A DNA stretch of 64,000 nt from NCBI GenBank assembly GCA_029866325.1, contig JARWZO010000019.1, forward strand, positions 372,001 through 436,000, in the 5' to 3' direction. A model generated the notes under the pieces. That model saw only the letters and a list, made by a program, of their open reading frames with translations. It was not told the DNA's origin and did not search any database. Position numbers and translations under genes: made by a program. Every line of letters begins with the position of its first letter. Position 1 is the stretch's first letter. This stretch comes from Fluviicola sp. (GTDB lineage: Bacteria; Bacteroidota; Bacteroidia; Flavobacteriales_D; Crocinitomicaceae). This document shows, piece by piece, positions 1-64,000 of the stretch.

Positions 1-548
1 TTGCGCAATTGCAAGGAGCAGTTGATTTAGTGATTCTTGATAGTCTGGACCATTTTAAACTACACCCGATCAATGAACCTGTACAAGCAAACTTTACATT
101 CAATGAAGGAAACGGTTTTGTGCAATTCACCAACACCTCCATACGCGAAGATCAGTTGAGTTGGGATTTTGGTGACGGTAATACCAGCATACTTGAAAAT
201 CCGGAGCATGTATACGGAAGTGCCAACATCTTTACGGTTACATTAATTGCTTCGAATGGCTGTGCATCCGATACTGTTACACAAGTAGTGGAGACCCAAA
301 TAGAAGGAATCGATGAACTCGCACAATCGGGAGTAGAACTGCGCGAATTCAATGATCATTTTGAGATTTTATCTGCAACGCAGGAACTTTCGTATTCCAT
401 TTATTCCATCGATGGCAAACTGGTTCAATCAGGCCATATCTCGATTTCGGAACCAACTATCATTTCCAAAACAATTGATCTGGGATTCATCCTATTGAAG
501 AATGAACTTCGTCCTATTTACAGTAATCGATTCGTTACCTTAAAATAA
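1..548 (+). CDS. C-terminal part of a secreted PKD-domain protein with a T9SS-like sorting tail (5' end outside window)
   Basis: The reading frame is open from the window edge (codons begin at base 3), so this is the end of a longer gene; the TTG at base 9 is not a credible start. The visible part holds one PKD domain, with the hallmark WDFGDG followed by NPEHVY and a beta strand ending in TVTLIASNG. After a short linker comes a roughly 80-residue beta domain with the words YSIYSIDGKLVQSG, which resembles a type A T9SS sorting domain, although its last strand (ending RFVTLK) is less regular than usual. Family knowledge: such proteins are exported through the outer membrane by the type IX system and the tail is removed. 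A strong terminator follows. The function of the missing N-terminal part cannot be told. Confidence 0.75.
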   Translation, partial: AQLQGAVDLVILDSLDHFKLHPINEPVQANFTFNEGNGFVQFTNTSIREDQLSWDFGDGNTSILENPEHVYGSANIFTVTLIASNGCASDTVTQVVETQIEGIDELAQSGVELREFNDHFEILSATQELSYSIYSIDGKLVQSGHISISEPTIISKTIDLGFILLKNELRPIYSNRFVTLK

Positions 549-591
549 AACTTGTAAAAATACTGCCACTTTTTGGCAAGTTAAACCATTC

Positions 592-628
592 AACTCGGGG
601 AGAATAACCTATTCTTACCCGAGTTTTT
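592..628 (+). terminator. Rho-independent terminator after the PKD protein
   Basis: Eight-base stem AACTCGGG / CCCGAGTT with an 18-base loop, followed by a run of T. It lies 43 bases after the stop codon of the upstream gene. Confidence 0.8.
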
Positions 629-1115
629 GTCTGAAGCCTAATTCGTCATAAATAAGTTAGCATTTATTCATTCAGGCTTAAAAAACCGAAATGAAACACA
701 ACTTGATCAAAACAGTTGAAAATCAGCATAAAAACGACCCAATTATTCATAATCACACGCTTATAGAGAATAACCAGTCAACTAAACCGATATACTAAGA
801 AATATAGCTTGTTAACATAAATTTTATTTTTTCTGATTAAATTTTAACAATCAGTTTACAGTTAATTATAAAAAATAAAATAATCATAATTATTTTGTTA
901 AATACCGAACTAACAGTTTAGAGTAGAAGATAGCCTCAAAATACCTATCAAAGCATTGATTCACAGTCATATAATGAGAATTTACTCACCCAAAAACGCT
1001 TAGTTACACAAACCAAACACCTTGTTTGTACTTGCCTTTTATTATAAACAATCACATTTTAATTGACTGGTGTTCGTTTTTTGCGGAATTTTGTACCCAA
1101 TAATTTAATTAGCTT
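629..1115. other. AT-rich intergenic region upstream of the giant surface protein
   Basis: No gene is supported here. A 35-codon open frame (691-798) exists, but it has no recognisable content and its codons look like random AT-rich DNA. The region probably carries the promoter of the following gene near its right end. Confidence 0.5.
1063..1093 (+). promoter_or_regulatory. Candidate promoter for the giant surface protein
   Basis: TTG at 1063-1065, a 20-base spacer, then GAATTTTG at 1086-1093, one mismatch from the Bacteroidota -7 consensus TAnnTTTG. It lies 22 bases before the ATG at 1116. Confidence 0.35.
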
Positions 1116-4100
1116 ATGAGAAATTTTAACTTTAATCGAGTTATCAAAAGATCGCTGTTGCTTTTCAGCTTCATTTTGGTAGCAAGCGGATTGAAGGCAC
1201 AATTGACTGGAATTAAAACGATTCCTGCGGATTATGCTTCAATTGCTTTGTTCGTTACCGATGTCAATACACAAGGTGTTGGCGCAGGTGGTGTAACATT
1301 AAATGTACCTGCAGGGTACACTGAAACCTCTACTGGAGTGATTTCATTGACTGCTACCGGTACTATTACAAATCCAATCATCATCCAAAAATTTGGTGCA
1401 GGTGCTAATCCAGTAATCACTTCTTATACTGGTGGTACTGGTACACCGGCAACAGTTCTCCAAGACGGTATTTTTGCGTTGATTGGTTCTGACTATGTTT
1501 TAATAGATGGGATTGATTTAACTGAAAATGCTGCGAACACAACCAATCCTTCTACAATGGAGTATGGTTTTGGTTTGTTTAAAGCAAGTGCCACTGATGG
1601 TTGTCAATTTAATGCAATTCGCAATTGTGTTGTGACGTTGAATCGTGTGAATAATGCTTCAGGTACCGCACCTGCTTTTGATGGTTCACGTGGTATCAAT
1701 GTAGTCAATTCATTGATTACAACTCAAACAACAGCAGTAACTGTTACTGCTGCAACTGGGTCTAACTCAAACAATATATTTTACTCGAATACGCTACAAA
1801 ACGTAAATATAGGTATAGCCCTTTCTGGATTTGCTGCTGCAACTCCATTTACATTAGCTGATACAGGAAATGACGTAGGTGGTTCTTCTTTGGCTACTGC
1901 GAACTCAATTTTGAACTTTGGTGGTGGTGGTACAACTAGCCCTGCTGCAGGTATCCGAACGGCTAATCAGTGGACATTGAATGTCTCGTTTAACACAGTC
2001 AATAACAATACAGGTGCAGGCATAAATCATGCGACAACGCTGCGCGGAATTTTAATTGGTGCAGCAACTTCTGCTAATGCAACCATTAATAACAACACAG
2101 TTACTGTTGTTTCAGGTGCTACTACTTCTTTGATGGAAGGTATCTCGAATGCTTCAGGATCAACTGCTGCTGCTAATACGATTAATATTAACAACAACAC
2201 TGTCAATATGGCGTATCCAACTGCGACTACCGGTTCAGAAACGGGGATTGCAAATACATCATCGGCTAGCACGGTTAATATTAGTGGAAATACTGTAACA
2301 AGTGTTCTTGCTTTGCCATTGGCACAAAATGTAATGGCTGGTACGGGTACGCTAATTGGTATTGCTGGAGGAAGCCCTGCAACATTGCTTACTGTCAATA
2401 ACAATGTGATTCAAAATTTTGCCAGAACTTCTATTGCTGGTGGAACAACACGTGGAATTGTTTTGGGAACATCACCCACACAAACTGCTTCCGGAAATAC
2501 AGTTGAGAATATTGCCTACGCAACACCAACTTCAACAGGTAGTATCGATGGTATTTATAGCTTGTCAAGCGCAGTAATAGTAAATATTACCAATAATATC
2601 GTTCGTAATTTATCCACACCAACAACGGGTACCATTACGGGAATTCGTGAGAATACCGTTGCTGGTACTAAAACGATCACTGGAAACCAAATTTATGGTT
2701 TCGCAACTACCTCGGGTGGTGCAGGTGGTGCTTCTTTTAATGGAATCTTTACCTCAGTTGGTACTGTTACGGTTCAAAATAACACCATTTACAATCTAGT
2801 TTCTACAGGAACAACAGGTGGTACTGGAGGAACAATTTCAGGTGTAAGCACGAATGGTGGTACAACTACCTCAATTTTAGCAAATAAAATCTATGACCTT
2901 GCTTCGAATTCAACAAATCCAGTAGTGTCTGGAGTGTTGGTTTCAGGAGGAACAACAATTAATGTTCATAATAACTTAATTGGTGATTTAAGAACACCTT
3001 TTGCAAATGCTGCAAATCCATTGATTGGTATCAATGTAACTGGTGGAACAACTTCAAATATTGCCTACAATACGGTTCATTTGATTGGAAGTAGCGCTGG
3101 GGCCTTGTTCGGATCGAGTGCAATTTCTGTTTCTACAACACCAACAGTTAACTTGAATAATAATATTTTTTCGAATACTTCAAGTGCTAATGGAGCAGGT
3201 CTTGCAGTAGCATATAGACGTTCAACTACAACGTTAACATCTTATGGTGCTACTTCAAACCGTAACGATTTTGTTGCTTCTACGATCTATACAGATGGAA
3301 CTACTCCTCAAGCTACACTCGTTGCATACCAAGCTTTAGTTGCAACAAGAGATGCTAACTCTATCAGTCAAGCCCCTAACTTTTTAAGTACAACAGGTGC
3401 AAACTCAACTTTCTTACACATTAATGTTACTATATCTACATTGTTAGAAAGTGGTGGCGCTGTGTATGCAGGAGTTACAACTGATTTTGACAATGATATT
3501 CGTCAAGGAGCTGGTGGTTATGCTGGTACTGGAACAGCACCGGATATAGGAGCTGATGAATTTGAATTGGCTCTTGTGAATTGTGCCGCTGCAAGTGGAG
3601 GAACAATTTCACCTGCAACCAATACCGTTTGTGCAGGAACTACTCGATTGATCACTTCAGTTGGTGCAACTAACCTTAACGGTAATACATACCAATGGAA
3701 GGTCTCTTTAACTCCAGGCGGTCCATACTCAAATGTAGTAGGTGGTACTGGAGCAACAACTACAGCTTATACAACTGGTGTTTTAACTCCGGGAACTTAC
3801 TATTATGTTTTAGAGACAAGTTGTTCTTTTGGAAGTTTAACTGGTCTTTCAAATGAATACACATTAGTTGTGAATGCTTTACCAGTCGTTTCGGTAACAC
3901 CTCCAAGTGCTACCTATTGTATTGGAGGAACTGCTGTTGCTTTAACAGCAAGTGGTGCGTTTACATACGCATGGTCTCCTGCTGCTGGATTATCAGCTGC
4001 AACTGGAGCCAATGTAAATGCTACACCAGCTTCGACAACTACTTATGCCGTTGTAGGAGTTGATGCAATCGGTTGTACAAGTTTGCCAACAAATGTAGTG

Positions 4101-7100
4101 GTTACTGCAACCTCAATTCCTGCCATTGCTTCTGTTACAGCAACACCTTCAAGTGTTTGTTCCGGTGGAAGTTCTCAATTGCAAGCTGCTTCGGCTACTT
4201 CTCCAGTGAATGAATATGCCTTTAGCGCTGGTACGGGTACAACCTTAGATCCTATGACTGGAGCTACAACTCTAATTACAACAAGTAACGATGATACACC
4301 AAATGCCGCTCCTGTAGGAATTGGTTTCACCTTCCCATACAATGGTTCGTCGTACACACAATTCTCTGTGTCTCCAGATGGTTGGTTATTGTTGGGTGGA
4401 GCTACTGCGGTAGCCGATTTTTCTAACCAAGTAACAGATGCTACTAACATCCCTAAAATTTTCCCTTATTGGGATGACGTTGCTACGGGAACAACAGGAA
4501 ATGTAACTTATGTAGTAACAGGAACTGCTCCGAACCGAATTTTAGTTGTTCAATGGTTTGTAACTGTTCCACGCAACTTAACTGGTGCTGCGAACTCAAC
4601 ATTCCAAGCTTGGTTATATGAATCGAATGGAAAAATAGAATTCCGTTATGGTACGATGGGAGCATCAGCAATGTCTAGTTCTGTAGGCTTAACTGGTAGT
4701 GTAACCAATTTTAACTCTGTTACCATCGCTTCCAATACCAACAGCATTGCAACTCCAAACGACCTGAATGCAGGACAACCTGTGTTAGGTACTATTTATA
4801 CATTTACCCCACCAACATATACGTATGCTTGGACTCCAGGTACTTTCTTGAATAGCACAACAATTGCTAATCCATTGGCTTCCGGTATTACCGCGACTAC
4901 AACGTATAATGTAACGGCTACCAATGGAGGTTGTACATCAGCTCCTTCTCCGGTAACAATTACGTCTGGTTCAGCGTTGACATCTTCAGCAAGTATCACG
5001 CCTTCGAATACAGTTTGTGCTGGTACAGCAATTACCATTTCAGCTACTGGAATTGGTGGTGGTGCTCCTTACACGTATGCTTGGACTGGTCCTAACGGAT
5101 TTACTTCTACAAGTGCAAGTAATCCGATTGCTTCTGCAGCAGCAACTGATGCAGGTTTGTATAGTGTAACGGTTACAGATAACTGTGGTGCAACTTCAGT
5201 GAGTACTGTAACGTTAACAGTGAACGCATTGCCGGTTGTATCTGCGACACCTGCAACTTCATTGTATTGTTCTCCTGGAACAGGTGTTACTTTGACTGCA
5301 AGCGGTGCAACAACGTATGCTTGGTCACCAGCATCCGGATTATCTGCAACAACCGGTGCTTCAGTAACCGCTACTCCAAGTTCCAATACAACCTATACTG
5401 TTATTGGTACTGATGGAAATGGATGTACAGCTTCAGCTACGGCAATAGTTAATTCTGCTTTAGCAATTACTTCGGTGACTGCTACTGCAACTCCAACTTC
5501 TACATGTACCGGAAACTCTGTATTAACAGCTTCTGCAACGTTGCCATCATCTAGCTATTGCCAACCAACTTATTCAAATGGTACTGGATTTGGTGATTAC
5601 GTGAGTTTAGTTCAATTAAATACATTGAACAATGCAACGGCTGGTTCAGGTTCTCCTTATTATACATTGTATCCAACAGCTGGGTCAACAACAACCACGT
5701 TAACTGCAGGATCAACGTATACAATCACGTTGAGCCCAGGAACGTACACTCAAAATGATTTAGCTGCTTGGATTGATTTCAATCAAAATGGAACATTGAA
5801 TGATGCCAGTGAAAAATTGGGTGAAACCAATAACGTCGGTGCTGCCCCAGCAACCACTGCATTCACGTTTACGGTTCCTTTAACAGCAAACAATGGTGTA
5901 ACTAGATTACGTGTTCGTGATATGGATTATGGTCTTACGAATGCTATGGATCCATGTGGTGCGCAATCCACTTTTGGAGAAACGGAGGATTACAACATTA
6001 CCATTGTTGGTGGAGTTGATCCATATACGATTACTTGGAGTCCAGCCACTTATCTATCATCTACGTCAGGCCCTAGTGTATCTGCATCAGGAATTGCAGC
6101 GAATATTACATACACTGCTACTGCAACAACTGCTGCTGGTTGTACAAATTCTAATACGGCATCTGTTACTTTACTTGCTCCAACGAGCTCGTCTTCAACA
6201 GTTACAGCTTGTGGTTCATATACATGGGCTCAGAATAGTACAACATATACTACTTCTGGCGCTTATACCGCAGTAATTCCTAATGCTGCTGGTTGTGATT
6301 CAACAATCACATTGAACTTAACAATCAATCAGCCGACTTCATCAACGGTAACGGTTGCGGCTTGTGGTTCATATACCTGGGCTGAAAACACAACTACGTA
6401 TACTGTTTCAGGTTCTTACCCAGTAGTTCTTGCAGGTGCCAACGCTGCAGGTTGTGATTCAACGGTAACATTGAACTTAACAATCAATCAACCGACTTCA
6501 TCATCGGTAACTGTTGCGGCTTGTGGTTCATATACTTGGGCTGAAAACACAACTACCTATACTGCGTCAGGTTCTTACCCTGTAGTATTGGCTGGCGCGA
6601 ATGCGAATGGTTGTGATTCAACAATTACGTTGAACTTAACGATCAACCAACCGACTTCATCATCGGTAACAGAGGTTGCCTGTGGTTCATATACTTGGGC
6701 TGAAAACGGAACAACTTATACTGCGTCAGGTTCTTACCCTGTAGTATTGGCCGGCGCGAATGCGAATGGTTGTGATTCAACGATTACGTTGAACTTAACG
6801 ATCAACCAACCGACTTCATCATCGGTAACAGAGGTTGCTTGTGGTTCATATACTTGGGCTGAAAACGGAACAACGTATACTGCGTCAGGTTCTTACCCAG
6901 TAGTTCTTGCAGGTGCAAATGCTAACGGTTGTGATTCTACAGTAACGTTGGTATTGACTATTACCGGTCTTCCAACTGCTACTGCTACAGACAACGGAGA
7001 TGCAACCATTACAGCTTCTGCCGGTGCATCATATCAGTGGATTGATTGCGCAACCAACACAGCGATCGCAGGTGCTACGTCACAAACGTATACAGCTACT

Positions 7101-7430
7101 GTAAACGGTGATTACGCAGTGGTTGTAACCAACGCCGGTGGATGTTCTGATACATCTTCTTGTGTAACTATTGATTACATCGGATTAACGGAAATCACAG
7201 ATGCTAGCATCCAAGTATTCCCTAACCCGACAAACAGTGATGTAACTATTACCATGACTGCTACTGAAGCTTCGGTTGAAGTAGTAGATGCTCAAGGTAA
7301 AATCTTACAAGCAGTAACAGTTGGTAACGGAGAGAAAGTAAATCTTTCTACTTACGAAACCGGTGTTTACTTCTTGAGAATTCGCACTGTAAACGGATCA
7401 ACTTTAGAACGAGTTGTGAAACAACAGTAA
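1116..7430 (+). CDS. Giant T9SS surface protein: beta-helix, Ig-like domains, GEVED domain, tandem repeats, type A sorting domain
   Basis: 2104 residues. A signal peptide (positively charged start, hydrophobic core, LKAQ cleavage region around residue 28) is followed by about 750 residues of Asn/Thr/Gly-rich repeats typical of a right-handed parallel beta-helix ('NNNTV', 'GNTV' ladder), with an adhesin or polysaccharide-binding look. Residues ~820-1480 hold several Ig/PKD-like modules (TYAWSPA...GLSATTGA words). Around residues 1490-1630 lies a GEVED-type domain ending in ETEDYNITIVGG. Residues ~1696-1950 carry five CGSYTWAEN repeats. The last ~75 residues (VFPNPTNSDVTI... to VVKQQ) are a classic type A T9SS sorting domain. 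The protein is predicted to be cell-surface or secreted; its ligand is unknown. It is transcribed alone, with its own terminator. Confidence 0.9.
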   Translation: MRNFNFNRVIKRSLLLFSFILVASGLKAQLTGIKTIPADYASIALFVTDVNTQGVGAGGVTLNVPAGYTETSTGVISLTATGTITNPIIIQKFGAGANPVITSYTGGTGTPATVLQDGIFALIGSDYVLIDGIDLTENAANTTNPSTMEYGFGLFKASATDGCQFNAIRNCVVTLNRVNNASGTAPAFDGSRGINVVNSLITTQTTAVTVTAATGSNSNNIFYSNTLQNVNIGIALSGFAAATPFTLADTGNDVGGSSLATANSILNFGGGGTTSPAAGIRTANQWTLNVSFNTVNNNTGAGINHATTLRGILIGAATSANATINNNTVTVVSGATTSLMEGISNASGSTAAANTININNNTVNMAYPTATTGSETGIANTSSASTVNISGNTVTSVLALPLAQNVMAGTGTLIGIAGGSPATLLTVNNNVIQNFARTSIAGGTTRGIVLGTSPTQTASGNTVENIAYATPTSTGSIDGIYSLSSAVIVNITNNIVRNLSTPTTGTITGIRENTVAGTKTITGNQIYGFATTSGGAGGASFNGIFTSVGTVTVQNNTIYNLVSTGTTGGTGGTISGVSTNGGTTTSILANKIYDLASNSTNPVVSGVLVSGGTTINVHNNLIGDLRTPFANAANPLIGINVTGGTTSNIAYNTVHLIGSSAGALFGSSAISVSTTPTVNLNNNIFSNTSSANGAGLAVAYRRSTTTLTSYGATSNRNDFVASTIYTDGTTPQATLVAYQALVATRDANSISQAPNFLSTTGANSTFLHINVTISTLLESGGAVYAGVTTDFDNDIRQGAGGYAGTGTAPDIGADEFELALVNCAAASGGTISPATNTVCAGTTRLITSVGATNLNGNTYQWKVSLTPGGPYSNVVGGTGATTTAYTTGVLTPGTYYYVLETSCSFGSLTGLSNEYTLVVNALPVVSVTPPSATYCIGGTAVALTASGAFTYAWSPAAGLSAATGANVNATPASTTTYAVVGVDAIGCTSLPTNVVVTATSIPAIASVTATPSSVCSGGSSQLQAASATSPVNEYAFSAGTGTTLDPMTGATTLITTSNDDTPNAAPVGIGFTFPYNGSSYTQFSVSPDGWLLLGGATAVADFSNQVTDATNIPKIFPYWDDVATGTTGNVTYVVTGTAPNRILVVQWFVTVPRNLTGAANSTFQAWLYESNGKIEFRYGTMGASAMSSSVGLTGSVTNFNSVTIASNTNSIATPNDLNAGQPVLGTIYTFTPPTYTYAWTPGTFLNSTTIANPLASGITATTTYNVTATNGGCTSAPSPVTITSGSALTSSASITPSNTVCAGTAITISATGIGGGAPYTYAWTGPNGFTSTSASNPIASAAATDAGLYSVTVTDNCGATSVSTVTLTVNALPVVSATPATSLYCSPGTGVTLTASGATTYAWSPASGLSATTGASVTATPSSNTTYTVIGTDGNGCTASATAIVNSALAITSVTATATPTSTCTGNSVLTASATLPSSSYCQPTYSNGTGFGDYVSLVQLNTLNNATAGSGSPYYTLYPTAGSTTTTLTAGSTYTITLSPGTYTQNDLAAWIDFNQNGTLNDASEKLGETNNVGAAPATTAFTFTVPLTANNGVTRLRVRDMDYGLTNAMDPCGAQSTFGETEDYNITIVGGVDPYTITWSPATYLSSTSGPSVSASGIAANITYTATATTAAGCTNSNTASVTLLAPTSSSSTVTACGSYTWAQNSTTYTTSGAYTAVIPNAAGCDSTITLNLTINQPTSSTVTVAACGSYTWAENTTTYTVSGSYPVVLAGANAAGCDSTVTLNLTINQPTSSSVTVAACGSYTWAENTTTYTASGSYPVVLAGANANGCDSTITLNLTINQPTSSSVTEVACGSYTWAENGTTYTASGSYPVVLAGANANGCDSTITLNLTINQPTSSSVTEVACGSYTWAENGTTYTASGSYPVVLAGANANGCDSTVTLVLTITGLPTATATDNGDATITASAGASYQWIDCATNTAIAGATSQTYTATVNGDYAVVVTNAGGCSDTSSCVTIDYIGLTEITDASIQVFPNPTNSDVTITMTATEASVEVVDAQGKILQAVTVGNGEKVNLSTYETGVYFLRIRTVNGSTLERVVKQQ
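6201..6965 (+). repeat. Five tandem in-frame repeats (51 + 3 x 53 residues, last partial)
   Basis: Units start at 6201, 6354, 6513, 6672 and 6831; the period is 159 bp except for the first (153 bp). Each unit reads ACGSYTWA, then TTYT, SGSYPVVLAGAN, GCDSTITLNLTINQPTSS. Units 3 and 4 are almost identical at the DNA level in their second halves and units 4 and 5 in their first halves, which suggests recent unequal exchange or gene conversion. Paired cysteines in each unit may form a disulfide. Confidence 0.9.
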
Positions 7431-7451
7431 GATTCACACATAATCTTTAAG

Positions 7452-7487
7452 GAAAGGCTGTCATTCATTTGGCAGCCTTTCTTTTTT
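7452..7487 (+). terminator. Terminator of the giant surface protein gene
   Basis: Nine-base stem GAAAGGCTG / CAGCCTTTC with a 12-base loop, then six T, 21 bases after the stop codon. Confidence 0.85.
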
Positions 7488-7901
7488 GATTGAACTCACC
7501 AATATATAAATGACAATGAACGCTCTCCATGTATTATCATAAAACAAGAAGACAAAACAGTAAGAGATGATTGGTTGAAGACCTCTTTACTCTAGTTGCT
7601 ATTTTAGCAATATTGTATTACATGATTTCAATGAATGTATACTAAAATAGTTTCCATAGAAAACAGATAAAATCGCTCTAGCCCTTTATTTTCAGTAGTT
7701 GTCGTAAGATCCCGAACTTACGTTCGCGTTCGCAATCATCCAAAGGCTGACACGTATCCCGAACTTGCTCAGAAAATAGCCGACACCTGAATTAGAAAGA
7801 TTTGTGAATAATGTCTGATTAGACGATGAAAATGAGCAGAAACGTGCCTCTTGTATTGGTACTAACCTGAGTTTGCTCTAATACTGGGCTCGTGTTAAAT
7901 A
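7488..7901. other. Intergenic region with degenerate repeat fragments
   Basis: No gene is supported. The word TCCCGAACTT occurs twice (about 7709 and 7758), resembling remnants of the short dispersed repeats common between Bacteroidota genes. Confidence 0.4.
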
Positions 7902-7932
7902 CAAAAACCGTCTCAACATTTGTTAAGACGGT
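7902..7932 (-). terminator. Terminator of the 8.0-10.2 kb minus-strand operon
   Basis: Read on the minus strand: stem AGACGGT...ACCGTCT reads as a seven-base hairpin (7926-7932 with 7907-7913), followed by TTTTTG. It lies 26 bases downstream of the stop codon at 7959. Confidence 0.75.
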
Positions 7933-7958
7933 CATTATTGTTTGTTTTAATTGTTTTA

Positions 7959-8321
7959 TTATCGTTTCATCAAACTCTGCTCTAATGGCTTATCCACAAT
8001 GAACGTTTCTCCGAATTGATTCAGCACACCTTCCACATCTTGCAGGGTAATGAAGTTTGCTGCAATCACGGTTATTTTACCATCAGCCAATTCAACGGAA
8101 ACATAACCTTCTTTCGTTTCCATAGCTTGTGCAATCGAAGTAAAAAGGTCAGTTGATACCGTTCCTTCTTTCAATTGACTTACAAAACGGTGACTTTTTA
8201 CACCCGTTCTGAATTCTTCTGCGCGTGCTCTTTCCTGGTTTTGAAGAAAGGTTTGTTGCTGGCCGAAACTTGTCATTCCAACCAATATAAAACCGCCTAT
8301 TAGGATTAATCTTGTCATCAT
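7959..8321 (-). CDS. Small secreted hypothetical protein
   Basis: 120 residues. The N-terminus has a signal peptide (hydrophobic LILIGGFILVGMTSFG, then QQQ), so the product is probably periplasmic or outer-membrane associated. The rest is a compact alpha/beta domain without motifs I recognise; the segment YVSVELADGKITVIA looks like a beta hairpin. The start codon lies one base after the stop codon of the upstream T9SS gene, so the two are clearly co-transcribed and end at a shared terminator. I infer a helper or partner role for the T9SS protein, but nothing in the sequence shows the activity. Confidence 0.7.
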   Translation of the reverse strand: MMTRLILIGGFILVGMTSFGQQQTFLQNQERARAEEFRTGVKSHRFVSQLKEGTVSTDLFTSIAQAMETKEGYVSVELADGKITVIAANFITLQDVEGVLNQFGETFIVDKPLEQSLMKR

Positions 8322-8322
8322 C

Positions 8323-10200
8323 TTACATTACTTTAATTAGTTTCTTGCGAAGAACGATCGCATCTGTTTTGGTGGTAATTGAATAAACGCCTTTTGACCA
8401 TTCTTCAGAAGGTAAATTCAATTGATTCGGACCTTCTTTTAACTGGAAAACTTGCGTGAATACCGTATTTCCCGATTGATCGCACACTGTAACCATTACC
8501 TCATCCTGAAATTCTGAAATGTATTCAATCACAGCGGCATGTTTTGTTGGATTCGGGTAAACCACCGCAATTTGTCCTAAAGCTTCTGTCCTGTTTACAG
8601 AAATTACTTCCGTAGGGTTTATTCTTCCATCTAAATCTAGTTGGTCAATGCGGTAGTAGTTGATTCCTTTAGGTGCCGTTTCATGCACAAACTCATAATA
8701 CTGATCAACGGTTGTTGTACCGGCTCCATCGATTGTACCGACGGTTGAATAGTTTATTCCGTCAAGGGAGTGCTTGATTTCAAACAACTTATTGTTTTTC
8801 TCACTCAAGGTCATCCATGTCAGGTGATTTCCCAAATCGGTTGAAATACCTTTGAAACCAACCAGTTCAACAGGTAAAATCCCTGTTCCCGACCAGCCAG
8901 AAATGGTAAATTCACATCCGTCGCCCGAGTTACCATCGATCATGAGTAAGTATTGGTTACCTATGGTTAATCCGGTAGCTGTAACTGTTCCCAAGGTAGT
9001 ATTTCCGGGGTTGTAGCAATTAGACACAGAAGTAAAGCCTGTGCAGCATCCACCTGTGTAGGTAACACTGTACACATGCGCCTGTATTCCAAAACCGCTC
9101 ACACATCCACCTACATAAGTAATAGGGAAGCTAGCAGTAGTGGCAGTTGCGGTAAATTGATACCAAGAGTTGTTTTCGATAGAACCACAGAATACGGAAC
9201 TTACATTACCCGGTTGATCTGAAGAGAAGGTAACATCCGTTGATGCCGAAAATGTGCCGGGACCTTGTGTTAAAGTAGCCGGTGTCGGGCAATAATCATT
9301 TGTTCCTGCAGTAGGACCTGATATACCACATGGCTGTGCTTGCGCAACACAAATTGAAAACGTACCTGTTCCACCACCGTAATCCCACATGCGAATATAT
9401 ACTGTGGAACCGGCTGTTAGTCCACTGGCATTGATTAACGACATCGCTCCGTTCGGTGAAGAATCATCATCACAAGAAACCAATGTTAACGATCCACAAG
9501 CTCCTGTATAAAGCGCCATTCCGCTATCAGTTGTAGTTCCGGTTTGGCTATCAATTTGCACCGATCCTGAGGCAGGCACAACAAAACGAAACCAAACATC
9601 CGGACCGGAATAGCTGGCACAACCCGGCGCGGGAACACCTGCTGAATTGGTTGAACCAACTGTAGTTCCTGCAGTATAAGAGCAAGTAGCTCCAACCGTT
9701 AGTAAGGTAGCCGAGCATGGATCATCATTGCCCATTGGAGTTGGTGACGAAGCACAAATAGAAAATGTTCCATTGTTATTATTTCCGTATTCCCAAACGC
9801 GAATAAATAACGTTGAGCCAGGAGTAAGTCCCGTAGCTGCCAAGTAAGACATATTTCCGTTCGGAGACGAATCATCATCGCATGAAAGCAAGGTAAGCGA
9901 TCCGCAAGTTCCGGTATATAACCCCAATCCTGAATCGGTTATTACTCCTGTGTTCATATCAATAATCACTTGCCCGTTGGCCGGTACCACTACCGAAAAC
10001 CAAACGTCACCACCCGAATAACTTGCACAACCCGGAGCGGGTACTCCCGCACTAGCAGTAGCGGCTGCATTCGTATAAGATGAAAAGCTACATGAAGCTC
10101 CTACAGTGAGTGATATTGCAGAACAAGGATTATCATTTGCGGGCTGAGCCCAAGCGAAACCCGTTGCCAAGAGCAACGTGCTGAGTAGTAATTGGCGCAT
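8323..10200 (-). CDS. T9SS type A cargo protein with two duplicated beta domains
   Basis: 625 residues. A signal peptide ends near FAWAQ (residue ~19). Two homologous ~140-residue domains follow (about 20-155 and 156-290), each with C-S-A, PGCASYSG, DVWF, TDSG, LYTG.CGSLTL, SCDDDSSPNG and FIR.W.YG words; they resemble the pre-peptidase-C-like or choice-of-anchor beta-sandwich modules found in bacteroidete secreted proteins. A third Cys-rich segment (residues ~290-440) and a fibronectin-like stretch come next. The last ~80 residues, beginning VVYPNPTKHAAVIEY, are a type A sorting domain ending in LIKVM. The protein is predicted to be exported by the type IX system. It is the first gene of a two-gene operon with the small secreted protein downstream. 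Confidence 0.88.
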   Translation of the reverse strand: MRQLLLSTLLLATGFAWAQPANDNPCSAISLTVGASCSFSSYTNAAATASAGVPAPGCASYSGGDVWFSVVVPANGQVIIDMNTGVITDSGLGLYTGTCGSLTLLSCDDDSSPNGNMSYLAATGLTPGSTLFIRVWEYGNNNNGTFSICASSPTPMGNDDPCSATLLTVGATCSYTAGTTVGSTNSAGVPAPGCASYSGPDVWFRFVVPASGSVQIDSQTGTTTDSGMALYTGACGSLTLVSCDDDSSPNGAMSLINASGLTAGSTVYIRMWDYGGGTGTFSICVAQAQPCGISGPTAGTNDYCPTPATLTQGPGTFSASTDVTFSSDQPGNVSSVFCGSIENNSWYQFTATATTASFPITYVGGCVSGFGIQAHVYSVTYTGGCCTGFTSVSNCYNPGNTTLGTVTATGLTIGNQYLLMIDGNSGDGCEFTISGWSGTGILPVELVGFKGISTDLGNHLTWMTLSEKNNKLFEIKHSLDGINYSTVGTIDGAGTTTVDQYYEFVHETAPKGINYYRIDQLDLDGRINPTEVISVNRTEALGQIAVVYPNPTKHAAVIEYISEFQDEVMVTVCDQSGNTVFTQVFQLKEGPNQLNLPSEEWSKGVYSITTKTDAIVLRKKLIKVM

Positions 10201-10414
10201 TATGTGTAGTAAAATTTGTGCGTCCCTAAATTACGACAACTACTACTTTCGGAATCTAAAAATCAAGATAGATGAACAAACTTGATTTATGGCTGAACAT
10301 TTTCGTAAATCAAACACAACAAAAGTTTAATATTAAACCGGCTAAATCTTTATCTGTTAAAATTAACACAACAAGACCCCTGCTTTTATGTCCTCGAATC
10401 GACTCTTGGACGCA

Positions 10415-11041
10415 TCAGATCGTTTCAAAAAACACATCTGCTTCTTTTCTCACCTTGGCTCGAAATTGATAAGCATCTTCGGATGAGCGATACCCCAATG
10501 CCACCGCCAATACAGCTGAATGGTGGTTGAGTTGTAACAATTCATTGTACGCTTTACTGTTGAAGCCTTCCATCGGAGTAGCATCAATGTGCAATAAGGC
10601 CGCTGTAGTAAGTAGATTTCCCAAACCGATGTAAGCTTGTTTAGAATTCCAGTCGAATTGTTGCGCTGGAGAGAGCTGAGCTGTTGTAGATTTCATCATT
10701 TTGGCAAAGCCATTCAGCTGATTCACATCTAAATCGCGCATAGTAGCAACAAGATCAATATAGGCATCGATATGGGGCGTTTCAAGGGTGTTTTGCACTG
10801 CAAATACAAAATAATGTGACGCATCGGTTACCTGAGCCTGACCATAAGATTGATGAAACAGTTGTTCACGCAATTCGGCTGATTCAACCACAATTACTTT
10901 ATAAGGTTGCAAACCGTAGGATGAAGGAGCAAGTCTGATGGATTCTTTCAATACCTCCAGATCGGTTTCATTGATCTTTTTAGTGACGTCGTATCGTTGA
11001 GTGGCATAACGCCAACGCAGTTGTTGTATAATCGTATTCAT
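10415..11041 (-). CDS. Nitroreductase-family NAD(P)H-dependent oxidoreductase
   Basis: 208 residues, the usual length of NfsB/NfnB-type FMN enzymes. The N-terminal RRYATQRYD-like motif (here WRYATQRYD), the SSYGLQPYKVIVV segment (the conserved 'APSSYNLQPW' FMN site) and the C-terminal ALGYRSSED signature are all present. Family knowledge: these flavoproteins transfer hydride from NAD(P)H to nitro compounds or quinones in the cytosol; the natural substrate cannot be told. The gene stands alone. Upstream lies a good -7 element and a palindrome that could be an operator for a HxlR- or MarR-type repressor, although no such regulator gene is adjacent. Confidence 0.88.
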   Translation of the reverse strand: MNTIIQQLRWRYATQRYDVTKKINETDLEVLKESIRLAPSSYGLQPYKVIVVESAELREQLFHQSYGQAQVTDASHYFVFAVQNTLETPHIDAYIDLVATMRDLDVNQLNGFAKMMKSTTAQLSPAQQFDWNSKQAYIGLGNLLTTAALLHIDATPMEGFNSKAYNELLQLNHHSAVLAVALGYRSSEDAYQFRAKVRKEADVFFETI

Positions 11042-11136
11042 TGTGTTTGTGTTGTTTAAAGCTCAATCTGAACGATGAGCGGTTTGGTACTTTTTCTGAC
11101 GATTCTCTGTTTGTATGAACGTTCTTTATAGAAGAA

Positions 11137-11176
11137 CAAAGATACCCAATCTTTTGTTTTTACTTACCGCAGTAAG
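11137..11176 (-). promoter_or_regulatory. Promoter and possible operator of the nitroreductase
   Basis: On the minus strand TATCTTTG (11137-11144) is an exact match to TAnnTTTG. About 19 bases upstream lies the palindrome CTTACCGCAGTAAG (11163-11176), overlapping where the -33 element should be, so a bound repressor would block polymerase. Confidence 0.5.
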
Positions 11177-11419
11177 CAAATGATTATTATAACCTGATTC
11201 CTAATTAGGCGTGAATTATTCGAAACAAAACCGAAAACCGGTCACTTCTAATGCGTTGAAATCCAGTAAAGGTTGACGAAATCCTCTTAAAACCCTACTT
11301 TTTTTTCGCGAAATACTTGTCAGAATAAATAAATGATGTACATTTGCACACGCTTTTAACGAAAAGCATTACACAATTCTTAAAGTCAGCTGTTGCTGAC
11401 CCGCAAGCGGAAAGAAATT

Positions 11420-11493
11420 GGTTTGGTAGTTCAGTTGGTTAGAATACATGCCTGTCACGCATGGGGTCGCGGGTTCGAGTCCCGTCCAGACCG
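11420..11493 (+). tRNA. tRNA-Asp (anticodon GTC)
   Basis: A complete cloverleaf: acceptor GGTTTGG / CCAGACC (one G-T pair), D-arm with GTTGGTTAGAA, anticodon loop CTGTCAC giving GTC, T-arm with GGTTCGAGTCCC, discriminator G. CCA is not encoded. It is the intact founder of the duplicated region to its right. Confidence 0.96.
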
Positions 11494-11539
11494 CACAATT
11501 CGTTAGAAGAAAAGTCCTATATGGCTGTAGGAAATAGAG

Positions 11540-11580
11540 ATCCTCAAGATGTATCAATGTCTTGAGGATTTTGCTTTTTA
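11540..11580 (+). terminator. Terminator after tRNA-Asp (flank copy A)
   Basis: Ten-base stem ATCCTCAAGA / TCTTGAGGAT with a ten-base loop, followed by TTTGCTTTTT. It is part of the flank (about 11503-11580) that recurs at 11928 and 12300. Confidence 0.8.
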
Positions 11581-11595
11581 TGAAGAATCACTTTC

Positions 11596-11847
11596 ATGGA
11601 AACTTACACTGTCTATATTAATTATTCTGAGAAGTTTGACAAATACTATATTGGTCAAACTGAAAACTTCAAATCCAGATTACTTCTTCATAATTCGGGG
11701 TTAGTTCAATCAACAAAACCTTATATTCCTTGGGTAAATGTTTTATTGATTGAAAAATCATCTCGCTCAGAAGCAATAATTCTCGAGAAGAAACTGAAGA
11801 ATTTAAATCGAGAACGATTGATCTCGTTTATTGAAAAGTACAAATAA
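11596..11847 (+). CDS. Small GIY-YIG nuclease-domain protein, copy 1
   Basis: 83 residues, consisting of a GIY-YIG domain only. Residues 4-9 (YTVYIN) stand for GIY and YYIGQT for YIG; the following helix carries the expected Arg (SRLLLHN), and a Glu in the last helix region (IILEKKLKN) fits the metal-binding residue. Family knowledge: stand-alone GIY-YIG proteins of this size (YhbQ/UPF0213 type) are presumed DNA nucleases; similar genes are frequent next to RNA genes in Flavobacteriales. It sits directly after the tRNA-Asp terminator and probably has no promoter of its own that I can recognise. A paralogue lies 150 bases downstream after a repeat of the same flank. Confidence 0.8.
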   Translation: METYTVYINYSEKFDKYYIGQTENFKSRLLLHNSGLVQSTKPYIPWVNVLLIEKSSRSEAIILEKKLKNLNRERLISFIEKYK

Positions 11848-11862
11848 TATGGCCCCGACGTG

Positions 11863-11916
11863 CCGACATTTATCGTCGGCAGTCGGGATTCAGACACCAC
11901 CGACGATAAATGTCGG
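11863..11916. repeat. Inverted repeat between the two GIY-YIG genes
   Basis: The 17-base arm CCGACATTTATCGTCGG (11863-11879) recurs as its exact reverse complement at 11900-11916 with a 20-base spacer; each arm can itself fold on CCGAC/GTCGG. It takes the position a tRNA-Asp copy would have in the duplicated unit. Confidence 0.85.
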
Positions 11917-11927
11917 GGTCGTCTGAA

Positions 11928-11980
11928 CTGTAGGAAATAGAGATCCTCAAGATGTATCAATGTCTTAGGGTTTTTGATTT
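11928..11980 (+). repeat. tRNA-Asp 3' flank, copy B
   Basis: From CTGTAGGAAATAGAGATCC to AATGTCTT this repeats the sequence that follows tRNA-Asp (11525-11567) base for base. The right half of the terminator stem is altered (CTTAGGG instead of CTTGAGG), so this copy no longer forms a perfect hairpin. Confidence 0.88.
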
Positions 11981-11998
11981 TATGAGAAATCTGATTTC

Positions 11999-12265
11999 AT
12001 GGAAGCTTACTTCGTTTACATCATCTATAGCCAATCCGGAGACTGTTATTACAAAGGTTTCTCTGAAAATCCCGAGAAGAGATTATTGCAACATAATAAT
12101 AAAGAAAGTCGCTATACGAGCAAGCATTGCGATTGGATATTGATCTACCTTGAACGTTTTGAAACAAAAAGGGAAGCTTTGATTCGCGAAAAGGGATTGA
12201 AGAAATACTCTAAAATGCAAATTGGAGAATTAATCAAATCACCCAAGAATATAATTGTTGGTTAG
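11999..12265 (+). CDS. Small GIY-YIG nuclease-domain protein, copy 2
   Basis: 88 residues, paralogous to the gene at 11596. The GIY element reads FVYIIYS and the YIG element is changed to YYKG, so the central Ile is replaced by Lys. The helix Arg (EKRLLQHNN) and the terminal Glu (LIREKGLKKYSK) are retained. The first nucleotides (TTTCATGGAAGCTTACTT) mirror the start of copy 1 (TTTCATGGAAACTTACAC), showing that flank and gene were duplicated together. The last codons and stop (GTT GGT TAG) are supplied by a remnant of a tRNA-Asp gene, so the C-terminus is read into tRNA sequence. Activity is plausible but untested. Confidence 0.8.
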   Translation: MEAYFVYIIYSQSGDCYYKGFSENPEKRLLQHNNKESRYTSKHCDWILIYLERFETKREALIREKGLKKYSKMQIGELIKSPKNIIVG

Positions 12266-12280
12266 AATACATACCTGTCA
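12257..12280 (+). pseudogene. tRNA-Asp remnant (D-loop to anticodon loop)
   Basis: 24 bases starting GTTGGTTAGAATACAT match tRNA-Asp from the D-loop to the anticodon loop with one mismatch, then stop. The 3' half of the tRNA is replaced by a hairpin (ATCCCC-type arms, CCCCAAG CATC TTGGGG, about 12281-12300), after which the normal tRNA-Asp flank resumes. Confidence 0.82.
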
Positions 12281-12299
12281 TCCCCAAGCATCTTGGGGA

Positions 12300-12380
12300 T
12301 TAGAAGAAAAGTCCTATTATTAAACATAGAAAATATAGATCCTCAAGATGTATCAATGTCTTAGGGTTTTTGATTTTATA
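12300..12380 (+). repeat. tRNA-Asp 3' flank, copy C
   Basis: TTAGAAGAAAAGTCCTAT and then ATAGATCCTCAAGATG to TTTTTGATTTTATA repeat the flank of the intact tRNA-Asp (11503-11575). The distal part matches copy B better than copy A. Confidence 0.85.
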
Positions 12381-12439
12381 CGAACATTTGACTAATTAGC
12401 CACATGGGGCGAAAATCAGTTCAGTAATACTCCCCCACT

Positions 12440-12610
12440 ATGAGTCGTTTATCAGATTTCGAGACAGACTACGAATGTGCCGAATTTATATACCTATTTA
12501 TTCACGAAAGATATACTCAAGAAAAGATTGATTTACTAACTATAATTGAACCGATGCCTTCCGAACATGCGAGACAGTTATCAATCCAAATACGTTCTTC
12601 CCCTTTTTAA
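12440..12610 (+). CDS. Possible small protein, 56 residues
   Basis: An ATG-started frame shorter than a usual cutoff. The product begins MSRLSDFETDYE and contains YTQEKIDLLTIIEPMPSEHA; the mixture of charged and hydrophobic residues looks protein-like, but I recognise no family and see no promoter. It might be a fragment of a larger decayed gene within the duplicated tRNA-Asp region. Confidence 0.3.
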   Translation: MSRLSDFETDYECAEFIYLFIHERYTQEKIDLLTIIEPMPSEHARQLSIQIRSSPF

Positions 12611-12689
12611 AATCGCGTTATTCTAGTGACGGAATGGATCACATATCAAATTGTAATTGTATCTTTAGGTCATCATTTTAGCTAAACTT

Positions 12690-13451
12690 ATGAAACAGGC
12701 TCTACTTCTTGCTACGTTTTCAATTATTTGGTCAATAAGCTCATTCGCACAATGCACACCAGATCCTCAATTCACCTCTCAAGGACTTTATCCTGACAGT
12801 ATAACAGGTTTGGAACAAGCATGTGTCGGTGTGCCATACACTCAAGTAATCACACATGTGGTTCCTGTAGATACTACATTTTTTATTGGACCGGTTTCTT
12901 TGACGCTAACAGTCGACAGCATTGTTGTTACGGGTATTGCGGGACTTCCTCCCGGAATCACCTACAGCTGTTTCGATGGACAAAACGTAACATCTCCCTC
13001 AGACGGTTGTTCATTTGAAGGCGGAACAATAGGTTGCCTTTCCATCGACGGAACTCCAACTGCTGGTGACGTAGGTGTGCATAATCTAGAAATCTCTCTT
13101 GATCTTTATTTGTCAGGACAAACAACTCCACAAGCAACGACAATTATTGATTATTATAATCTTGAAGTAATCGCGGCCTCCATTTGCGCCGTTGGAATGA
13201 ATGACATATCAACAATAAAGTTCAATCTATTCCCTAACCCGGTGAATGAATCATTCACCTTAGACGGATTGGACGGATTGCATATTTCGACTGTTTGCAT
13301 CACTAATTCAGAAGGAAAAATATTGGTAACTGATGAAGAAGTAACATCTTCATCAGTTGATCTGAACGTAGCTCATTTCGATAGCGGAATTTACTTCATT
13401 CGAATTACACATGACAATTATGTCGATGTTGTTCGTTTCATTAAGGAATAA
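12690..13451 (+). CDS. Secreted protein with T9SS type A sorting domain
   Basis: 253 residues. A signal peptide ends at SSFAQ (residue ~21). The middle ~150 residues form a Cys-containing beta-rich domain with a TGIAGLPPGI...CFDGQ stretch and GCLSIDGTPTAGDVGVHNL, which resembles the putative-Ig (He-PIG) pattern found in many surface proteins. The C-terminal ~75 residues, FNLFPNPVNESFTLDGL through FIKE, are a type A sorting domain. It is predicted to be a small T9SS cargo protein. It is monocistronic; a weak -7 like word TATCTTTA lies at 12660-12667, about 22 bases before the ATG. Confidence 0.82.
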   Translation: MKQALLLATFSIIWSISSFAQCTPDPQFTSQGLYPDSITGLEQACVGVPYTQVITHVVPVDTTFFIGPVSLTLTVDSIVVTGIAGLPPGITYSCFDGQNVTSPSDGCSFEGGTIGCLSIDGTPTAGDVGVHNLEISLDLYLSGQTTPQATTIIDYYNLEVIAASICAVGMNDISTIKFNLFPNPVNESFTLDGLDGLHISTVCITNSEGKILVTDEEVTSSSVDLNVAHFDSGIYFIRITHDNYVDVVRFIKE

Positions 13452-13765
13452 AATCCAAAAGACTGCACTGGGAGTCATTTCTTCATCAGCCCAACGCCTT
13501 GGTGCAGGAGAACTGGAAAAGCTTTAGATAATCAATATCATTTGTTTTTGATTTTATAGCGCTTTAACCACATAGGAGGAAAACGTAGGAGGTTCTGACT
13601 CCATCTTTGATGAGGGATTGTATGGGATGACATTTCCCGCACCATCCAACATTTTCTCCCTACCATTACCTTCATCCAACACTAACAATAAATCGTGCGT
13701 GTTTTGTTTGGTAAACTATTTCTTTGTTTGGCACTAACTACCTTCAGCATTTCAGCTGGTAAGGC
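13452..13765. other. Intergenic region without recognisable features
   Basis: 314 bases between convergent transcription units. I see no open frame worth calling, no clear terminator hairpin with a T-run, and no repeat of the families found elsewhere in the window. Confidence 0.4.
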
Positions 13766-14713
13766 TTAGTTTGATCCGAATATCAACCTCCCATACCGTT
13801 CCTCCAACAACTCCAAATAAGCTTGTTTCATCTCATCCGATAAAAATGAATTGTTAATCCATTTGATTGCCGTGGGTTTGTTCTTGGAAAAACGGTTAAA
13901 AACTCCTTCCATTTGTTTGGGTGTTAATTCTAAGCCTTCGCCGAATTGTTCAAAATAGGCACGTGTCAATTTTTTCTTTTTTCCTCCTAAGGTTAGAGCA
14001 AGTTCTTCTTTATCTTCCGGGTTGACTATTCGTACGTTCAGCAAGTCATAAGCCGGAGCGATGGACCAGCCGGAAGTTGTGCGAATCATAGAGAAATTCT
14101 TGAGATGCATATCATTATTCCCGGTTAAGTAGCTGAATACTGTGAGCTCAAATAAATAGACTGAATCCAATAGCGTATTTTCTGAATAGCTCTTGATTGC
14201 TTTACCCACTTTTTCCATCGAGCTTTTGTATTTATCAACTGCTTCCGTGATTTGGAACATATCGAGCATGTGAATTTTCTCACCGGTTTTCGTTCGATCA
14301 ATTCGCTTGGTGAGATAACACAGTTCGTTGGACTTCAATCGAATTAAGGTTGATTCTACAACCGGGATTCCAAATGCTTCAGCAATTCTCATGGTGACAT
14401 GCTCATTCTCGGGCATTTCAGCAAAATGTTCAGAAGGTGGTTTGAAAATATAGTTTCCGCCCAAAGCTCCCACAACGGTTAAACGACTTCCAGGTCCGGC
14501 AGGCAAATCCTTCATTACGGTCATCGACAACTTGGGCTGTACCCCCGGAACGGCAACGCTTCTTTCTACTACCATTTTCGCCAATTCAACCATTTCATGA
14601 AGCGAATGATCGAGCTTTGGAGGTTCAGGCATTCCGAAAAACTTTTTACTACATTTTTCATGGAAATCGTTGGTTGATTCCAATTCCTGATAGCAGTATA
14701 AACACTTATTCAT
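13766..14713 (-). CDS. hipT: HipT-like Ser/Thr kinase toxin (HipA C-terminal core)
   Basis: 315 residues from ATG 14713; an upstream in-frame ATG at 14740 would add nine residues, but 14713 gives the tighter overlap with hipS. The HipA kinase core is visible: Gly-rich loop GVQPKLSM (57-64), GGNYIFKP with the ATP-binding Lys, YLTKRIDR, the catalytic loop GNNDMHLKNFS (H.D.H.KN type) and the metal-binding APAYDLLN. The N-terminus has a CxxC (CLYC) as in many stand-alone cores. Family knowledge: E. coli O127 HipT phosphorylates tryptophanyl-tRNA synthetase and is blocked by HipS. Here the two residues corresponding to the autophosphorylated HipT serines before the Gly-rich loop are Ala and Pro. 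Last gene of hipB-hipS-hipT. Confidence 0.85.
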   Translation of the reverse strand: MNKCLYCYQELESTNDFHEKCSKKFFGMPEPPKLDHSLHEMVELAKMVVERSVAVPGVQPKLSMTVMKDLPAGPGSRLTVVGALGGNYIFKPPSEHFAEMPENEHVTMRIAEAFGIPVVESTLIRLKSNELCYLTKRIDRTKTGEKIHMLDMFQITEAVDKYKSSMEKVGKAIKSYSENTLLDSVYLFELTVFSYLTGNNDMHLKNFSMIRTTSGWSIAPAYDLLNVRIVNPEDKEELALTLGGKKKKLTRAYFEQFGEGLELTPKQMEGVFNRFSKNKPTAIKWINNSFLSDEMKQAYLELLEERYGRLIFGSN

Positions 14714-15041
14714 CGTCTTTTTCGAGTATTGGTATAACACTTACGGCTCCTATGCAATTTTGACAGCATGCAAGCAGCAATCCCATTCGGTCGTTTCGAT
14801 TGATCTTCCAATTCTTCGATGCGATATCCAACAACCATCCCTCCGGAATCAATCCTTCAAAAAAAGGAAACAACCGTTTTTCGCGAAAGGGAACTATTGA
14901 AACAGGCATTGAAAATGTAATAAAATCTGTTGGATGCTCTTCTACATAGTTTGTGTCGTATTGAAACACATACTCACCTTCAGTTGTTTCCGTCAGAATC
15001 CCGGCGAGGGATTCGTTATAATAAATTTCCGCTCGTCTCAT
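14706..15041 (-). CDS. hipS: HipS-like protein (separate HipA N-terminal subdomain)
   Basis: 111 residues corresponding to the N-subdomain-1 found fused at the front of classical HipA. Diagnostic words are VSIVPFREKRLFPFFEGLIPEGWLL split by variable residues, and NWKINRNDRMGLL. The stop codon overlaps the hipT start by eight bases, and its own ATG overlaps the hipB stop (ATGA, 15038-15041), so translation of the three genes is coupled. In the described E. coli HipBST system the small subunit acts as antitoxin for the kinase; I infer the same here. It is not a frameshifted hipA: both frames are intact and have their own start codons. Confidence 0.85.
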   Translation of the reverse strand: MRRAEIYYNESLAGILTETTEGEYVFQYDTNYVEEHPTDFITFSMPVSIVPFREKRLFPFFEGLIPEGWLLDIASKNWKINRNDRMGLLLACCQNCIGAVSVIPILEKDDE

Positions 15042-15256
15042 GAGGCGTGATCCATTAATTCCTTGCTACTTGCAGCAATCAATTCGTGACCAAACATTTT
15101 GAGCACAAGGTTCACCTTATCCATGTTTAAATTGGTTTTACCCTGCTCAATTTTGCGAATAACAGTTAACGCAACACCTGCACGTTCAGCAAACTCTTCC
15201 TGCGTTAATCCAACTTCTTTCCTGCGTTCTTTTACGAACTCTGCCAATTTCTTCAT
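15038..15256 (-). CDS. hipB: HipB-like XRE-family DNA-binding protein
   Basis: 72 residues with one Cro/C1 helix-turn-helix: ERRKEVGLTQEEFAERAGVALTVIRKIEQGK split over residues 10-40, recognition helix around VALTVIRKIE. The short C-terminal tail (LIAASSKELMDHAS) may contact the other subunits. Family knowledge: HipB represses its operon and in HipBST supports but does not alone provide neutralisation. The promoter region holds three evenly spaced GCATATA boxes that are good operator candidates. First gene of the operon. Confidence 0.88.
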   Translation of the reverse strand: MKKLAEFVKERRKEVGLTQEEFAERAGVALTVIRKIEQGKTNLNMDKVNLVLKMFGHELIAASSKELMDHAS

Positions 15257-15342
15257 TATATGCTTTTAGATATAAAACATAATATTAAGTCATTTTATAT
15301 GCATTTGCAACTATTCTGAACTAAAACAACATTTTTATATGC
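15257..15342 (-). promoter_or_regulatory. hipBST promoter region with three spaced TATATGC boxes
   Basis: TATATGC occurs on the plus strand at 15257-15263, 15296-15302 and 15336-15342, i.e. 39 and 40 bases apart, about four helical turns, starting one base upstream of the hipB ATG. These are the likely HipB operators. An obvious TAnnTTTG is not visible between them. Confidence 0.5.
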
Positions 15343-15404
15343 TATTACATATACCAAGCCTAACTTATTGTAGCTTGTAAGAAAAGTAGTTGCGTACCTT
15401 GCAT

Positions 15405-15434
15405 AAAAAACCCCAAAGACTTCTCTCCGGGGTT
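15405..15434 (-). terminator. Terminator of the AAA+ ATPase gene
   Basis: On the minus strand AACCCC (15429-15434) pairs with GGGGTT (15409-15414) and is followed by a T-run (15403-15408). It lies 43 bases after the stop codon at 15478. Confidence 0.75.
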
Positions 15435-15477
15435 GTCGATACTATTTTGGAGTTTCTCTAATGTTCACCGAGAATGA

Positions 15478-16941
15478 TCAATTCATTCCACCTCTCACAT
15501 AATCACTGAACTTATCGCGGAAAGTAGTGCTGTTATCCATTTGTGATTTGCTAAGCTTTTTGCTTTCTACCAAACCCCAGAGCACAAACTCTTTCAAGAA
15601 GTGCTTTTCGGTTGGTAATACATTGGGTTGGTATTTTTGAATCAAACTATCCAATGGTGTGATCGCATCGAGTTGTGAACGGTAAGTCGCGTCATCGGCA
15701 TCATCCGTAAGGGCAAATTCATCTTGCTCGAAGAACCAATCTACCACGCCTTGATAAGGTCCGCTTTCACCTTGCTTTTCTAATTTTTCGACTTTCGGGA
15801 AATAACTTTCGAAGAGTGTTTTTACTGCCGATCCGATCAATTGTTCTGCCACATACGTGCTTCCCTCCTGCTCGCCTTCATATACCAATTCCATTTTTCC
15901 GGTAAGTGCCGGAATCACACCCATGAAGTCCGACAAACGAACACTGGTTTTGGGATTGTTGCTTTTCAGTCCGCGCAATTCGGCAGCGCTCACCAGGTTT
16001 TCAAAAGCCGAAATACTCATACGTGCACTTACTCCGCTTTTGCTGTCGATGTATTCACTTTCGCGGGCTTCAAAACCAATTTGTTCAATCAAGTCCATCG
16101 CCAAGCTTGGAACGCTGATGTTTTCTTTTTGCGCACCTTCCAATTTAGCTTCCTGTTCTGTAATGGTGCGTGCAATGCGAATGGTCTCGGGGTAATGCGT
16201 TAAAATCTGCGATCCGATTCGGTCTTTCAACGGCGTTACGATGCTTCCGCGATTGGTGTAATCTTCCGGATTGGCTGTAAACACGAACTGAATATCGAGC
16301 GGGAATCGCAAATGGAAACCACGAATCTGGATATCGCCTTCCTGTAAGATATTGAACAACGCCACCTGAATGCGGGCTTGCAAATCGGGTAATTCGTTGA
16401 TCACAAAAATGCAGCGATTGGCACGTGGTATCATCCCGAAATGAATCACGCGCTCGTCGGCATAAGACAATTTCATATTCGCAGCCTTAATCGGGTCTAC
16501 ATCACCGATAATGTCGGCAATGGTCACATCCGGCGTAGCCAATTTCTCGGCAAAACGATCATTGCGGTGTACCCACGAAATCGGAGTGGCATCGCCTTGT
16601 TCGGCAATCACATCTTTGGCGTAGCGCGACAACGGATTCAAGGGATCATCGTTTACTTCCGAACCGGCAACAATCGGCATCCACTCGTCTAGTAAATTGA
16701 CCATCAGTCGCGCCAGACGTGTTTTTGCCTGACCGCGCAATCCCAATAGGTTGATGTTGTGTTTTGCCAAAATAGCCCGTTCCAACTGCGGAATGACCGT
16801 GTCTTCGTAACCGTGAATGCCTTCAAACGGTTGTTTCCCGGAGCGCAGAGCTTCTATTAAATTGTTGCGTAATTCTTCTTTAACGCTTTTTGTTTGGTAT
16901 CCCGAGGCTTTTAATTCGCCTAATGTGGTGTTTGTTTTCAT
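15478..16941 (-). CDS. MoxR/ChlI-type AAA+ ATPase
   Basis: 487 residues. Walker A is GLRGQAKTR (residues ~66-74), Walker B is the hydrophobic strand CIFVINELPD with Asn-Glu in place of Asp-Glu, sensor 1 is FTANPEDYT and the arginine finger region is LKDRIGSQ. The layout and the NE Walker B place it in the magnesium-chelatase I/MoxR-like helix-2-insert clade. Family knowledge: these ATPases work with a VWA-domain partner as chaperones for metal insertion or complex assembly. The VWA gene lies 110 bases upstream on the same strand. A bacteriochlorophyll role is unlikely since no other pigment genes are nearby. The substrate is unknown. Confidence 0.85.
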   Translation of the reverse strand: MKTNTTLGELKASGYQTKSVKEELRNNLIEALRSGKQPFEGIHGYEDTVIPQLERAILAKHNINLLGLRGQAKTRLARLMVNLLDEWMPIVAGSEVNDDPLNPLSRYAKDVIAEQGDATPISWVHRNDRFAEKLATPDVTIADIIGDVDPIKAANMKLSYADERVIHFGMIPRANRCIFVINELPDLQARIQVALFNILQEGDIQIRGFHLRFPLDIQFVFTANPEDYTNRGSIVTPLKDRIGSQILTHYPETIRIARTITEQEAKLEGAQKENISVPSLAMDLIEQIGFEARESEYIDSKSGVSARMSISAFENLVSAAELRGLKSNNPKTSVRLSDFMGVIPALTGKMELVYEGEQEGSTYVAEQLIGSAVKTLFESYFPKVEKLEKQGESGPYQGVVDWFFEQDEFALTDDADDATYRSQLDAITPLDSLIQKYQPNVLPTEKHFLKEFVLWGLVESKKLSKSQMDNSTTFRDKFSDYVRGGMN

Positions 16942-16979
16942 ACGTTTCTCTTTTGAAGACTGAAGACTAGTAGACTAAA

Positions 16980-17017
16980 GACTAAAGACGCTTTTTTATG
17001 AAACAGTGTCTTTAGTC
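16980..17017. repeat. Inverted repeat GACTAAAGAC / GTCTTTAGTC between ATPase and VWA genes
   Basis: Ten-base perfect arms (16980-16989 and 17008-17017) with an 18-base loop, embedded in a longer stretch of related words (AGACTGAAGACTAG, TCTACAGTCTTAAGTCTT). This looks like a dispersed intergenic repeat rather than a terminator, since T-runs are lacking on the minus strand after the stem. Confidence 0.65.
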
Positions 17018-17051
17018 TTTTAGCGAAGCGGTCTACAGTCTTAAGTCTTGG

Positions 17052-18164
17052 TTATCCTCTAATGCGTTTAATTCTATTTGTTTGGTAATCTTCAAAAATC
17101 ATTTGCCCCAGTCCCTGAATGCCCGTATAGAAAGCTTTTCCTTGATTGGCCGATGTAAATTCGCGAATAAATTGTTGCAGGTACGGATCTTGCGCGATCA
17201 TAAATGTGGTAATCGGAATGTGCAACTTACGTGCTTGCTGAGCTGTAGTGTAACACTTATCCACGATGTATTTATCCAATCCGTTGGAATTCATGTAATA
17301 CGAACCATCGGGCTCGATGACGCAACTCGGCTTCCCATCGGTGATCATAAAAATTTGTTTGTTGGTATTCCGCTTGCGACGCAGTAAATCCATGGCCAAT
17401 TCCAATCCTGCAACTGTATTGGTGTGATACGGACCAACCTGCAAATACGGCAAATCTTTCGCTTCAATAGCCCAAGCATCGTCGCCGAAAACCAGAATAT
17501 CGAGTGTATCTTTCGGATAACGGGTTTTGATCAGTTCGGCCAGCGCCATGGCTACTTTTTTGGCGGGTGTAATGCGATCTTCGCCGTAAAGAATCATGCT
17601 GTGACTAATATCAATCATCAGCACGGTGCTCATCTGTGCTTTGTAGAAACTTTCTTCCACCACCAAATCGCGCTCGTGAAGCTGAAAATCGCCTATACCA
17701 TTGTTGACTTGTGCATTGCGCAGACTTTCGGTCATGGAAATGCGTTCGATGCCATCGCCGAAGTTGAATTGTCGGTAATCGCCGGTTTGTTCGTCGCCAT
17801 TGCCGCTGTGTTTGGTTCGGTGATTTCCCACGCCACTTTTGCGCAAGTTCCCGAAAATCTGATCAAGCGCATGCTGACGAATAGCGCGTTCAGTTTTGGC
17901 GGTAATCACTGTTCCGCCCGTTCCGTCGTCATTGACCTTGTCTTTGATGTAGTTTTTCTTCCGCAGGTCTTCCACAAAATCATCGATGGTGTAATCGGGC
18001 GTGGTGAGTTCGTATTCTTTATCGAGCACCCGCAACCAGTCAATGGCTTCGTCGAAGTCACCGGAGGTGTGCGTAATGAGTTCTTTAAAGATGTCGAACA
18101 GCCGGTCGAAAGGCGATAATTCCGGCGCGGAATAGGGTGTGAATACAAATCCTGTTCGTTTCAT
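17052..18164 (-). CDS. VWA-domain partner of the MoxR-like ATPase
   Basis: 370 residues. The N-terminal ~170 residues are charged and probably helical; the von Willebrand A domain follows, with the MIDAS motif MIDISHSM (DxSxS) near residue 190, a conserved Thr in the NTVAGLELA region and the Asp in FMITDGKPS. Family knowledge: VWA proteins paired with MoxR ATPases bind a metal-dependent ligand and couple ATP hydrolysis to substrate remodelling. Cytosolic, no signal peptide or membrane segment. It precedes the ATPase on the same strand, separated by 110 bases that contain a repeat; co-transcription is likely. Confidence 0.87.
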   Translation of the reverse strand: MKRTGFVFTPYSAPELSPFDRLFDIFKELITHTSGDFDEAIDWLRVLDKEYELTTPDYTIDDFVEDLRKKNYIKDKVNDDGTGGTVITAKTERAIRQHALDQIFGNLRKSGVGNHRTKHSGNGDEQTGDYRQFNFGDGIERISMTESLRNAQVNNGIGDFQLHERDLVVEESFYKAQMSTVLMIDISHSMILYGEDRITPAKKVAMALAELIKTRYPKDTLDILVFGDDAWAIEAKDLPYLQVGPYHTNTVAGLELAMDLLRRKRNTNKQIFMITDGKPSCVIEPDGSYYMNSNGLDKYIVDKCYTTAQQARKLHIPITTFMIAQDPYLQQFIREFTSANQGKAFYTGIQGLGQMIFEDYQTNRIKRIRG

Positions 18165-18325
18165 GTTGTTTGTCTTGTTGATTCAACAACCGAGTAATTG
18201 AAGATGTTTTCGGCGTTGAAGGATTGTGTGTTTTTATAGGTTGAAATTACGGATAATTCTAGAGATTTCTTTGCTTTTTGATTATTCTAGCCAATGAATT
18301 AGTTCGAAATCCGAACGAATCGCCA

Positions 18326-18392
18326 AAGGGACGTAATATTGCAAATTTACGTGGCAATTTAATCCACGTAAATTTGCAATATTACGTCCCTT
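18326..18392. repeat. Perfect 29-bp hairpin, dispersed CGTAATATTGCAAATTTACG family (copy 1)
   Basis: Arms 18326-18354 and 18364-18392 are exact reverse complements of 29 bases with a nine-base loop. The core GTAATATTGCAAATTTACG recurs, more or less changed, near 34026, 39980, 50030 and 50214, always between genes. The remainder of the 18165-18492 gap shows nothing else. Confidence 0.93.
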
Positions 18393-18492
18393 AATTTACT
18401 CCGAAATCGAGTTATCATCCAGTTTTTCATCATTCAAATCACCCAATTAATAAATTGTCAACCATATATTTCCAATTTATTAAATTAGCTCC

Positions 18493-19293
18493 ATGAAAAC
18501 TCCTGAGATACTCAATCAGTCAACCAAGATTTTTGGACACAAATGGTCCATTACCCTGAAAATAATCCCGATTATTCTAACGGTCACTTTGCTGAAGTTT
18601 TTAGCCCATTGGTACAATTGGGAAGTGATGGAACTGAATGCGCTTTTCACCAGTTTGGTAGCGGGAACCATCTTTTTGATCGGGTTTTTGATCACGGGTG
18701 TGTTGTCGGATTACAAGGAAAGCGAGAAATTACCCAGCGAATTGGCGGCAAGTATCAAAACGTTGATGGATGATAGCTATACGGTTTACAAAACCAAAAA
18801 TTCCGAAAGGGCGCTGGAGTTTATGGAATACCAAAAAGAGTTGCTGAATACCTTGATGGATTGGTTTTACAAACGCGAACGAACACAAACATTGTTGCAA
18901 AAGATCAGTGGGATGAACGATTATTTCGCTGATTTTGATTTACAGGGCGTACAGGCCAACTACATCATTAAGATGAAAAACGAGCAAAACAGCTTGCGAA
19001 AAATGGTCTTACGCATTGATACCATTCGCGATATGGGGTTTGTAGGTTCGGCTTACGCGATAGTGGAAATCATGGCCATCGTGATTGCGCTCGGATTGAT
19101 CAGCATTAAAATAGAACCGTTTTATGCTTCGTTGTTCTTCACCTTGTTGGTGACCTTTTTGGTGGTTTACATGTTATTGCTGATCAAAGACATCGACGAT
19201 CCGTTTGATTATGCAGGCAATGGCGAGGGCGGAACGGAAATTTCACTGAAACCGTTGAATGATTTGTGTAGGGCGGTTGAGGAAGGACAATAA
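18493..19293 (+). CDS. Four-helix membrane protein, bestrophin-like (DUF4239-type) candidate
   Basis: 266 residues. Four hydrophobic segments come in two pairs: around residues 20-38 and 50-72, then 185-202 and 208-230. Between the pairs is a ~110-residue cytosolic helical region rich in charged residues (YKESEKLPSELAASIKTL and LLQKISGMNDYF). The arrangement and the LSDYKESEKLP word recall bestrophin-like DUF4239 proteins, which are presumed anion channels, but I rate that assignment as moderate only. The gene is monocistronic, preceded by the hairpin repeat. No regulatory site is evident. Confidence 0.65.
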   Translation: MKTPEILNQSTKIFGHKWSITLKIIPIILTVTLLKFLAHWYNWEVMELNALFTSLVAGTIFLIGFLITGVLSDYKESEKLPSELAASIKTLMDDSYTVYKTKNSERALEFMEYQKELLNTLMDWFYKRERTQTLLQKISGMNDYFADFDLQGVQANYIIKMKNEQNSLRKMVLRIDTIRDMGFVGSAYAIVEIMAIVIALGLISIKIEPFYASLFFTLLVTFLVVYMLLLIKDIDDPFDYAGNGEGGTEISLKPLNDLCRAVEEGQ

Positions 19294-19663
19294 TGGCATT
19301 TCGTTTCCCACGGATGCACTGATTTTTGCTCGCCTAACGGCAGCGCTTTTGTGAGACATAATCAGGTTCATTTAATTAGGATTGAGCCTAAAATGAGAAC
19401 CGAAATCTGCTTCCCTCCTTGAGGAGGGATTGAGGGAGGTGGCAATCTATCATCATTGATTACGTCAATCTTTTTTTCGAAAATATTACATTCTAAACCA
19501 TTACTTTTACACCAATATGATTCATTCAAACGCATATTATTTCATCCAACAAGGACTCGTTCCCTGTTATTTTCCCCAGCTACAGTTGGTGGAAACGGAT
19601 GAACTATGCGTAAAAAATGACCTTTCTTGAGTTAGGAAAACGGAATTTATACACGATAGCAGG
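19294..19663. other. Intergenic region with degenerate repeats
   Basis: It contains a fragment of the CACGGATGCACTGATTT repeat class (about 19310) and a CCTCCTTGAGGAGGG hairpin with a GAGGGAGGTGG tail (about 19425-19460), both widespread bacteroidete intergenic repeat types. A 37-codon frame (19517-19630) lies just before a terminator but has no recognisable content. Confidence 0.45.
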
Positions 19664-19692
19664 ACGTCCAAAGTTGATTTGGGCGTTTTTTT
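19664..19692 (+). terminator. Stand-alone terminator upstream of the tRNA region
   Basis: ACGTCCAAA pairs with TTTGGGCGT (one G-T) and is followed by nine T. No convincing gene precedes it, apart from the 37-codon frame ending at 19630, so it may end a small RNA. Confidence 0.65.
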
Positions 19693-19879
19693 TTGATTTT
19701 TTTTTCAAACAATGCAGTAATAAACAGACGACATAACGAAACAGTATTGAAACAACAAAGCAATTGGGAGACAGTCAGTTGACAAAAATGTGATTATTCG
19801 GAGACATCCGGGGTGGAATTTCATTGCCAAAACAACCATCCAACCAATTGATTATCAATAAATTAATTTCATTTTTTAG

Positions 19880-19910
19880 TTGCAGAATTCAAAAACCCGT
19901 TATAGATTTG
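19880..19910 (+). promoter_or_regulatory. Promoter of the leader/tRNA region
   Basis: TTG (19880-19882), 20 bases, then TAGATTTG (19903-19910), an exact match to the bacteroidete consensus TTG-N19-20-TAnnTTTG. Transcription would start near 19917, about 200 bases before tRNA-Cys. Confidence 0.6.
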
Positions 19911-19931
19911 CAGCATCAAACACTGAAGTAT

Positions 19932-20042
19932 ATGAAACAACAATACACATATCAAAACGGAAACACGGGCTGTTATCAGCTTGCGCAACGCCCCTCTTTG
20001 CTCCCGTGTGGAACTGTAGTTTATTCCATGGATATGACTTGA
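19932..20042 (+). CDS. Possible leader peptide (36 residues)
   Basis: ATG 19932 starts 15 bases after the predicted transcription start. The peptide begins MKQQYTYQ and its middle, GCYQLAQRPSLLPCG, is dense in Cys, Gln, Leu and Pro. These are the same four amino acids as the tRNAs encoded downstream (Cys, Pro, Pro, Gln, Leu). The frame ends 30 bases before the terminator hairpin. It could be a translated leader whose stalling affects termination, or a chance frame in a structured RNA; codon evidence alone does not decide. Confidence 0.3.
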   Translation: MKQQYTYQNGNTGCYQLAQRPSLLPCGTVVYSMDMT

Positions 20043-20072
20043 TGTAGTAGAAGAAACACAATCTATTGCACA

Positions 20073-20100
20073 AGCATCTCCGAAACGAGGTGCTTTTTTT
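20073..20100 (+). terminator. Terminator or attenuator in front of tRNA-Cys
   Basis: AGCATCTC pairs with GAGGTGCT (one T-G pair) around the loop CGAAAC, followed by six or more T. It lies 16 bases before tRNA-Cys. Confidence 0.75.
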
Positions 20101-20116
20101 ATGCCCTTAATTTTCA

Positions 20117-20191
20117 AGACAAGATGGCCGAAGGGTGAAGGCATCGGATTGCAAATCCGGTTTTTATGAGTTCGAATCTCATTCTTGTCTC
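20117..20191 (+). tRNA. tRNA-Cys (anticodon GCA)
   Basis: Acceptor AGACAAG / CTTGTCT, D-arm with GAAGGGTGAAGGC, anticodon stem TCGGA / TCCGG around TTGCAAA giving GCA, T-arm ATGAG TTCGAAT CTCAT. The discriminator position is C where Cys tRNAs usually have U. First gene of a cluster of five tRNAs. Confidence 0.88.
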
Positions 20192-20197
20192 TGAATT

Positions 20198-20290
20198 CGA
20201 GTAGTAGAGGAGCGGTTTATCTCGCCTCATTTGGGATGAGGAGCACGTAGGCCTGTCTGCCTATGGATGATTCGAATCCTACCTATTCGA
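20198..20290 (+). tRNA. tRNA-Pro (anticodon TGG) with a 19-base insertion in the T-arm
   Basis: Acceptor CGAGTAG / CTATTCG, U8 and A9 present, D-stem GAGG / TCTC, anticodon stem CCTCA / TGAGG around TTTGGGA (TGG), variable loop AGCAC, discriminator A. The T-stem GTAGG (20247-20251) and CCTAC (20278-20282) and T-loop TTCGAAT (20271-20277) are perfect, but 19 extra bases (20252-20270) separate the 5' stem from the loop. The extra segment can extend the stem locally (AGGC CTGTCT GCCT). Unless the insert is tolerated or removed, the gene may be non-functional. Confidence 0.75.
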
Positions 20291-20291
20291 C

Positions 20292-20367
20292 AAAGCACTG
20301 CGGTGAAAACCGTTGCAGACAACTGTCTCTTGTTTGCAGATCTGCTGATAAAGCAGATCAGTGCTTT
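20292..20367 (+). ncRNA. tRNA-sized perfect four-way-junction RNA without tRNA consensus
   Basis: Four helices pack without gaps. P1: AAAGCACTG / CAGTGCTTT (20292-20300 with 20359-20367). P2: CGGT GAAA ACCG (20301-20312), a GNRA tetraloop. P3: TGCAGACAA / TTGTTTGCA (20314-20322 with 20330-20338) around a seven-base loop CTGTCTC. P4: ATCTGCT GATAA AGCAGAT (20340-20358). Only one unpaired base lies between P2 and P3 and one between P3 and P4. Total length 76 bases, sitting between two tRNA-Pro genes. It lacks U8, TTCRA and a 5-bp anticodon stem, so it is not a normal tRNA; if read as one, the P3 loop would present GUC. Confidence 0.6.
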
Positions 20368-20371
20368 ATTT

Positions 20372-20443
20372 CTGAGAAGATAACGGTGGTTGTTTACCCG
20401 TTTTGGATGCGGGAGGTCGCAGGTTCGAACCCTGCTTCTCAGA
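20372..20443 (+). tRNA. tRNA-Pro-like gene (anticodon TGG), atypical D-arm
   Basis: Acceptor CTGAGAA / TTCTCAG (extendable to nine pairs), anticodon stem CCCGT / GCGGG around TTTGGAT giving TGG, variable loop AGGTC, perfect T-arm GCAGG TTCGAAC CCTGC, discriminator A. The D-region is unusual: position 8 is G, the D-stem is reduced to three good pairs (AAC / GTT) and A14 is missing. A second Pro tRNA with the same anticodon lies 82 bases upstream. Confidence 0.72.
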
Positions 20444-20449
20444 CAAAAT

Positions 20450-20520
20450 TGCCCTGTAGTGTAATGGCAACACACGTGGTTTTGGTCCACGTACTATAGG
20501 TTCGACTCCTGTTGGGGCAA
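20450..20520 (+). tRNA. tRNA-Gln (anticodon TTG)
   Basis: Acceptor TGCCCTG / TGGGGCA with two wobble pairs, U8 A9, D-stem GTGT / ACAC, anticodon stem CGTGG / CCACG around TTTTGGT (TTG), T-arm ATAGG TTCGACT CCTGT, discriminator A. 71 bases, a usual length for this family. Confidence 0.9.
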
Positions 20521-20529
20521 CTTTTTACT

Positions 20530-20602
20530 GCGGAAATGGCGGAATGGTATACGCGCCTGATTTAGGATCAGGATGATGAGAGTTCGAGTCTCTCTTTCCG
20601 TA
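20530..20602 (+). tRNA. tRNA-Leu (anticodon TAG) lacking the long variable arm
   Basis: Acceptor GCGGAAA / TTTCCGT (one G-T), D-arm GGCGGAATGGTATACGC of the Leu type, anticodon stem CCTGA / TCAGG around TTTAGGA (TAG), T-arm GAGAG TTCGAGT CTCTC, discriminator A followed by CCA. The variable region is only ATGAT (five bases), whereas bacterial Leu tRNAs are class II with a long variable arm. The rest is close to a standard sequence, so the arm seems to have been deleted. Confidence 0.8.
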
Positions 20603-20605
20603 CCA

Positions 20606-20652
20606 AAAAAATAACGGCTGCAGAAGTTTTACTTCGCAGCCGTTATTTTTTT
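20606..20652 (+). terminator. Strong terminator of the tRNA array
   Basis: Stem of about 15 pairs, AAAAATAACGGCTGC / GCAGCCGTTATTTTT, loop 14 bases, works in both directions. The right arm (AGCCGTTATTTTTT) is partly repeated at 20714-20726, at the border of the AbiE module. Confidence 0.9.
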
Positions 20653-20670
20653 GTCTTCATTCTCGCTCTC

Positions 20671-20708
20671 TTTCTCATTCTGAGGTTTCTTTCTCATTCT
20701 GAGGTTTC
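20671..20708. repeat. Two tandem 19-bp repeats
   Basis: TTTCTCATTCTGAGGTTTC occurs twice without a gap (20671-20689, 20690-20708) between the tRNA terminator and the left direct repeat of the AbiE module. Confidence 0.88.
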
Positions 20709-20717
20709 TTGTAGCCG

Positions 20718-20738
20718 TTATTTTTTCAGTCAGCCGCG
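20718..20738. repeat. Left 21-bp direct repeat bordering the AbiE module
   Basis: TTATTTTTTCAGTCAGCCGC plus G, identical to 22672-22692. It overlaps a duplicated piece of the tRNA-array terminator, which is a frequent type of integration target. Candidate attachment site or target duplication. Confidence 0.75.
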
Positions 20739-20824
20739 TCAGATAGAATGATGTTATATGCCGCAGGAAAATCATATAAAAACATAGGCTTTACCTTAAC
20801 GTGAGTTCAATTGTTTAAACTCAA

Positions 20825-21838
20825 TTAGAAATTCAACTCAACCGTCCATTCAATTTCATTCAATCGCTTCTTTAGCAATTTCAAATCGCTGATCATGTTA
20901 TCAAAATCAGGGGATTCAGCATAAATCATTTCTTCTTGCATTCTCCTGTAATCTTGCTTCCAGACGTCGATGACTGCGTCAGGAGGAATTGGATTGATCG
21001 ATTGCGGTTGATGCAAATGGTAGTCGACTCCACCAATTTTAGTAAATCGGTGACGATGGTTTACAATTACCTCATACAATGATTTATCTTTAATTGCTTT
21101 ATCAAGCGTCTCTGTCTTGGATAGTTTATAAACATCATACAAATGTCGACTTAAACGATTAACACGAATTTGATCGTGGGGCTTCGAAAACTCCTCATGG
21201 AGCAGCATTATTTTCTCAAGTAGTGTTCTCTCAGCTTGAACTACGGGAATTACGACCGCAGGTGAATTGAAAAGATCGGGGAAATGAGTATCTACCAAAG
21301 ATGATATCTCTTGCATAGAAAAGGGTTCAATCAGCGAACGGCAGCCGATTTCGATCTGAACCCTCGGATGGATGTATTCAGAATGTGGAATAACGCTTGG
21401 GTAATATAGATTGATGACCTTCGGATCTTGATCGGATTCCGTTGTTGATTCCAGCACCCAATTCACTCCTGTCAAACCTTTATCTGCAAATAGCTGCTGT
21501 AATTCAGGATAGAACGTCTCTGAGATGTGTTTGTTTGCAGCTTTTCTAAGCGCAGTAATCTGCTTTTTTGACAACTCTCCATTAAAGCCAAAGAAGGAAC
21601 GATCAATAGCCAGATCAATATCTTCAGAGAATCGTTCAATTAGGTTCCAAGCTTTGCTTAACGAGGTCCCGCCTTTAAATACAAGATGCTTTGAAACATC
21701 CATTTCAAAAATAACCGATAATACCTGCACTACCCACCAGTCTTTTTCCACTGCATGCGAAGCCATTCCAGTCCGCGAACTTATTTCGTTGTAAATCGCG
21801 ACTTTAGATGCGGCAGGTGTATTTAACCAACTATTCAT
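20825..21838 (-). CDS. AbiEii/AbiGii-family nucleotidyltransferase toxin
   Basis: 337 residues. The nucleotidyltransferase signature is complete: KGGTSLSKAW (residues ~58-67) followed by SEDIDLAID with the catalytic Asp-x-Asp about residue 75. Further family words are RTLLEKIMLLHEE and HLYDVYKL, the DNA-polymerase-beta-like helical tail. Family knowledge: AbiEii is the toxin of type IV abortive-infection modules; the related MenT3 of Mycobacterium adds pyrimidines to tRNA 3' ends. The antitoxin gene ends nine bases upstream on the same strand. The module lies beside an unusual tRNA cluster and between 21-bp direct repeats, so it was probably acquired. Promoter and operator lie ahead of the antitoxin gene. 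Confidence 0.88.
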   Translation of the reverse strand: MNSWLNTPAASKVAIYNEISSRTGMASHAVEKDWWVVQVLSVIFEMDVSKHLVFKGGTSLSKAWNLIERFSEDIDLAIDRSFFGFNGELSKKQITALRKAANKHISETFYPELQQLFADKGLTGVNWVLESTTESDQDPKVINLYYPSVIPHSEYIHPRVQIEIGCRSLIEPFSMQEISSLVDTHFPDLFNSPAVVIPVVQAERTLLEKIMLLHEEFSKPHDQIRVNRLSRHLYDVYKLSKTETLDKAIKDKSLYEVIVNHRHRFTKIGGVDYHLHQPQSINPIPPDAVIDVWKQDYRRMQEEMIYAESPDFDNMISDLKLLKKRLNEIEWTVELNF

Positions 21839-21847
21839 AAGCGTTTG

Positions 21848-22444
21848 TTAAAGTGCTTTACGTAAAATGATGCGTATCCATTCCGGAGCAAATCGGATAT
21901 CATGTTCCAATCGGTAAGGGTCTTCTTTCTTTAATTGTTCTAAAACAATTTCGATTTCTTGCTCCGTAATACAATCTTTTCCGATTTCCTTCAGCGCCTG
22001 AATAGCGAGAGTACTTAACTTACCTATCATTGCCAGGTTTTTGGGAGATGTTTTCTTAAAAACGATCTTCTGCTTCCCCAATTGTATTTTACGAGCCGAA
22101 CCATCTGTCAGAAAAACCACATTCACAGGAATCTGCGATGAAAGGCCAAGGATGTTCATTGCCAGACTTCCCGTTGGAATGATACGTGCCCTGTCTCTTT
22201 TTGCAATGGATTGGGCTATATCTTCCACCGACGGCTTCACAAACCCCAAAAGAGGATCTGTTTCCAATCTGGAATAGATTCCTCGCGCCACTCGTTGAAT
22301 ACTATTGTCGTCCACCAAACGTTCTAACGCTTTCCCGACAGCTTTAGCGTTTCCAAACAGCAGAAAATCCTCGATAAAAAACAGCGAACCCCTCCTGGCT
22401 TTTTTAATTTTTGAAAACACCTTACTATCAATCGATTCAACCAT
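21848..22444 (-). CDS. AbiEi-like antitoxin / DUF6088 regulator
   Basis: 198 residues. The N-terminal ~60 residues form a winged helix (FSKIKKARRGSLFFIEDF, then a recognition region GNAKAVGKALERL and the wing VARGIYSRL). The C-terminal part contains the NGLTDGSARKIQLGKQKIVFKK type strand pair (here VVFLTDGSARKIQ) typical of AbiEi and DUF6088 proteins. Family knowledge: this class represses its own promoter and counteracts the nucleotidyltransferase without stable binding. First gene of the two-gene operon, with a matching inverted repeat on its promoter. Confidence 0.85.
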   Translation of the reverse strand: MVESIDSKVFSKIKKARRGSLFFIEDFLLFGNAKAVGKALERLVDDNSIQRVARGIYSRLETDPLLGFVKPSVEDIAQSIAKRDRARIIPTGSLAMNILGLSSQIPVNVVFLTDGSARKIQLGKQKIVFKKTSPKNLAMIGKLSTLAIQALKEIGKDCITEQEIEIVLEQLKKEDPYRLEHDIRFAPEWIRIILRKAL

Positions 22445-22460
22445 TTTTTAAACTTATTTC

Positions 22461-22495
22461 TGTCGCAAAAATAGTATATAATTGCGACAAAACAA
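22461..22495 (-). promoter_or_regulatory. AbiE promoter with inverted-repeat operator
   Basis: Minus-strand promoter TTG (22493-22495), 19 bases, TATTTTTG (22466-22473). The perfect inverted repeat TGTCGCAA (22461-22468) / TTGCGACA (22482-22489), 13 bases apart, covers the -7 element and the spacer, a typical layout for autorepression by an AbiEi-type regulator. Confidence 0.7.
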
Positions 22496-22530
22496 TCTAT
22501 AAAAAGGCGAAATAAAAAAGTGTTATGTAT

Positions 22531-22580
22531 AGTAATCCCCGTCCTGAATAGTAGATCTACTATTCAGGACGGGGATTACT
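22531..22580. repeat. Perfect 50-bp palindrome without a loop
   Basis: The left half begins AGTAATCCCCGTCCTGAATA and the right half is its exact reverse complement, meeting at AGATCT. It lies 86 bases upstream of the AbiEi start, inside the direct-repeat-bordered segment. The rest of the 22445-22807 gap holds the promoter and the right direct repeat only. Confidence 0.95.
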
Positions 22581-22671
22581 GCTCATAGGTTGCCTAATTC
22601 TGGGAAACTAGCTTGGTCTTTTCTCAGAATTAAACTTCCTCATTATAAAACAATCTCATTATAATCTGCCT

Positions 22672-22692
22672 TTATTTTTTCAGTCAGCCGCG
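22672..22692. repeat. Right 21-bp direct repeat bordering the AbiE module
   Basis: Identical over 21 bases to 20718-20738; preceded by CTGCCTT, which resembles the GTAGCCG before the left copy. Confidence 0.75.
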
Positions 22693-22807
22693 GTTGGGAG
22701 AATCAAACTGAAAAACCTATGATTTATGTAACATCCAACTATCCTTGTGTAACACTTTCCAGCTTGTTTCCGCGGATATTTGTAGTTATCTATAAAACTA
22801 GTGTCCC

Positions 22808-23392
22808 TTGAAGATTTACATTAAATATATGGTGAGCCAGCGCTGCAAAATGGCGGTGAAAGAAGTGTTGAAAGGCATGGGGCTTCACTTTGTGTTTGTG
22901 GATTTGGGCGTGGTGGAAACAATGGAAGAATTGTCGGTAGAACAACGCCAGCAACTCAAATCAACTTTGCTCGAATTGGGGCTGGAGTTGATGGAAGATA
23001 AAAAAGCCGAACTTGCCCAACAGGTGAAGAAACTCATTCTCGATGTGATTTACCATTCAGAAGAAGAGATGAAAGTGAGTTTTACAACCTATTTGAGTGA
23101 ACAAACCGGACAAGATTATCCTTATTTGGCCAACCTGTTTCTGGAAACTCAAGGTGTCACCATTCAGCAATTCATGATTCTGCATAAAGTAGAGCGCGTG
23201 AAGGAACTGATCATTTACGGTGAATTGAGCATTTCTGAAATTACCTGGAAGATGAACTACAGCAGTGTGGCGCATTTGTCTAATCAGTTTAAAAAAATAA
23301 CCGGACTCACTCCTACCCATTTCAGGCAATTGAAAGAAAAACGATTGCAAACAATGGATGAAGTTGTCTCCTCAACTGTTCCCAACCCTTAA
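22808..23392 (+). CDS. AraC-family transcriptional regulator
   Basis: 194 residues from a TTG start; the sequence KIYIKYMVSQRCKMAVKEVL is the usual beginning of this bacteroidete subfamily, so TTG 22808 is preferred over later codons. The C-terminal ~95 residues are the double helix-turn-helix AraC domain (ISEITWKMNYSSVAHLSNQFKKITGLTP split over residues ~150-178). The N-terminal part is a small helical input domain without a ligand pocket I know. It lies four bases ahead of the hybrid histidine kinase, so the two are co-transcribed and probably form one signalling unit. Confidence 0.88.
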   Translation: MKIYIKYMVSQRCKMAVKEVLKGMGLHFVFVDLGVVETMEELSVEQRQQLKSTLLELGLELMEDKKAELAQQVKKLILDVIYHSEEEMKVSFTTYLSEQTGQDYPYLANLFLETQGVTIQQFMILHKVERVKELIIYGELSISEITWKMNYSSVAHLSNQFKKITGLTPTHFRQLKEKRLQTMDEVVSSTVPNP

Positions 23393-23395
23393 ATC

Positions 23396-25447
23396 ATGGA
23401 AATAGCTAAAAAAGAAGAGTCACAATACGTACGTAGTTTGATTGAAGCAAGCTTAGATCCGCTGGTTACCATTAGTGGTGCGGGTAAAATTACCGACATC
23501 AATGATGCTTCGGTACGCGTGACTGGGATTGGTCGCGAGGAACTGATTGGCACCGATTTTTCGAATTATTTCACCGAGCCGCAAAAAGCACGCGAAGTGT
23601 ATCAGGAAGTCTTTGCCAAACGATCCGTTGCCGATTCGCCACTCACCTTGCGCCACAAAGACGGCAAACTAACCGATGTGTTGTTTAACGGATCGGTCTA
23701 TACCGACGACCGCGAAAACGTGGTTGGTGTAGTGATTGTGGCCCGCGACGTGACCGACCAAAAACGCATTGGAACCGAATTGCTGGAAGCCAAAGAAGCA
23801 GCCGAACGCGCTACCACCATTGCCGAAGAAGCTCAATTGAAAGCCGAAAGCGCCACATTTATAGCTGAGAATGCTACCTTAATTGCCGAAAACGCTACGC
23901 TGATCGCTGAAAATGCGGTGAAGGCCAAGCAACAGTTTTTGTCGAATATGAGTCACGAAATCCGCACACCGATGAATGCCATTATCGGTTTTACGAAAGT
24001 GGTGCTCAAAACCGAACTCAGTGTCAAACAGCGCGAATACATAAGTGCCATCAAAACCAGTGGTGACGCGCTGATTGTACTCATCAACGATATTCTTGAT
24101 TTGGCAAAAGTGGATGCAGGGAAAATGACTTTTGAAAAAACACCTTTCAAAATCCAATCATCTATTTCGGCAATGCTGCATTTGTTTGAAACCAAGATTC
24201 AGGAAAAAAATCTGGTGCTGACTAAAATATACGATGACAACATTCCTGAAGTATTGTTAGGCGATCCGGTGCGCTTGCACCAAATTATTTTAAATCTGGT
24301 GAGCAACGCTGTGAAATTCACCTCCACAGGGGAAATCACCTTGAGTGTTTCCTTATTATCGGAGGACGCTGAAAGAGTCGAAATTGAATTTGCGATTGAA
24401 GATACCGGAATCGGGATTGCAAACAGTAAACTCCCCAACATTTTCGACGATTTTCAGCAAGCTACCAGCGACACTTCGCGCTTGTATGGAGGCACAGGTT
24501 TGGGACTCGCTATTGTAAAACAACTGGTTGAATCGCAAGAAGGAAGCATCCGCGTCAACAGTCTGCAAGGCAAAGGTTCTACGTTTTCGTTCATACTCGG
24601 GTTTCTAAAGACTGATCAAGAAGCTCCTATGGATTTAGAATTGCTGGAATTGGATCCGGAAATTAAAAACATCAAAGTGTTGGTGGTAGAAGACATTGCA
24701 TTGAATCAACTCTTGATGAAAACCTTGCTTGACGATTTCGGGTTTGAACGCGACATTGCCGGAAACGGCAAAATTGCCATCGAAAAACTGCGTACCAAAA
24801 CGTACGATATTATCCTTATGGACCTTCAGATGCCCGAAATGAACGGTTTTGAAGCAACAGCCTACATCCGCAACGAAATGCATTCCAATATTCCGATCAT
24901 TGCACTTACGGCTGATGTGACGACTGTAGATCTTGAAAAATGTACAAAAGTTGGCATGAACGACTACATTGCAAAACCTGTTGACGAACGTGTATTATAC
25001 AGCAAAATTGTAAACCTGGTGAAAAAACTAGAACCGAAAAAGGTGCCTACAGGAAAGAAAATCATCATCAAGGAAATCGAAAAAACAACCTATACCGATT
25101 TGGCTTATTTGATGAAACGTACCAAATCGAATCCGATGCTGATGCATGAAATGATTTCACTTTATCTGGAGCAGACACCTCCTTTGATCAAAGTGATGAA
25201 ACAAAGTTTGCTGGATAACGACTGGGATTTACTCTATTCGGCAGCACACAAAATGATTCCGTCGTTCGTCATCATGGGGATCGATTCTCACTATGAAACC
25301 CTCGCTAAAAAAATTCAAGAGTATGCCAAATCACGCCAGGAAACTGACGGTATTTACAATCTTGTATTGCAATTGGAAAAAATGAGCGATGATGTGTGCC
25401 TAGAGCTCACTGAGACTATGAACAAATTAAACAACAAGAATTCATGA
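23396..25447 (+). CDS. Cytosolic hybrid histidine kinase (PAS-HisKA-HATPase-REC-Hpt)
   Basis: 683 residues, no membrane segment. PAS domain at ~10-123, then a helical linker (~125-178) that contains three near-identical ATLIAEN heptapeptides. HisKA with SHEIRTP places the phosphorylated His at residue 187. HATPase boxes follow: N-box LVSNAVKFT, G1 EDTGIGI, G2 GGTGLGLAI. A receiver domain (~421-540) has the acceptor Asp476 in LMDLQMPEM. A C-terminal Hpt domain carries AAHKMIPS with His618. So a complete intramolecular phosphorelay. The stop codon overlaps the start of the receiver gene downstream (ATGA), which suggests that protein receives the phosphate from Hpt. The PAS ligand is unknown. 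Confidence 0.93.
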   Translation: MEIAKKEESQYVRSLIEASLDPLVTISGAGKITDINDASVRVTGIGREELIGTDFSNYFTEPQKAREVYQEVFAKRSVADSPLTLRHKDGKLTDVLFNGSVYTDDRENVVGVVIVARDVTDQKRIGTELLEAKEAAERATTIAEEAQLKAESATFIAENATLIAENATLIAENAVKAKQQFLSNMSHEIRTPMNAIIGFTKVVLKTELSVKQREYISAIKTSGDALIVLINDILDLAKVDAGKMTFEKTPFKIQSSISAMLHLFETKIQEKNLVLTKIYDDNIPEVLLGDPVRLHQIILNLVSNAVKFTSTGEITLSVSLLSEDAERVEIEFAIEDTGIGIANSKLPNIFDDFQQATSDTSRLYGGTGLGLAIVKQLVESQEGSIRVNSLQGKGSTFSFILGFLKTDQEAPMDLELLELDPEIKNIKVLVVEDIALNQLLMKTLLDDFGFERDIAGNGKIAIEKLRTKTYDIILMDLQMPEMNGFEATAYIRNEMHSNIPIIALTADVTTVDLEKCTKVGMNDYIAKPVDERVLYSKIVNLVKKLEPKKVPTGKKIIIKEIEKTTYTDLAYLMKRTKSNPMLMHEMISLYLEQTPPLIKVMKQSLLDNDWDLLYSAAHKMIPSFVIMGIDSHYETLAKKIQEYAKSRQETDGIYNLVLQLEKMSDDVCLELTETMNKLNNKNS

Positions 25448-25896
25448 AAAATACAGAATCAATTAAACCAAACGAACCTATCAAATTATTCTTAGTAGAT
25501 GATGACCCTATCTTTTTAAAAGCATTGGAAATAGAGTTTTTACTACATGCCGATTTTGCGGTTGAGACCTATTCGACCGGTGAATTGTGTATGAAGAATT
25601 TATCGCACACGCCCGATGTGATTATTCTGGATTATCACTTGGATGGAATTGACAAAAACGCCATGAATGGAATCTCTACGCTGGATCAGATAAAAAAATA
25701 CAACCCGGATATTCCGGTGGTGATGCTTTCATCGCAAGACAAAATAGATGTTGCCATCGAATGCATGCATCATCGGGCATTTGATTACGTGGTGAAAAGT
25801 GAAACAGCATTTATTCGTCTGCAGAAAATCATCACCTCTATCTTCCGTTTCAAGAAAATGGAAAAGGAGTTGAACTGGTACATGGACAGGGTTTAA
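25444..25896 (+). CDS. Single-domain response regulator
   Basis: 150 residues: a receiver domain only. The acidic pair DDD near residue 20, phospho-acceptor Asp63 in VIILDYHLDG, Ser/Thr in MLSSQ and the Lys in DYVVKSE are all present. The C-terminal ~25 residues are a charged helix (FRFKKMEKELNWYMDRV). It overlaps the kinase gene by four bases, so it is very probably the partner of the Hpt domain. Having no output domain, it may act by protein contact or phosphate shuttling, for instance with the AraC regulator two genes upstream. A gap of 179 bases follows. Confidence 0.9.
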   Translation: MKNTESIKPNEPIKLFLVDDDPIFLKALEIEFLLHADFAVETYSTGELCMKNLSHTPDVIILDYHLDGIDKNAMNGISTLDQIKKYNPDIPVVMLSSQDKIDVAIECMHHRAFDYVVKSETAFIRLQKIITSIFRFKKMEKELNWYMDRV

Positions 25897-26075
25897 CAAA
25901 CTGTATTTTCTAGTTGTAATACGGTTGTAATTCAGGAATCAATTATAACTCATCCTGCTGAAATAAACTCAGTAGAAAACGCAAGAAACATAGATTACTA
26001 TGTTCTCTAATTGGATTCTTTTTGATTAATTATTCGGTTTTAGCATACGCTTTCATACATTAAAAACACACCATC

Positions 26076-26564
26076 ATGAGCACACAACACAACAAGTTAT
26101 TTATCATTGACGACAATCAGTTATTGGTAGCCGACTTGCGCATTTACCTCGAAAACACCTTCGGAGAATCGTTGACCATTTCCACCTTTAATTCGGGCGA
26201 AAGTGCACTTAAAAAAGTGGACCATGAAACCAATATCGTGATTTTGGATTATCACCTTCCGGGTGAAAACGGGAACGAAATACTGAAATCCATCAAGCAG
26301 ATTAATCCCAAAACCGAGGTAATTATGCTTACTTCTAACGAAGATGTGAAAACCGCCATTAATGCTTTTCGGAACGGAGCAACCGATTACGTAATCAAGG
26401 GCGAGAAAGCTGAAAAAAAGATCCGTTCACTTATCTATAATATACTTACTTACCCCGTTCGGATACTGGCCAGAGAATTTGGTTTCAGCAAGTATTTTGC
26501 CATTTTCATCCTCACTTTTATTTCTGTAGGTGTATGCGTACTGATATGGAAAATGATTGATTGA
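26076..26564 (+). CDS. Receiver-domain protein with a C-terminal membrane anchor
   Basis: 162 residues. Residues ~8-125 are a receiver domain with the acidic pair (IIDDNQ), acceptor Asp58 in IVILDYHLPG, Thr in MLTSN and Lys in YVIKGE. Residues ~139-160 (YFAIFILTFISVGVCVLIW) form one hydrophobic helix, followed by KMID. A receiver with a tail anchor and no DNA-binding domain is uncommon. Its position between the kinase operon and a run of small envelope genes suggests that it passes the signal to a membrane process; this is inference. Confidence 0.87.
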   Translation: MSTQHNKLFIIDDNQLLVADLRIYLENTFGESLTISTFNSGESALKKVDHETNIVILDYHLPGENGNEILKSIKQINPKTEVIMLTSNEDVKTAINAFRNGATDYVIKGEKAEKKIRSLIYNILTYPVRILAREFGFSKYFAIFILTFISVGVCVLIWKMID

Positions 26565-26620
26565 CCCTCTAAAACCACCTTCTACAGATCATAATACTTA
26601 CACTTTAATACCAAGAACTC

Positions 26621-26773
26621 ATGAGAAATTTATTGTATATTCTGGCATTGCTTATTGTTATTGGCTGGGCAATCGGTTTTATCGGTTACAGCGCCGGAGG
26701 TTTAATCCACGTATTGTTGATCATTGCCCTTGTTTCCCTTTTACTGGGAATTATTCAGGGAAGGAATAGTTAA
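26621..26773 (+). CDS. Small lmo0937-family membrane protein
   Basis: 50 residues, too short for a usual ORF cutoff. The sequence begins MRNLLYILALLIVIGWAIGF and continues with a second hydrophobic helix (HVLLIIALVSLLLGII), ending QGRNS. Two helices, the GWAIGF...YSAGG turn and the length match the lmo0937/DUF5670 family, which is commonly found in stress-induced clusters with YtxH proteins. It lies 56 bases after the receiver gene. Confidence 0.85.
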   Translation: MRNLLYILALLIVIGWAIGFIGYSAGGLIHVLLIIALVSLLLGIIQGRNS

Positions 26774-26876
26774 CACATGGGAATGATGTAAAAATCCTCG
26801 GATGAGTTGCAACACTTCCACTCCGAAGAAGCTTCACCTTTGTATCGCACAACTTCTTGTGCATTAATTACTCAAA

Positions 26877-27437
26877 ATGAAACACATTATTACATCCATT
26901 CTTCTGTTACTTCTTATTCAAACAACTGCTTTGGCACAAAAAACCGGTGGAGAAAAATACGGCACCACTTTAAACCTAGGTGTCGGAATCGGTTACTACG
27001 GTTATGTTGGCCGGTCCATTCCGGTGTTGCACGCCGATTTGGAATTTGACGTTGCCCGCAATTTCACCCTTGCTCCTTTTATTACCGTTCTTTCTTACCA
27101 AAACAATTATTACTGGGGAAATCAAAACAATCCTTACAGATACTATTCTTACCGACGCACCATTGTTCCCGTTGGTTTAAAAGGAACTTACTATTTTGAT
27201 CAATTGCTCGGAGCAGGATCCAAATGGGATTTTTACTTGGGCGCTTCACTCGGATTTGCGTTCAGAACCACAAGCTGGGAAGATGGCTACGGTGGTGAAA
27301 CAAACGTGGTGCGCGGTACCAGCGGTATTTATTTAGACGGACACATCGGCGCCGAATACCACTTCACACAAAAAATCGGCTTATTGCTCGATCTTTCTTC
27401 CGGAATTTCAACGCTTTGCCTGGCAGTTCATTTTTGA
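26877..27437 (+). CDS. Outer-membrane beta-barrel protein
   Basis: 186 residues. Signal peptide ending LALAQ (residue ~20). The remainder alternates polar and hydrophobic residues in strands with aromatic girdles ([47 protein letters not shown]), ending in HF with the terminal Phe expected for insertion by BAM. Predicted eight-stranded barrel; no pore or enzyme function can be assigned. In the cluster with small membrane proteins and YtxH genes it is probably part of an envelope response. Confidence 0.78.
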
Positions 27438-27484
27438 CCGGAAGATTTTTAATAACATATAAACACATCATAACTCAGAAAAAC

Positions 27485-27706
27485 ATGGAAAAGGAACACA
27501 CTTCAAACAACCGAAAAATCATCGGTGCATTGGTAGTCGGCTTAGTAGTTGGCGGTGCATTGGGCGTTTTATTTGCTCCCGATAAAGGTAGCGTAACCCG
27601 CAAACGACTATTTGCCAAAGGAGAGGAGGTCAAAGATGAAGTTCAAACAAAACTGCAAGGTCTTAACCACGAAGCCAAAAAAGAGTCTGCTCTTGCAAAA
27701 GCTTAG
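27485..27706 (+). CDS. YtxH-domain protein, copy 1
   Basis: 73 residues from ATG 27485 (an upstream start at 27416 would overlap the preceding gene and adds nothing conserved). A single glycine-rich transmembrane helix ([21 protein letters not shown]) split by short-chain residues is followed by [10 protein letters not shown], the YtxH signature, and a charged amphipathic helix. Family knowledge: YtxH proteins are general-stress membrane proteins of unknown action. A paralogue follows after 24 bases. Confidence 0.85.
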
Positions 27707-27730
27707 TATTCATATTCATAAAAAACCGAC

Positions 27731-27970
27731 ATGGAAGATTCAAACAACACCGGAAAAATAATTGGCGCGCTGCTCGTAGGCGTTGCCATAGGTGGCCTTT
27801 TGGGCGTACTCTTTGCTCCCGATAAAGGAAGCGTAACCCGCAAAAAACTGCTTTCGAAAGGTGAAGACCTCAAAGATGTGGTAACGGAAAAACTCAGTGG
27901 ATTGATGGCGCGCCCCCAAACGGAAAAAGAGGAGGAAGAGCACGAAGCTACTGAAGGAAAACACGCTTAA
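27731..27970 (+). CDS. YtxH-domain protein, copy 2
   Basis: 79 residues, closely related to the preceding gene: IIGALLVGVAIGGLLGVLFAP, then [19 protein letters not shown]. The C-terminus is a highly acidic tail (EKEEEEHEATEGKHA). The two genes derive from a tandem duplication and retain strong DNA similarity around the DKGSVTRK codons. One membrane helix, cytosolic charged tail. Confidence 0.85.
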   Translation: MEDSNNTGKIIGALLVGVAIGGLLGVLFAPDKGSVTRKKLLSKGEDLKDVVTEKLSGLMARPQTEKEEEEHEATEGKHA

Positions 27971-27991
27971 GCTCATTCTATCAAACAACTT

Positions 27992-28092
27992 GGAAGGTGT
28001 ATAAAAAGTAATAACCTACGTCGTTATTTTCGGAAATCGACGTTGGTCATTTACTTTAGTAAACTCCCAACATCTCATTATCAACACCTTCC
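27992..28092. repeat. Nested inverted repeats in the 27971-28175 gap
   Basis: Outer arms GGAAGGTGT (27992-28000) / ACACCTTCC (28084-28092); inner arms ACCTACGTCG (28014-28023) / CGACGTTGGT (28038-28047) with one mismatch. No T-run follows, so this is a repeat element or RNA structure rather than a plain terminator. Confidence 0.6.
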
Positions 28093-28175
28093 ATTTTATC
28101 ACTTTTTAATCCACCTTAACTTTTCACCCAAGAAGAATACTTTTTAGATAGCCTCATTCTCAATTTAACACAGTT

Positions 28176-28520
28176 ATGGAGACAATTCCGCATTCAATGG
28201 AAACACTATTAACCCGAGTGGAAGACTACGGCAATACCCGCATCGAATTGGCTCGATTGATTGCCATCGATCATACTTCAACAGTGATGTCTTTTCTCAT
28301 ATCGCACATTATCATGGTGCTGACAATTTGTGTTTTCACCCTTATACTGAGCATCGGTGCTGCATTTTGGATCGGCGAATTACTCGAATCGGTTTACATC
28401 GGTTTTTTAATGGTCGCTGCTTTTTACGGAGTATCGACTTTGGTGCTGTTAATTTTCCTGAAGCCATTGAAAGCCCGCATTAAAAACAACATCATTGCCC
28501 ATTTATACCCGTCCGAATAA
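28176..28520 (+). CDS. Phage-holin-family (Holin-X-like) membrane protein
   Basis: 114 residues with an amphipathic N-terminus (VEDYGNTRIELARLIAIDHTS) and two transmembrane helices (around residues 38-66 and 70-92), ending in a basic segment KPLKARIKNNIIAHLYPSE. This is the pattern of the 'phage holin family' (PF07332-like) proteins common in bacteroidete stress clusters; despite the name it is not evidence of a prophage, since no phage genes are nearby. Its last base overlaps the next start. Confidence 0.8.
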   Translation: METIPHSMETLLTRVEDYGNTRIELARLIAIDHTSTVMSFLISHIIMVLTICVFTLILSIGAAFWIGELLESVYIGFLMVAAFYGVSTLVLLIFLKPLKARIKNNIIAHLYPSE

Positions 28521-28900
28521 TGAGTACGCTTTCCAACAACGAACGACTGCAACAAGCAATAGCAGATCTTGAGGCAAAACGTCATGTACAAGGTGCACTT
28601 GTAAGCGAACAATTTCAGTATCTTCGTACACAACTACAACCCGCTAATCTGGTAAAAACGGTAGTGAGCGATCTGTTTGCTTCGCCCGAAATCAGAACCG
28701 GAGTGGTTGATTTTGCCATTGGCATTACCACAGGAATGATTGCCAAAAAAGTAGTGGTGGGCCAATCGCACAATGTGCTTACCCAATTGGTAGGCAATGC
28801 AGTGCAAATGATCGTAACACGTGAAGTTTCACAGCATCCCGAAGGAATAAAAACCCTTGGAAAGAACCTGTTTCAACAATTGCTGCAATCAAGCCGATAG
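28520..28900 (+). CDS. Conserved hypothetical protein of the envelope-stress cluster
   Basis: 126 residues. A charged coiled first third (NERLQQAIADLEAKRHVQ) is followed by a mildly hydrophobic segment (VVDFAIGITTGMIAKKVVVG) which may dip into the membrane, and a helical tail ending LFQQLLQSSR. I do not recognise a family with certainty. Gene order (holin-like, this protein, AI-2E-type transporter) with one-base overlap upstream and four bases downstream shows one operon. Confidence 0.65.
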   Translation: MSTLSNNERLQQAIADLEAKRHVQGALVSEQFQYLRTQLQPANLVKTVVSDLFASPEIRTGVVDFAIGITTGMIAKKVVVGQSHNVLTQLVGNAVQMIVTREVSQHPEGIKTLGKNLFQQLLQSSR

Positions 28901-28904
28901 ATCT

Positions 28905-30017
28905 ATGGAAACGACCAATTACAGACTTCCGTTTTACGCTAAACTAGCACTGGTATTCATCAGCCTCTTCGCGTTTGCATATACAATGCGGATCGGGCAA
29001 CAAATCATTATCCCGATTGTGTATGCTACCATCATTGCTATTTTGCTTAACCCGTTGGTCAATTTTCTTACCCGTCATAGAATCAACCGGTTCATCGCCA
29101 TTTTATTAGCTGTACTGATAGCCATTCTGGTGGTAGCTGCTATTTTTTATGTGTTGATCACACAAGGTGATAATTTCATGGCTTCGTTTCCGAAAATGCA
29201 GGAAAAACTTACCGATAACAGTACAGATCTTATTAATTGGCTGGCAAAACAGACATCCATTCACCCCGATAAAATCAACGCCTGGCTTGCCGATACACGC
29301 AGCGAGCAACTCGACAACTTTGCTATCGGAGAAAACATTACCAAATTCGGTCAAATGATGGTCACAGCTGTTTTATTACCTGTTTACATGGTGATGCTGC
29401 TTTACTACAAACCGTTGTTACTGGAATTTATACACCGCTTATTTCGTTCCGAAAATCAAGGTGTGGTAAACGAAGTGCTTGCCAGTACCAAAAAAATCAT
29501 TCAAAGTTACCTCATCGGGTTGTTCATCGAAATGATCATTGTGGCCATTCTCAACTCCGTCGGATTGTTACTCATCGGGATTGAATACGCCATCTTATTG
29601 GGCGTCTTGGGGGCGTTACTCAACATCATTCCCTATCTCGGAGCCATTATTGCCGCTTCGATTTTCATGCTCATTGCGTTGTTGACCAAGTCACCGATTT
29701 ACATGCTCTACGTGTTGCTGATGTACTTTTTCATTCAGTTTATTGACAACAACTTTCTATTGCCCAAAGTTGTGGCAGCACGCGTCAAAATCAACGCTTT
29801 CGTTTCCATCGTTGTGGTGCTCATAGGCGCAGCAATCTGGGGAATTCCGGGCATGTTTCTGGCCATTCCGCTCACCGCCATTGTGAAAGTTATTTTCGAC
29901 CATATTGAACCATTAAAACCCTGGGGATTCCTGCTGGGCGATACCATGCCTGCGGTTATTTCACTCAAGAAAATTAGTTTTCGGAAGAAAGCGAAGGCTG
30001 AAACCAAAGGCGAATAA
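28905..30017 (+). CDS. AI-2E (UPF0118/TerC-unrelated) family transporter or permease
   Basis: 370 residues from ATG 28905; the longer frame from 28857 overlaps the upstream gene and lacks conservation. Family pattern: paired hydrophobic helices at the start (ALVFISLFAFAYTMRIGQQI, IPIVYATIIAILLNPLVNF), a soluble helical insert (~80-150), then five or six helices with the signatures SYLIGLFIEMI, GALLNIIPYLGAII, NFLLPKVVAARVKINAF and IWGIPGMFLAIPL. Family knowledge: members export autoinducer-2 or act as Na+/H+ antiporters; the substrate here is unknown. Last gene of the cluster. Confidence 0.88.
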   Translation: METTNYRLPFYAKLALVFISLFAFAYTMRIGQQIIIPIVYATIIAILLNPLVNFLTRHRINRFIAILLAVLIAILVVAAIFYVLITQGDNFMASFPKMQEKLTDNSTDLINWLAKQTSIHPDKINAWLADTRSEQLDNFAIGENITKFGQMMVTAVLLPVYMVMLLYYKPLLLEFIHRLFRSENQGVVNEVLASTKKIIQSYLIGLFIEMIIVAILNSVGLLLIGIEYAILLGVLGALLNIIPYLGAIIAASIFMLIALLTKSPIYMLYVLLMYFFIQFIDNNFLLPKVVAARVKINAFVSIVVVLIGAAIWGIPGMFLAIPLTAIVKVIFDHIEPLKPWGFLLGDTMPAVISLKKISFRKKAKAETKGE

Positions 30018-30031
30018 AGCAACCGAGAGAA

Positions 30032-30258
30032 TTTCACCACAAAGACACAAAGTTTTTTTTTGAAGGATAGACGTGTTAAGATCACAAAGGTGTTCTTACG
30101 AAATCATATGTTCTACATCTAAAAAGTTTCTCTCTTTGTGAAAGTAATAAAGGTACTACTACCTGAATCTCTTTGTGTTCTTAACAAGTCAATCCTGTCC
30201 TATTTCTTTGCTCCTTCGCTGAAAGCTTCGGTGAAAGCGTTGTGCCTTTGTGGTGAAA
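30032..30258. repeat. Dispersed bacteroidete intergenic repeat (CACAAAGACACAAAG type)
   Basis: The left end TTTCACCACAAAGACACAAA and the right end GTGCCTTTGTGGTGAAA are inverted relative to each other, with further CTTTGTG words in between. Such elements are found in many copies in Flavobacteriales genomes. Confidence 0.75.
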
Positions 30259-30270
30259 AAAGTAGGTGAT

Positions 30271-30489
30271 TCAATCTTCGAACCCGCATAAGGTCAAACC
30301 GCGCTGCGTGGCTGTTTCTCTGGTAACGAATACAATTTCGTGTTTGCAATTAGACAATCCGCGGCATTTTTCCACGAGATGAAATTTCTTGGCGTCTTTG
30401 CTGTCGCAGATGTAAACTCCCGATGCTTGCTGTGTACTTCCGATGGAAAGCCATCCGGCGAAAAGTAGCAGTGATAGTGTTTTGAACAT
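30271..30489 (-). CDS. Small secreted Cys-containing hypothetical protein
   Basis: 72 residues. Signal peptide (LSLLLFAGWLSIGSTQQASG), then a short domain with VYICDSKDAKKFHL, CRGLSNCKHEIVFV and GLTLCGFED. The four cysteines and the CRGLSNC word match a conserved but uncharacterised family seen in many Bacteroidota. Predicted periplasmic; no function known. Monocistronic. Confidence 0.72.
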   Translation of the reverse strand: MFKTLSLLLFAGWLSIGSTQQASGVYICDSKDAKKFHLVEKCRGLSNCKHEIVFVTRETATQRGLTLCGFED

Positions 30490-30658
30490 GTTAAAGTTGT
30501 TTTGGTTGGTACAAGTAACGGAAAAAACGATTTGTTTAGATCGAATTGAATAGTTACTGCGTCAATTCTCTTTCATTAGATTAAAATTGAATAATGAAGC
30601 AGGTGTTATCAATAGAATCTTAAATTCGATTTTTCACTATTCTTATTCCACGTTTTGA

Positions 30659-31543
30659 ATGGCTAATTTCCAGATTTTAGAAAAAATTAAACGGTTAACA
30701 ATTGCAGCACTTGTTGCAGATGATACACTGATGGGAATTCTTGTCTTAAAAGGTGGGAATGCATTAAATTTGGCTTATGAAATTTCCACCAGAGGTAGTA
30801 TTGATATTGACTTTTCAATGGAGAAGGACTTCTCTGAAACTGAAAAAAAAAGACTACTGAATCAAATTGACCATTTGTTAAACTCAGAATTTTCAAAAGA
30901 AAATCTATTTGTCTTTGATATAAAGTTTTCTGATAGACCCAATAAAATAAACCCTTCTGTAAAATCTTTCTGGGGAGGATACCTCTTAGAATTTAAAGTA
31001 ATTGAAAAAAAGAAGGCTGATGATTTAAATGGAAAGTTAGAGGATATTCAAAGAAATGCAATTCCAATTCACTCCGATCATTCAACAAAATTCACTGTTG
31101 ACATTAGTAAATATGAATACGTTCTTGAAAAAAGAGCTAAGGATATTGAAGGATCAGTAGTTTACATTTATTCGCCGGAAATGCTCGCCTTGGAAAAGGT
31201 TAGAGCTCTTTGCCAACAAATTCCGCAGTACAAAGAAATCGTCTTTAGTATGACTCCAAGATCAAGATCTAGAGACTTTTATGATATATACAACTTAACA
31301 TCTTCTTTTTCAATCGATTTCAAATCACCAGAAAATATTCAACTTTGCAAAAATATTTTCTTAGCTAAACATGTTCCACTAAATTTTATTGAACTGATAC
31401 TTGAACAAAAAGACTTTCATAAACAAAGCTGGGATAGCGTTATTAATACAGTTGTTAATGGAGACGAACTAAAGCCTTTTGAATTCTATTTTGATTTTGT
31501 CCTTGAAAGAGTGCTACATTTATCTCAAATTCCTTTAGGGTAA
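30659..31543 (+). CDS. Second AbiEii-family nucleotidyltransferase (toxin candidate)
   Basis: 294 residues. LVLKGGNALNLAY (residues ~27-39) and SIDIDFSM (~47-54) give the GG-x9-12-DxD nucleotidyltransferase core; a helical C-terminal part with LALEKVRALCQQ and SRDFYDIYNL follows, as in AbiEii. Base composition is clearly more AT-rich than the neighbours. The partner AbiEi-like gene is convergent and the two overlap tail to tail by 19 bases (31525-31543), unlike the usual operon. No promoter of the consensus kind is obvious upstream. Confidence 0.85.
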   Translation: MANFQILEKIKRLTIAALVADDTLMGILVLKGGNALNLAYEISTRGSIDIDFSMEKDFSETEKKRLLNQIDHLLNSEFSKENLFVFDIKFSDRPNKINPSVKSFWGGYLLEFKVIEKKKADDLNGKLEDIQRNAIPIHSDHSTKFTVDISKYEYVLEKRAKDIEGSVVYIYSPEMLALEKVRALCQQIPQYKEIVFSMTPRSRSRDFYDIYNLTSSFSIDFKSPENIQLCKNIFLAKHVPLNFIELILEQKDFHKQSWDSVINTVVNGDELKPFEFYFDFVLERVLHLSQIPLG

Positions 31544-32406
31544 TACAACATCCAAGTATCGGAATATTCCATTCTTCGAATATCATATGTTAAATAAAAA
31601 TCGAAATTCATTTCTCTTTTGAACAATTCAAAGACAGCAGAATTGTAGCCTGCTTTTTCTAAATAAAAGCCAATAACTTGGTGATATGGATAAATGAAAT
31701 TAAGCTCTTCAAGGTAAGAAAACAGCATTTCAATATTCAATCTCTCTTTCGCTATTTTGAAAGCCTCAAGAACTTCAAATACTCCTCCAGCATAAACCGG
31801 TCTGACAGCGATATCTATCATTGTTCTTTCCAAATTTGTGTATTCGAAGCATTGATTATTATTTATTCTTCTAATTACGCCTAGTTTATCTGTGAATTTA
31901 CCATTCGTTAAAATGATTTTTTTATCATTAAATGAAAATGTTAAAGAACTCTTTCTTTGACTACCCTTAAATGTTTTATCAATTTTTTCCTGTGTCAAAC
32001 TAGATTCATTATTATCTATATTAATCGATCTATTATGTTCAAAGTTCAAATAAATAGTTTTAGGGATTTGTAGCGTAAGTTGGTGCAAAAATAAGGCTGA
32101 GTAATAGGCGTAGTAAGAATTACTCTTCAATCCTGACATTATTGTATATTCATCTTCAATTTTCCACGAATATAAAATTTTGGTTTCGTTGTAATTATCC
32201 AAAATTTTATATTCAAGAACCTTTTCTCTTTTTATTAAAAAATCTAGCACCTGTCTGGCTGTTCTTGTTGCTGGAATTTTCCAATCGTATTGATTTCTAT
32301 TAAAAATATCGACAAACTTCCTGTACGTAAATGATTTAAAATCAGAGTTATCAAAAAAAAACTCCATTACACCCAAGCTCGAATCCAATTTATTTTTTCT
32401 TGGCAT
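31525..32406 (-). CDS. AbiEi-like antitoxin/regulator, convergent with the AbiEii gene
   Basis: 293 residues from ATG 32406 (MPRKNKLDSS); an in-frame start at 32457 would put translation inside the proximal operator, so it is rejected. N-terminal winged-helix-like part (YRKFVDIFNRN, ARQVLDFLIKREKV), then the AbiEi core: SYYAYYSALFLHQLT, PKTIYLNFEHN, and the highly typical YTNLERTMIDIAVRP near residue 200. Family knowledge: it represses its own promoter and neutralises the toxin. Two promoter/palindrome units lie upstream. AT-rich, probably acquired together with the toxin gene. Confidence 0.83.
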   Translation of the reverse strand: MPRKNKLDSSLGVMEFFFDNSDFKSFTYRKFVDIFNRNQYDWKIPATRTARQVLDFLIKREKVLEYKILDNYNETKILYSWKIEDEYTIMSGLKSNSYYAYYSALFLHQLTLQIPKTIYLNFEHNRSINIDNNESSLTQEKIDKTFKGSQRKSSLTFSFNDKKIILTNGKFTDKLGVIRRINNNQCFEYTNLERTMIDIAVRPVYAGGVFEVLEAFKIAKERLNIEMLFSYLEELNFIYPYHQVIGFYLEKAGYNSAVFELFKREMNFDFYLTYDIRRMEYSDTWMLYYPKGI

Positions 32407-32431
32407 GACTAAAATTTTAAAGACTTTTATA

Positions 32432-32589
32432 CAAAGCATATATGCTTTGTATATCAAAGTTAATGATTTTTTCAGTAAAATGCAATTATTTTACTCTAAT
32501 TAAAAGAAAAAATGAATTCAATTATGATTATATGATTAAAGCATATATGCTTTAATCACAAAGTTAACGTTTTAAAATTTAATGTGCAA
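32432..32589 (-). promoter_or_regulatory. Two identical promoter-plus-palindrome units of the AbiEi-like gene
   Basis: Unit 1: TTG at 32483-32485, 20 bases, TAACTTTG at 32455-32462, then the 18-base palindrome around AAAGCATATATGCTTT (32432-32449). Unit 2: TTG at 32587-32589, 20 bases, TAACTTTG at 32559-32566, then a 24-base palindrome with the same core (32534-32557). The palindrome centres are 105 bases apart, about ten helical turns. Confidence 0.75.
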
Positions 32590-32695
32590 GATGAAAATTC
32601 ACACTATAATCGGGCCTAAACAATCATTCTACGTGAATAAATGTTTCTAAAGTAGATCGCAACTCAAAAATAAATTTTATTCAAAAGCAAAATTA

Positions 32696-32703
32696 TATCT
32701 TTG
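32696..32703 (+). promoter_or_regulatory. -7 promoter element of the acetyltransferase gene, fixing its start codon
   Basis: TATCTTTG matches TAnnTTTG exactly. It overlaps the upstream in-frame TTG at 32701, so that codon cannot be the start; ATG 32737 gives a leader of about 27 bases. No clear TTG is seen at -33. Confidence 0.5.
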
Positions 32704-32736
32704 ATTCAATCCAATAAAAGCCTATCTCCTTCAAAC

Positions 32737-33249
32737 ATGCAACTCCAAACCCAACGTCTCCTCCTCAAACCCTTGTCGAAACAAGAACTTCAACTCTATG
32801 TTCTCGACGATTATTCACTCGAACAATCGTTGAATCTGATTTGCGGTTCCCGAACGGTAACTGACCGTGTAAAAAACGCTATTGAAACCAAAATAATTCC
32901 ACGATTAACCGGGCAGGTTCCGCATGACTGGTATCTTACTTTTTGGACGGTCATCCATAAAGAACAACAGGTTATGGTCGCTGATGTGTGTTTTAAGGGA
33001 GAACCAAACGCACGAGGTGAGATAGAAACCGGCTATGGTACTTATCCCGATTTTCAGCAAAACGGATTCATGACCGAAGCTGTTGGTGGAATTATTGATT
33101 GGGCTTTTCAACAAGAAGGTGTAAAAGCCATTCTGGCGGAAACAGATCCCGAAAATGTGGCTTCGCACCGGATATTGGAAAAAAACAAGTTTACGGTTCA
33201 ACATCGAACAGCCGACAATATCAGATGGCGGTTGGCTAAAAGCGAATAG
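32737..33249 (+). CDS. GNAT-family N-acetyltransferase (RimJ/RimL-like)
   Basis: 170 residues. Starts MQLQTQRLLLKPL, the usual beginning of RimJ/RimL-type enzymes. Acetyl-CoA-binding loop is in the region QQNGFMTEAVGGIIDWAF (motif A, with Gly-Phe-Met replacing the more common Gly-x-Gly), then ILAETDPENVASHRILEKNKF (motif B) split in the usual way. The acceptor, a protein N-terminus or small molecule, is unknown. It is a single gene. Confidence 0.85.
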   Translation: MQLQTQRLLLKPLSKQELQLYVLDDYSLEQSLNLICGSRTVTDRVKNAIETKIIPRLTGQVPHDWYLTFWTVIHKEQQVMVADVCFKGEPNARGEIETGYGTYPDFQQNGFMTEAVGGIIDWAFQQEGVKAILAETDPENVASHRILEKNKFTVQHRTADNIRWRLAKSE

Positions 33250-33314
33250 ACCATTCATCGACCGAATTTTTTTTTAGGTAGATTCGCAGACACACGCTCT
33301 CAATTCAACAAATT

Positions 33315-33902
33315 ATGAGATCATCGTTTTCTTTTTTGTGCACCACAATTCTGCTGATAGCCGTTCTTGCTTCCTGCACCATCGAAAAACGACTTTACCA
33401 ACCCGGATACCATGTAGAATGGAACAAACGTCTCCACTCGGTTTCCGAAACTGAACCGTTAACCGAAAAACAGTTGTCGGATCAGCTTATTCACGCAGAT
33501 AAACAGCATTCGGAAACCATTCTTGCCACTCCTACTTCGGAAGCAACCACAAAAGCTCGGGTGTTGTCGGAAACTATTTCGCAAACTCAAGATCGGGTTT
33601 TGAATACTTCAGAAAGCGCAACAGTAACAAATACCACAAACTCAGATCAGCAAACGAAACCCCTGAATGAAACACTTGAACGAAAATCAACACTCGAAAA
33701 AGCAAGTAACAGGCCGGGTTCCCCAAGCTCCAGCCCGTTTAAACGTGGATTGATGTTTATTCTGATTGGATTGTTATTAGTTGGCGCCGGTTTTTTGTTC
33801 AGCAGTGCTACCGGTCCACTAGGCACAGTTTTTCTGATTCTTATTGTTTTAGTTGGATTGATTATAATAACTGTAGGACTTTTCATTATGACCTTCGGAT
33901 AA
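33315..33902 (+). CDS. Lipoprotein-like membrane protein with C-terminal helices
   Basis: 195 residues. Signal peptide with a lipobox (AVLASC, Cys at ~residue 21) followed by TIEKRLYQPGYHVEW, a segment seen in a family of bacteroidete proteins of unknown function. Residues ~40-140 are low-complexity, rich in Thr, Ser, Gln and Glu. Two hydrophobic helices (GLMFILIGLLLVGAGFLF and VFLILIVLVGLIIITVGLF) end the protein. Combination of a lipid anchor and terminal helices suggests an inner-membrane location. Function unknown. Confidence 0.72.
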   Translation: MRSSFSFLCTTILLIAVLASCTIEKRLYQPGYHVEWNKRLHSVSETEPLTEKQLSDQLIHADKQHSETILATPTSEATTKARVLSETISQTQDRVLNTSESATVTNTTNSDQQTKPLNETLERKSTLEKASNRPGSPSSSPFKRGLMFILIGLLLVGAGFLFSSATGPLGTVFLILIVLVGLIIITVGLFIMTFG

Positions 33903-34025
33903 GTGTTAGCACATGCTCATCGACGTGATTGTTCGTTCAGTTGGATGAACACATCCTCAAATCCTACTTTTAGAATGGTGAATTGAAAACCGGCAGAAAT
34001 CGCACTATTTTAGGGGAATTAGTCC

Positions 34026-34084
34026 CACGTAATATTGCAAATTTACGTGCGCATATTGACCCCGTAAATTTGCAATATTACGTG
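34026..34084. repeat. Dispersed CGTAATATTGCAAATTTACG hairpin (copy 2)
   Basis: CACGTAATATTGCAAATTTA plus CG (34026-34047) pairs exactly with its reverse complement at 34063-34084, loop 15 bases. Same core as copy 1 at 18326. Confidence 0.9.
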
Positions 34085-34154
34085 CCTTCTTTTAACACCG
34101 ATTTCTGATCCGAAAACAGTCAATCCATTCCTCCCGAAATTCGTATTTTTGCTC

Positions 34155-34409
34155 ATGCGATTGATCGGTCGGTTTTTCAGTTTCTTTCTTATCATCCCGG
34201 TAAAAATTTACCAATGGGTAATCAGTCCGATCTTACCCAATAGTTGCCGTTACGACCCCACATGCTCGGCCTACATGATAGAAGCGCTAAAGGTTCACGG
34301 ACCGTTGAAAGGTTTGTGGCTCGGTAGCAAACGCATTAGTCGTTGTCATCCATGGGGCGGACATGGCTATGACCCTGTTCCCGAAAAAGGGAAGTGTAAA
34401 CATAATTGA
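34155..34409 (+). CDS. yidD: Membrane protein insertion efficiency factor YidD
   Basis: 84 residues from ATG 34155 ([11 protein letters not shown]). The conserved YidD/haemolysin domain is complete: [21 protein letters not shown] split over residues ~18-38, [10 protein letters not shown], and [18 protein letters not shown]-terminal amphipathic membrane-associated helix. Family knowledge: it helps YidC-dependent insertion of inner-membrane proteins. It is apart from the rpmH-rnpA-yidC cluster in this window, which is common in Bacteroidota. Confidence 0.95.
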
Positions 34410-34444
34410 TGTTGGATGCTTGATTTTTGATTAATTTAGTCACA

Positions 34445-34612
34445 ATGAAAAAATCAAATCCAACTTCAGTTGCCGGAATTATCCCCATGTCAGCCGAGAC
34501 AAAACAACGCATTGCCGTTGTTGCCGAGAAGTTGCGTTCCAAAGAATTGTTCATCCAAAAAACAAACGAAGCAAAAAAAGCAATGGCTTCTGTTTCTTCG
34601 CTTCCGTTTTAG
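34445..34612 (+). CDS. Small hypothetical protein (55 residues)
   Basis: Begins MKKSNPTSVAGIIPMSAETK and continues with a charged amphipathic helix (RIAVVAEKLRSKELFIQKTNEAKK). No family recognised. It lies 35 bases after yidD and ends 11 bases before the convergent LRR gene. The Lys/Glu/Ala-rich helix looks like real coding sequence, and it could be a small antitoxin-like protein, but no partner gene is present. Confidence 0.45.
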   Translation: MKKSNPTSVAGIIPMSAETKQRIAVVAEKLRSKELFIQKTNEAKKAMASVSSLPF

Positions 34613-34623
34613 TTTCAAGTCGC

Positions 34624-35532
34624 TTAAAGATCAATGTAAAGATCGGGTAATCCGTCTCTTAGCCAATTAACGGTATCAGCAGAAAGAAATGTGTGCCGTA
34701 AATCAATGTATTCCAACCATTTCATTTCCAACAATTCTTCCGGTAAGGTAGTCAGATTGTTTTCTCCGGTGTAGAACTCACTCAATGAGGTCAGTTGGGC
34801 AATCCCGGCAGGCAATTCAGTCAACCTGTTCTCTGATAAAAAAAGCTTTTTCAGATTTGACAGTTCAAACAAAGCATCTGAAATATGAGCTATTTTATTG
34901 TCAGTGAGATTCAGGCAGACCATCTTTTTGAGCAATGCAATGGAATCGGGAATTTCCTGAATGCCATTCTCCCACAAAAACAGATATTCCAGTTGCGGCA
35001 TTGTGAAAATGAAATCCGGAATTTTATCCAGCTTACAAGCATTCAAACTCAACCCATTCAGTTGTTTCAATGAGGCAATAACCACTGGCAGCTCACTAAA
35101 TTCACACCCTTCCAAATGCAATTCCTGAAGCTTTGTCAAGCGCTTGATTTCATCGGGAATTCGGGTAAAAGGATTATCGTATAAACGCAATTGTTCCAAA
35201 TCTGTCAGTTCAAAAATCCCAGCCGGTATTTCCGTTAGACCATTGTTGGATAAATCAAGTTCTTTCAGGTTAGGAAGCTGCTTTAACCAATTCGGAATTT
35301 CCTTGACCGAACAATCTCTTAAACTCAACGATTCAAGATTTTTCAACGTTGTAATCTTCTTAGGTATTTCGGTCAACCGCTTGTCATTGATGTAAATATG
35401 GTAAACTTTCTCAGGTTTTGCTTTGAATGCCTCTTCAAACGAAGAATAATATATTTTTCGCGGATCTGTTTCTTGTGCGGTCAGTAAAGTTGAAATGCCA
35501 ATGGACAATAGCAAATAAATGAACTTTTTCAT
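34624..35532 (-). CDS. Secreted leucine-rich-repeat protein
   Basis: 302 residues. Signal peptide ending LLTAQ (~residue 19), a short domain (YYSSFEEAFKAKPEKVYHI) and about ten 23-residue leucine-rich repeats of the LxxLxxLxLxxNxLxxIPxxI type from residue ~60 to ~290 (LKELDLSNNGLTEIP, LKKLFLSENRLTELP and others). The repeats form a curved solenoid used for protein binding. No further domain, so a surface or periplasmic recognition protein is likely. Target unknown. Monocistronic. Confidence 0.88.
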   Translation of the reverse strand: MKKFIYLLLSIGISTLLTAQETDPRKIYYSSFEEAFKAKPEKVYHIYINDKRLTEIPKKITTLKNLESLSLRDCSVKEIPNWLKQLPNLKELDLSNNGLTEIPAGIFELTDLEQLRLYDNPFTRIPDEIKRLTKLQELHLEGCEFSELPVVIASLKQLNGLSLNACKLDKIPDFIFTMPQLEYLFLWENGIQEIPDSIALLKKMVCLNLTDNKIAHISDALFELSNLKKLFLSENRLTELPAGIAQLTSLSEFYTGENNLTTLPEELLEMKWLEYIDLRHTFLSADTVNWLRDGLPDLYIDL

Positions 35533-35587
35533 TAAATTGAGTATCAGTTATAATTAATGAACCAACTTGATTTAGTAACACCTCCTT

Positions 35588-36088
35588 TTATTCCGAAAGC
35601 GAAAACAACATTCCTTCCACATCCGTTCCTTTTTCAGTAGCCGACCATTTCACGGCTTCAAACTTCATGCTGGTTCCGTCTTTGAACACCATTTCTACAA
35701 TCACCAAGCGGTGTTTACTGATGAAACGAAACAATGAAAACTGAACGCCATCGTGCACGCGCAAGGCTTTTACGTTTTGGTAATTGATCGAATACTCCAC
35801 TCTGCCTTTGAGCGAAATCAATTCTGTTTTTTGCCGCGTTACCACGATTCTTCCTTGCGGCACATACCCTTTAAAAAAGGCGTTCAACAACCAATCCAGC
35901 AGAAAAACAAGTGCCATTCCTCCTACATTAAATTGCCAGTTTTCCAACGGGGTAAAATTGGGTATGAATCCGAACCCGAAAAAGAGCACCAACGAACAAT
36001 AGAAAAAGAATCCCGCCATATTGGTCCATAACGGAAGTGTCGATTTTGCCCAGGTAAATGTGGCGGTTGAAGGAAACGTTTTGGCCAT
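35588..36088 (-). CDS. Hypothetical membrane protein with two helices
   Basis: 166 residues. Two hydrophobic helices near the N-terminus (MAGFFFYCSLVLFFGFGFI and WQFNVGGMALVFLLDWLLNAF) are followed by a ~100-residue cytosolic beta-rich domain (GRIVVTRQKTELISLKG, YQNVKALRVHDG, RLVIVEMVFKDGTSMKF) that resembles bacterial PH-like folds. That fold suggestion is weak. The gene is divergent from the creD-linked operon, sharing a ~95-base intergenic region. Confidence 0.6.
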   Translation of the reverse strand: MAKTFPSTATFTWAKSTLPLWTNMAGFFFYCSLVLFFGFGFIPNFTPLENWQFNVGGMALVFLLDWLLNAFFKGYVPQGRIVVTRQKTELISLKGRVEYSINYQNVKALRVHDGVQFSLFRFISKHRLVIVEMVFKDGTSMKFEAVKWSATEKGTDVEGMLFSLSE

Positions 36089-36159
36089 GTGATCGCTTAA
36101 AGAATGTTAAAATTACTTTTTTTGATGTGAAAATCAGTTCGGTTTCAAAATTTGCATTT

Positions 36160-36176
36160 ACTTTGTAATTCAAAGT
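36160..36176 (+). promoter_or_regulatory. Operator candidate for the HTH_34 regulator (site 1)
   Basis: ACTTTG TAATT CAAAGT, followed by TCTTTTA. The same element, as a perfect 19-base palindrome, precedes creD at 37117. It lies nine bases before the ATG at 36185. Confidence 0.6.
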
Positions 36177-36184
36177 TCTTTTAT

Positions 36185-36802
36185 ATGGAAGACCAACGAT
36201 ACATCGATCAACTCAAAGACATCCGCAATATCATGGATCGCTCCTCGCGATTTCTATCACTTTCGGGCTTATCAGGCGTGCTTGCCGGAGTGTATGCTAT
36301 TTGTGGTGCAATTGCCGTGCATTTCATTATTCAACATCGCTCCTACTTGTATATAACGCTCGAAAGCAAAGAGTTTCGTCAAATCGTTGCCATTGCCTTT
36401 GCCGTAATTGTGCTTTCTCTTTCCACCGGCGTTATTCTTTCGTCCAGAAAAGCTAAAAAACGTGGCGAGAAAATCTGGAACAAAAGCAGCCAGCGCATGC
36501 TCATCAACTTGTTCATTCCACTTACAACCGGCGGCATTTTCGGAATCTTATTGCTGAAAGAAGAACATTACGGACTCATCGCACCTGTGACACTCATCTT
36601 TTACGGACTCGCATTGGTCAACGCCAGTAAGTATACCTTCGAAACCTTGCGTTCGCTCGGAATTGCATTTGTAATACTAGGTCTGGTCAATACAGGTTTC
36701 CCCGGTTACGGACTGTATTTCTGGGCTTTAGGATTTGGAGTATTGCATATTCTTTACGGTACGATAATGTATCTTAAATTTGACCGAAAACAAGCCGATT
36801 GA
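36185..36802 (+). CDS. Multi-spanning membrane protein of the creD module
   Basis: 205 residues from ATG 36185 (MEDQRYIDQLKDI); the frame upstream lies in the operator. Six hydrophobic helices are visible (for example LSGVLAGVYAICGAIAVHF, IVAIAFAVIVLSLSTGVIL, LFIPLTTGGIFGILLL, LGIAFVILGLVNTGF, YFWALGFGVLHILYG). The soluble N-terminus is SSRFLSLSGLSG. The family is regularly found ahead of an HTH_34 regulator and CreD in Bacteroidota; biochemical role unknown. The stop overlaps the TTG start of the regulator (TTGA). Confidence 0.78.
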   Translation: MEDQRYIDQLKDIRNIMDRSSRFLSLSGLSGVLAGVYAICGAIAVHFIIQHRSYLYITLESKEFRQIVAIAFAVIVLSLSTGVILSSRKAKKRGEKIWNKSSQRMLINLFIPLTTGGIFGILLLKEEHYGLIAPVTLIFYGLALVNASKYTFETLRSLGIAFVILGLVNTGFPGYGLYFWALGFGVLHILYGTIMYLKFDRKQAD

Positions 36803-37098
36803 AGCACGTTATCTCACATATCAATAAAGCATTCGATCACCGCATTCGGCTGGGGATAATGTCTGTATTGATGGTAAACGAGTGGATCGAATTTACCACC
36901 ATGAAAGAACTGCTCGAGGTGACGGATGGCAACTTAGCCAGTCATGTAAAAGCCCTGGAACAAGAAGAATTTATTGTGGTGACAAAACAATTTATCGGTA
37001 AAAAACCCAACACACGCTATGCTGCAACAGCAGCGGGCAAACTAGCTTTTGAACAGCATCTCAACGCATTGGAACAATTAATCAAACAAAGTAGATAG
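36799..37098 (+). CDS. Winged-helix transcriptional regulator (HTH_34 type)
   Basis: 99 residues from a TTG start that overlaps the upstream stop codon. One winged-helix domain: AFDHRIRLGIMSVLMVNEW, FTTMKELLEVTDGNLASHVKALEQ with the recognition helix, and a wing VTKQFIGKKPNTRYAATAAGKLAF. The family (PF13601) is MarR/ArsR-like and usually autoregulatory. Two palindromic ACTTTG-x5-CAAAGT sites, before its own operon and before creD, are the likely targets. The ligand is unknown. Confidence 0.87.
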   Translation: MKHVISHINKAFDHRIRLGIMSVLMVNEWIEFTTMKELLEVTDGNLASHVKALEQEEFIVVTKQFIGKKPNTRYAATAAGKLAFEQHLNALEQLIKQSR

Positions 37099-37116
37099 TC
37101 CTTTTTTTTAACCCTT

Positions 37117-37135
37117 AACTTTGAATTTCAAAGTT
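37117..37135 (+). promoter_or_regulatory. Operator candidate for the HTH_34 regulator (site 2), overlapping a -7 element
   Basis: Perfect 19-base palindrome AACTTTGAATTTCAAAGTT. Its left arm forms the -7 match TAACTTTG (37116-37123), so binding would block the creD promoter. It lies 18 bases before ATG 37154. Confidence 0.65.
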
Positions 37136-37153
37136 CTTTTAAATCAATTAACC

Positions 37154-38518
37154 ATGGAAACAACACAGTATCAACCGGAACAACAATTACCCAACGGATT
37201 TTCGAAATTTATGCGCTCACACACCGCGCGTTTTATAATCGTTGGAATCATTTCTCTGCTTCTATTAGTGCCGCTCTCGCAACTCGGATTCCTGATTGAG
37301 GAACGGCAAGAACGGCAAAACGATGTAGTTGATCAATTGAAAACAGAATGGGGCGGTCCGGTGGCTTATTACGGAATTGTGATGAAAGTTCCGGTGACGG
37401 AAATCGTACACTGGGAGGAAGCCGGTAAAAACCAAATGAAAGTCCCACACACCGAACACAATCAGCATGTCGCTTACATTTATCCCGAATGGAGCAGCGA
37501 AGAACTGAATACGGTGGTGACGGAAAAGTACCGCGGTATTTTCAGCACGCCAACTTTCACTGCCGACATCAAAGGAAAAGCGCGTTTCAATCTAGCCGAT
37601 TTTCTAAAAAACAATCCCAATCGCATGATCGATTGGAAGCATACGCAGATAGGCTTTATTACCGACCCTGAAACCAATTTCAAACGCATCGACGCCATAC
37701 GTTTTTTGGGGAAATCGCTGCCCGTAAATGAACAGCGACTTGTCGGAACAGATGATTTGACCATCAATACAACCTCATCATTTTCATTCGACCCGATAGC
37801 CCATACTGTTGTTGAAGTTCAAGTAAATACTGCCATCAACGGTAGTCAGTCGGTTCACTACCAATCACTCGCCAACGAATCGACCATGAAACTGGCATCC
37901 AACTGGAACGATCCGGCATTCGAAGGAACCTGGCTGCCACAAGGAGATGCATTACACATTTCCGAAAAAGGATTCACCGGCACTTGGAATTCAATGAAAA
38001 TCGGAAGTGGAAAAAGTGAATTACATCTAGACGGAATAACGCGATTTGCCAAAAATTACTCCGATATCCGATTCATTAAAATGGTGGATCATTACCAGCT
38101 CAACGAACGCACCATCAAATACGGATTGTTGGTACTTGTGCTCACATTTGCGGTATTTTTTCTGATTCAAATCGTTGGAAAAGTGACTGTTCATCCGCTG
38201 CATTATTTTATGATCGGTTTGGCATTACTGTTATTCTATTCCCTACTGCTTTCCTTCTCTGAGCAAGTTGGTTTCATACCGGCTTACATCATTGCTGCTA
38301 CTACCATTGTAGTATTGATTGTCTGGTACGCTAAGTCGATTTTGAAATCACTGAAATTTGCATTCATGAGCGGAACCAGTCTCATGCTCTTATATGCATT
38401 CCTGCTTGTAATCGTGAATCTGGAGATCTACGCCCTAATTGTGGGAAGCATCGGATTGCTCTTTGTATTGGCTGCGATCATGTCTGTGACCCGAAAAATA
38501 AACTTCGAAACCACCTAA
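37154..38518 (+). CDS. creD: CreD-family inner-membrane protein
   Basis: 454 residues from ATG 37154 (METTQYQPEQQLPNGF); the longer frame would start within the operator. One N-terminal membrane helix (ARFIIVGIISLLLLVPLSQLG split), a ~270-residue periplasmic region with RGIFSTPTFTADIKGKARF and SFSFDPIAHTVVEVQVN, then five helices in the last 130 residues beginning YGLLVLVLTFAVFFLIQI. The family is linked to envelope integrity and to the CreBC regulon in enterobacteria; here it is under a winged-helix regulator instead. Terminator at 38537. Confidence 0.9.
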   Translation: METTQYQPEQQLPNGFSKFMRSHTARFIIVGIISLLLLVPLSQLGFLIEERQERQNDVVDQLKTEWGGPVAYYGIVMKVPVTEIVHWEEAGKNQMKVPHTEHNQHVAYIYPEWSSEELNTVVTEKYRGIFSTPTFTADIKGKARFNLADFLKNNPNRMIDWKHTQIGFITDPETNFKRIDAIRFLGKSLPVNEQRLVGTDDLTINTTSSFSFDPIAHTVVEVQVNTAINGSQSVHYQSLANESTMKLASNWNDPAFEGTWLPQGDALHISEKGFTGTWNSMKIGSGKSELHLDGITRFAKNYSDIRFIKMVDHYQLNERTIKYGLLVLVLTFAVFFLIQIVGKVTVHPLHYFMIGLALLLFYSLLLSFSEQVGFIPAYIIAATTIVVLIVWYAKSILKSLKFAFMSGTSLMLLYAFLLVIVNLEIYALIVGSIGLLFVLAAIMSVTRKINFETT

Positions 38519-38536
38519 ATTATGGTTAAGAAAGAG

Positions 38537-38572
38537 AAGCCTTCGGAATATCACTTTTTCGGAGGCTTTTTT
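38537..38572 (+). terminator. Terminator of creD
   Basis: AAGCCT / AGGCTT stem with an inner CGGA/TTCGG extension, followed by six T, 19 bases after the stop. Confidence 0.75.
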
Positions 38573-38605
38573 ATGCTCATTTATAAACAACGATTTGTAG
38601 TGAAC

Positions 38606-38640
38606 TAAAAAACCTCCAGAGCCATGACGCGTCTGAAGGT
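38606..38640 (-). terminator. Terminator of the minus-strand gene at 38685
   Basis: On the minus strand ACCTTCAGA pairs with TCTGGAGGT (one mismatch) and is followed by six T. Confidence 0.75.
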
Positions 38641-38684
38641 CTTTGATCTAAGCCACAAAAACGTGGCTGAACAGGTGTTCTTTG

Positions 38685-39815
38685 TTATCTGGTGGTGGTA
38701 TATTTTCGTGATCGGGTGATATTGATTCCCAGTGATAGGCCGTAGGTAGTTCCGTATTTATTGAACGAAGCGTAGGCATTCAACGGCACATTCAACGCTC
38801 CCGGACGAAAGGTTTTACCAATTCCAACTACAAAATTGGAAGAGAAATAAGCGGCTCCGCGGGTATCCGGTCGGTCTGAATAGTTAAACTGATCGGCATT
38901 CAGCACACCGGCATTGGCAAGGTCGGAAAACGTGCGGAATGTACCGTCGTATTCGGTGGTTCCCGACAACAATTTTTTCATACTCAGCGAAGGTCCCATC
39001 GCAATTTCCCAGGCGCCTTTTCCAAAGCGAATGCCGTGTAAAATTGCCAATGAAGGCACAGGAGTTCCATGTTCAATTCCGGCCACGTTACCAACAAACT
39101 CAAATAATGCGCTAAAATTTTCACTCCCCACATATTGTTTTTCCAGCTGATAACCGATGTTAAACAAGATCGGAACGCCTCCTACTCCGCCCTGATCTTC
39201 CGGACGGGTAAAAAAATCGGAGTTTTCTTCTGTCACAATGGCAATTCCCATGCGGGGACCGGAATTGTTCATTTTACCTAAACCGGTCGAAGCGGCAGGA
39301 TTGTCTTTAAAAATCAACGATTTAGACGCATAAAGGTCAGCCTCTATTTTCAACATGCGGTTGATCATAATATCCGTCATGCGATTCAACTCACGCGGTT
39401 GATTTTCAAACTGTTCAATCTCATTTTGAACAATTTCGCCTGTGTTGACATCCACAATTTTCATCGAAATAAGAATGCGATCTCCCAAACCGTCGTAACT
39501 GGCGCTCATCGCAAAATCGGCATTTAGTTCTTTCCCCGTTCGGATCAGGCACTCCTTGCCCATGCAGGTTTTCACTTTGTCAAGACCAATTTTCTCGGCC
39601 ACATCGTAGCGGTCGTTCACCACATATTTCTTGGAATTGACCAATGATTTGTAAATAATTGAACGCAAAATCTCGTCGTTGAACGAAATGCCGCGCACTT
39701 CGATTCCGCCGATTACCATTGAAGGAAGTGCGGTCTCGGTAGTTTCTTGCGCCTTCGATTTACCAATTGCGCCGATGATGAATACGATCAAAATTACTAG
39801 TCGACTTGTTTTCAT
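38685..39815 (-). CDS. Secreted protein with a CsgG/TolB-like N-terminal domain and a beta-rich C-terminal half
   Basis: 376 residues from ATG 39815 (MKTSRLVILIVFIIG, signal peptide ending SKAQ); the frame upstream to 39893 lacks a signal peptide. Residues ~25-160 resemble the nucleotide-free Rossmann-like fold of CsgG/DUF4384 proteins: KYVVNDRYDVAEKIG, CLIRTGKELNADFAMSASYDGLGDRILISMKIVDVNTGEIV. The second half has outer-membrane-like strands (GAAYFSSNFVVGIGKTF, AYASFNKYGTTYGLSLGINI). Probably an envelope lipid-free protein assembled at the outer membrane; function unknown. Confidence 0.7.
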   Translation of the reverse strand: MKTSRLVILIVFIIGAIGKSKAQETTETALPSMVIGGIEVRGISFNDEILRSIIYKSLVNSKKYVVNDRYDVAEKIGLDKVKTCMGKECLIRTGKELNADFAMSASYDGLGDRILISMKIVDVNTGEIVQNEIEQFENQPRELNRMTDIMINRMLKIEADLYASKSLIFKDNPAASTGLGKMNNSGPRMGIAIVTEENSDFFTRPEDQGGVGGVPILFNIGYQLEKQYVGSENFSALFEFVGNVAGIEHGTPVPSLAILHGIRFGKGAWEIAMGPSLSMKKLLSGTTEYDGTFRTFSDLANAGVLNADQFNYSDRPDTRGAAYFSSNFVVGIGKTFRPGALNVPLNAYASFNKYGTTYGLSLGINITRSRKYTTTR

Positions 39816-39979
39816 CTGTTTGAGTTTTAAGTTTGCGCAACAAAGTTGGCGAGATCGTAGCTCGCATAAAAATGAAAAAGTGCCACTTCGCAATCGAGAG
39901 TTGCGATAATCCGTACAGCAGAAACAGTTGGAATTGCATTCATTAATTCAACTAAATTTTATTAGTTTGACTAAAAAGC

Positions 39980-39997
39980 GTTCGTAATATTGCGAAC
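39980..39997. repeat. Short hairpin related to the CGTAATATTGC family (copy 3)
   Basis: GTTCGTAATATTGCGAAC folds on GTTCG/CGAAC and shares the CGTAATATTGC word; the following AAATTTGCGAATTCGCG adds a second half. The 39816-40131 gap otherwise has an AACTAA/TTAGTT hairpin near 39950 and no gene. Confidence 0.65.
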
Positions 39998-40131
39998 ACT
40001 CAAATTTGCGAATTCGCGTGTTTTCGAATTTCATTTCCAAAAAATTCCGTTCAAAATTCCACACAAAACCAAACCAACCAACCTTTTGTATTATCTTGTC
40101 GTCTGTACTCAACACGCGCTCACATAGCTAC

Positions 40132-43100
40132 ATGAAATACCTTTACATCATATTGGTTGTCACACTGTTCACTCCCCTTGCCGAGGCACAGGATTGGCTT
40201 GCCGGATCGAACGGTAATTTTGCCAGTGAGGCTCTTGATGTGGCTGTTGACGGAAACGGAAACTCAGTGGTAATCGGTTATTTCAGCGGACAATTACAGT
40301 TCAATGATTCCAGCGTGCAAGCCTCCAGCGGATTTTCAGATATTTTCCTCGCCAAATACAATTCAACCGGACAATTGGTTTGGCTCAAGAAATTCGGTGG
40401 TAACCAAATGGATCGCGGGCAAAAAGTAGCCATCGACAATAGCAACAACATTTACATCACCGGATATTTTGCCGGAACCATGCAAATGGGTGCAACTACC
40501 CTCAATTCAAACGGAGGATCGCGCGATATTTTTACCGCAAAACTTACAACAAACGGAGGTGTAACCTGGGCTAGAAGCGATGGTGGAAACGACGAAGAAA
40601 TTCCTTACGGCATTGCAATTGATGGAACCGGAAGTGTGATTATCACCGGAAAATTCACCGGAAATACCACCATCGGAAGCACTTCTTACAGTTCGCAGAT
40701 CAATCCGGCAAACGGCTTACCAAGTGCGGACATTTTCATTGCCAAATTCTCCAATGCCGGCGCTCCGACTTGGACAAAAAAAGGAAATTCGCGTGCTGAT
40801 GACATGGGAATCGCCGTAACCTGCGATGCTGCCAACAACATTTACGTTACCGGCCAGTATTCCGACACGATGAATTTCATTGGGCAAACGATCAATAATC
40901 AGGTGATCAATGCCGGTTATGTCTCAAAACTAACCGTAAACGGAGACCTCACGTGGTTCGATAAACTAGGTGCAACGCAGACTTACGCCAGCGCAATCAA
41001 AATCAATAGCAACAACGAAATTTATACTACAGGGAACTTTCTGGGCACCATGTTCATTCAAGCGAATGGAGTCACAAGCCAGCTTACAAGTCCGTACGTC
41101 AAGAAAATATTCCTGATCAAATTGGGCACCACAACCGGAAATTACATCTGGGGAAGAGCACAAGGATCAGACTCGGACCTTACGTCTCGCGGATTGACCA
41201 TCGACAACGCCCAAAACGTTTTCATTTGTGGTGATTTCCGTTGCAATTTTGACGAATACCGAGATTCCACCGATACCGGTTTGTGGAACACGGTTGGTTT
41301 CAGGGATATCTTCGTGAGTAAATTCGGTCCGGGCGGTGCAATGATTTGGAACAGACAATCAGGCGGTAAACGTGAAGATTTGTGTTATGCGCTCGCGAAT
41401 GGTGGAAACGACAAACCTATTTTTGCGGGAAGTTTTGAAAACGATTTATTCGTGCCAACGGATGCGTATAACCTCACCAACATGTCCGCAAGTCCCAATA
41501 ATATTGTCTTTAATGGCGCGGGCGGAGCGGCAGTCGGTTATTTGCAGTACACCATTCTGGGTGATCTGTCGAAAAATGTGTTTGTCGGAAAAGTAAACGA
41601 TGTCACCAACCCGAATTACTATTATTACCATCCGGGTGGCGGTGGCGGAGTTCCGTATGATTCCATTTCACCGGTTTTGTACCCGCAACAGGATACCATT
41701 GAGTTTTGTAACTACATGTATCTGGCATTTGATCAAAATACCGATTTATACGTGGGTCCGGATTTTGATTTCTCGTGGAGCGCTGATAACTTAGATGATG
41801 ACCCGTATTTATATGTCGCCCATACTGACGAAATGGTGACGATTACGTCTACTTCCATCGATGGTTGCTATACTTTTCAAGACACGATCATTACAATCGC
41901 TCACCAGAGTCCACCATTGCCTTTGATGACCGATGATTTGGGATACAATACCAATTCCCCGGTTTCGTACACCAACATTCAACTCTGTATCCCCGACACT
42001 GCGCTGGTTTCGTTTTCAAATTTGTGTAACCAGTGTACCTTACAAATCAATTATTATAACACCCCATTTCATAGCGGACTTACCCCATTTGAGGTCACCG
42101 AAGAAGGTGATTATATTGTAATTGTAACGAATGAATTCGGGTGCATCTCACAAACTGTATTTGCTGTGATTCATGATACGGTGGTTGATTACGACAGTAT
42201 TTATCCGGTAATTGTGATGTTGAATGCCGATAATTTCGATGATTCGATCAGTGTCTGCGAAAATGAAGTCATTCAGTACATTGTGATCGACACCATTACC
42301 AATCCTTCTGGAACGAACACCGTATATTCTACACCTTTCATTTACGAACAATTCTTGTCGCCGGATGCGCTTCCGAACATGAACGTCGGGATTCACTCCT
42401 GTACAATTGTCCCTGACACAACAGGCTGGTACGTGATCAATTACGTAGCTTATGTCGGTTATGACAATGCTTGCGGCATCGACACCATACAGTACCATAT
42501 TTCCGACTCGTTTTACATAACCGTTTTTGAAAATCCCGTCACCAACCTGACATTGATCTCAGACAGTCCCATCTGTCCGGGTGATTCGTGCTATATCAGT
42601 GTTTCGCAAACCATGCCTGGCGGCGTTTGGACAGGTAATAACATTGTATGGGAAAGTACCGACGGTGATTCCATTTTGGTTTCGCAAATCGGTTATTATT
42701 CCTACGCAGGAGCTACAACCGACACGGTAACCGGCTGTTCGGCTAGTTTCACAGTAGGAACATTTGTCAGCAACAAACAGGCTCCGCTCATTCAAATGTA
42801 TCCTTACGACGGGTTGATTTGTCCGAATGCAACCGTTACCCTTTCGGTAATTCCTTCAGGAAGCTATAACTGGATTGGTCCTGATGGAAGTTCACTCGGT
42901 TCCAATGCATCTTTAGACGTTGCAAGCGCCGGATTGTACTATTGTATTTACACCGATCCGGAAGGATGTAGCTTTACATTGGAGCAGGTCGAAATCAGTG
43001 AATACATCGTTCCTTCATTGGCATTTTCACCAGTGAATGTGTTTTGCGATTCCGGTGATATTGAGTTAATTCCGGTATACAACGGTGTTGCGAGTATTAC

Positions 43101-44418
43101 TTGGTTAGCGCCTATTGTTTCTATTGAAAACACCGTTTTTGTGAATCAGCCGGGCACTTATTATTGTTCGATTTACCAATGCGGAACAGCAACGTTGGAT
43201 AGTGTTACTTTGTCAGACGGGCAATTCACACCGTTTATTACAGCTACCGACACACTCATTTGTCCGGGACAAACTACCACCATTACCACCAACCCGGGAA
43301 TGCTTTCTTATGAGTGGAACAATGGTCAGTTTTTAGGTAATACATTTACCACAAATCAGCCGGGAACAGTTACCGTAACACTTATTAACGCACTTGGGTG
43401 TGAACAAACCGTTTCCATCAACATCGGTTTAGAAAATATTCCTCCTGCTCCCAATCAGCCCGATCAAACGCTTTGTCAGGGTCAAACTTTGGTACTTACG
43501 GATAATTCAGGTTTCACAACTGCTTGGTACACCGACCTCAACGATACCATTCCGAATGTGATTGGGTCAACGTATACCATTCCCAATATTGCCACTACAC
43601 AAACGATTTATGTTTCGCATCCGCATCCGCTGTGCGCGTTCAATTTGGATACAATCACGCTTTCAGTAATCCCTTACATTACAGCTCCGGTGATCATCGG
43701 AAATGGTGTTTTGTGTGAAGGAGAAGACTTGTTTCTGGCAACAGACAGCAACACGGTGAACAATATTGTTTGGTCACTCAACGGCGATACGCTTTCTACT
43801 TCTCCAACAGTGTCGGTGCCTTACACTTCATTCACCCAAAACGGAACAATTTACCTTTCATTGAGCAACGATTGTTTCACCCAAAATTCCAGCACACCAC
43901 TCACTCTGATTGCTGAATATCCGTTGGAACTCAACGCTTATGAAATAAGCGCGTGTGATTACCTCACCATCAGTTTGGCTGGAATCAATGGCTTTAGCGG
44001 TGAAATTTACTGGCAAAACGGAGGTGATTCCGTAACCGGAAATCCGTTGGTTGTTGCAGCCGGAATGTTCCAGGACTCGGTATTCACGGCTTATGGAATA
44101 GACGATGACGGTTGTGTGACCTTACCAACAAGTGTAGTGGTGACGTTTGAAGATTGTACGCCACGACCACCGAATGTGATTACATCCAACGGCGATGGAA
44201 CCAACGATTACTTCATCATTCCAAATGCGGAATTGATGGAAGATAATTACCTCGTGATTGTGAACCGTTGGGGGAATGTGCTCTTTGAAACGGAGAATTA
44301 TGACAACACATTCTCGGGAAAAGAATGGAGCGAAGGTGTTTATTTTTACCAGTTTTATCCCGACGGAAAAGATGGTCAACGCCAAGCAGTTCATGGATTC
44401 TTCCATCTCTACCATTGA
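40132..44418 (+). CDS. Large T9SS type B (gliding-associated CTD) protein with SBBP beta-propeller repeats
   Basis: 1428 residues from ATG 40132 (MKYLYIILVV, signal peptide ending LAEAQ); the frame upstream to 40006 has no signal. Residues ~25-460 hold SBBP repeats (words such as IFLAKYNSTGQLVWLKKFGG, NIYITGYFAGTM, NNIYVTGQYSD), predicted to form a beta-propeller. Residues ~520-1330 contain several PKD/Ig-like modules with paired Cys and LC.GQTLVLTD-like words. The last ~85 residues (PPNVITSNGDGTNDYF, IVNRWGNVLFE, GVYFYQF) are a type B sorting domain. Cell-surface or secreted through the type IX system. Monocistronic; the ligand is unknown. Confidence 0.9.
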   Translation: MKYLYIILVVTLFTPLAEAQDWLAGSNGNFASEALDVAVDGNGNSVVIGYFSGQLQFNDSSVQASSGFSDIFLAKYNSTGQLVWLKKFGGNQMDRGQKVAIDNSNNIYITGYFAGTMQMGATTLNSNGGSRDIFTAKLTTNGGVTWARSDGGNDEEIPYGIAIDGTGSVIITGKFTGNTTIGSTSYSSQINPANGLPSADIFIAKFSNAGAPTWTKKGNSRADDMGIAVTCDAANNIYVTGQYSDTMNFIGQTINNQVINAGYVSKLTVNGDLTWFDKLGATQTYASAIKINSNNEIYTTGNFLGTMFIQANGVTSQLTSPYVKKIFLIKLGTTTGNYIWGRAQGSDSDLTSRGLTIDNAQNVFICGDFRCNFDEYRDSTDTGLWNTVGFRDIFVSKFGPGGAMIWNRQSGGKREDLCYALANGGNDKPIFAGSFENDLFVPTDAYNLTNMSASPNNIVFNGAGGAAVGYLQYTILGDLSKNVFVGKVNDVTNPNYYYYHPGGGGGVPYDSISPVLYPQQDTIEFCNYMYLAFDQNTDLYVGPDFDFSWSADNLDDDPYLYVAHTDEMVTITSTSIDGCYTFQDTIITIAHQSPPLPLMTDDLGYNTNSPVSYTNIQLCIPDTALVSFSNLCNQCTLQINYYNTPFHSGLTPFEVTEEGDYIVIVTNEFGCISQTVFAVIHDTVVDYDSIYPVIVMLNADNFDDSISVCENEVIQYIVIDTITNPSGTNTVYSTPFIYEQFLSPDALPNMNVGIHSCTIVPDTTGWYVINYVAYVGYDNACGIDTIQYHISDSFYITVFENPVTNLTLISDSPICPGDSCYISVSQTMPGGVWTGNNIVWESTDGDSILVSQIGYYSYAGATTDTVTGCSASFTVGTFVSNKQAPLIQMYPYDGLICPNATVTLSVIPSGSYNWIGPDGSSLGSNASLDVASAGLYYCIYTDPEGCSFTLEQVEISEYIVPSLAFSPVNVFCDSGDIELIPVYNGVASITWLAPIVSIENTVFVNQPGTYYCSIYQCGTATLDSVTLSDGQFTPFITATDTLICPGQTTTITTNPGMLSYEWNNGQFLGNTFTTNQPGTVTVTLINALGCEQTVSINIGLENIPPAPNQPDQTLCQGQTLVLTDNSGFTTAWYTDLNDTIPNVIGSTYTIPNIATTQTIYVSHPHPLCAFNLDTITLSVIPYITAPVIIGNGVLCEGEDLFLATDSNTVNNIVWSLNGDTLSTSPTVSVPYTSFTQNGTIYLSLSNDCFTQNSSTPLTLIAEYPLELNAYEISACDYLTISLAGINGFSGEIYWQNGGDSVTGNPLVVAAGMFQDSVFTAYGIDDDGCVTLPTSVVVTFEDCTPRPPNVITSNGDGTNDYFIIPNAELMEDNYLVIVNRWGNVLFETENYDNTFSGKEWSEGVYFYQFYPDGKDGQRQAVHGFFHLYH

Positions 44419-44523
44419 GTTATTAACAACCTCATTCTGTAACGGTTAATGTTTTTCCGACTTAATAGTTCGGTACGATTATTGTTTCTTCGTATATTTC
44501 AACTAAGTAAACTACAATTTGTT

Positions 44524-44934
44524 ATGAAAACACGTTGGTTCTTAATGGTTTTGTTATTGTTTGTAGGTCTTTCGGCTCAAGCGCAAACCGATCAGGATAA
44601 AAAAGAAGTTATGCAACTATGTCTGGATTTGCCGGCATTGCAACCCTATTTTCACGCTGAAAAACCTGAGCGTCTTCCTATTGTAATAGAAAGCAATGGA
44701 AAAGTACCACAGGCTGCTCTCATGAAATTTGAAAAGTCGGTAGTTTACATGACTCCGGATGAGATTGAAGCAAAGGGTAATATCGCCGCTGTTGAATTCA
44801 TGCGTTTTGAAATCGCTGCTGAAAGTGCCACCATCATGTACCGCTACAACGCAGAAGGACTAATGATTACGGTGTTATTGAAGAAAGTGAAAGGCGTCTG
44901 GTCTATTTCCGACAGTAAATTAGTTGAACGATAA
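44524..44934 (+). CDS. Secreted hypothetical protein
   Basis: 136 residues from ATG 44524 (MKTRWFLMVLLLFVG, signal peptide ending AQAQ). The mature part begins TDQDKKEVMQLCLDLPALQPYF and ends with a strand pair (AESATIMYRYNAEGLMITVLLKK). No motif of a known enzyme; one Cys. Probably periplasmic. It lies 105 bases after the large surface protein and 61 before the acetyltransferase, same strand, so co-transcription is possible. Confidence 0.65.
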   Translation: MKTRWFLMVLLLFVGLSAQAQTDQDKKEVMQLCLDLPALQPYFHAEKPERLPIVIESNGKVPQAALMKFEKSVVYMTPDEIEAKGNIAAVEFMRFEIAAESATIMYRYNAEGLMITVLLKKVKGVWSISDSKLVER

Positions 44935-44995
44935 TCACTCGTTTCATTACTAAAAGAACACTATAGCTCATTGGCCGATAGGCAGTAATCATTGC

Positions 44996-46003
44996 ATGAA
45001 TAACACATCCTCTACTGAAAGACTCATTCTTCGAAAAGTAACCGTTGAAGATGCCGATTTTCTCCTCGAATTACTCAATACTCCTTCCTGGTTGGAATAC
45101 ATTGGCGATCGTAATATCCATACGTTGGAAGCGGCGGCTGAATACATTATCAATGGACCATTGCCGTTTTATGCCAAACATGGTTTCGGCTCCTATTGCG
45201 TAGAACTCAGAGATTCAGGCACGCGTATCGGAATGTGCGGATTATATAAACGCGACAACTTGAATTATTACGATTTGGGCTTTGCCCTTTTGCCCGAATA
45301 TGAGGGAAAAGGTTACGCACGTGAAGCCTGCGAATTTGTACTCAAAGAATCACGCGAAGTATTGAAATTTCAGAGTTTATTAGCTATTACCGATAAATCC
45401 AACCTTCGCTCCATTCAACTACTCGAACGATTGGGCTTTCAGTGGAAAGGCGATTTTTCCTTTGAAAACAATCCTGAAATTCTTAATTGCTTTCAATTGT
45501 CATTGGTCGAAAAAACAGTTGCTCCACCACTCACAATTGTCATAACCGAAGAACTGACATTGGAGCAAAAAGCAACAGTTAGAAAGATTTGGAACAGTGT
45601 TTATCCTGATAGCTTAGTTCTTCCTACCGCTGATGATTTTGACCTTTACCTCGAACCGCTTGGCAAACAACGACACTATTTGTTGAAGGATTTATCCAGT
45701 GAATTGCTCGGCTGGGGAATAACGTTTGAACGTGAAAACAATCGGTGGTTTGCCATGATTTTGGATGATTCCATGCACAGAACAGGAATGGGAACCGTTT
45801 TACTCAAGCGCATGCAAGCCGATCAACCTCAACTTTCGGGCTGGGTAATCGATCACAAAAACGCTGTTCGGACCGATGGAAAACCGTATCTTTCACCAGT
45901 GGAATTTTACCTCAAAAACAAGTTTACGCTAGAGTCGGAAACCAGATTGGAACTTCCTACCATTTCAGCCGTTTGCATTCGATACAACCATGAAAACAAC
46001 TAG
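44996..46003 (+). CDS. Double GNAT acetyltransferase (two fused domains)
   Basis: 335 residues. Domain 1 (residues ~5-170) is a RimJ-like GNAT: ERLILRKVTVEDADFLLEL, acetyl-CoA loop PEYEGKGYAREACEFVL, and NLRSIQLLERLGFQ. Domain 2 (~180-330) is a degenerate or divergent GNAT: VRKIWNSVYPDS, WFAMILDDSMHRTGMGTVLLKRM with the Gly-x-Gly loop, and YLKNKFTLE. The first domain is clearly functional-looking; the second has an incomplete start. Substrates unknown. It overlaps the downstream Crp-type regulator by 14 bases, which suggests joint expression. Confidence 0.85.
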   Translation: MNNTSSTERLILRKVTVEDADFLLELLNTPSWLEYIGDRNIHTLEAAAEYIINGPLPFYAKHGFGSYCVELRDSGTRIGMCGLYKRDNLNYYDLGFALLPEYEGKGYAREACEFVLKESREVLKFQSLLAITDKSNLRSIQLLERLGFQWKGDFSFENNPEILNCFQLSLVEKTVAPPLTIVITEELTLEQKATVRKIWNSVYPDSLVLPTADDFDLYLEPLGKQRHYLLKDLSSELLGWGITFERENNRWFAMILDDSMHRTGMGTVLLKRMQADQPQLSGWVIDHKNAVRTDGKPYLSPVEFYLKNKFTLESETRLELPTISAVCIRYNHENN

Positions 46004-46595
46004 CAACTCAGAAGAAACGTTTCTCGCAATCAACCAACATGTAAGCAAAACATGTCCTTTCACTGAGGCTGAACTGACGTTATTCAATTCCTTGCTTGAA
46101 GTACGTACCGTTAAAAAGAAGACATTTCTGCTGCAACAAGGCGAAGTATGCGACTTTGAGGCGTATATCAATAAAGGCTGCATCAGAAGTTATTACATCA
46201 ATGAAAACGGATTTGAGGTAATTCTGCAGTTTGCCGTTGAAGATTGGTGGGTTAGTGATATTGCTAGCTTTCATGAACAACAACCCAGTAATCAGTTCAT
46301 CGAAACCCTTGAAGATTGCGAATTATTGGTATTAACTGGCGAAGCCAAGGAACAATTATTGCAACAAATCCCGAAGTTTGAACGCTTGTTTCGCCTGATG
46401 GTGCAACGAAATCTCGCAAGTCTTCAACACCGGTTAATGAACACCATTTCCATGAATGCCGAAGAAAAATACCTCGACTTCAGCAAACGTTATCCTACAA
46501 TCGCGCAACGCGTTCCGCAATTGCACATTGCTTCGTTTTTAGGTATGTCGGCAGAGTTTCTTAGCAAAGTTCGGACTAGACTTGCCAAGAAATGA
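45990..46595 (+). CDS. Crp/Fnr-family transcriptional regulator
   Basis: 201 residues. N-terminal cyclic-nucleotide-binding-like beta barrel (VKKKTFLLQQGEVCDFEAYINKGC split, residues ~35-60), dimer helix with FERLFRLMVQRNLASLQHR, and a C-terminal winged helix in the last ~35 residues (RVPQLHIASFLGMSAEFLSKVR) that contains the HTH recognition helix. The phosphate-binding Arg-Glu loop of Crp is not visible, so ligand binding is uncertain. It overlaps the double GNAT gene by 14 bases. Confidence 0.87.
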   Translation: MKTTSNSEETFLAINQHVSKTCPFTEAELTLFNSLLEVRTVKKKTFLLQQGEVCDFEAYINKGCIRSYYINENGFEVILQFAVEDWWVSDIASFHEQQPSNQFIETLEDCELLVLTGEAKEQLLQQIPKFERLFRLMVQRNLASLQHRLMNTISMNAEEKYLDFSKRYPTIAQRVPQLHIASFLGMSAEFLSKVRTRLAKK

Positions 46596-46836
46596 TCTTG
46601 GTAAGATAGGAATGTCTTACCCCTACGGGGTAAACATATTATAGGGAGAGTATTATTAACATATTACGTCCCTACGGGACTCATCTGTGCACATCTGTGC
46701 CACGTGTCGGCCTCAGGATGATCTGTGACTAAAAAATTCTTATCAAAAATCCATCCCAGCTCAATTTCTTGTCCTAGTTCAATGCACAGCACTCTAAAGT
46801 GCCGTTACTTTGTGGTATCAATTAACAACACGACAA
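46596..46836. other. Intergenic region with dispersed repeats
   Basis: Contains TACCCCTACGGGGTA (46619-46633, a palindrome) and ATTACGTCCCTACGGGACT (about 46663-46681), a repeat word common between bacteroidete genes, and an incomplete copy of the ATCTGTGCACATCTGTG class (46682-46700). No gene. Confidence 0.55.
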
Positions 46837-47715
46837 ATGGATCGAAAAGATTTTTTAAAGAAAGGACTGATGGGAACAGGAATGTTTGTGGCCACAGCCG
46901 CTTTGGGAAATGTGATCAAAAATGATGTAGACGAGCTCAATGAATTGGAGGTCATCGGATTCAACCATTTGCCCAATACAACCTCAACGATTATGGAAAC
47001 AATGGTATTGCACAAATCAGACACACGTGGTCATGCCGATCACGGTTGGTTAAACAGTCATCATACGTTTAGCTTTGCCAATTATTACAATCCTGAACGC
47101 ATGCACTTTGGTGTATTGCGCGTACTGAACGACGACACCGTTTCGGCCGGAATGGGTTTCGGAACACACCCGCACGACAACATGGAGATCATTTCGATTC
47201 CGTTGGAAGGCGATTTGGAGCACAAAGATTCGATGGGAAATGTAGCTGTGATCAAAAACGGTGATATTCAGGTAATGAGCGCAGGAACCGGAATCCAGCA
47301 TAGTGAATACAACAAAAACAGCGATAAACTCACCAAGTTTTTACAGATTTGGGTGTTTCCGAATAAACGAAATGTGGAACCGCGCTACGATCAAATCACG
47401 TTGAAAGAGGAAGATCGTACCAACAAATTGCAGCAAATTCTTTCTCCATCGGCTGATGATGAAGGTGTTTGGATTCACCAAGACGCTTGGTTTCACTTAG
47501 GTAAATTCGACAAGGACTTTTCCGCCGATTATACGGTAAAACGAACAGGAAATGGTGTCTATGCGTTTATCCTAAGCGGAGATGTGACAATCAACGGTCA
47601 GGCACTCAATACCCGCGACGGCTTGGGTATGTGGGATGTGGAAACGCTGACCATCAAGGCTGACAGCAATGCGGAATTTCTCTTGATGGACGTTCCAATG
47701 ACAATTAATGCATAA
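46837..47715 (+). CDS. Pirin-family protein with a leader-like N-terminus
   Basis: 292 residues from ATG 46837 (MDRKDFLKKGLMGTGMFVATAALG); upstream TTG 46810 has no support. The first ~25 residues look like a Tat-type leader, though the twin pair is Arg-Lys. The pirin cupin core has HHTFSFANYYNPERMHFGVLRVLNDD, the metal-binding GFGTHPHDNMEIIS (His-x-His and Glu) and GTGIQHSEYN. Family knowledge: pirins bind Fe and can act as quercetinases or redox sensors. It is followed by a YceI gene 33 bases downstream, a frequent pairing in redox-stress regions. Confidence 0.9.
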   Translation: MDRKDFLKKGLMGTGMFVATAALGNVIKNDVDELNELEVIGFNHLPNTTSTIMETMVLHKSDTRGHADHGWLNSHHTFSFANYYNPERMHFGVLRVLNDDTVSAGMGFGTHPHDNMEIISIPLEGDLEHKDSMGNVAVIKNGDIQVMSAGTGIQHSEYNKNSDKLTKFLQIWVFPNKRNVEPRYDQITLKEEDRTNKLQQILSPSADDEGVWIHQDAWFHLGKFDKDFSADYTVKRTGNGVYAFILSGDVTINGQALNTRDGLGMWDVETLTIKADSNAEFLLMDVPMTINA

Positions 47716-47748
47716 TCTTAAATACAATAACTTATAATTTACACAAAC

Positions 47749-48282
47749 ATGGCAACTACAACATGGGCAATTGACCCAACACACACAGAAATCGGTTTCA
47801 AAGTAAAACACATGATGTTTACAAACGTATCCGGAAGATTCGATCAGTTTAACGGAACTGTTGAAACAGAAGGCGATGATTTCAACAAAGCAAACATCCA
47901 TTTTCAAGCAGAAACAGCTTCGGTAAATACCGGAAATACAGATCGTGACGCTCACTTGAAAAGCGTCGATTTTTTCGATGCAGAGCAATTTCCCAATCTT
48001 GCATTCAAAGCAACGGAATTCAACAAAGTAGACGAGAACAACTTTAAACTTTCGGGTGATTTAACGGTTCACGGTGTTACAAAACCGGTGACATTAGACG
48101 CAGAATACAGCGGTTTATTGACTGATCCGTGGGGAAATACCAAAGCAGCATTTGCTGTAAACGGAAAGTTCAGTCGTAAAGATTTTGGTCTTACCTGGAA
48201 CGCAGCTCTTGAAACAGGTGGTGTATTGGTAAGCGACGAAGTACGCGTAAACATTGAAATGCAATTGGTGAAACAAGCATAG
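47749..48282 (+). CDS. YceI-family lipid-binding protein
   Basis: 177 residues. The lipocalin-like fold signature is clear: TTWAIDPTHTEIGFKVKHMMFTNVSGRF split at the usual points, HLKSVDFFDAEQFPNLAFKAT, LTVHGVTKPVTLD, and the final VNIEMQLVKQ. No signal peptide, so it is a cytosolic version, unlike the periplasmic E. coli YceI. Family knowledge: polyisoprenoid (ubiquinone-like) binding, often induced by oxidative or acid stress. Probably in one operon with the pirin gene; terminator downstream. Confidence 0.93.
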   Translation: MATTTWAIDPTHTEIGFKVKHMMFTNVSGRFDQFNGTVETEGDDFNKANIHFQAETASVNTGNTDRDAHLKSVDFFDAEQFPNLAFKATEFNKVDENNFKLSGDLTVHGVTKPVTLDAEYSGLLTDPWGNTKAAFAVNGKFSRKDFGLTWNAALETGGVLVSDEVRVNIEMQLVKQA

Positions 48283-48302
48283 TCAGCTCTTAGGTTGATA
48301 CA

Positions 48303-48338
48303 AAAAGCCCTGAACTGTTCGACGTTTCAGGGCTTTTT
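48303..48338 (+). terminator. Terminator of the pirin-yceI unit
   Basis: AAAGCCCTGAA / TTTCAGGGCTTT stem with a nine-base loop, then TTTTT. Confidence 0.85.
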
Positions 48339-48364
48339 AATTTAATATTAAGAATAGATGTAAC

Positions 48365-48505
48365 TCCCACAGATGCGCAGATTTCAGCTCGGCTAATGCT
48401 TACGCTGAAGCTTCAGCAAAGGCGCAACGCCCTCGCTTTATTAGATTGTTGAATCTGTGCTGTCAGCCTGAGGCTGAAGCGCAAAAAATCTGTGCATCTG
48501 TGGGA
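48365..48505. repeat. Dispersed repeat with inverted ends (CACAGATGCGCAGATTT type)
   Basis: TCCCACAGATGCGCAGATTT (48365-48384) pairs with AAATCTGTGCATCTGTGGGA (48486-48505), one mismatch. Typical dispersed intergenic repeat of Bacteroidota. Inside lie two smaller hairpins (CTGAAGCTTCAG, CAGCCTGAGGCTG). Confidence 0.8.
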
Positions 48506-48517
48506 AAACATTGAATT

Positions 48518-48535
48518 GGATCGGCTAGCCGATCC
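48518..48535. repeat. 18-bp perfect palindrome at the aminotransferase 3' end
   Basis: GGATCGGCTAGCCGATCC, five bases beyond the stop codon of the minus-strand aminotransferase gene. No T-run follows, so a role in termination is uncertain. Confidence 0.7.
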
Positions 48536-48539
48536 GAGA

Positions 48540-49829
48540 CTAACTCAGTTTGGACAACGCACCTCTCAAATTCGAAATCACACCTTGCACATCTTCCAAC
48601 TTACAAGTTCCAACAGAAAGACGATACCAGCTTGAATCGGCTGATGCGCCAAAGGCTGAAAAAGGAACAATCGCCACTTTGGCTTCGTCGAGAATGTATT
48701 TCGTGACATCGCTTGTGGTAACTAATACATTTCCTTCGGCCGTTGTTTTTCCGTGAAGCGTAAACTGCACGGTAAGGTAAATTGCCGCTTCCGGAGCAAT
48801 GGCATCTACAGAATAACCTTCCGCTTTCAATGCTTGGAATCCTTCATAAAAACCAACCAATCGGTCGTTGATTTGCGTTTTGATGGCATTCAAGAAATTA
48901 TCGTATTGCCCTAAATCGTTGAGATACGTCGCAGTAGCCAATTGTTCGGCTTTCGGAGCCCAAGCTCCAACGTGCGTTAAGATGGACTTGATTTTATCGG
49001 TGATCACTTTCGGTCCCATTGTCCAGCCAACACGAACACCGGTAGCTGCCAATGATTTGGAAATTCCGTCAACAAACAAGGTGTAATTGCGCATTTCTGG
49101 TCGCAAGGATACCGGATTGTAATGCTCTGTTGTTCCGAAGGTCAACGGCCAGTAAATTTGATCGTACATCACATAAAGCGGTTTTTTGCCTGAGATTTTA
49201 CGGTTAGCATTTTCAGCCAAAACCAAATCACAAATGGCTTCCAGATCCGACTTCTGGAACACCGTTCCTGTTGGATTCAATGGCGAGCACAAAGCCAGTA
49301 GATTTGCTTCTTCCATGTAAGGCGCAATCTCTGCCGCTGTTGGCATGAAATTGTTTTCAGGTGAAGTTTGAATCAACACCGGCTTGGCATTATTGAGGTA
49401 CGTATAGTGATTGTTATTCCACGACGGAACCGGAAAAACGACCGTATCGCCTTCATCAACCAAGGCTTTGAAAATAGTATAGATAGCAGGACGAGCGCCG
49501 CCTGTGATTACGATTTCGTCAGGTTTATAATCCAAATCGCCGCGTTCTTTCAACAAACGCGAAACGCTGTTTCGTAGCTCCAACATACCGTCGGCAGCAG
49601 GATAATTGGTTTGATCGTTTTCGTATTCGGCAACAATGGCAGCTTTCAACTCGGCAGGAATCGGAAATACCTTCGGGTTAAAATCACCGATGGTCAAATT
49701 AAAGATGTGTTCGCCCTGCTTGATTTTCTCATTGACTTCGCCCGCCAATTTGATGATTTCGGACCCGATAATGTGTTGCGCCAATTTAGACACCTGCAAA
49801 TCTGACTGCTCGATAGTTGTATTGCTCAT
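48540..49829 (-). CDS. PLP-dependent aminotransferase, class I/II
   Basis: 429 residues from ATG 49829 (MSNTTIEQSDLQ); a start nine codons upstream is possible but not conserved-looking. Fold type I signatures: NLTIGDFNP, YPAADGMLELR, TGGARPAIY, CSPLNPTGTVF, the Tyr/Asp pair YVMYDQIYW, and the PLP-Lys in VDGISKSLAATGVRVGW, plus a phosphate-binding SVGTCKLED tail. Family knowledge: aspartate/aromatic-type aminotransferases of this subgroup (PLP-dependent AAT-I) act on amino acids, but the donor cannot be fixed. Monocistronic. Confidence 0.92.
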   Translation of the reverse strand: MSNTTIEQSDLQVSKLAQHIIGSEIIKLAGEVNEKIKQGEHIFNLTIGDFNPKVFPIPAELKAAIVAEYENDQTNYPAADGMLELRNSVSRLLKERGDLDYKPDEIVITGGARPAIYTIFKALVDEGDTVVFPVPSWNNNHYTYLNNAKPVLIQTSPENNFMPTAAEIAPYMEEANLLALCSPLNPTGTVFQKSDLEAICDLVLAENANRKISGKKPLYVMYDQIYWPLTFGTTEHYNPVSLRPEMRNYTLFVDGISKSLAATGVRVGWTMGPKVITDKIKSILTHVGAWAPKAEQLATATYLNDLGQYDNFLNAIKTQINDRLVGFYEGFQALKAEGYSVDAIAPEAAIYLTVQFTLHGKTTAEGNVLVTTSDVTKYILDEAKVAIVPFSAFGASADSSWYRLSVGTCKLEDVQGVISNLRGALSKLS

Positions 49830-49856
49830 TGCTTGAATAAAACGATTTTGTAACAA

Positions 49857-50029
49857 ATGTATTTAGAAAAACGCATCCAACAATTTGAATTGTGTTGAAT
49901 GCAGCAGAATTGGGATTGAAATACGGCTTTTTTGGACTGAAAGGATTCATTGAATACGCAATTGCTTTTGCTTTAGCCAATAATGAGGTTACTGATTAAC
50001 TTGAACGCTGGTTTCAATTGGAAACATCT
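49857..50029. other. Intergenic stretch upstream of the aminotransferase
   Basis: Shows nothing definite; it is followed by two hairpin repeats listed below. The gap up to 50297 holds no gene. Confidence 0.4.
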
Positions 50030-50087
50030 CACATAATATCATGAATTTATGTAGTCAATTGTACACGTAAATTCATAATATTATGTG
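50030..50087. repeat. Hairpin related to the CGTAATATTGC family (copy 4)
   Basis: 22-base arms starting CACATAATATCATGAATTTA (50030-50051) and its reverse complement with two mismatches (50066-50087). The GC word is changed to an all-AT form (CATAATATTATG), so this is a diverged member. Confidence 0.75.
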
Positions 50088-50213
50088 GGTTAATTAACCT
50101 TTAGAATTTCATTCAATCCCCAGCTTTCAAAGCATTGATCGTCTCCAAAAACGCTCACAAACAACCAAGATTGAATAAATCATCAAAAAACACTACCGTC
50201 AGTCAGAATTCCT

Positions 50214-50274
50214 GTTCGTAATATTGCAAATTGGCATATCAAATAAACGGACGTAAATTCGCAAAATTACGAAC
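50214..50274. repeat. Hairpin of the CGTAATATTGC family (copy 5)
   Basis: GTTCGTAATATTGCAAATT (50214-50232) pairs with AATTCGCAAAATTACGAAC (50256-50274), two mismatches, loop 23 bases. Confidence 0.8.
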
Positions 50275-50297
50275 GGTTTTTCATTTTCGGAACCAAC

Positions 50298-50933
50298 TTA
50301 ATTCCCCGCTTTTATCGCATTTATCGTCTCCAAAAACGCCTCCACAGGTTGAGCCCCCGAAACGGCATATTTCCGGTCAAACACAAAAAACGGCACGCCT
50401 CTTACACCAATTTGCTGAGCTTCGGCGATATCGCATTGTACATCCGTTAAGAACTGATCACTGCTGAAAAGTGTTTGAATTTCCTCTTGCGGAATCCCGA
50501 CCTCTCTGCCCAATTCAGTCAACATTGCATGATCGGCGATGTCTTTTCCTTCGGTGAAATACGCCTGAAACAAGCGTTCTTCCAAGGCATTTCCAACACC
50601 GTGTTGTTTTGCCAAATGAGACAAACGATGTGCGTCCAAGGAATTGGCTACAACTGCCTTATCGAAACGATAATCCAAACCAACTTCACGGGCGGCATTG
50701 ACTACATTTTCGTGCATCTTCACCGATTCCTGGTAACTGATTCCTTTTCGATCAGCTAGGTATTCATACGGATTTTCTTTTCCATTGGCCACCAAATCCG
50801 GATCAAGCTGAAAACTCTTCCATTCGATTGAATAAGCTTCCGACCCAGGGATTTGCTCCAACGCTTGCTCTAAGCGGCGTTTTCCGATGTAACAGAACGG
50901 GCACATTACATCCGACCAAATTTCAATTTTCAT
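50298..50933 (-). CDS. DsbA-family (FrnE-like) oxidoreductase
   Basis: 211 residues. KIEIWSDVMCPFCYIGKRRLEQAL carries the CPFC redox motif at residues ~11-14; RFDKAVVANSLDAHRLSHLAK and the cis-Pro loop GVRGVPFFVFDRKYAVSGAQP are typical for the FrnE/2-hydroxychromene-isomerase-like branch. No signal peptide, so cytosolic. Family knowledge: members serve in redox stress or polyketide pathways; the substrate is unknown. It stands downstream of the hydrolase operon on the same strand, 58 bases apart. Confidence 0.92.
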   Translation of the reverse strand: MKIEIWSDVMCPFCYIGKRRLEQALEQIPGSEAYSIEWKSFQLDPDLVANGKENPYEYLADRKGISYQESVKMHENVVNAAREVGLDYRFDKAVVANSLDAHRLSHLAKQHGVGNALEERLFQAYFTEGKDIADHAMLTELGREVGIPQEEIQTLFSSDQFLTDVQCDIAEAQQIGVRGVPFFVFDRKYAVSGAQPVEAFLETINAIKAGN

Positions 50934-50991
50934 GGTGTGTTTTTAGACTTTAAAAGTAGCAAATCTGCAACTATCAACGGTTGAATTTACA

Positions 50992-52416
50992 TTACTTAAC
51001 AATCCCTTGATCGCGCATCCAGTCGAGCATTTTTGTAAGTGCTTGGGGTGAAAACGTTTGTGAAATTTCACCATACTCACGAGGAGAACCCGTTTCGCAT
51101 TCCTGAAACAAGTGATTGAGTCCATCAAGAATACATAATTCAATGTGCTTTTCTTTCTTCCCGCGTTCTATCCAGCCTTCGTTGAGTGCTTTTTCTATGG
51201 CAGCAATATTTTCTTTGGCCGGAACCTGCAAATCTTTGCTTCCGTTTAAGGCAAGAACCGGACAACTTACTTTGCGCAAAGCAGGTCGCGGATCATAACG
51301 AATAAATTCTTTCATCCAAGGATTGTCGACCCCCGGTAAAATTTCAGCGATCATTTTTTCCGTACTTCCATTTTTCAAAGAATCAGGAAGCGCATTGAGC
51401 TCTTTTTCCAGATAAGCCTTCAATTCTTGGGTGGTAACTGCCGCATCCTGCTCTTTGGCAACGATAGCAAACAACCCCTTACTAATTGCAGCATTTTTCT
51501 CGATATCGGCTTCGGTGGCGCCATCAGCTCGTGCGATCAATGCTTGTTGCAAGGCAAGTATTTCTGCTCCGGGCAATCCGGGACCAGCCAGCATGATGAT
51601 GAACGCAACATCTTTGTTTCGGGCAGCAACCATCGGTGCGATAATTCCACCTTCACTGTGTCCTATCAGTCCGATTTTTGACTTATTTACTTCTTTTCGT
51701 TGTTTTAGATAGTTCAAGGCAGCTTCTGCATCCGTTGAGAAATCGGTAGTGGTTGCCGTACCGAAATTACCCGTAGACTTTCCGACTCCACGATCATCAT
51801 AACGCAAAACACCAACACCGTTTCGGGTCAAATAATCGGCAATCACAGCGAAGGGTTCATGATCTAAAATCGTTTCATTACGGTCTTGAGGTCCGCTACC
51901 GGAAATCAATACAACTACCGGAAATTTCCCTTTCTTCGCAGGTAGACTCAAGGTTCCGGCCAAGGTAATTCCCGCCGATTTATTTTCAAAAGTCACCTCT
52001 TCGGTGTAATATGGAAACGGTGGTGAGACAAGCTGCGTGCGTACAAACGTATGGACAACCTCTTCCGATTTAGGCTTATACAATACCAAATCCAATGATT
52101 GCCCGCCTTGATGAAACACACCGATTAGTTGTTGTTCGGCGTTGAGTTTACCTTCATAGCGAGCGCCGATTGACGTTAAATCAAACACTACAGCATCGCC
52201 GTTGATTTCCGTATTATCGACGGTCATTCCCATCGCTTTCTGGCTTGGACTATCCATAGTGGAAGTATATCCTTGCTCTGTTTTCGCAATGTGAAATACC
52301 AATGGTAATTTCATACCACCTACTGCTAATTCGCCGTACCAATCACCGTTAAAATCTTGTGCGAAATTGGTAAACACAAGCAAAATTGCACTAAAAAGTA
52401 ATCCTATCTTTTTCAT
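50992..52416 (-). CDS. Secreted alpha/beta hydrolase
   Basis: 474 residues. Signal peptide ending LVFTNFAQ (~residue 20). A ~120-residue N-terminal beta domain (DFNGDWYGELAVGGMKLPLVFHI) precedes the alpha/beta-hydrolase fold with the oxyanion region LISGSGPQDRNET, the nucleophile elbow GHSEGG (Ser ~residue 253), the acid in LNGSKDLQVPA and the His in LDGLNHLFQ. Family knowledge: DUF3887-like/S9-type acyl hydrolases of the periplasm; substrate unknown. It overlaps the upstream Yip1-like gene by four bases, forming an operon DUF2089-Yip1-hydrolase. Confidence 0.9.
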   Translation of the reverse strand: MKKIGLLFSAILLVFTNFAQDFNGDWYGELAVGGMKLPLVFHIAKTEQGYTSTMDSPSQKAMGMTVDNTEINGDAVVFDLTSIGARYEGKLNAEQQLIGVFHQGGQSLDLVLYKPKSEEVVHTFVRTQLVSPPFPYYTEEVTFENKSAGITLAGTLSLPAKKGKFPVVVLISGSGPQDRNETILDHEPFAVIADYLTRNGVGVLRYDDRGVGKSTGNFGTATTTDFSTDAEAALNYLKQRKEVNKSKIGLIGHSEGGIIAPMVAARNKDVAFIIMLAGPGLPGAEILALQQALIARADGATEADIEKNAAISKGLFAIVAKEQDAAVTTQELKAYLEKELNALPDSLKNGSTEKMIAEILPGVDNPWMKEFIRYDPRPALRKVSCPVLALNGSKDLQVPAKENIAAIEKALNEGWIERGKKEKHIELCILDGLNHLFQECETGSPREYGEISQTFSPQALTKMLDWMRDQGIVK

Positions 52417-53003
52417 AATTTTAAGGTATTTGAGAGTGAAACAATCACCACTTTCGAACTAATTTCGGCCACTATAATAGCAGCAATAAACAATACAATC
52501 GCTTTCATTCCCTTGCCGTTGACAGCTGTTTTGTAACCATTATACAACAGCGATACCGACCAAACAATCAATGCCAATATGATCAACACCATAATGACAA
52601 GCATCACAATAGCCGACGTGGAAACTTGCGTATGATGTTGAGCAGACTGCACCAACTCATCTCCGCTTTTAAAAGCCTTGTTTCCTACATTACAAAACAC
52701 CAAGGGATAAAAAGGAATGCGGGCAATCAATACTGTTGTTAGCAAATCTACCAATCGCGTTTTGTGATTGATGATTTTACCTACTAAAAACAATATTACA
52801 GTGAGACAAACAACATTTACGGTATTGTTGAGAATTGTTTCAGTCCACGAAATTGTATTAGAAAAATGGGCATCTAAGACACCATCGAAATGGGTATTGA
52901 ACAATTTTGAAAGCACGGTTCCAACAGCAAAGGCGAGCAATCCAACCAACAGTAACAGTGTTTCGGAATACCGTTCAAAGGGTTTTAAGAGAAGTGTCTT
53001 CAT
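52413..53003 (-). CDS. Yip1-domain-like membrane protein
   Basis: 196 residues with five hydrophobic helices (ETLLLLVGLLAFAVGTVL, VVCLTVILFLVGKII, LLTTVLIARIPFYPLVF, IVMLVIMVLIILALIVW, AIVLFIAAIIVAEISSKVV). The pattern and the conserved ARIPF word match bacterial Yip1/YIF1-like proteins. The start overlaps the DUF2089 stop by four bases and the stop overlaps the hydrolase start. Function unknown; possibly a sensor or ion-handling membrane protein. Confidence 0.75.
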   Translation of the reverse strand: MKTLLLKPFERYSETLLLLVGLLAFAVGTVLSKLFNTHFDGVLDAHFSNTISWTETILNNTVNVVCLTVILFLVGKIINHKTRLVDLLTTVLIARIPFYPLVFCNVGNKAFKSGDELVQSAQHHTQVSTSAIVMLVIMVLIILALIVWSVSLLYNGYKTAVNGKGMKAIVLFIAAIIVAEISSKVVIVSLSNTLKL

Positions 53004-53278
53004 GATTTTTGTTGTAATTCGTTGATTTTCGAAATGATATCGTCGAGTTTATTGCGCACCGTAGGATAACTATTCCCCATTTGAGATGCCATCTCTTTCA
53101 GGCTACCACTTGTCATCACAAACTGAAAAACAAATTGTTGTTCATCGGGTGTGAGTTGCAACAAAAAAGGCAATTCATAATTTCCGGAAACACCTGTCTG
53201 GCAGGTATTGCATGTAAGTTGACTTACGCTAAGCGAAGATTGACAACTGGGGCATGTAACGGGGAGCTTTGGTTTCAC
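53000..53278 (-). CDS. DUF2089-family zinc-ribbon DNA-binding protein
   Basis: 92 residues. A zinc ribbon (CPSC...CNTC, residues ~9-29) is followed by a helix-turn-helix: LTPDEQQFVFQFVMTSGSLKEMASQMGNSYPTVRNKLDDII split over residues ~40-82. This is the complete DUF2089 architecture, known as small putative transcription factors. It heads the three-gene operon and is preceded by two direct repeats 21 bp apart, probable binding sites for autoregulation. Confidence 0.9.
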   Translation of the reverse strand: MKPKLPVTCPSCQSSLSVSQLTCNTCQTGVSGNYELPFLLQLTPDEQQFVFQFVMTSGSLKEMASQMGNSYPTVRNKLDDIISKINELQQKS

Positions 53279-53297
53279 TTTAATGCTATTTATTTGA

Positions 53298-53350
53298 CAA
53301 ATATAAATTAAATAATGAATAATATTAAAACAAAAATGAATAATATTAAA
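53298..53350 (-). promoter_or_regulatory. DUF2089 operon promoter region with two direct repeats
   Basis: Minus-strand -7 element TATATTTG (53298-53305). Upstream, AATGAATAATATTAAA occurs twice, at 53314-53329 and 53335-53350, exactly 21 bases apart. The -33 TTG is not at a standard distance, which fits an activator-dependent promoter. Confidence 0.5.
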
Positions 53351-53382
53351 TAATCAGCAACTAAAGTGACTGTTTTGAGAAC

Positions 53383-53410
53383 AAAAAAGGCCCGCAATGA
53401 ATCGCGAGCC
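53383..53410 (-). terminator. Terminator-like hairpin of the DUF4199 gene
   Basis: Minus strand: GGCTCGC pairs with GCGGGCC (one wobble) and is followed by six T. It lies ~41 bases after the stop codon at 53451. Confidence 0.75.
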
Positions 53411-53450
53411 TGCCAAGGTTTAATTTAACGGAGTTCGGTATTTTAACTAA

Positions 53451-53990
53451 CTATCCTACACTCTCTGAATTTTTCGGTTTGCGTTTCATCATTACCAATG
53501 CTGTGATGAGGGAAACCAACAATCCAACCGGTAAAATTTCCATGTAAGTGACCATGGCATTGAAAAACGGATTTTCATACATCTTAGAAAAATCGGCCAT
53601 TTCTTTGATTTGTTGGTCTATGACAGCCTGACTCTCCCCTGACTTGCGCAATTCTTCAATCATATATGCACTGTACTGCTCTATAAAATTGGAATCGGTT
53701 CCATAATAATAGCACAGCCAAACAAGCACATACACACTCGAAGCCACCAATGAAATAAATAATCCCATTTTAAATGCTTTCCCAAAAGAGATAAAGCCAC
53801 CCAAGTGCTTATCTCGGTAATTTTTCACGGCCACCACAATCATTGAAAACGCCAGAAGCATGATCAAGTAACCATACAACATGCCGTTTTCCATTCCGAT
53901 GCACTCCTCGCCTAAAAAGATCATCCCTAAAAACCATGCGACACTAATAAAACCGGAAATCAATCCGAATACAAGTACATTTTTTCCCAT
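53451..53990 (-). CDS. DUF4199 membrane protein
   Basis: 179 residues from ATG 53990 (MGKNVLVFGLISG); the extra 30 residues of the longer frame up to 54080 have no family similarity. Four helices (VLVFGLISGFISVAWFLGM, MLYGYLIMLLAFSMIVVAV, MGLFISLVASSVYVLVWLCYY and a final one in LPVGLLVSLITALVMM) with the typical FISFGKAFKMGLF re-entrant region. DUF4199 proteins regularly stand next to a membrane-bound LuxR regulator, as here. Function unknown. Confidence 0.83.
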   Translation of the reverse strand: MGKNVLVFGLISGFISVAWFLGMIFLGEECIGMENGMLYGYLIMLLAFSMIVVAVKNYRDKHLGGFISFGKAFKMGLFISLVASSVYVLVWLCYYYGTDSNFIEQYSAYMIEELRKSGESQAVIDQQIKEMADFSKMYENPFFNAMVTYMEILPVGLLVSLITALVMMKRKPKNSESVG

Positions 53991-54104
53991 TTCTTTTTTC
54001 TTTAAATTTCTTGCAAATGTGCTGTCATCAAGCCGAAAGACGGTCATACTTTCGGGTGATTTGTACCAAAACATGTGCAATCACTCGAAAGTAGTAGTTC
54101 GTTT

Positions 54105-54569
54105 TTAAGGAATCAATATCAGCCTCTTTCCTTTTTCGATGGCTTGCGTTCTGCGGTTGACTTCCAGTTTTTCAAACAGTCGCGACGAATGTGTTTTTAC
54201 GGTATTCAAGGAAACAAACAGACGATTCGCTATTTCCTGATTGCTACACCCCAGCGCCATCAGTTCCAACACTTCCAATTCGCGTTTGCTAATCCCCAAT
54301 TCGGTTAATACGGTTTCGTTGAGTTGAAAATCAGCATTTGTTGCAACAAACACTTGGCGCTCTACAATCACCGTTTTGGGTTTGGTAAGTTTCAAAGCAA
54401 GCCACACTCCCAAACCGGTAAATAATAAAGCAATTGCTCCAATATATACTTCAATTGCATTGTCAAAAATCAAAAAACGCAATTCCAGCCAGCGCAATAG
54501 CACTAGCATTGCCGCCAAACTAACGCCGGTAAGCAAAATGGTACGGTAACGCGTGAAGAACAATTTCAT
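54105..54569 (-). CDS. Membrane-anchored LuxR-type regulator
   Basis: 154 residues. Two membrane helices at the N-terminus (TILLTGVSLAAMLVLLRWLEL split, YIGAIALLFTGLGVWLAL) and a LuxR/GerE helix-turn-helix at the C-terminus (LGISKRELEVLELMALGCSNQEIANRLFVSLNTVKTHSSRLFEKL split over residues ~92-136). A DNA-binding domain tied to the membrane must act on DNA near the membrane. It stands 114 bases upstream of the DUF4199 gene on the same strand; a paired function is probable. Confidence 0.88.
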   Translation of the reverse strand: MKLFFTRYRTILLTGVSLAAMLVLLRWLELRFLIFDNAIEVYIGAIALLFTGLGVWLALKLTKPKTVIVERQVFVATNADFQLNETVLTELGISKRELEVLELMALGCSNQEIANRLFVSLNTVKTHSSRLFEKLEVNRRTQAIEKGKRLILIP

Positions 54570-54664
54570 GGGCCGCTTTTCAAGACAAATGTATCAATTT
54601 CAATGGCATCAAAGGATTTTTTCAAAAGCTGATGTAAGTCAGATTTTAAGACGATGATGCTTTC

Positions 54665-54672
54665 TAACTTTG
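54665..54672 (+). promoter_or_regulatory. Candidate -7 element of the kynA-queD-MBL unit
   Basis: TAACTTTG, an exact TAnnTTTG match, 13 bases before the ATG; the leader would be only about seven bases. No TTG at -33. Confidence 0.35.
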
Positions 54673-54685
54673 TAAAAAAGAGGGT

Positions 54686-55624
54686 ATGGAAGATTCAAAA
54701 AACAGGTTACTTAGTCGAATAGAAGAAAAATTCAACGCTATTGACCAAAATCCGGAAACACATTTGGAAGGATTAATCTGGGCGAAACCTATCACTTATT
54801 GGGATTACATCCATACCGATTCGTTGCTTAATCTTCAGATTCAGCGCACCACCTTGCCCGATGAAATGGTCTTTATCATGTACCATCAAATCAATGAGAT
54901 CATTTTCAAAATGATTCTGTGGGAAATGGATCAGGTCACAACCAAAACTCATGTAAGCGCTCATTTCTTTACCGAGAAACTCAATCGAATCAGTCGTTAT
55001 TTCGATATGTTGTCTTCATCTTTCTCTATTATGCAGGAAGGTATGGAAACCGAGCAATACCTTAAATTCAGGAATACGCTAACGCCTGCAAGTGGCTTTC
55101 AAAGTGCCCAATACCGGCTTATTGAGTTTGCTTCAACCGAATTGATTAACCTTATCGACTACCGATTCAGAGCCACCATCGATCGCAATACATCGTATGA
55201 ATATGCGTACGACCATCTGTATTGGCAGGCCGCCGGAAAAGACCATAAAACAGGTAAAAAAAGTACCTTGATTCAACTGTTTGAGGAAAAATACAAAGAT
55301 GAATTTGTGCGCAAAATAGAACAGTACAACACAAGCAATCTTTACACAAAATACAAATCGCTGTCTGAGGAAGAACGCACCAATACGGCCTTGGTAGAAG
55401 CGTTGCGCCATTATGATTATACCGTAAACGTAACTTGGGTCATGGCGCATTATCACGCTGCCGAAAAGTATTTGCGTTCTGATGGCAATACTACCGAAGC
55501 AACTGGCGGAAGTGACTGGCGGAAATACATGTTGCCGAAGTACCAGCGACGCATTTTCTTCCCAAGTGTTTGGAGCGAAGAAGAATTGACCAATTGGGGC
55601 GTTGCGGAAAGTCCGAATTTGTAG
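54686..55624 (+). CDS. kynA: Tryptophan 2,3-dioxygenase
   Basis: 312 residues. Family signatures: THLEGLIWAKPITYWDYIHTDSLLNLQ split, EMVFIMYHQINEIIFKMILWEM (His in the heme pocket), PASGFQSAQYRLIE and HYDYTVNVTWVMAHYHAAEKYL with the distal His; GSDWRKYMLPKYQRRIFFP near the end. Reaction: L-tryptophan + O2 to N-formylkynurenine, heme-dependent, first step of the kynurenine pathway. No kynureninase gene follows, so the rest of the pathway must lie elsewhere. The stop lies six bases before the PTPS gene. Confidence 0.96.
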   Translation: MEDSKNRLLSRIEEKFNAIDQNPETHLEGLIWAKPITYWDYIHTDSLLNLQIQRTTLPDEMVFIMYHQINEIIFKMILWEMDQVTTKTHVSAHFFTEKLNRISRYFDMLSSSFSIMQEGMETEQYLKFRNTLTPASGFQSAQYRLIEFASTELINLIDYRFRATIDRNTSYEYAYDHLYWQAAGKDHKTGKKSTLIQLFEEKYKDEFVRKIEQYNTSNLYTKYKSLSEEERTNTALVEALRHYDYTVNVTWVMAHYHAAEKYLRSDGNTTEATGGSDWRKYMLPKYQRRIFFPSVWSEEELTNWGVAESPNL

Positions 55625-55630
55625 CAAACC

Positions 55631-56089
55631 ATGAAACAGGCAGAAACCATACGTGTTACCAAACTGTTCTCCTTCGACATGGCGCATGCGCTAGAGGGTT
55701 ATGACGGACCGTGTAAAAACATTCACGGACACACGTATCACTTATCGGTAACCGTATCAGGAAAGGTGATGAATGATCCTTCGCATCCGAAAAACGGAAT
55801 GGTGATCGATTTCACCGACTTCAAATCCATTGTAGAAAAACAGGTAGTGAAGGTATTTGATCATGCTCTGGTATTGCAGCGATCTTCTGTGTTTGCCGAA
55901 TTGCTCCAAGAGCACCAGTCAGAAAACAACATTCTTCTAACAGAATATCAACCAAGCTGCGAAAATTTAGTGATTGATTGTAAAAACAGAATCGCACCTC
56001 ATTTACCATTCAGCATTTCGTTGGAACGTATTCGACTAGATGAAACACCAACCTCGTATGCAGAATGGTTGAAAACGGATAATCCTTGA
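55631..56089 (+). CDS. queD: 6-carboxy-5,6,7,8-tetrahydropterin synthase / PTPS-family enzyme
   Basis: 152 residues. FSFDMAHALEGYDGPCKNIHGHTYHLSV has the conserved His-Cys-His zinc-site layout (the Cys in PCKNIHGHTY), DFTDFKSIV and FDHALVL follow, with the catalytic Glu near SISLERIRLDETPTS. Length fits the QueD class (preQ0 and queuosine pathway) rather than animal sepiapterin synthesis, but the assignment between 6-carboxy- and 6-pyruvoyl forms is not certain. It is co-transcribed with kynA. Confidence 0.9.
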   Translation: MKQAETIRVTKLFSFDMAHALEGYDGPCKNIHGHTYHLSVTVSGKVMNDPSHPKNGMVIDFTDFKSIVEKQVVKVFDHALVLQRSSVFAELLQEHQSENNILLTEYQPSCENLVIDCKNRIAPHLPFSISLERIRLDETPTSYAEWLKTDNP

Positions 56090-56110
56090 CACTCATTAAA
56101 CCAAATTATC

Positions 56111-57526
56111 ATGAAAATTGAACAATTATACACCAATTGCCTTGCCCAAGGAGCTTATTACATCGAAAGCAATGGTGAGGCCGCAATCATTGATCCATTG
56201 CGCGAAACGCAACCTTACCTGGATTTAGCTGCAAAGAGAAAGGCAACCATTAAGTATGTATTTGAGACTCATTTTCATGCTGATTTTGTTTCCGGGCACA
56301 TTGACTTGGCAAAAAAAACCGGTGCTACGATAGTTTACGGTCCCACCAATATGTCAACAGGTTTCAAAGCAACTTTTGCCTTCGACGGACAGATTTTTCC
56401 GCTTGGCGCGGCTTCAATAAAAGTGATTCACACACCCGGACATACAATGGAAAGTTCCTGTTTTTTGCTCACGGATGAAAACGGAAAAGAAACCGCTTTG
56501 TTTACAGGCGACACCTTATTTATTGGCGATGTTGGAAGACCGGATCTAGCACAACATGTAATTGCAGAACTGACACAAGAAAAACTTGCAGGACATTTGT
56601 ACGATTCCTTGCGTAACAAAATCATGCCGCTCAATGATAACCTGATTGTTTATCCGGCGCACGGTGCAGGAAGCGCATGTGGTAAAAATATGAGCAAGGA
56701 GACCTCGGATACGCTGGGGAATCAAAAACGTACCAACTACGCGTTGAATCCGGAATTAACGAAAACAGAATTCATCCAACAAGTGCTTGAGGGTCTGGTT
56801 TCTCCACCACACTATTTCCCGTCAAATGTGTTGATGAACATCATCGGTTACGAAAGCATAGACAGCGTGATGGAGCACGGAACAACTCCTTTAACAGCTT
56901 ACGTCTTCGAACAACGCCTAACTACTGAAGATGTGTATGTGATCGATACCAGAAAGGCAGATCAATTTGCAGCAGGATTTATTCCAGGCTCCATCAACAT
57001 CGGAATCGACGGTGATTTTGCCGTTTGGGTCGGAACATTGATCTCGGACATTCAACAAAACATCTTATTGATCACCGAACCGGGGCGTGAAGCTGAAGCT
57101 GTGACACGTTTGGCCCGCATCGGCTGCGATCATGCACTTGGATTTCTTGAAGGTGGTTTCGAAGCTTGGAAAAATGCCGGAAAACCGGTTGATATCATTC
57201 AATCGTTATCGGCCGATGAATTTGTGAACAAGTACCACGCCGGCGTTTTACTGGATGTGCGGAAAGAAAGTGAATTCGAGTCGGAACATTTCATCGGTGC
57301 AGTCAATAAACCGCTTGATTTTATTGATGTGAATTACTCATCGATGAATCCTGACGAAACCTATTACATTCATTGTGCCGGTGGTTATCGCTCGATGATC
57401 TACGCGTCCATTCTCCGCACAAAAGGCTTCAAAAATATAGTGAATCTGGAAGGTGGATTCAAGGCATTAAAAGCCACCGGAAAACTTCTTGTGACCGAAT
57501 ATGTGTGCCCGAAGACGCTATTGTAG
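56111..57526 (+). CDS. MBL-fold hydrolase fused to two rhodanese domains (persulfide dioxygenase-like)
   Basis: 471 residues. Metallo-beta-lactamase domain (1-~250) with FETHFHADFVSGH (the H-x-H-x-D-H site), the IHTPGHTMESSC and LFTGDTLFIGDVGRPDL words, and YPAHGAGSACGK (ETHE1-like). Rhodanese 1 (~270-360): EPGREAEA replaces the usual Cys loop, so it is inactive. Rhodanese 2 (~375-465): HCAGGYRS provides the active Cys. Family knowledge: such fusions oxidise glutathione persulfide to sulfite and handle sulfane sulfur, in the cytosol. Same strand as kynA-queD, 21 bases after queD. Confidence 0.92.
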   Translation: MKIEQLYTNCLAQGAYYIESNGEAAIIDPLRETQPYLDLAAKRKATIKYVFETHFHADFVSGHIDLAKKTGATIVYGPTNMSTGFKATFAFDGQIFPLGAASIKVIHTPGHTMESSCFLLTDENGKETALFTGDTLFIGDVGRPDLAQHVIAELTQEKLAGHLYDSLRNKIMPLNDNLIVYPAHGAGSACGKNMSKETSDTLGNQKRTNYALNPELTKTEFIQQVLEGLVSPPHYFPSNVLMNIIGYESIDSVMEHGTTPLTAYVFEQRLTTEDVYVIDTRKADQFAAGFIPGSINIGIDGDFAVWVGTLISDIQQNILLITEPGREAEAVTRLARIGCDHALGFLEGGFEAWKNAGKPVDIIQSLSADEFVNKYHAGVLLDVRKESEFESEHFIGAVNKPLDFIDVNYSSMNPDETYYIHCAGGYRSMIYASILRTKGFKNIVNLEGGFKALKATGKLLVTEYVCPKTLL

Positions 57527-57611
57527 AGTACCTTTTCATTTCATATATTTGTGGGAAGAGACTTCTTGATCGGAAAAGATCAGGTGTGTTATTGATCAAC
57601 TATTCAATACC

Positions 57612-57797
57612 ATGAAGCAAGTAACATTTAACATTCCGGATAAAAAACTTGGCTTTGAATTAACCAATCAAGAAGATAATACCATACCCATTTGGCAGCA
57701 GAAACTTGTTGAAAACCGATTAAATGAGTTGGATCAAAACCCTGAAAAAGGAATTGATTTCAATGAACTAATTACCGGATTGGAAAAAATGGTATAA
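57612..57797 (+). CDS. Small antitoxin-like protein without visible toxin
   Basis: 61 residues: MKQVTFNIPDKKLGFELTN, then PIWQQKLVENRLNELDQNPEKGIDFNELI split, a helix pair similar in character to addiction-module component proteins (the 'E..L..NP..G.....' pattern often ahead of a ParE/RelE toxin). No toxin frame follows: the next gene is convergent. Hence a solitary antitoxin or unrelated small protein. Upstream 85 bases carry no recognisable site. Confidence 0.5.
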   Translation: MKQVTFNIPDKKLGFELTNQEDNTIPIWQQKLVENRLNELDQNPEKGIDFNELITGLEKMV

Positions 57798-57810
57798 CAG
57801 TTAGTTGAAG

Positions 57811-58920
57811 CTAAAACCAAACAGTAAGGTTCGTAATCAACAACGAACTTGAATTGGTTTCCTGATCACTCGGACCGATAAACATTTTCCTGTCTGAATA
57901 AAACGCTCTTCCTTCGAGTCTAAAAAGTGCGTTATTGCCGATTTTTACATTCATACCCAATCCGGCGCTGGCGCAGTCAAATCCTTTTACGGTAGTAATC
58001 GGGGTGACCAAAACAGCGTTCATGTCGTTGAAATATTCCAATCTGCCCGACACCGAAATTGTTTTATTAAACTGCCAGCTTCCGATTACATTTCCTTGCC
58101 ACCAATAAGGCTGAGAACGAACGCCAAGTGTGTCTTTTTTATCTTGCAAGCCAATGTACGCGCAAGAAGTAAGCGAAAACCGTTTCCCTGAATTGTAAAT
58201 AAGGTAAACATCTGTAAAATAGCGGGTTTTGTAATCGGGAGTTTGAACGGAATATTCGTCACCGATATACGTATCCCAATTGATGAGTAGCTTGTCGTTG
58301 GGACGATACTCCAATTGCGTTCCCATCGAAAGTTTGTTATTCACATCGTTGATTACTTGCCAGCCGTTGATTAGGTAAGCATACGCTTTTAGCTTTTTCC
58401 CAATGGGCGAACTCACTTTTACTCCGGCAAGGTAATACGGTGTGTATTCGGAAGCTAATGATCGGGTGTACATCAGGTGATCTTTTGAAATGGCAGTTTC
58501 ATTGGTGTAAGGTGATCCAAAAATACCTGCATCTACCCAAATATCCCGTTTTTTCGACAAGCGAACCCCCACATTTGCCTCAATCAGATTCTTGAGTGAT
58601 CCCTTTTCATTGGCATAATTAGCATTGATATACGTCCCGAAACCGGGCACCAACCTTCCGCGAACACGTTCGTTGATGTACTGCACTTCGATATAAGCTA
58701 AGTTAATATTGATCTCGTTATGACGCGGTGAAGAAACACAATACGCTCGATCTGATGTCTCCGGCTGATTAAAATCGAAGCCATAATACGTATCGATTAA
58801 CCCGCCAATTTTTACTTTTCCTGTTTCAAGGGAATCATAACGATCTGTCATTCCGGTATTAACTACCTGAGAAAATACAACTGAAGGAATCAACAGCAAA
58901 AGGAGCAATAGTTTCATCAT
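57811..58920 (-). CDS. Outer-membrane porin-like beta-barrel protein
   Basis: 369 residues from one of two adjacent ATGs (58920 or 58917), followed by a signal peptide (KLLLLLLLIPSVVFSQ). The longer frame to 58989 would add an unconserved front. The mature part has barrel strands (KIGGLIDTYYGFDFNQPE, NINLAYIEVQYINERVRGRLVPGFG, YLAGVKVSSPIGKKLKAYAYLINGW) and ends in LTVWF with the terminal Phe. It resembles the BBP2 (DUF1597-like) porins of Bacteroidota, usually 12 to 16 strands. Substrate unknown. Confidence 0.82.
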   Translation of the reverse strand: MMKLLLLLLLIPSVVFSQVVNTGMTDRYDSLETGKVKIGGLIDTYYGFDFNQPETSDRAYCVSSPRHNEININLAYIEVQYINERVRGRLVPGFGTYINANYANEKGSLKNLIEANVGVRLSKKRDIWVDAGIFGSPYTNETAISKDHLMYTRSLASEYTPYYLAGVKVSSPIGKKLKAYAYLINGWQVINDVNNKLSMGTQLEYRPNDKLLINWDTYIGDEYSVQTPDYKTRYFTDVYLIYNSGKRFSLTSCAYIGLQDKKDTLGVRSQPYWWQGNVIGSWQFNKTISVSGRLEYFNDMNAVLVTPITTVKGFDCASAGLGMNVKIGNNALFRLEGRAFYSDRKMFIGPSDQETNSSSLLITNLTVWF

Positions 58921-59016
58921 ATTCGAAATTATTGCTGCGAAGTTAATCAATTCGTCAGTTCTGCTTGTTTTCATATTTCGTTTATTCAACTTGAAAGAAG
59001 TGCTGCATTAAAACAA

Positions 59017-59055
59017 AAAATCGACTTCTCAGCCTGAAACTGAAAAGCCGATTTT
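59017..59055 (-). terminator. Terminator of the TonB-receptor operon
   Basis: A long stem on the minus strand, AAAATCGGCTTTTCAG with CTGAGAAGTCGATTTT (two mismatches), followed by TTTT. It lies just after the stop at 59074. Confidence 0.8.
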
Positions 59056-59073
59056 CAATGATATCGTATTGGT

Positions 59074-61473
59074 TTAAAACGACCCTCTCAACGTCACAAT
59101 GAAATTGCGGCCCGGAGCACTGATGTTTGAAGCAAACTGGCGATAATTCATATCCAGAATGTTTTCGCACGCTACTTGCAACGAAACATATTTGTTGAAT
59201 TGATAACCAATACGCGCGTTCAAGGTAAACCAAGCCGGCATTCCTTGCGGAGTTGCATACGCAATATTGTCTTCACCTACCAAGTTGTAGTTTTTCAAGT
59301 GTTTCCAACCGCTGTACTGCACAAATACCTCACTTCTGAATTTTAACACGTTTAAATTCAATCCCGTTTTCCCGAATACAGGCGGAATGTGATCTAACGG
59401 ATAGTCAGTTGTATCGGTTTTGATGCGACCGTAGGTGTAATTGATGGTAGAAACAATTGAAAGCTGATCGGTAATGTTTCCACGAAGACCTGCTTCTAAA
59501 CCATAAATATAAGCTTCAGACGCATTTTTGGTGGTGGTTACCTGACTCAATTGCCCATCATACACAATTGAATCACTTCCGTTAAATGTGGAAGGCTGAA
59601 CCGTTATGGCATTTTTCAACAAGGTATAATAACCATTTACTGATAAGGTTAGTTTCTTATTGAAGGTTTTAGCAATCCCAATTTCAGCATTGTAGGTATA
59701 TTCCGGTTTCAGATCAGGATTTGGAACGATGACATTCCCTTGCACCGATTCAAATACTTTTGATAAATCATCCACATTTGGAGCTCGGAAACCTGTACTT
59801 CCCAAAATGGTGAAGCGGAAATCGCAGCCTGGAAGGTAAATCAATCCCAGATTTCCGTTGAGTGCCGTATTGTTTTGTGTCACCTTATTAAACGGAAACG
59901 GAAAATAGGTCTTGTCATTGAATTTAGCTTCGAGCATTACATTACTCAACCGAATTCCATCATTCATAATCAGTTTATCTGAAATTTCCCAAGTATGCGT
60001 TGCATAGACGGCAATTGACCTCATGGAAGAACCACCATCCGGATAACGTGTATCCAAGGGTGCGGTTGTATTTGCATCGATATCTTCCACATAAGCAGTG
60101 GAGTTAACCGTGTTGTTCACAAATTCGGCCCCGTAACGGAATTCTTGTTTACCGATCAATTTTTCTGCATCGATATTCAACGAAAGAATGTCTAATTTTT
60201 CGATGCGGTGATTGCGTTCCACTTTCTTAAACCGACGGTCAATACGACTTTCTTCAATGTTTTGGTAAGCCGCGGTTACACGCAATTGATCGTAGACCAA
60301 ATTTCTGTTTTTCAACGTGAGATTGTATGCACCCAACAATCGTTTTTGCGGACCGTAATACCATTCGGCAAACTTCGGATTACTGCCGGATGTGTGTGTG
60401 AGTCTGTCATAGCGTGGTACGTCTGAAGAAGTAGAGTATTGAAAATTGAGGCTGTGCTGTATCTTATCGGATTGTTTGAACAACAACTTTTGCATTACAT
60501 CATACTGAGTATAACCAGAACCGACTTGTAAGTTCGTGTCTTTGTTAATCATCATTGAATCGATTCCGTTAATGCGTTCAGCATAAAAGGTGCGCGCTCC
60601 AAACGAAGGGTAAAACGGATTGCGATTAGCACCTTGTCTTAAATCGTCGAATTTCGAATAGGTAAAAGACGTCAATGATCCAAAACGACGTTTCCCGACT
60701 GAAACATCAACGTGACCGGTATAACCATTTGCGGCGGATTGGTAGCGGGTAAATGCATTTGCTTTCACCAATAATTTGTCGCTGTTTGACAACACCGGGT
60801 TTTTGGTATAAAAGTGCATCACACCACCCAAAGCATCCGAACCGTAGATCACAGATCCGGCACCGAACAACACTTCTACTTTGTCAAACGACGCATTATC
60901 GAGGGTAACAATGTTTTGCAAATGACCACCACGATAAATAGCGTTGTTCATGCGCACACCGTCAACCACCATCAAGACTTTATTGGTTTCAAAACCACGA
61001 ATGATGGGTGAACCGCCACCTAACTGACTTTTTTGTACAAACACATTTCCTTGGTTCGACATCACATCGGCGGTTGACGATTGATTCACGTGATTGAGTT
61101 CATTGCTATTAATTACAGCTACTTGTTGAGCAACATCTTTCCGTTTTTCAGCAAATCGATTGGCAGAAATGATGACTTCTTCCATTGAAAAAGCTTGCTG
61201 TTTGAGGTAAATGATAGAGCTTTTATCAAGAAGTCCCGAACTCATAAAGGTTGTAACCATTGGTTGAAAATCCGGATGGGAAATAGTCACTTGTTTGTCT
61301 ACTATTAGCGCCAATTCCAATTGACCATTTACATCGGTAAAATAAGTGCGTTCATCTGCTTCAACCATTACGTTTTCTATCGGTTGCAAGGTTGTTTCGT
61401 TGAGAAAAGTGACCGTTTGCGAAAATGCAGTAACGGAACATATCACAACGAGCAATGTAAGTATTCGTTTCAT
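59074..61473 (-). CDS. TonB-dependent outer-membrane receptor
   Basis: 799 residues. Signal peptide ending TAFSQ (~residue 19), a short CarboxypepD-like domain (VTFLNETTLQPIENVMVEAD, residues ~20-100), the plug domain with NVFVQKSQLGGGSPIIRGFETNKVLMVVDGVRMNNAIYRGGHLQNIVTLD split, and a ~550-residue barrel ending FIVTLRGSF. The plug words DGVRMNNAIYRGGH and the carboxypeptidase-like domain resemble receptors for siderophores, haem or copper, but the sequence does not decide. The upstream gene (61628) on the same strand is co-transcribed. Confidence 0.93.
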   Translation of the reverse strand: MKRILTLLVVICSVTAFSQTVTFLNETTLQPIENVMVEADERTYFTDVNGQLELALIVDKQVTISHPDFQPMVTTFMSSGLLDKSSIIYLKQQAFSMEEVIISANRFAEKRKDVAQQVAVINSNELNHVNQSSTADVMSNQGNVFVQKSQLGGGSPIIRGFETNKVLMVVDGVRMNNAIYRGGHLQNIVTLDNASFDKVEVLFGAGSVIYGSDALGGVMHFYTKNPVLSNSDKLLVKANAFTRYQSAANGYTGHVDVSVGKRRFGSLTSFTYSKFDDLRQGANRNPFYPSFGARTFYAERINGIDSMMINKDTNLQVGSGYTQYDVMQKLLFKQSDKIQHSLNFQYSTSSDVPRYDRLTHTSGSNPKFAEWYYGPQKRLLGAYNLTLKNRNLVYDQLRVTAAYQNIEESRIDRRFKKVERNHRIEKLDILSLNIDAEKLIGKQEFRYGAEFVNNTVNSTAYVEDIDANTTAPLDTRYPDGGSSMRSIAVYATHTWEISDKLIMNDGIRLSNVMLEAKFNDKTYFPFPFNKVTQNNTALNGNLGLIYLPGCDFRFTILGSTGFRAPNVDDLSKVFESVQGNVIVPNPDLKPEYTYNAEIGIAKTFNKKLTLSVNGYYTLLKNAITVQPSTFNGSDSIVYDGQLSQVTTTKNASEAYIYGLEAGLRGNITDQLSIVSTINYTYGRIKTDTTDYPLDHIPPVFGKTGLNLNVLKFRSEVFVQYSGWKHLKNYNLVGEDNIAYATPQGMPAWFTLNARIGYQFNKYVSLQVACENILDMNYRQFASNISAPGRNFIVTLRGSF

Positions 61474-61627
61474 TGAAGATGATATTGTACAAGAAGTTAC
61501 ACCGCGCTTACGATTGTGTCATCACCAGTCGCGACTGCTCTTCCTGCGTTATTACTAAACATGGATAAAAGTATTCTCAGAGAATGCTGTTACAGCGCTC
61601 AGTAGTTTGAGTTCTCCGGAAAATTGT

Positions 61628-62164
61628 TTAGCAATAAACTTCGGGAGGTGGTGATGCGGCAATCAGTGTTGCAGAAGTTGTGATTTCAACATAGTCGAAA
61701 AAAGCACGATTCGTTCGTTCAAATTCACCCACAAAAAGTGGAATTGCAACGCGTTTTTCAGGAGTCGATTTTACTGTTTCAGAAGCTATTTTGTGCTGCT
61801 TGTCTTTCTGCGGATTATTGCCCCAAGCTTGACGCGTCAACTCAGTAAGTTTGCTATCTAAGGCTGATTCCTTGGTATCCTTCCAACACCAATAGTGCAT
61901 CTGTTCACCAACCTTTTTTTGTGAAACGATATCGTATTTTTGACTGTGAAAAGTGAATTCACCGGAATGTTCCCACTGCAACAATGCTTTATCTTCTGCC
62001 TCTGTAAAAGCTAATAAAACAAGATTTTTTTGGTCCATCCCTTTCAACAACGCAGCTTTCACCTCTCTTCGCACCAACTTGCGCTCATAACGAAGCCACA
62101 AATAAGAACTCGCCACCGGAACGGTGAAGCAAATCAACAGAAAGATGCCTACTAGTCTTTGCAA
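61628..62164 (-). CDS. Membrane-anchored hypothetical protein upstream of the TonB receptor
   Basis: 178 residues. One N-terminal hydrophobic helix (LVGIFLLICFTVPVASSYLW) and a mostly periplasmic rest with a HSGEFTFHSQKYDIV segment and the tail SATLIAASPPPEVYC. Small proteins of this kind, ending in a P-P-P-E-like tail, commonly accompany TonB receptors in Bacteroidota. It is the first gene of the unit; the 154 bases before the receptor hold no riboswitch that I recognise. Function unknown. Confidence 0.7.
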   Translation of the reverse strand: MQRLVGIFLLICFTVPVASSYLWLRYERKLVRREVKAALLKGMDQKNLVLLAFTEAEDKALLQWEHSGEFTFHSQKYDIVSQKKVGEQMHYWCWKDTKESALDSKLTELTRQAWGNNPQKDKQHKIASETVKSTPEKRVAIPLFVGEFERTNRAFFDYVEITTSATLIAASPPPEVYC

Positions 62165-62269
62165 TGCATTTGAGGGTTTAAAGTTGCCAAATTAACCTTT
62201 TTTCGCACTCAATTCTTTCACACAAGAGCAAAAATTGAAAACCTAACTAACATGACGTATAGAAAAGGG

Positions 62270-62298
62270 AAAAGTCAGTCACAGACCTGACTTTTTTT
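62270..62298. terminator. Bidirectional hairpin terminator
   Basis: AAAAGTCAG / CTGACTTTT with an eight-base loop and T-runs on both strands, between the TonB operon promoter region and tRNA-Ser. Confidence 0.65.
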
Positions 62299-62412
62299 GA
62301 TATGATCCGGATTTTGGATTGGCTTATCAAATTGAATCCCTCGTTTTCTTCGAAAACTTCAGGCTTTTTTCTCTCGTCCCTTACCGAAAACAAGTTTCGG
62401 ACGGTGCCAAAA

Positions 62413-62444
62413 GAAAAAATCCCGAAAGCTTAACCTTCGAGATT
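62413..62444 (-). terminator. Terminator of tRNA-Ser
   Basis: Minus strand: AATCTCGAA pairs with TTCGGGATT and is followed by TTTTTC, 11 bases after the tRNA 3' end. Confidence 0.75.
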
Positions 62445-62454
62445 CAATTTCCTG

Positions 62455-62539
62455 CGGAGAGTGAGGGATTCGAACCCCCGGTACCTCGCGGTACAACGGT
62501 TTTCAAGACCGCCGCAATCGACCACTCTGCCAACTCTCC
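62455..62539 (-). tRNA. tRNA-Ser (anticodon TGA)
   Basis: 85 bases with a class II long variable arm (TACCGCGAGGTA). Acceptor GGAGAGT / ACTCTCC, discriminator G, anticodon loop CTTGAAA giving TGA, T-arm with GGTTCGAATCCC. This shows what a normal class II tRNA of the organism looks like, in contrast to the short tRNA-Leu at 20530. Confidence 0.96.
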
Positions 62540-62712
62540 GCGACAAAAGTAGTAATACTTTCATTTCTGACAAGCCCGACGCTAAAAAAAACCTGTATTA
62601 ATTACTTGTTACTTGAAAATCAACATACTTTAATCAATCAGATTTCATTTCCTTGCCCTAATAGCCCGATTTAAGGTCGATATTCACTACTTTTAACACA
62701 GAAAATCATCGT

Positions 62713-64000
62713 ATGAACCGTTTGCTTCTAACTTTATGCTATGTGTTGGCTCTAAGCTGCACCATTTTCGGCCAGACCGGAAAGCTAAAAGCATATATCG
62801 ACCAAAAAACCTATTATTCTCCCGAATTGGGGAATTATGCTGAAATTCAACTGCAATTTGTAGGTCATTCACTCAAGTATGAACCCGTAGAAGGTGGATT
62901 GCGTTCGAAAGTAGCAATCAACATTGCCGCTGTAAACTCGGCAAACGACACGTTGGTTACCGATGCCTACGTTCTCGAAAGCCCGATAATGCGCGATTCC
63001 ATTATTGAGGACTTCTTCGATATTATTCGTTTTCCGCTGGCTCAGGGAAATTATACCGTTCACATTTCATTACTTGATCTGGTTGCAAATACCGGTGAAA
63101 TGCGCGGTGAAATCGAGATGCAAATTCCTACTTACGCCAGAACAATCAGTGTTTCCGATATTCTAATCGCCGAATTTGCCAATAAAACGACTGAACCTAC
63201 GGTGTTTTCCAAAAGCGGATACGACATCATTCCCCGGATTTCCAATTTCTATCCGACTGATTTGACAAGTTTGCCTTATTACACCGAATTGTATAATACA
63301 GACATGCTACCCGACTCCTTGTTTGCAGTTCGTCAGCGCATTATCTCAACCACCGATTCTAAAGAAATGGTTGAATTTACGCGTTTCACCAAAATGACAG
63401 CAGCTCCGGTAGTTCCACTGCTACGAAATGTTGATATTTCAAAATTGCCCTCGGGTTCTTACCGTCTGGAATTGGCAATACTGGACAGAAGCAACGCCGA
63501 ACAAGGCGAAGCGGCTTACTATTATTTTGAACGCATCAATGAATTTGAAGCATTTACCAACATTGATGATATTGTCTTGAATCCTGAATTTCAGTCATTG
63601 ATAACGGATGATTCGGTGGAGTATTACCTCGCGAGTCTTATTCCGATAGCACGACCTGCAGAGGTCAAAAACATTCTGGACAACATCAAAATAGGCAATA
63701 AGGAAAACTGCCGTAAACACTTGCAACAATTCTGGATTCAAACTTCGGGCAACAATGCCTTTAATGCATGGGTTGATTACAAAAAACAAGTATTGCTAGT
63801 CGAAGAAATGTATGGCAACAATTTCCAAGATGGTTACGAAACCGATCGTGGACGTGTGTACCTGCAATATGGTCAACCCAATCAAATCATTACGCGAGAA
63901 ACATCGCCTTCCGAATATCCTTACGAAATCTGGCATTACTACAAAATCAAAATGTACAGCAACAAACGTTTTGTATTCTACAACCCTGATTTGGTAAACA
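62713..64000 (+). CDS. GWxTD-domain protein (3' end outside window)
   Basis: 429 complete codons from ATG 62713 (MNRLLLTLCYVLALSC), open to the window end, so the gene is truncated by the window only. Signal peptide or lipobox region around TIFGQ. A ~260-residue beta-rich domain (LKAYIDQKTYYSPELGNYAEIQLQF, LVATDAYVL-type strands) precedes the region TDDSVEYYLASLIPIARPAEVK, the linker LQQFWIQTSGNNAFNAWVDYKKQV, and the GWxTD part: ETDRGRVYLQYGQPNQI, then YEIWHYYKIK and FVFYNPD. Family knowledge: GWxTD proteins are periplasmic or outer-membrane proteins of Bacteroidota with unknown function. Confidence 0.9.
   Translation, partial: MNRLLLTLCYVLALSCTIFGQTGKLKAYIDQKTYYSPELGNYAEIQLQFVGHSLKYEPVEGGLRSKVAINIAAVNSANDTLVTDAYVLESPIMRDSIIEDFFDIIRFPLAQGNYTVHISLLDLVANTGEMRGEIEMQIPTYARTISVSDILIAEFANKTTEPTVFSKSGYDIIPRISNFYPTDLTSLPYYTELYNTDMLPDSLFAVRQRIISTTDSKEMVEFTRFTKMTAAPVVPLLRNVDISKLPSGSYRLELAILDRSNAEQGEAAYYYFERINEFEAFTNIDDIVLNPEFQSLITDDSVEYYLASLIPIARPAEVKNILDNIKIGNKENCRKHLQQFWIQTSGNNAFNAWVDYKKQVLLVEEMYGNNFQDGYETDRGRVYLQYGQPNQIITRETSPSEYPYEIWHYYKIKMYSNKRFVFYNPDLVN

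Follow-up and report, generated by a model that had tools for sequence, protein, structure and literature searches.

A tRNA-sized RNA bearing an array-type tRNA-Asp anticodon loop, and a complementary upstream hairpin, in tRNA arrays probably controlled by attenuation

A 64,000-nucleotide stretch of a 4.68-Mb Fluviicola sp. genome (contig JARWZO010000019.1, positions 372,001 to 436,000; hereafter, the window) carries a tRNA array that includes a tRNA-sized RNA, X, best read as a surrogate for the anticodon arm of tRNA-Asp that is predicted to pair with a hairpin, W, upstream of the array. Comparison of related loci brings out conserved parts, covarying stems, complementary loops, leader peptides that match their arrays, and predicted antiterminators that match their terminators in most relatives and weakly in the window. 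We consider it reasonably probable that X, acting as a tRNA-Asp-arm surrogate, kisses W and feeds back on the array, in addition to ribosome-mediated attenuation. W and X form a structured RNA pair new to Rfam 15, in which a tRNA anticodon loop and its surrogate apparently serve as a regulatory ligand. A first-pass annotation of the window had described X; the complementary hairpin, leader peptide, attenuator, and link to RNA repair in relatives go beyond it. The array has the order Cys-Pro-X-Pro-Gln-Leu, and its features are as follows.

19664..19694, + strand: intrinsic terminator of the upstream unit, ACGTCCAAA..TTTGGGCGT-T9 (alignment and anchored listing; at the same place in most W loci)
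19761..19781, + strand: hairpin H1 of W, CAATTG-[GGAGACAGT]-CAGTTG (pattern and alignment; G-U variants fit the + strand)
19797..19828, + strand: hairpins H2 and H3 of W (alignment)
19880..19910, + strand: putative array promoter, TTG-N20-TAGATTTG (sequence match to consensus)
19932..20042, + strand: predicted leader open reading frame (ORF) of 36 codons, MKQQYTYQNGNTGCYQLAQRPSLLPCGTVVYSMDMT, then stop (leader search)
20030..20036, + strand: candidate antiterminator strand before the leader stop, GGATATG (duplex estimate)
20072..20100, + strand: putative attenuator terminator, AAGCATCTC..GAGGTGCTT with T-run, before the first tRNA (sequence)
20118..20191, + strand: tRNA-Cys(GCA) (ARAGORN)
20198..20291, + strand: tRNA-Pro(UGG) with an insert in the variable/T-arm region (ARAGORN)
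20292..20367, + strand: X, tRNA-sized RNA with a CUGUCUC loop at 20323-20329 (folding and homologue comparison)
20372..20444, + strand: tRNA-Pro(UGG), low-scoring, directly 3' of X (ARAGORN)
20450..20521, + strand: tRNA-Gln(UUG) (ARAGORN)
20530..20605, + strand: tRNA-Leu(UAG) without a long variable arm (ARAGORN)
20604..20654, + strand: array terminator (sequence)

The minimum free energy structure of X pairs 60 of its 76 bases in four helices (-36.4 kcal/mol, z -6.68), with the loops GAAA, CUGUCUC, and GAUAA, and none of 200 shuffled sequences was as stable, supporting the four-helix fold proposed in the first-pass annotation. The helix lengths given there (9+4+9+7 pairs) are a close variant of the computed 8+5+9+8, its two unpaired bases (T20313 and G20339) disappear in the computed optimum, which leaves no junction base free, and its "perfect" pairing holds only if G-U pairs are included. 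Its placement of X between two tRNA-Pro genes agrees with the ARAGORN calls at 20198-20291 and 20372-20444. X itself is not a tRNA, as had been claimed: ARAGORN did not call it with default or relaxed settings, a T arm with a GTTC-type loop is absent (the GAUAA loop stands there instead), and rod-shaped relatives of X also have no T arm. We found no Rfam family for X at the gathering score and none in a permissive local scan; the array sequences scanned gave only tRNA and tRNA-Sec at the gathering score, and neither W nor X matched Rfam 15 in any of eight sources scanned. A large ornate RNA of the ROOL/GOLLD type was ruled out, with no such Rfam match for X or the array. X does have a seven-base anticodon-type loop, CUGUCUC, which is that of the array tRNA-Asp genes described below.

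A blast search with X and its flanks (101 bases) returned, besides X itself, only weak, chance-like matches in 14 genomes of the genus and no match in phages, and a search with the whole array gave partial, tRNA-sized matches in 36 phage and 5 plasmid records. Comparable arrays were recovered by whole-array search of 240 family genomes, and many of their inter-tRNA gaps contain a hairpin with a CTGTCTC loop. In the resulting set of 23 X elements (17 at first, with six added), the CUGUCUC loop is invariant (23/23), and the six stem pairs beside it (P3) are kept in 132 of 138 cells, whereas 10,000 shuffles of the arms among loci kept 99.5 on average and never more than 115; the stem thus shows the compensatory changes expected of a genuine RNA structure. 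We attach next to no probability to the view that the fold is a chance cluster of hairpins in an inter-tRNA spacer, even though palindromic hairpins occur in other such spacers, given the shuffling result and, decisively, the covarying homologues across families. Outside the loop and apical stem, X varies between elements. A four-way fold was obtained for 8 of the first 17 (the window, G123, G053, G013, G009, G143, G129, and L111), the other nine being rods, and for one of the further six (G267). Because shape varies while loop and stem are kept, the conserved thing is the presented loop; the gap-free four-way junction that had been offered as the defining feature of X does not hold up, and a conserved cloverleaf is ruled out, about half of the elements being rods. 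Nor is X "engineered-looking," as first suggested: it is a natural element of many genomes. The next tRNA 3' of X, called at a relaxed threshold, is tRNA-Pro in 13 of 23 cases, and by eye the uncalled downstream sequence resembles the same tRNA-Pro in eight more; the neighbor is degenerate in G065 and tRNA-Leu in Neptunitalea.

Five W arrays outside the family have a genuine tRNA-Asp(GUC) with U37 whose anticodon arm is the CUGUCUC hairpin, and G706 has this loop both in tRNA-Asp and in an adjacent X. Three of these five tRNA-Asp genes have Pro as the next called tRNA (in G706, X lies in between), one has His, and one is followed by no call within 600 bases. Ordinary bacterial Asp and Glu tRNAs have A37. 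The tRNA-Asp loop reads CUGUCUC (five cases) or UUGUCUC (one) in W arrays, as against CUGUCUA or UUGUCUA in arrays without W, and it is CTGTCAC in the ordinary tRNA-Asp of the window (11420-11494) and in two Asp genes outside the arrays of the same loci. As a bare-loop duplex with W, the X loop is estimated at -9.8 kcal/mol, CUGUCUA at -8.0, and the host loop at -6.8. Since the X loop is the array tRNA-Asp loop, X is best seen as an anticodon-arm surrogate and W as the hairpin that would read it. The earlier guess of a tRNA mimic or decoy, prompted by likeness to the tRNA-Asp loop, is partly borne out, in that the likeness becomes identity with the array-type loop CUGUCUC.

The shared loop, the side-by-side copies in G706, and a relaxed ARAGORN call of the G143 X as tRNA-Asp(GUC) (the G011 X being read as tRNA-Phe) would also suit a decayed tRNA-Asp pseudogene with no present function. 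We regard this as very improbable, because a dead gene would not keep its loop invariant and its stem compensated while the rest of X changes. As separate observations, the array tRNA-Glu loop is CUUUCUA in 8/8 cases and array tRNA-Asp carries U37 in 6/6; a set of array tRNAs marked in this way may evade a nuclease or a modification.

W sits upstream of the putative array promoter, with an H1 loop core, GAGACAG (19768-19774), that is reverse-complementary to the X loop. Its consensus upstream of X arrays is CAATTG-[G/A]GAGACAGT-CAATTG or a close variant, and the H1 stem varies by G-U pairs on the array strand or by compensation (CAAATG/CATTTG). Across 32 W sites, 185 of 192 H1 pairs are kept, a value reached by 1 of 10,000 arm shuffles, and the core is complementary to all seven X-loop bases, once via a G-U pair; beyond that one case, W:X pairing is out of reach of covariation because both loops are invariant. 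H2 and H3 have pairs changed on both sides in relatives, at pairing levels in the MAFFT alignment of only 73% and 55% of cells, which partly reflect misalignment. Of five shuffle measures for W, two were not above the shuffles. A promoter for W was sought and none was convincing, and the idea that W is the start of a protein was dropped by eye, as reading frames break between loci. The distance from W to a TTTG[CT] box, which we take, like TTG-N20-TAGATTTG, to represent the Bacteroidota-type (Flavobacteria) promoter, is 140 to 144 bases in the 32 W sites counted, a spacing conditional on the box having been sought only 110 to 190 bases from W.

This fixed spacing, together with a WYL/WCX regulator cluster in 13 of 19 family loci (neighboring gene clusters, here and below, were named from one or two representatives each), could indicate instead that W is a double-stranded DNA operator and X its RNA imitation, with a single protein, for instance the WYL regulator from a neighboring gene, recognizing the two. 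The stem changes speak for RNA. They appear as G-U on the + strand in 25 cells and as C-A, which is how opposite-strand G-U would appear, in two, both at the outermost pair. H2 likewise varies on both sides, as for RNA, and several W loci have no WYL gene in the stretch fetched. We therefore judge a DNA operator quite improbable and retain W as an RNA hairpin.

W and X occur together with few exceptions. W is present in 14 of 15 X arrays that were found by array similarity without using W, and overall 22 of 23 X arrays have an upstream W; in the exception, G133, neither pattern nor model finds W in the 8.9 kb of contig ahead of the first tRNA. Conversely, 26 of 32 W sites (25 by filter plus G108, which the filter missed) are followed by a CUGUCUC hairpin, which belongs either to X or to the anticodon arm of a U37-bearing array tRNA-Asp. 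The hairpin was not found in two contigs whose sequence stops less than 1 kb downstream of W (G147 and G148) or in the complete array of G061, where a hairpin with another loop seems, by eye, to hold the X position. Among small second arrays, that of G129 has W and a tRNA-Asp with UUGUCUC, and those of G143 and G148 have W and tRNA-Glu only, lacking both X and tRNA-Asp. A functional W in the latter two would need a partner acting in trans; the main array of G143 does have X.

W was also searched for by itself. A W covariance model matched 18 of 399 genomes of the order and 11 of 395 of the class (two already known), and scanning public genomes with the W pattern yielded 12 loci, including two from Flavobacteriaceae (L108, Neptunitalea, and L111), with no exact match in viral contigs. 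Cultured strains among these W carriers are Crocinitomix catalasitica ATCC 23190 and Neptunitalea chrysea NBRC 110019. Of 14 such hits outside the family, 12 are at tRNA arrays, and all 12 arrays contain the CUGUCUC hairpin (L108, L111, G289, G267, G676, G661 [two], G610, G685, G738, G441, and G706). The two weakest hits, G650 and G520 (damaged loop), have no tRNA and no CUGUCUC hairpin in 11 to 12 kb and were counted as misses. Based on the conserved complementarity and the 12 of 14 blind hits, W probably pairs with X or with tRNA-Asp(U37). CUGUCUC presumably also resembles a stretch of 23S rRNA. A W-like element with a damaged loop core, GUAACAG, was seen in L160 (5474-5570), with no tRNA array within 11 kb, and is perhaps a remnant.

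Between the putative promoter and the first tRNA, the arrays have the parts of an attenuator: an intrinsic terminator precedes the first array gene, and a short leader ORF is enriched in codons cognate to the array. The leader search required a stop 40 to 62 bases before the terminator T-run and succeeded at 31 of 32 sites, with observed distances of 45 to 55 bases that are conditional on this limit; without it, an earlier set of sites gave 47 to 54 bases in all but one, where the contig is cut before the terminator. Each leader tends to spell its own array's contents. For example, the G738 leader is MINFDHIYEGSMHPQTVHEQFQDRPGFQIAKREEDNYPD and its array encodes Phe, Asp, Pro, Glu, His, Arg, and Gln, and the Neptunitalea leader is HTLHTQQQSQLSLCYYIHYCAC with Tyr, Cys, Leu, Gln, and His. 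For the 28 of 32 W sites that combine a leader with two or more tRNA types, the mean fraction of leader residues cognate to the locus's own array is 0.384, compared with 0.326 when permuted (maximum, 0.367; 0/20,000; relatedness uncorrected). The 12 loci outside the family gave 0.427 versus 0.349 (0/20,000; relatedness again uncorrected), and the other two frames gave 0.243 and 0.216 in 20 loci (20 of the 22 sites with a leader). The tRNA lists behind these values are ARAGORN defaults, which miss tRNAs with inserts. Of 12 amino acids compared, 11 occur more often in leaders of arrays with the corresponding tRNA (Phe and Gln only slightly so), and Arg showed no trend.

The candidate antiterminator strand also matches its own terminator. 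Across 22 loci, the mean estimated duplex is -11.1 kcal/mol, versus -9.6 kcal/mol when permuted (6/20,000; relatedness uncorrected) and -5.0 kcal/mol for a control segment; in G053, G289, and Neptunitalea, the locus's own terminator comes out best of all. For the window, the antiterminator is weak (-6.0 kcal/mol, rank 11 of 22) and ambiguous, GGATATG giving -5.9 kcal/mol against the terminator arm and another leader stretch giving -6.0 kcal/mol. That leader residues track the array's own tRNAs implies attenuation relieved by loss of those tRNAs. For the set of loci, we conclude from these sequence comparisons that attenuation control is highly likely; for the window's own copy we hold the same view with less confidence.

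In the model that we favor, X would present the array-type tRNA-Asp anticodon loop (CUGUCUC, U37) on its stem without any decoding role, and W would be a hairpin in RNA, positioned at a constant spacing ahead of the array promoter. We expect both to be transcribed, X presumably being excised by tRNA-processing enzymes, and their loops to form a seven-base kissing complex in the cell. Such pairing would allow the array's product, as long as it is intact and available, to influence the locus that encodes it; we infer the sign of this feedback and the natural trigger. When the leader is freely translated, ribosomes would cover the GGAGATG-type strand before its stop, the terminator would form, and the array would stay silent. 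Loss of a tRNA used by the leader, for example by the cut of an anticodon nuclease, would stall ribosomes upstream, so that the terminator's 5' arm would be captured by the GGAGATG-type strand, allowing synthesis of the replacement tRNAs and X. More tentatively, and with some doubt on our part, these loci may be self-sensing replacement-tRNA cassettes, in which the leader tests each tRNA type by translation and X or tRNA-Asp(U37) reports the dose or integrity of cassette RNA to W by kissing, in trans for second arrays without X (G143). The model offers a testable answer to how spare tRNA arrays are kept silent and switched on upon loss of particular tRNAs. A tRNA anticodon loop serving as feedback ligand for its own operon would, if true, be a new class of RNA regulation.

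Most of the arrays in this one family are tied to RNA repair through neighboring genes. An RtcB cluster occurs in 16 of the 19 fetched family loci (including L065 and L069, which have no W) and is absent from the window, L062, and L068, and genes for PrfH, RlaP, and Band-7 proteins recur in five or six of the 19. The window's genome has two RtcB genes, both away from the array. Outside the family, we found RtcB in L111, L152, and L162 and WYL plus RlaP in L151, and no RtcB, WYL, or RlaP gene in the stretches fetched for L108, L153-L158, and L161. Directly downstream of the window's array, on the opposite strand (20825-22444), are genes for an AbiEii nucleotidyltransferase and a DUF6088 protein, an arrangement reminiscent of a type IV toxin-antitoxin pair.

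For the consequence of W:X pairing we chose feedback; the main rival takes X as a decoy or sentinel for an anticodon nuclease, with U-G-U at positions 33 to 35 of its loop imitating tRNA-Asp (class Tyr/His/Asn/Asp) and soaking up or reporting the enzyme. RtcB might then reseal X, and the role of W would be to shield such loops or to serve as a secondary partner. Colicin E5 has the specificity that such a decoy would call for, and the seven-base loop with UGU on a stem and the RtcB, RlaP, and PrfH genes beside arrays in many family loci point the same way. By itself, however, a decoy leaves unexplained the invariant C-U-C at positions 36 to 38 of X and the complementarity of W to all seven loop bases, and Salmonella YrlA is reported not to be a substrate of the nuclease studied there (PMC7790460). 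We consider the decoy reading unlikely and prefer feedback through W:X kissing.

The 166 array tRNAs of 29 loci (ARAGORN default) mostly decode U- or C-initial codons (Leu, Gln, Pro, Cys, Ser, Tyr, His, Phe, and Arg), with Ser(GCU), Glu, and Asp also present; Ala, Val, Thr, and Ile are absent from this set, and Gly, Lys, Met, and Trp appear once each. Long variable/T-arm inserts occur in tRNA-Pro(UGG) copies of the window (20198-20291), L034, L036, and L040. A second recurrent gap element consists of a hairpin AACCAA..TTGGTT followed by GCAGGAACGACAAAGTCAATCCTGC or similar (L024, 1352-1437; L027, 1186-1521; L028, reverse, 1072-1240; L034, 1884-1968). The L065 array, which has a leader-like ORF and terminator without W or X, includes a tRNA with anticodon UUA that would read UAA (9042-9115). 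In the same family, L039, L041, and L043 have arrays of 8 to 17 tRNAs and no W or X in 3-kb loci.

Among the matches listed from open-licence PMC articles, no paper dealt with leader-peptide control of tRNA arrays or with W or X. Several known systems share parts of the arrangement. The Bacillus cereus tRNAOther is a tRNA-derived RNA unused in translation that affects gene expression (PMC3399842); X is likewise tRNA-like and predicted to be non-decoding, whereas the excerpted account of tRNAOther describes neither a partner hairpin nor an array context. The trn operon of Anabaena is a silent tRNA array that comes on under translational stress under TrcR control, with rtcB and slipin co-regulated, recalling the RtcB and Band-7 genes near many arrays here; unlike our loci, it has a protein repressor, and no leader peptide, W, or X figures in the portion of the report available (PMC10272220). 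The Salmonella rsr-yrlBA-rtcBA RNA repair operon encodes YrlA, which resembles X as a noncoding RNA with a tRNA-like part and a link to RtcB repair (PMC7790460), but X sits in a tRNA array and is defined by its anticodon loop. Because a Ro60/TROVE gene (PF05731) was absent in all 12 genomes tested, we do not file X with the Y RNAs, and membership is ruled out also by the lack of a bacterial Y RNA/YrlA match for X in Rfam at the gathering score.

In T-box leader RNAs, an RNA loop reads a tRNA anticodon loop, as we propose for W. Here, in contrast, the match is a seven-base loop-loop match, and W lies outside the leader, upstream of the putative promoter; with this position and no Rfam T-box match, membership in that class is ruled out. 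Ribosome-mediated attenuation at the trp, his, and ilv leader peptides relies on an ORF of regulatory codons and on mutually exclusive antiterminator and terminator structures. The arrays appear to share with it a short codon-rich leader ORF, mutually exclusive antiterminator and terminator, and a narrow distance from stop to terminator. They differ in that the output is a tRNA array, in that the leader draws simultaneously on many amino acids, namely those matching the tRNAs under its proposed control, and in that the unit includes a tRNA-Asp-like RNA and the upstream hairpin W.
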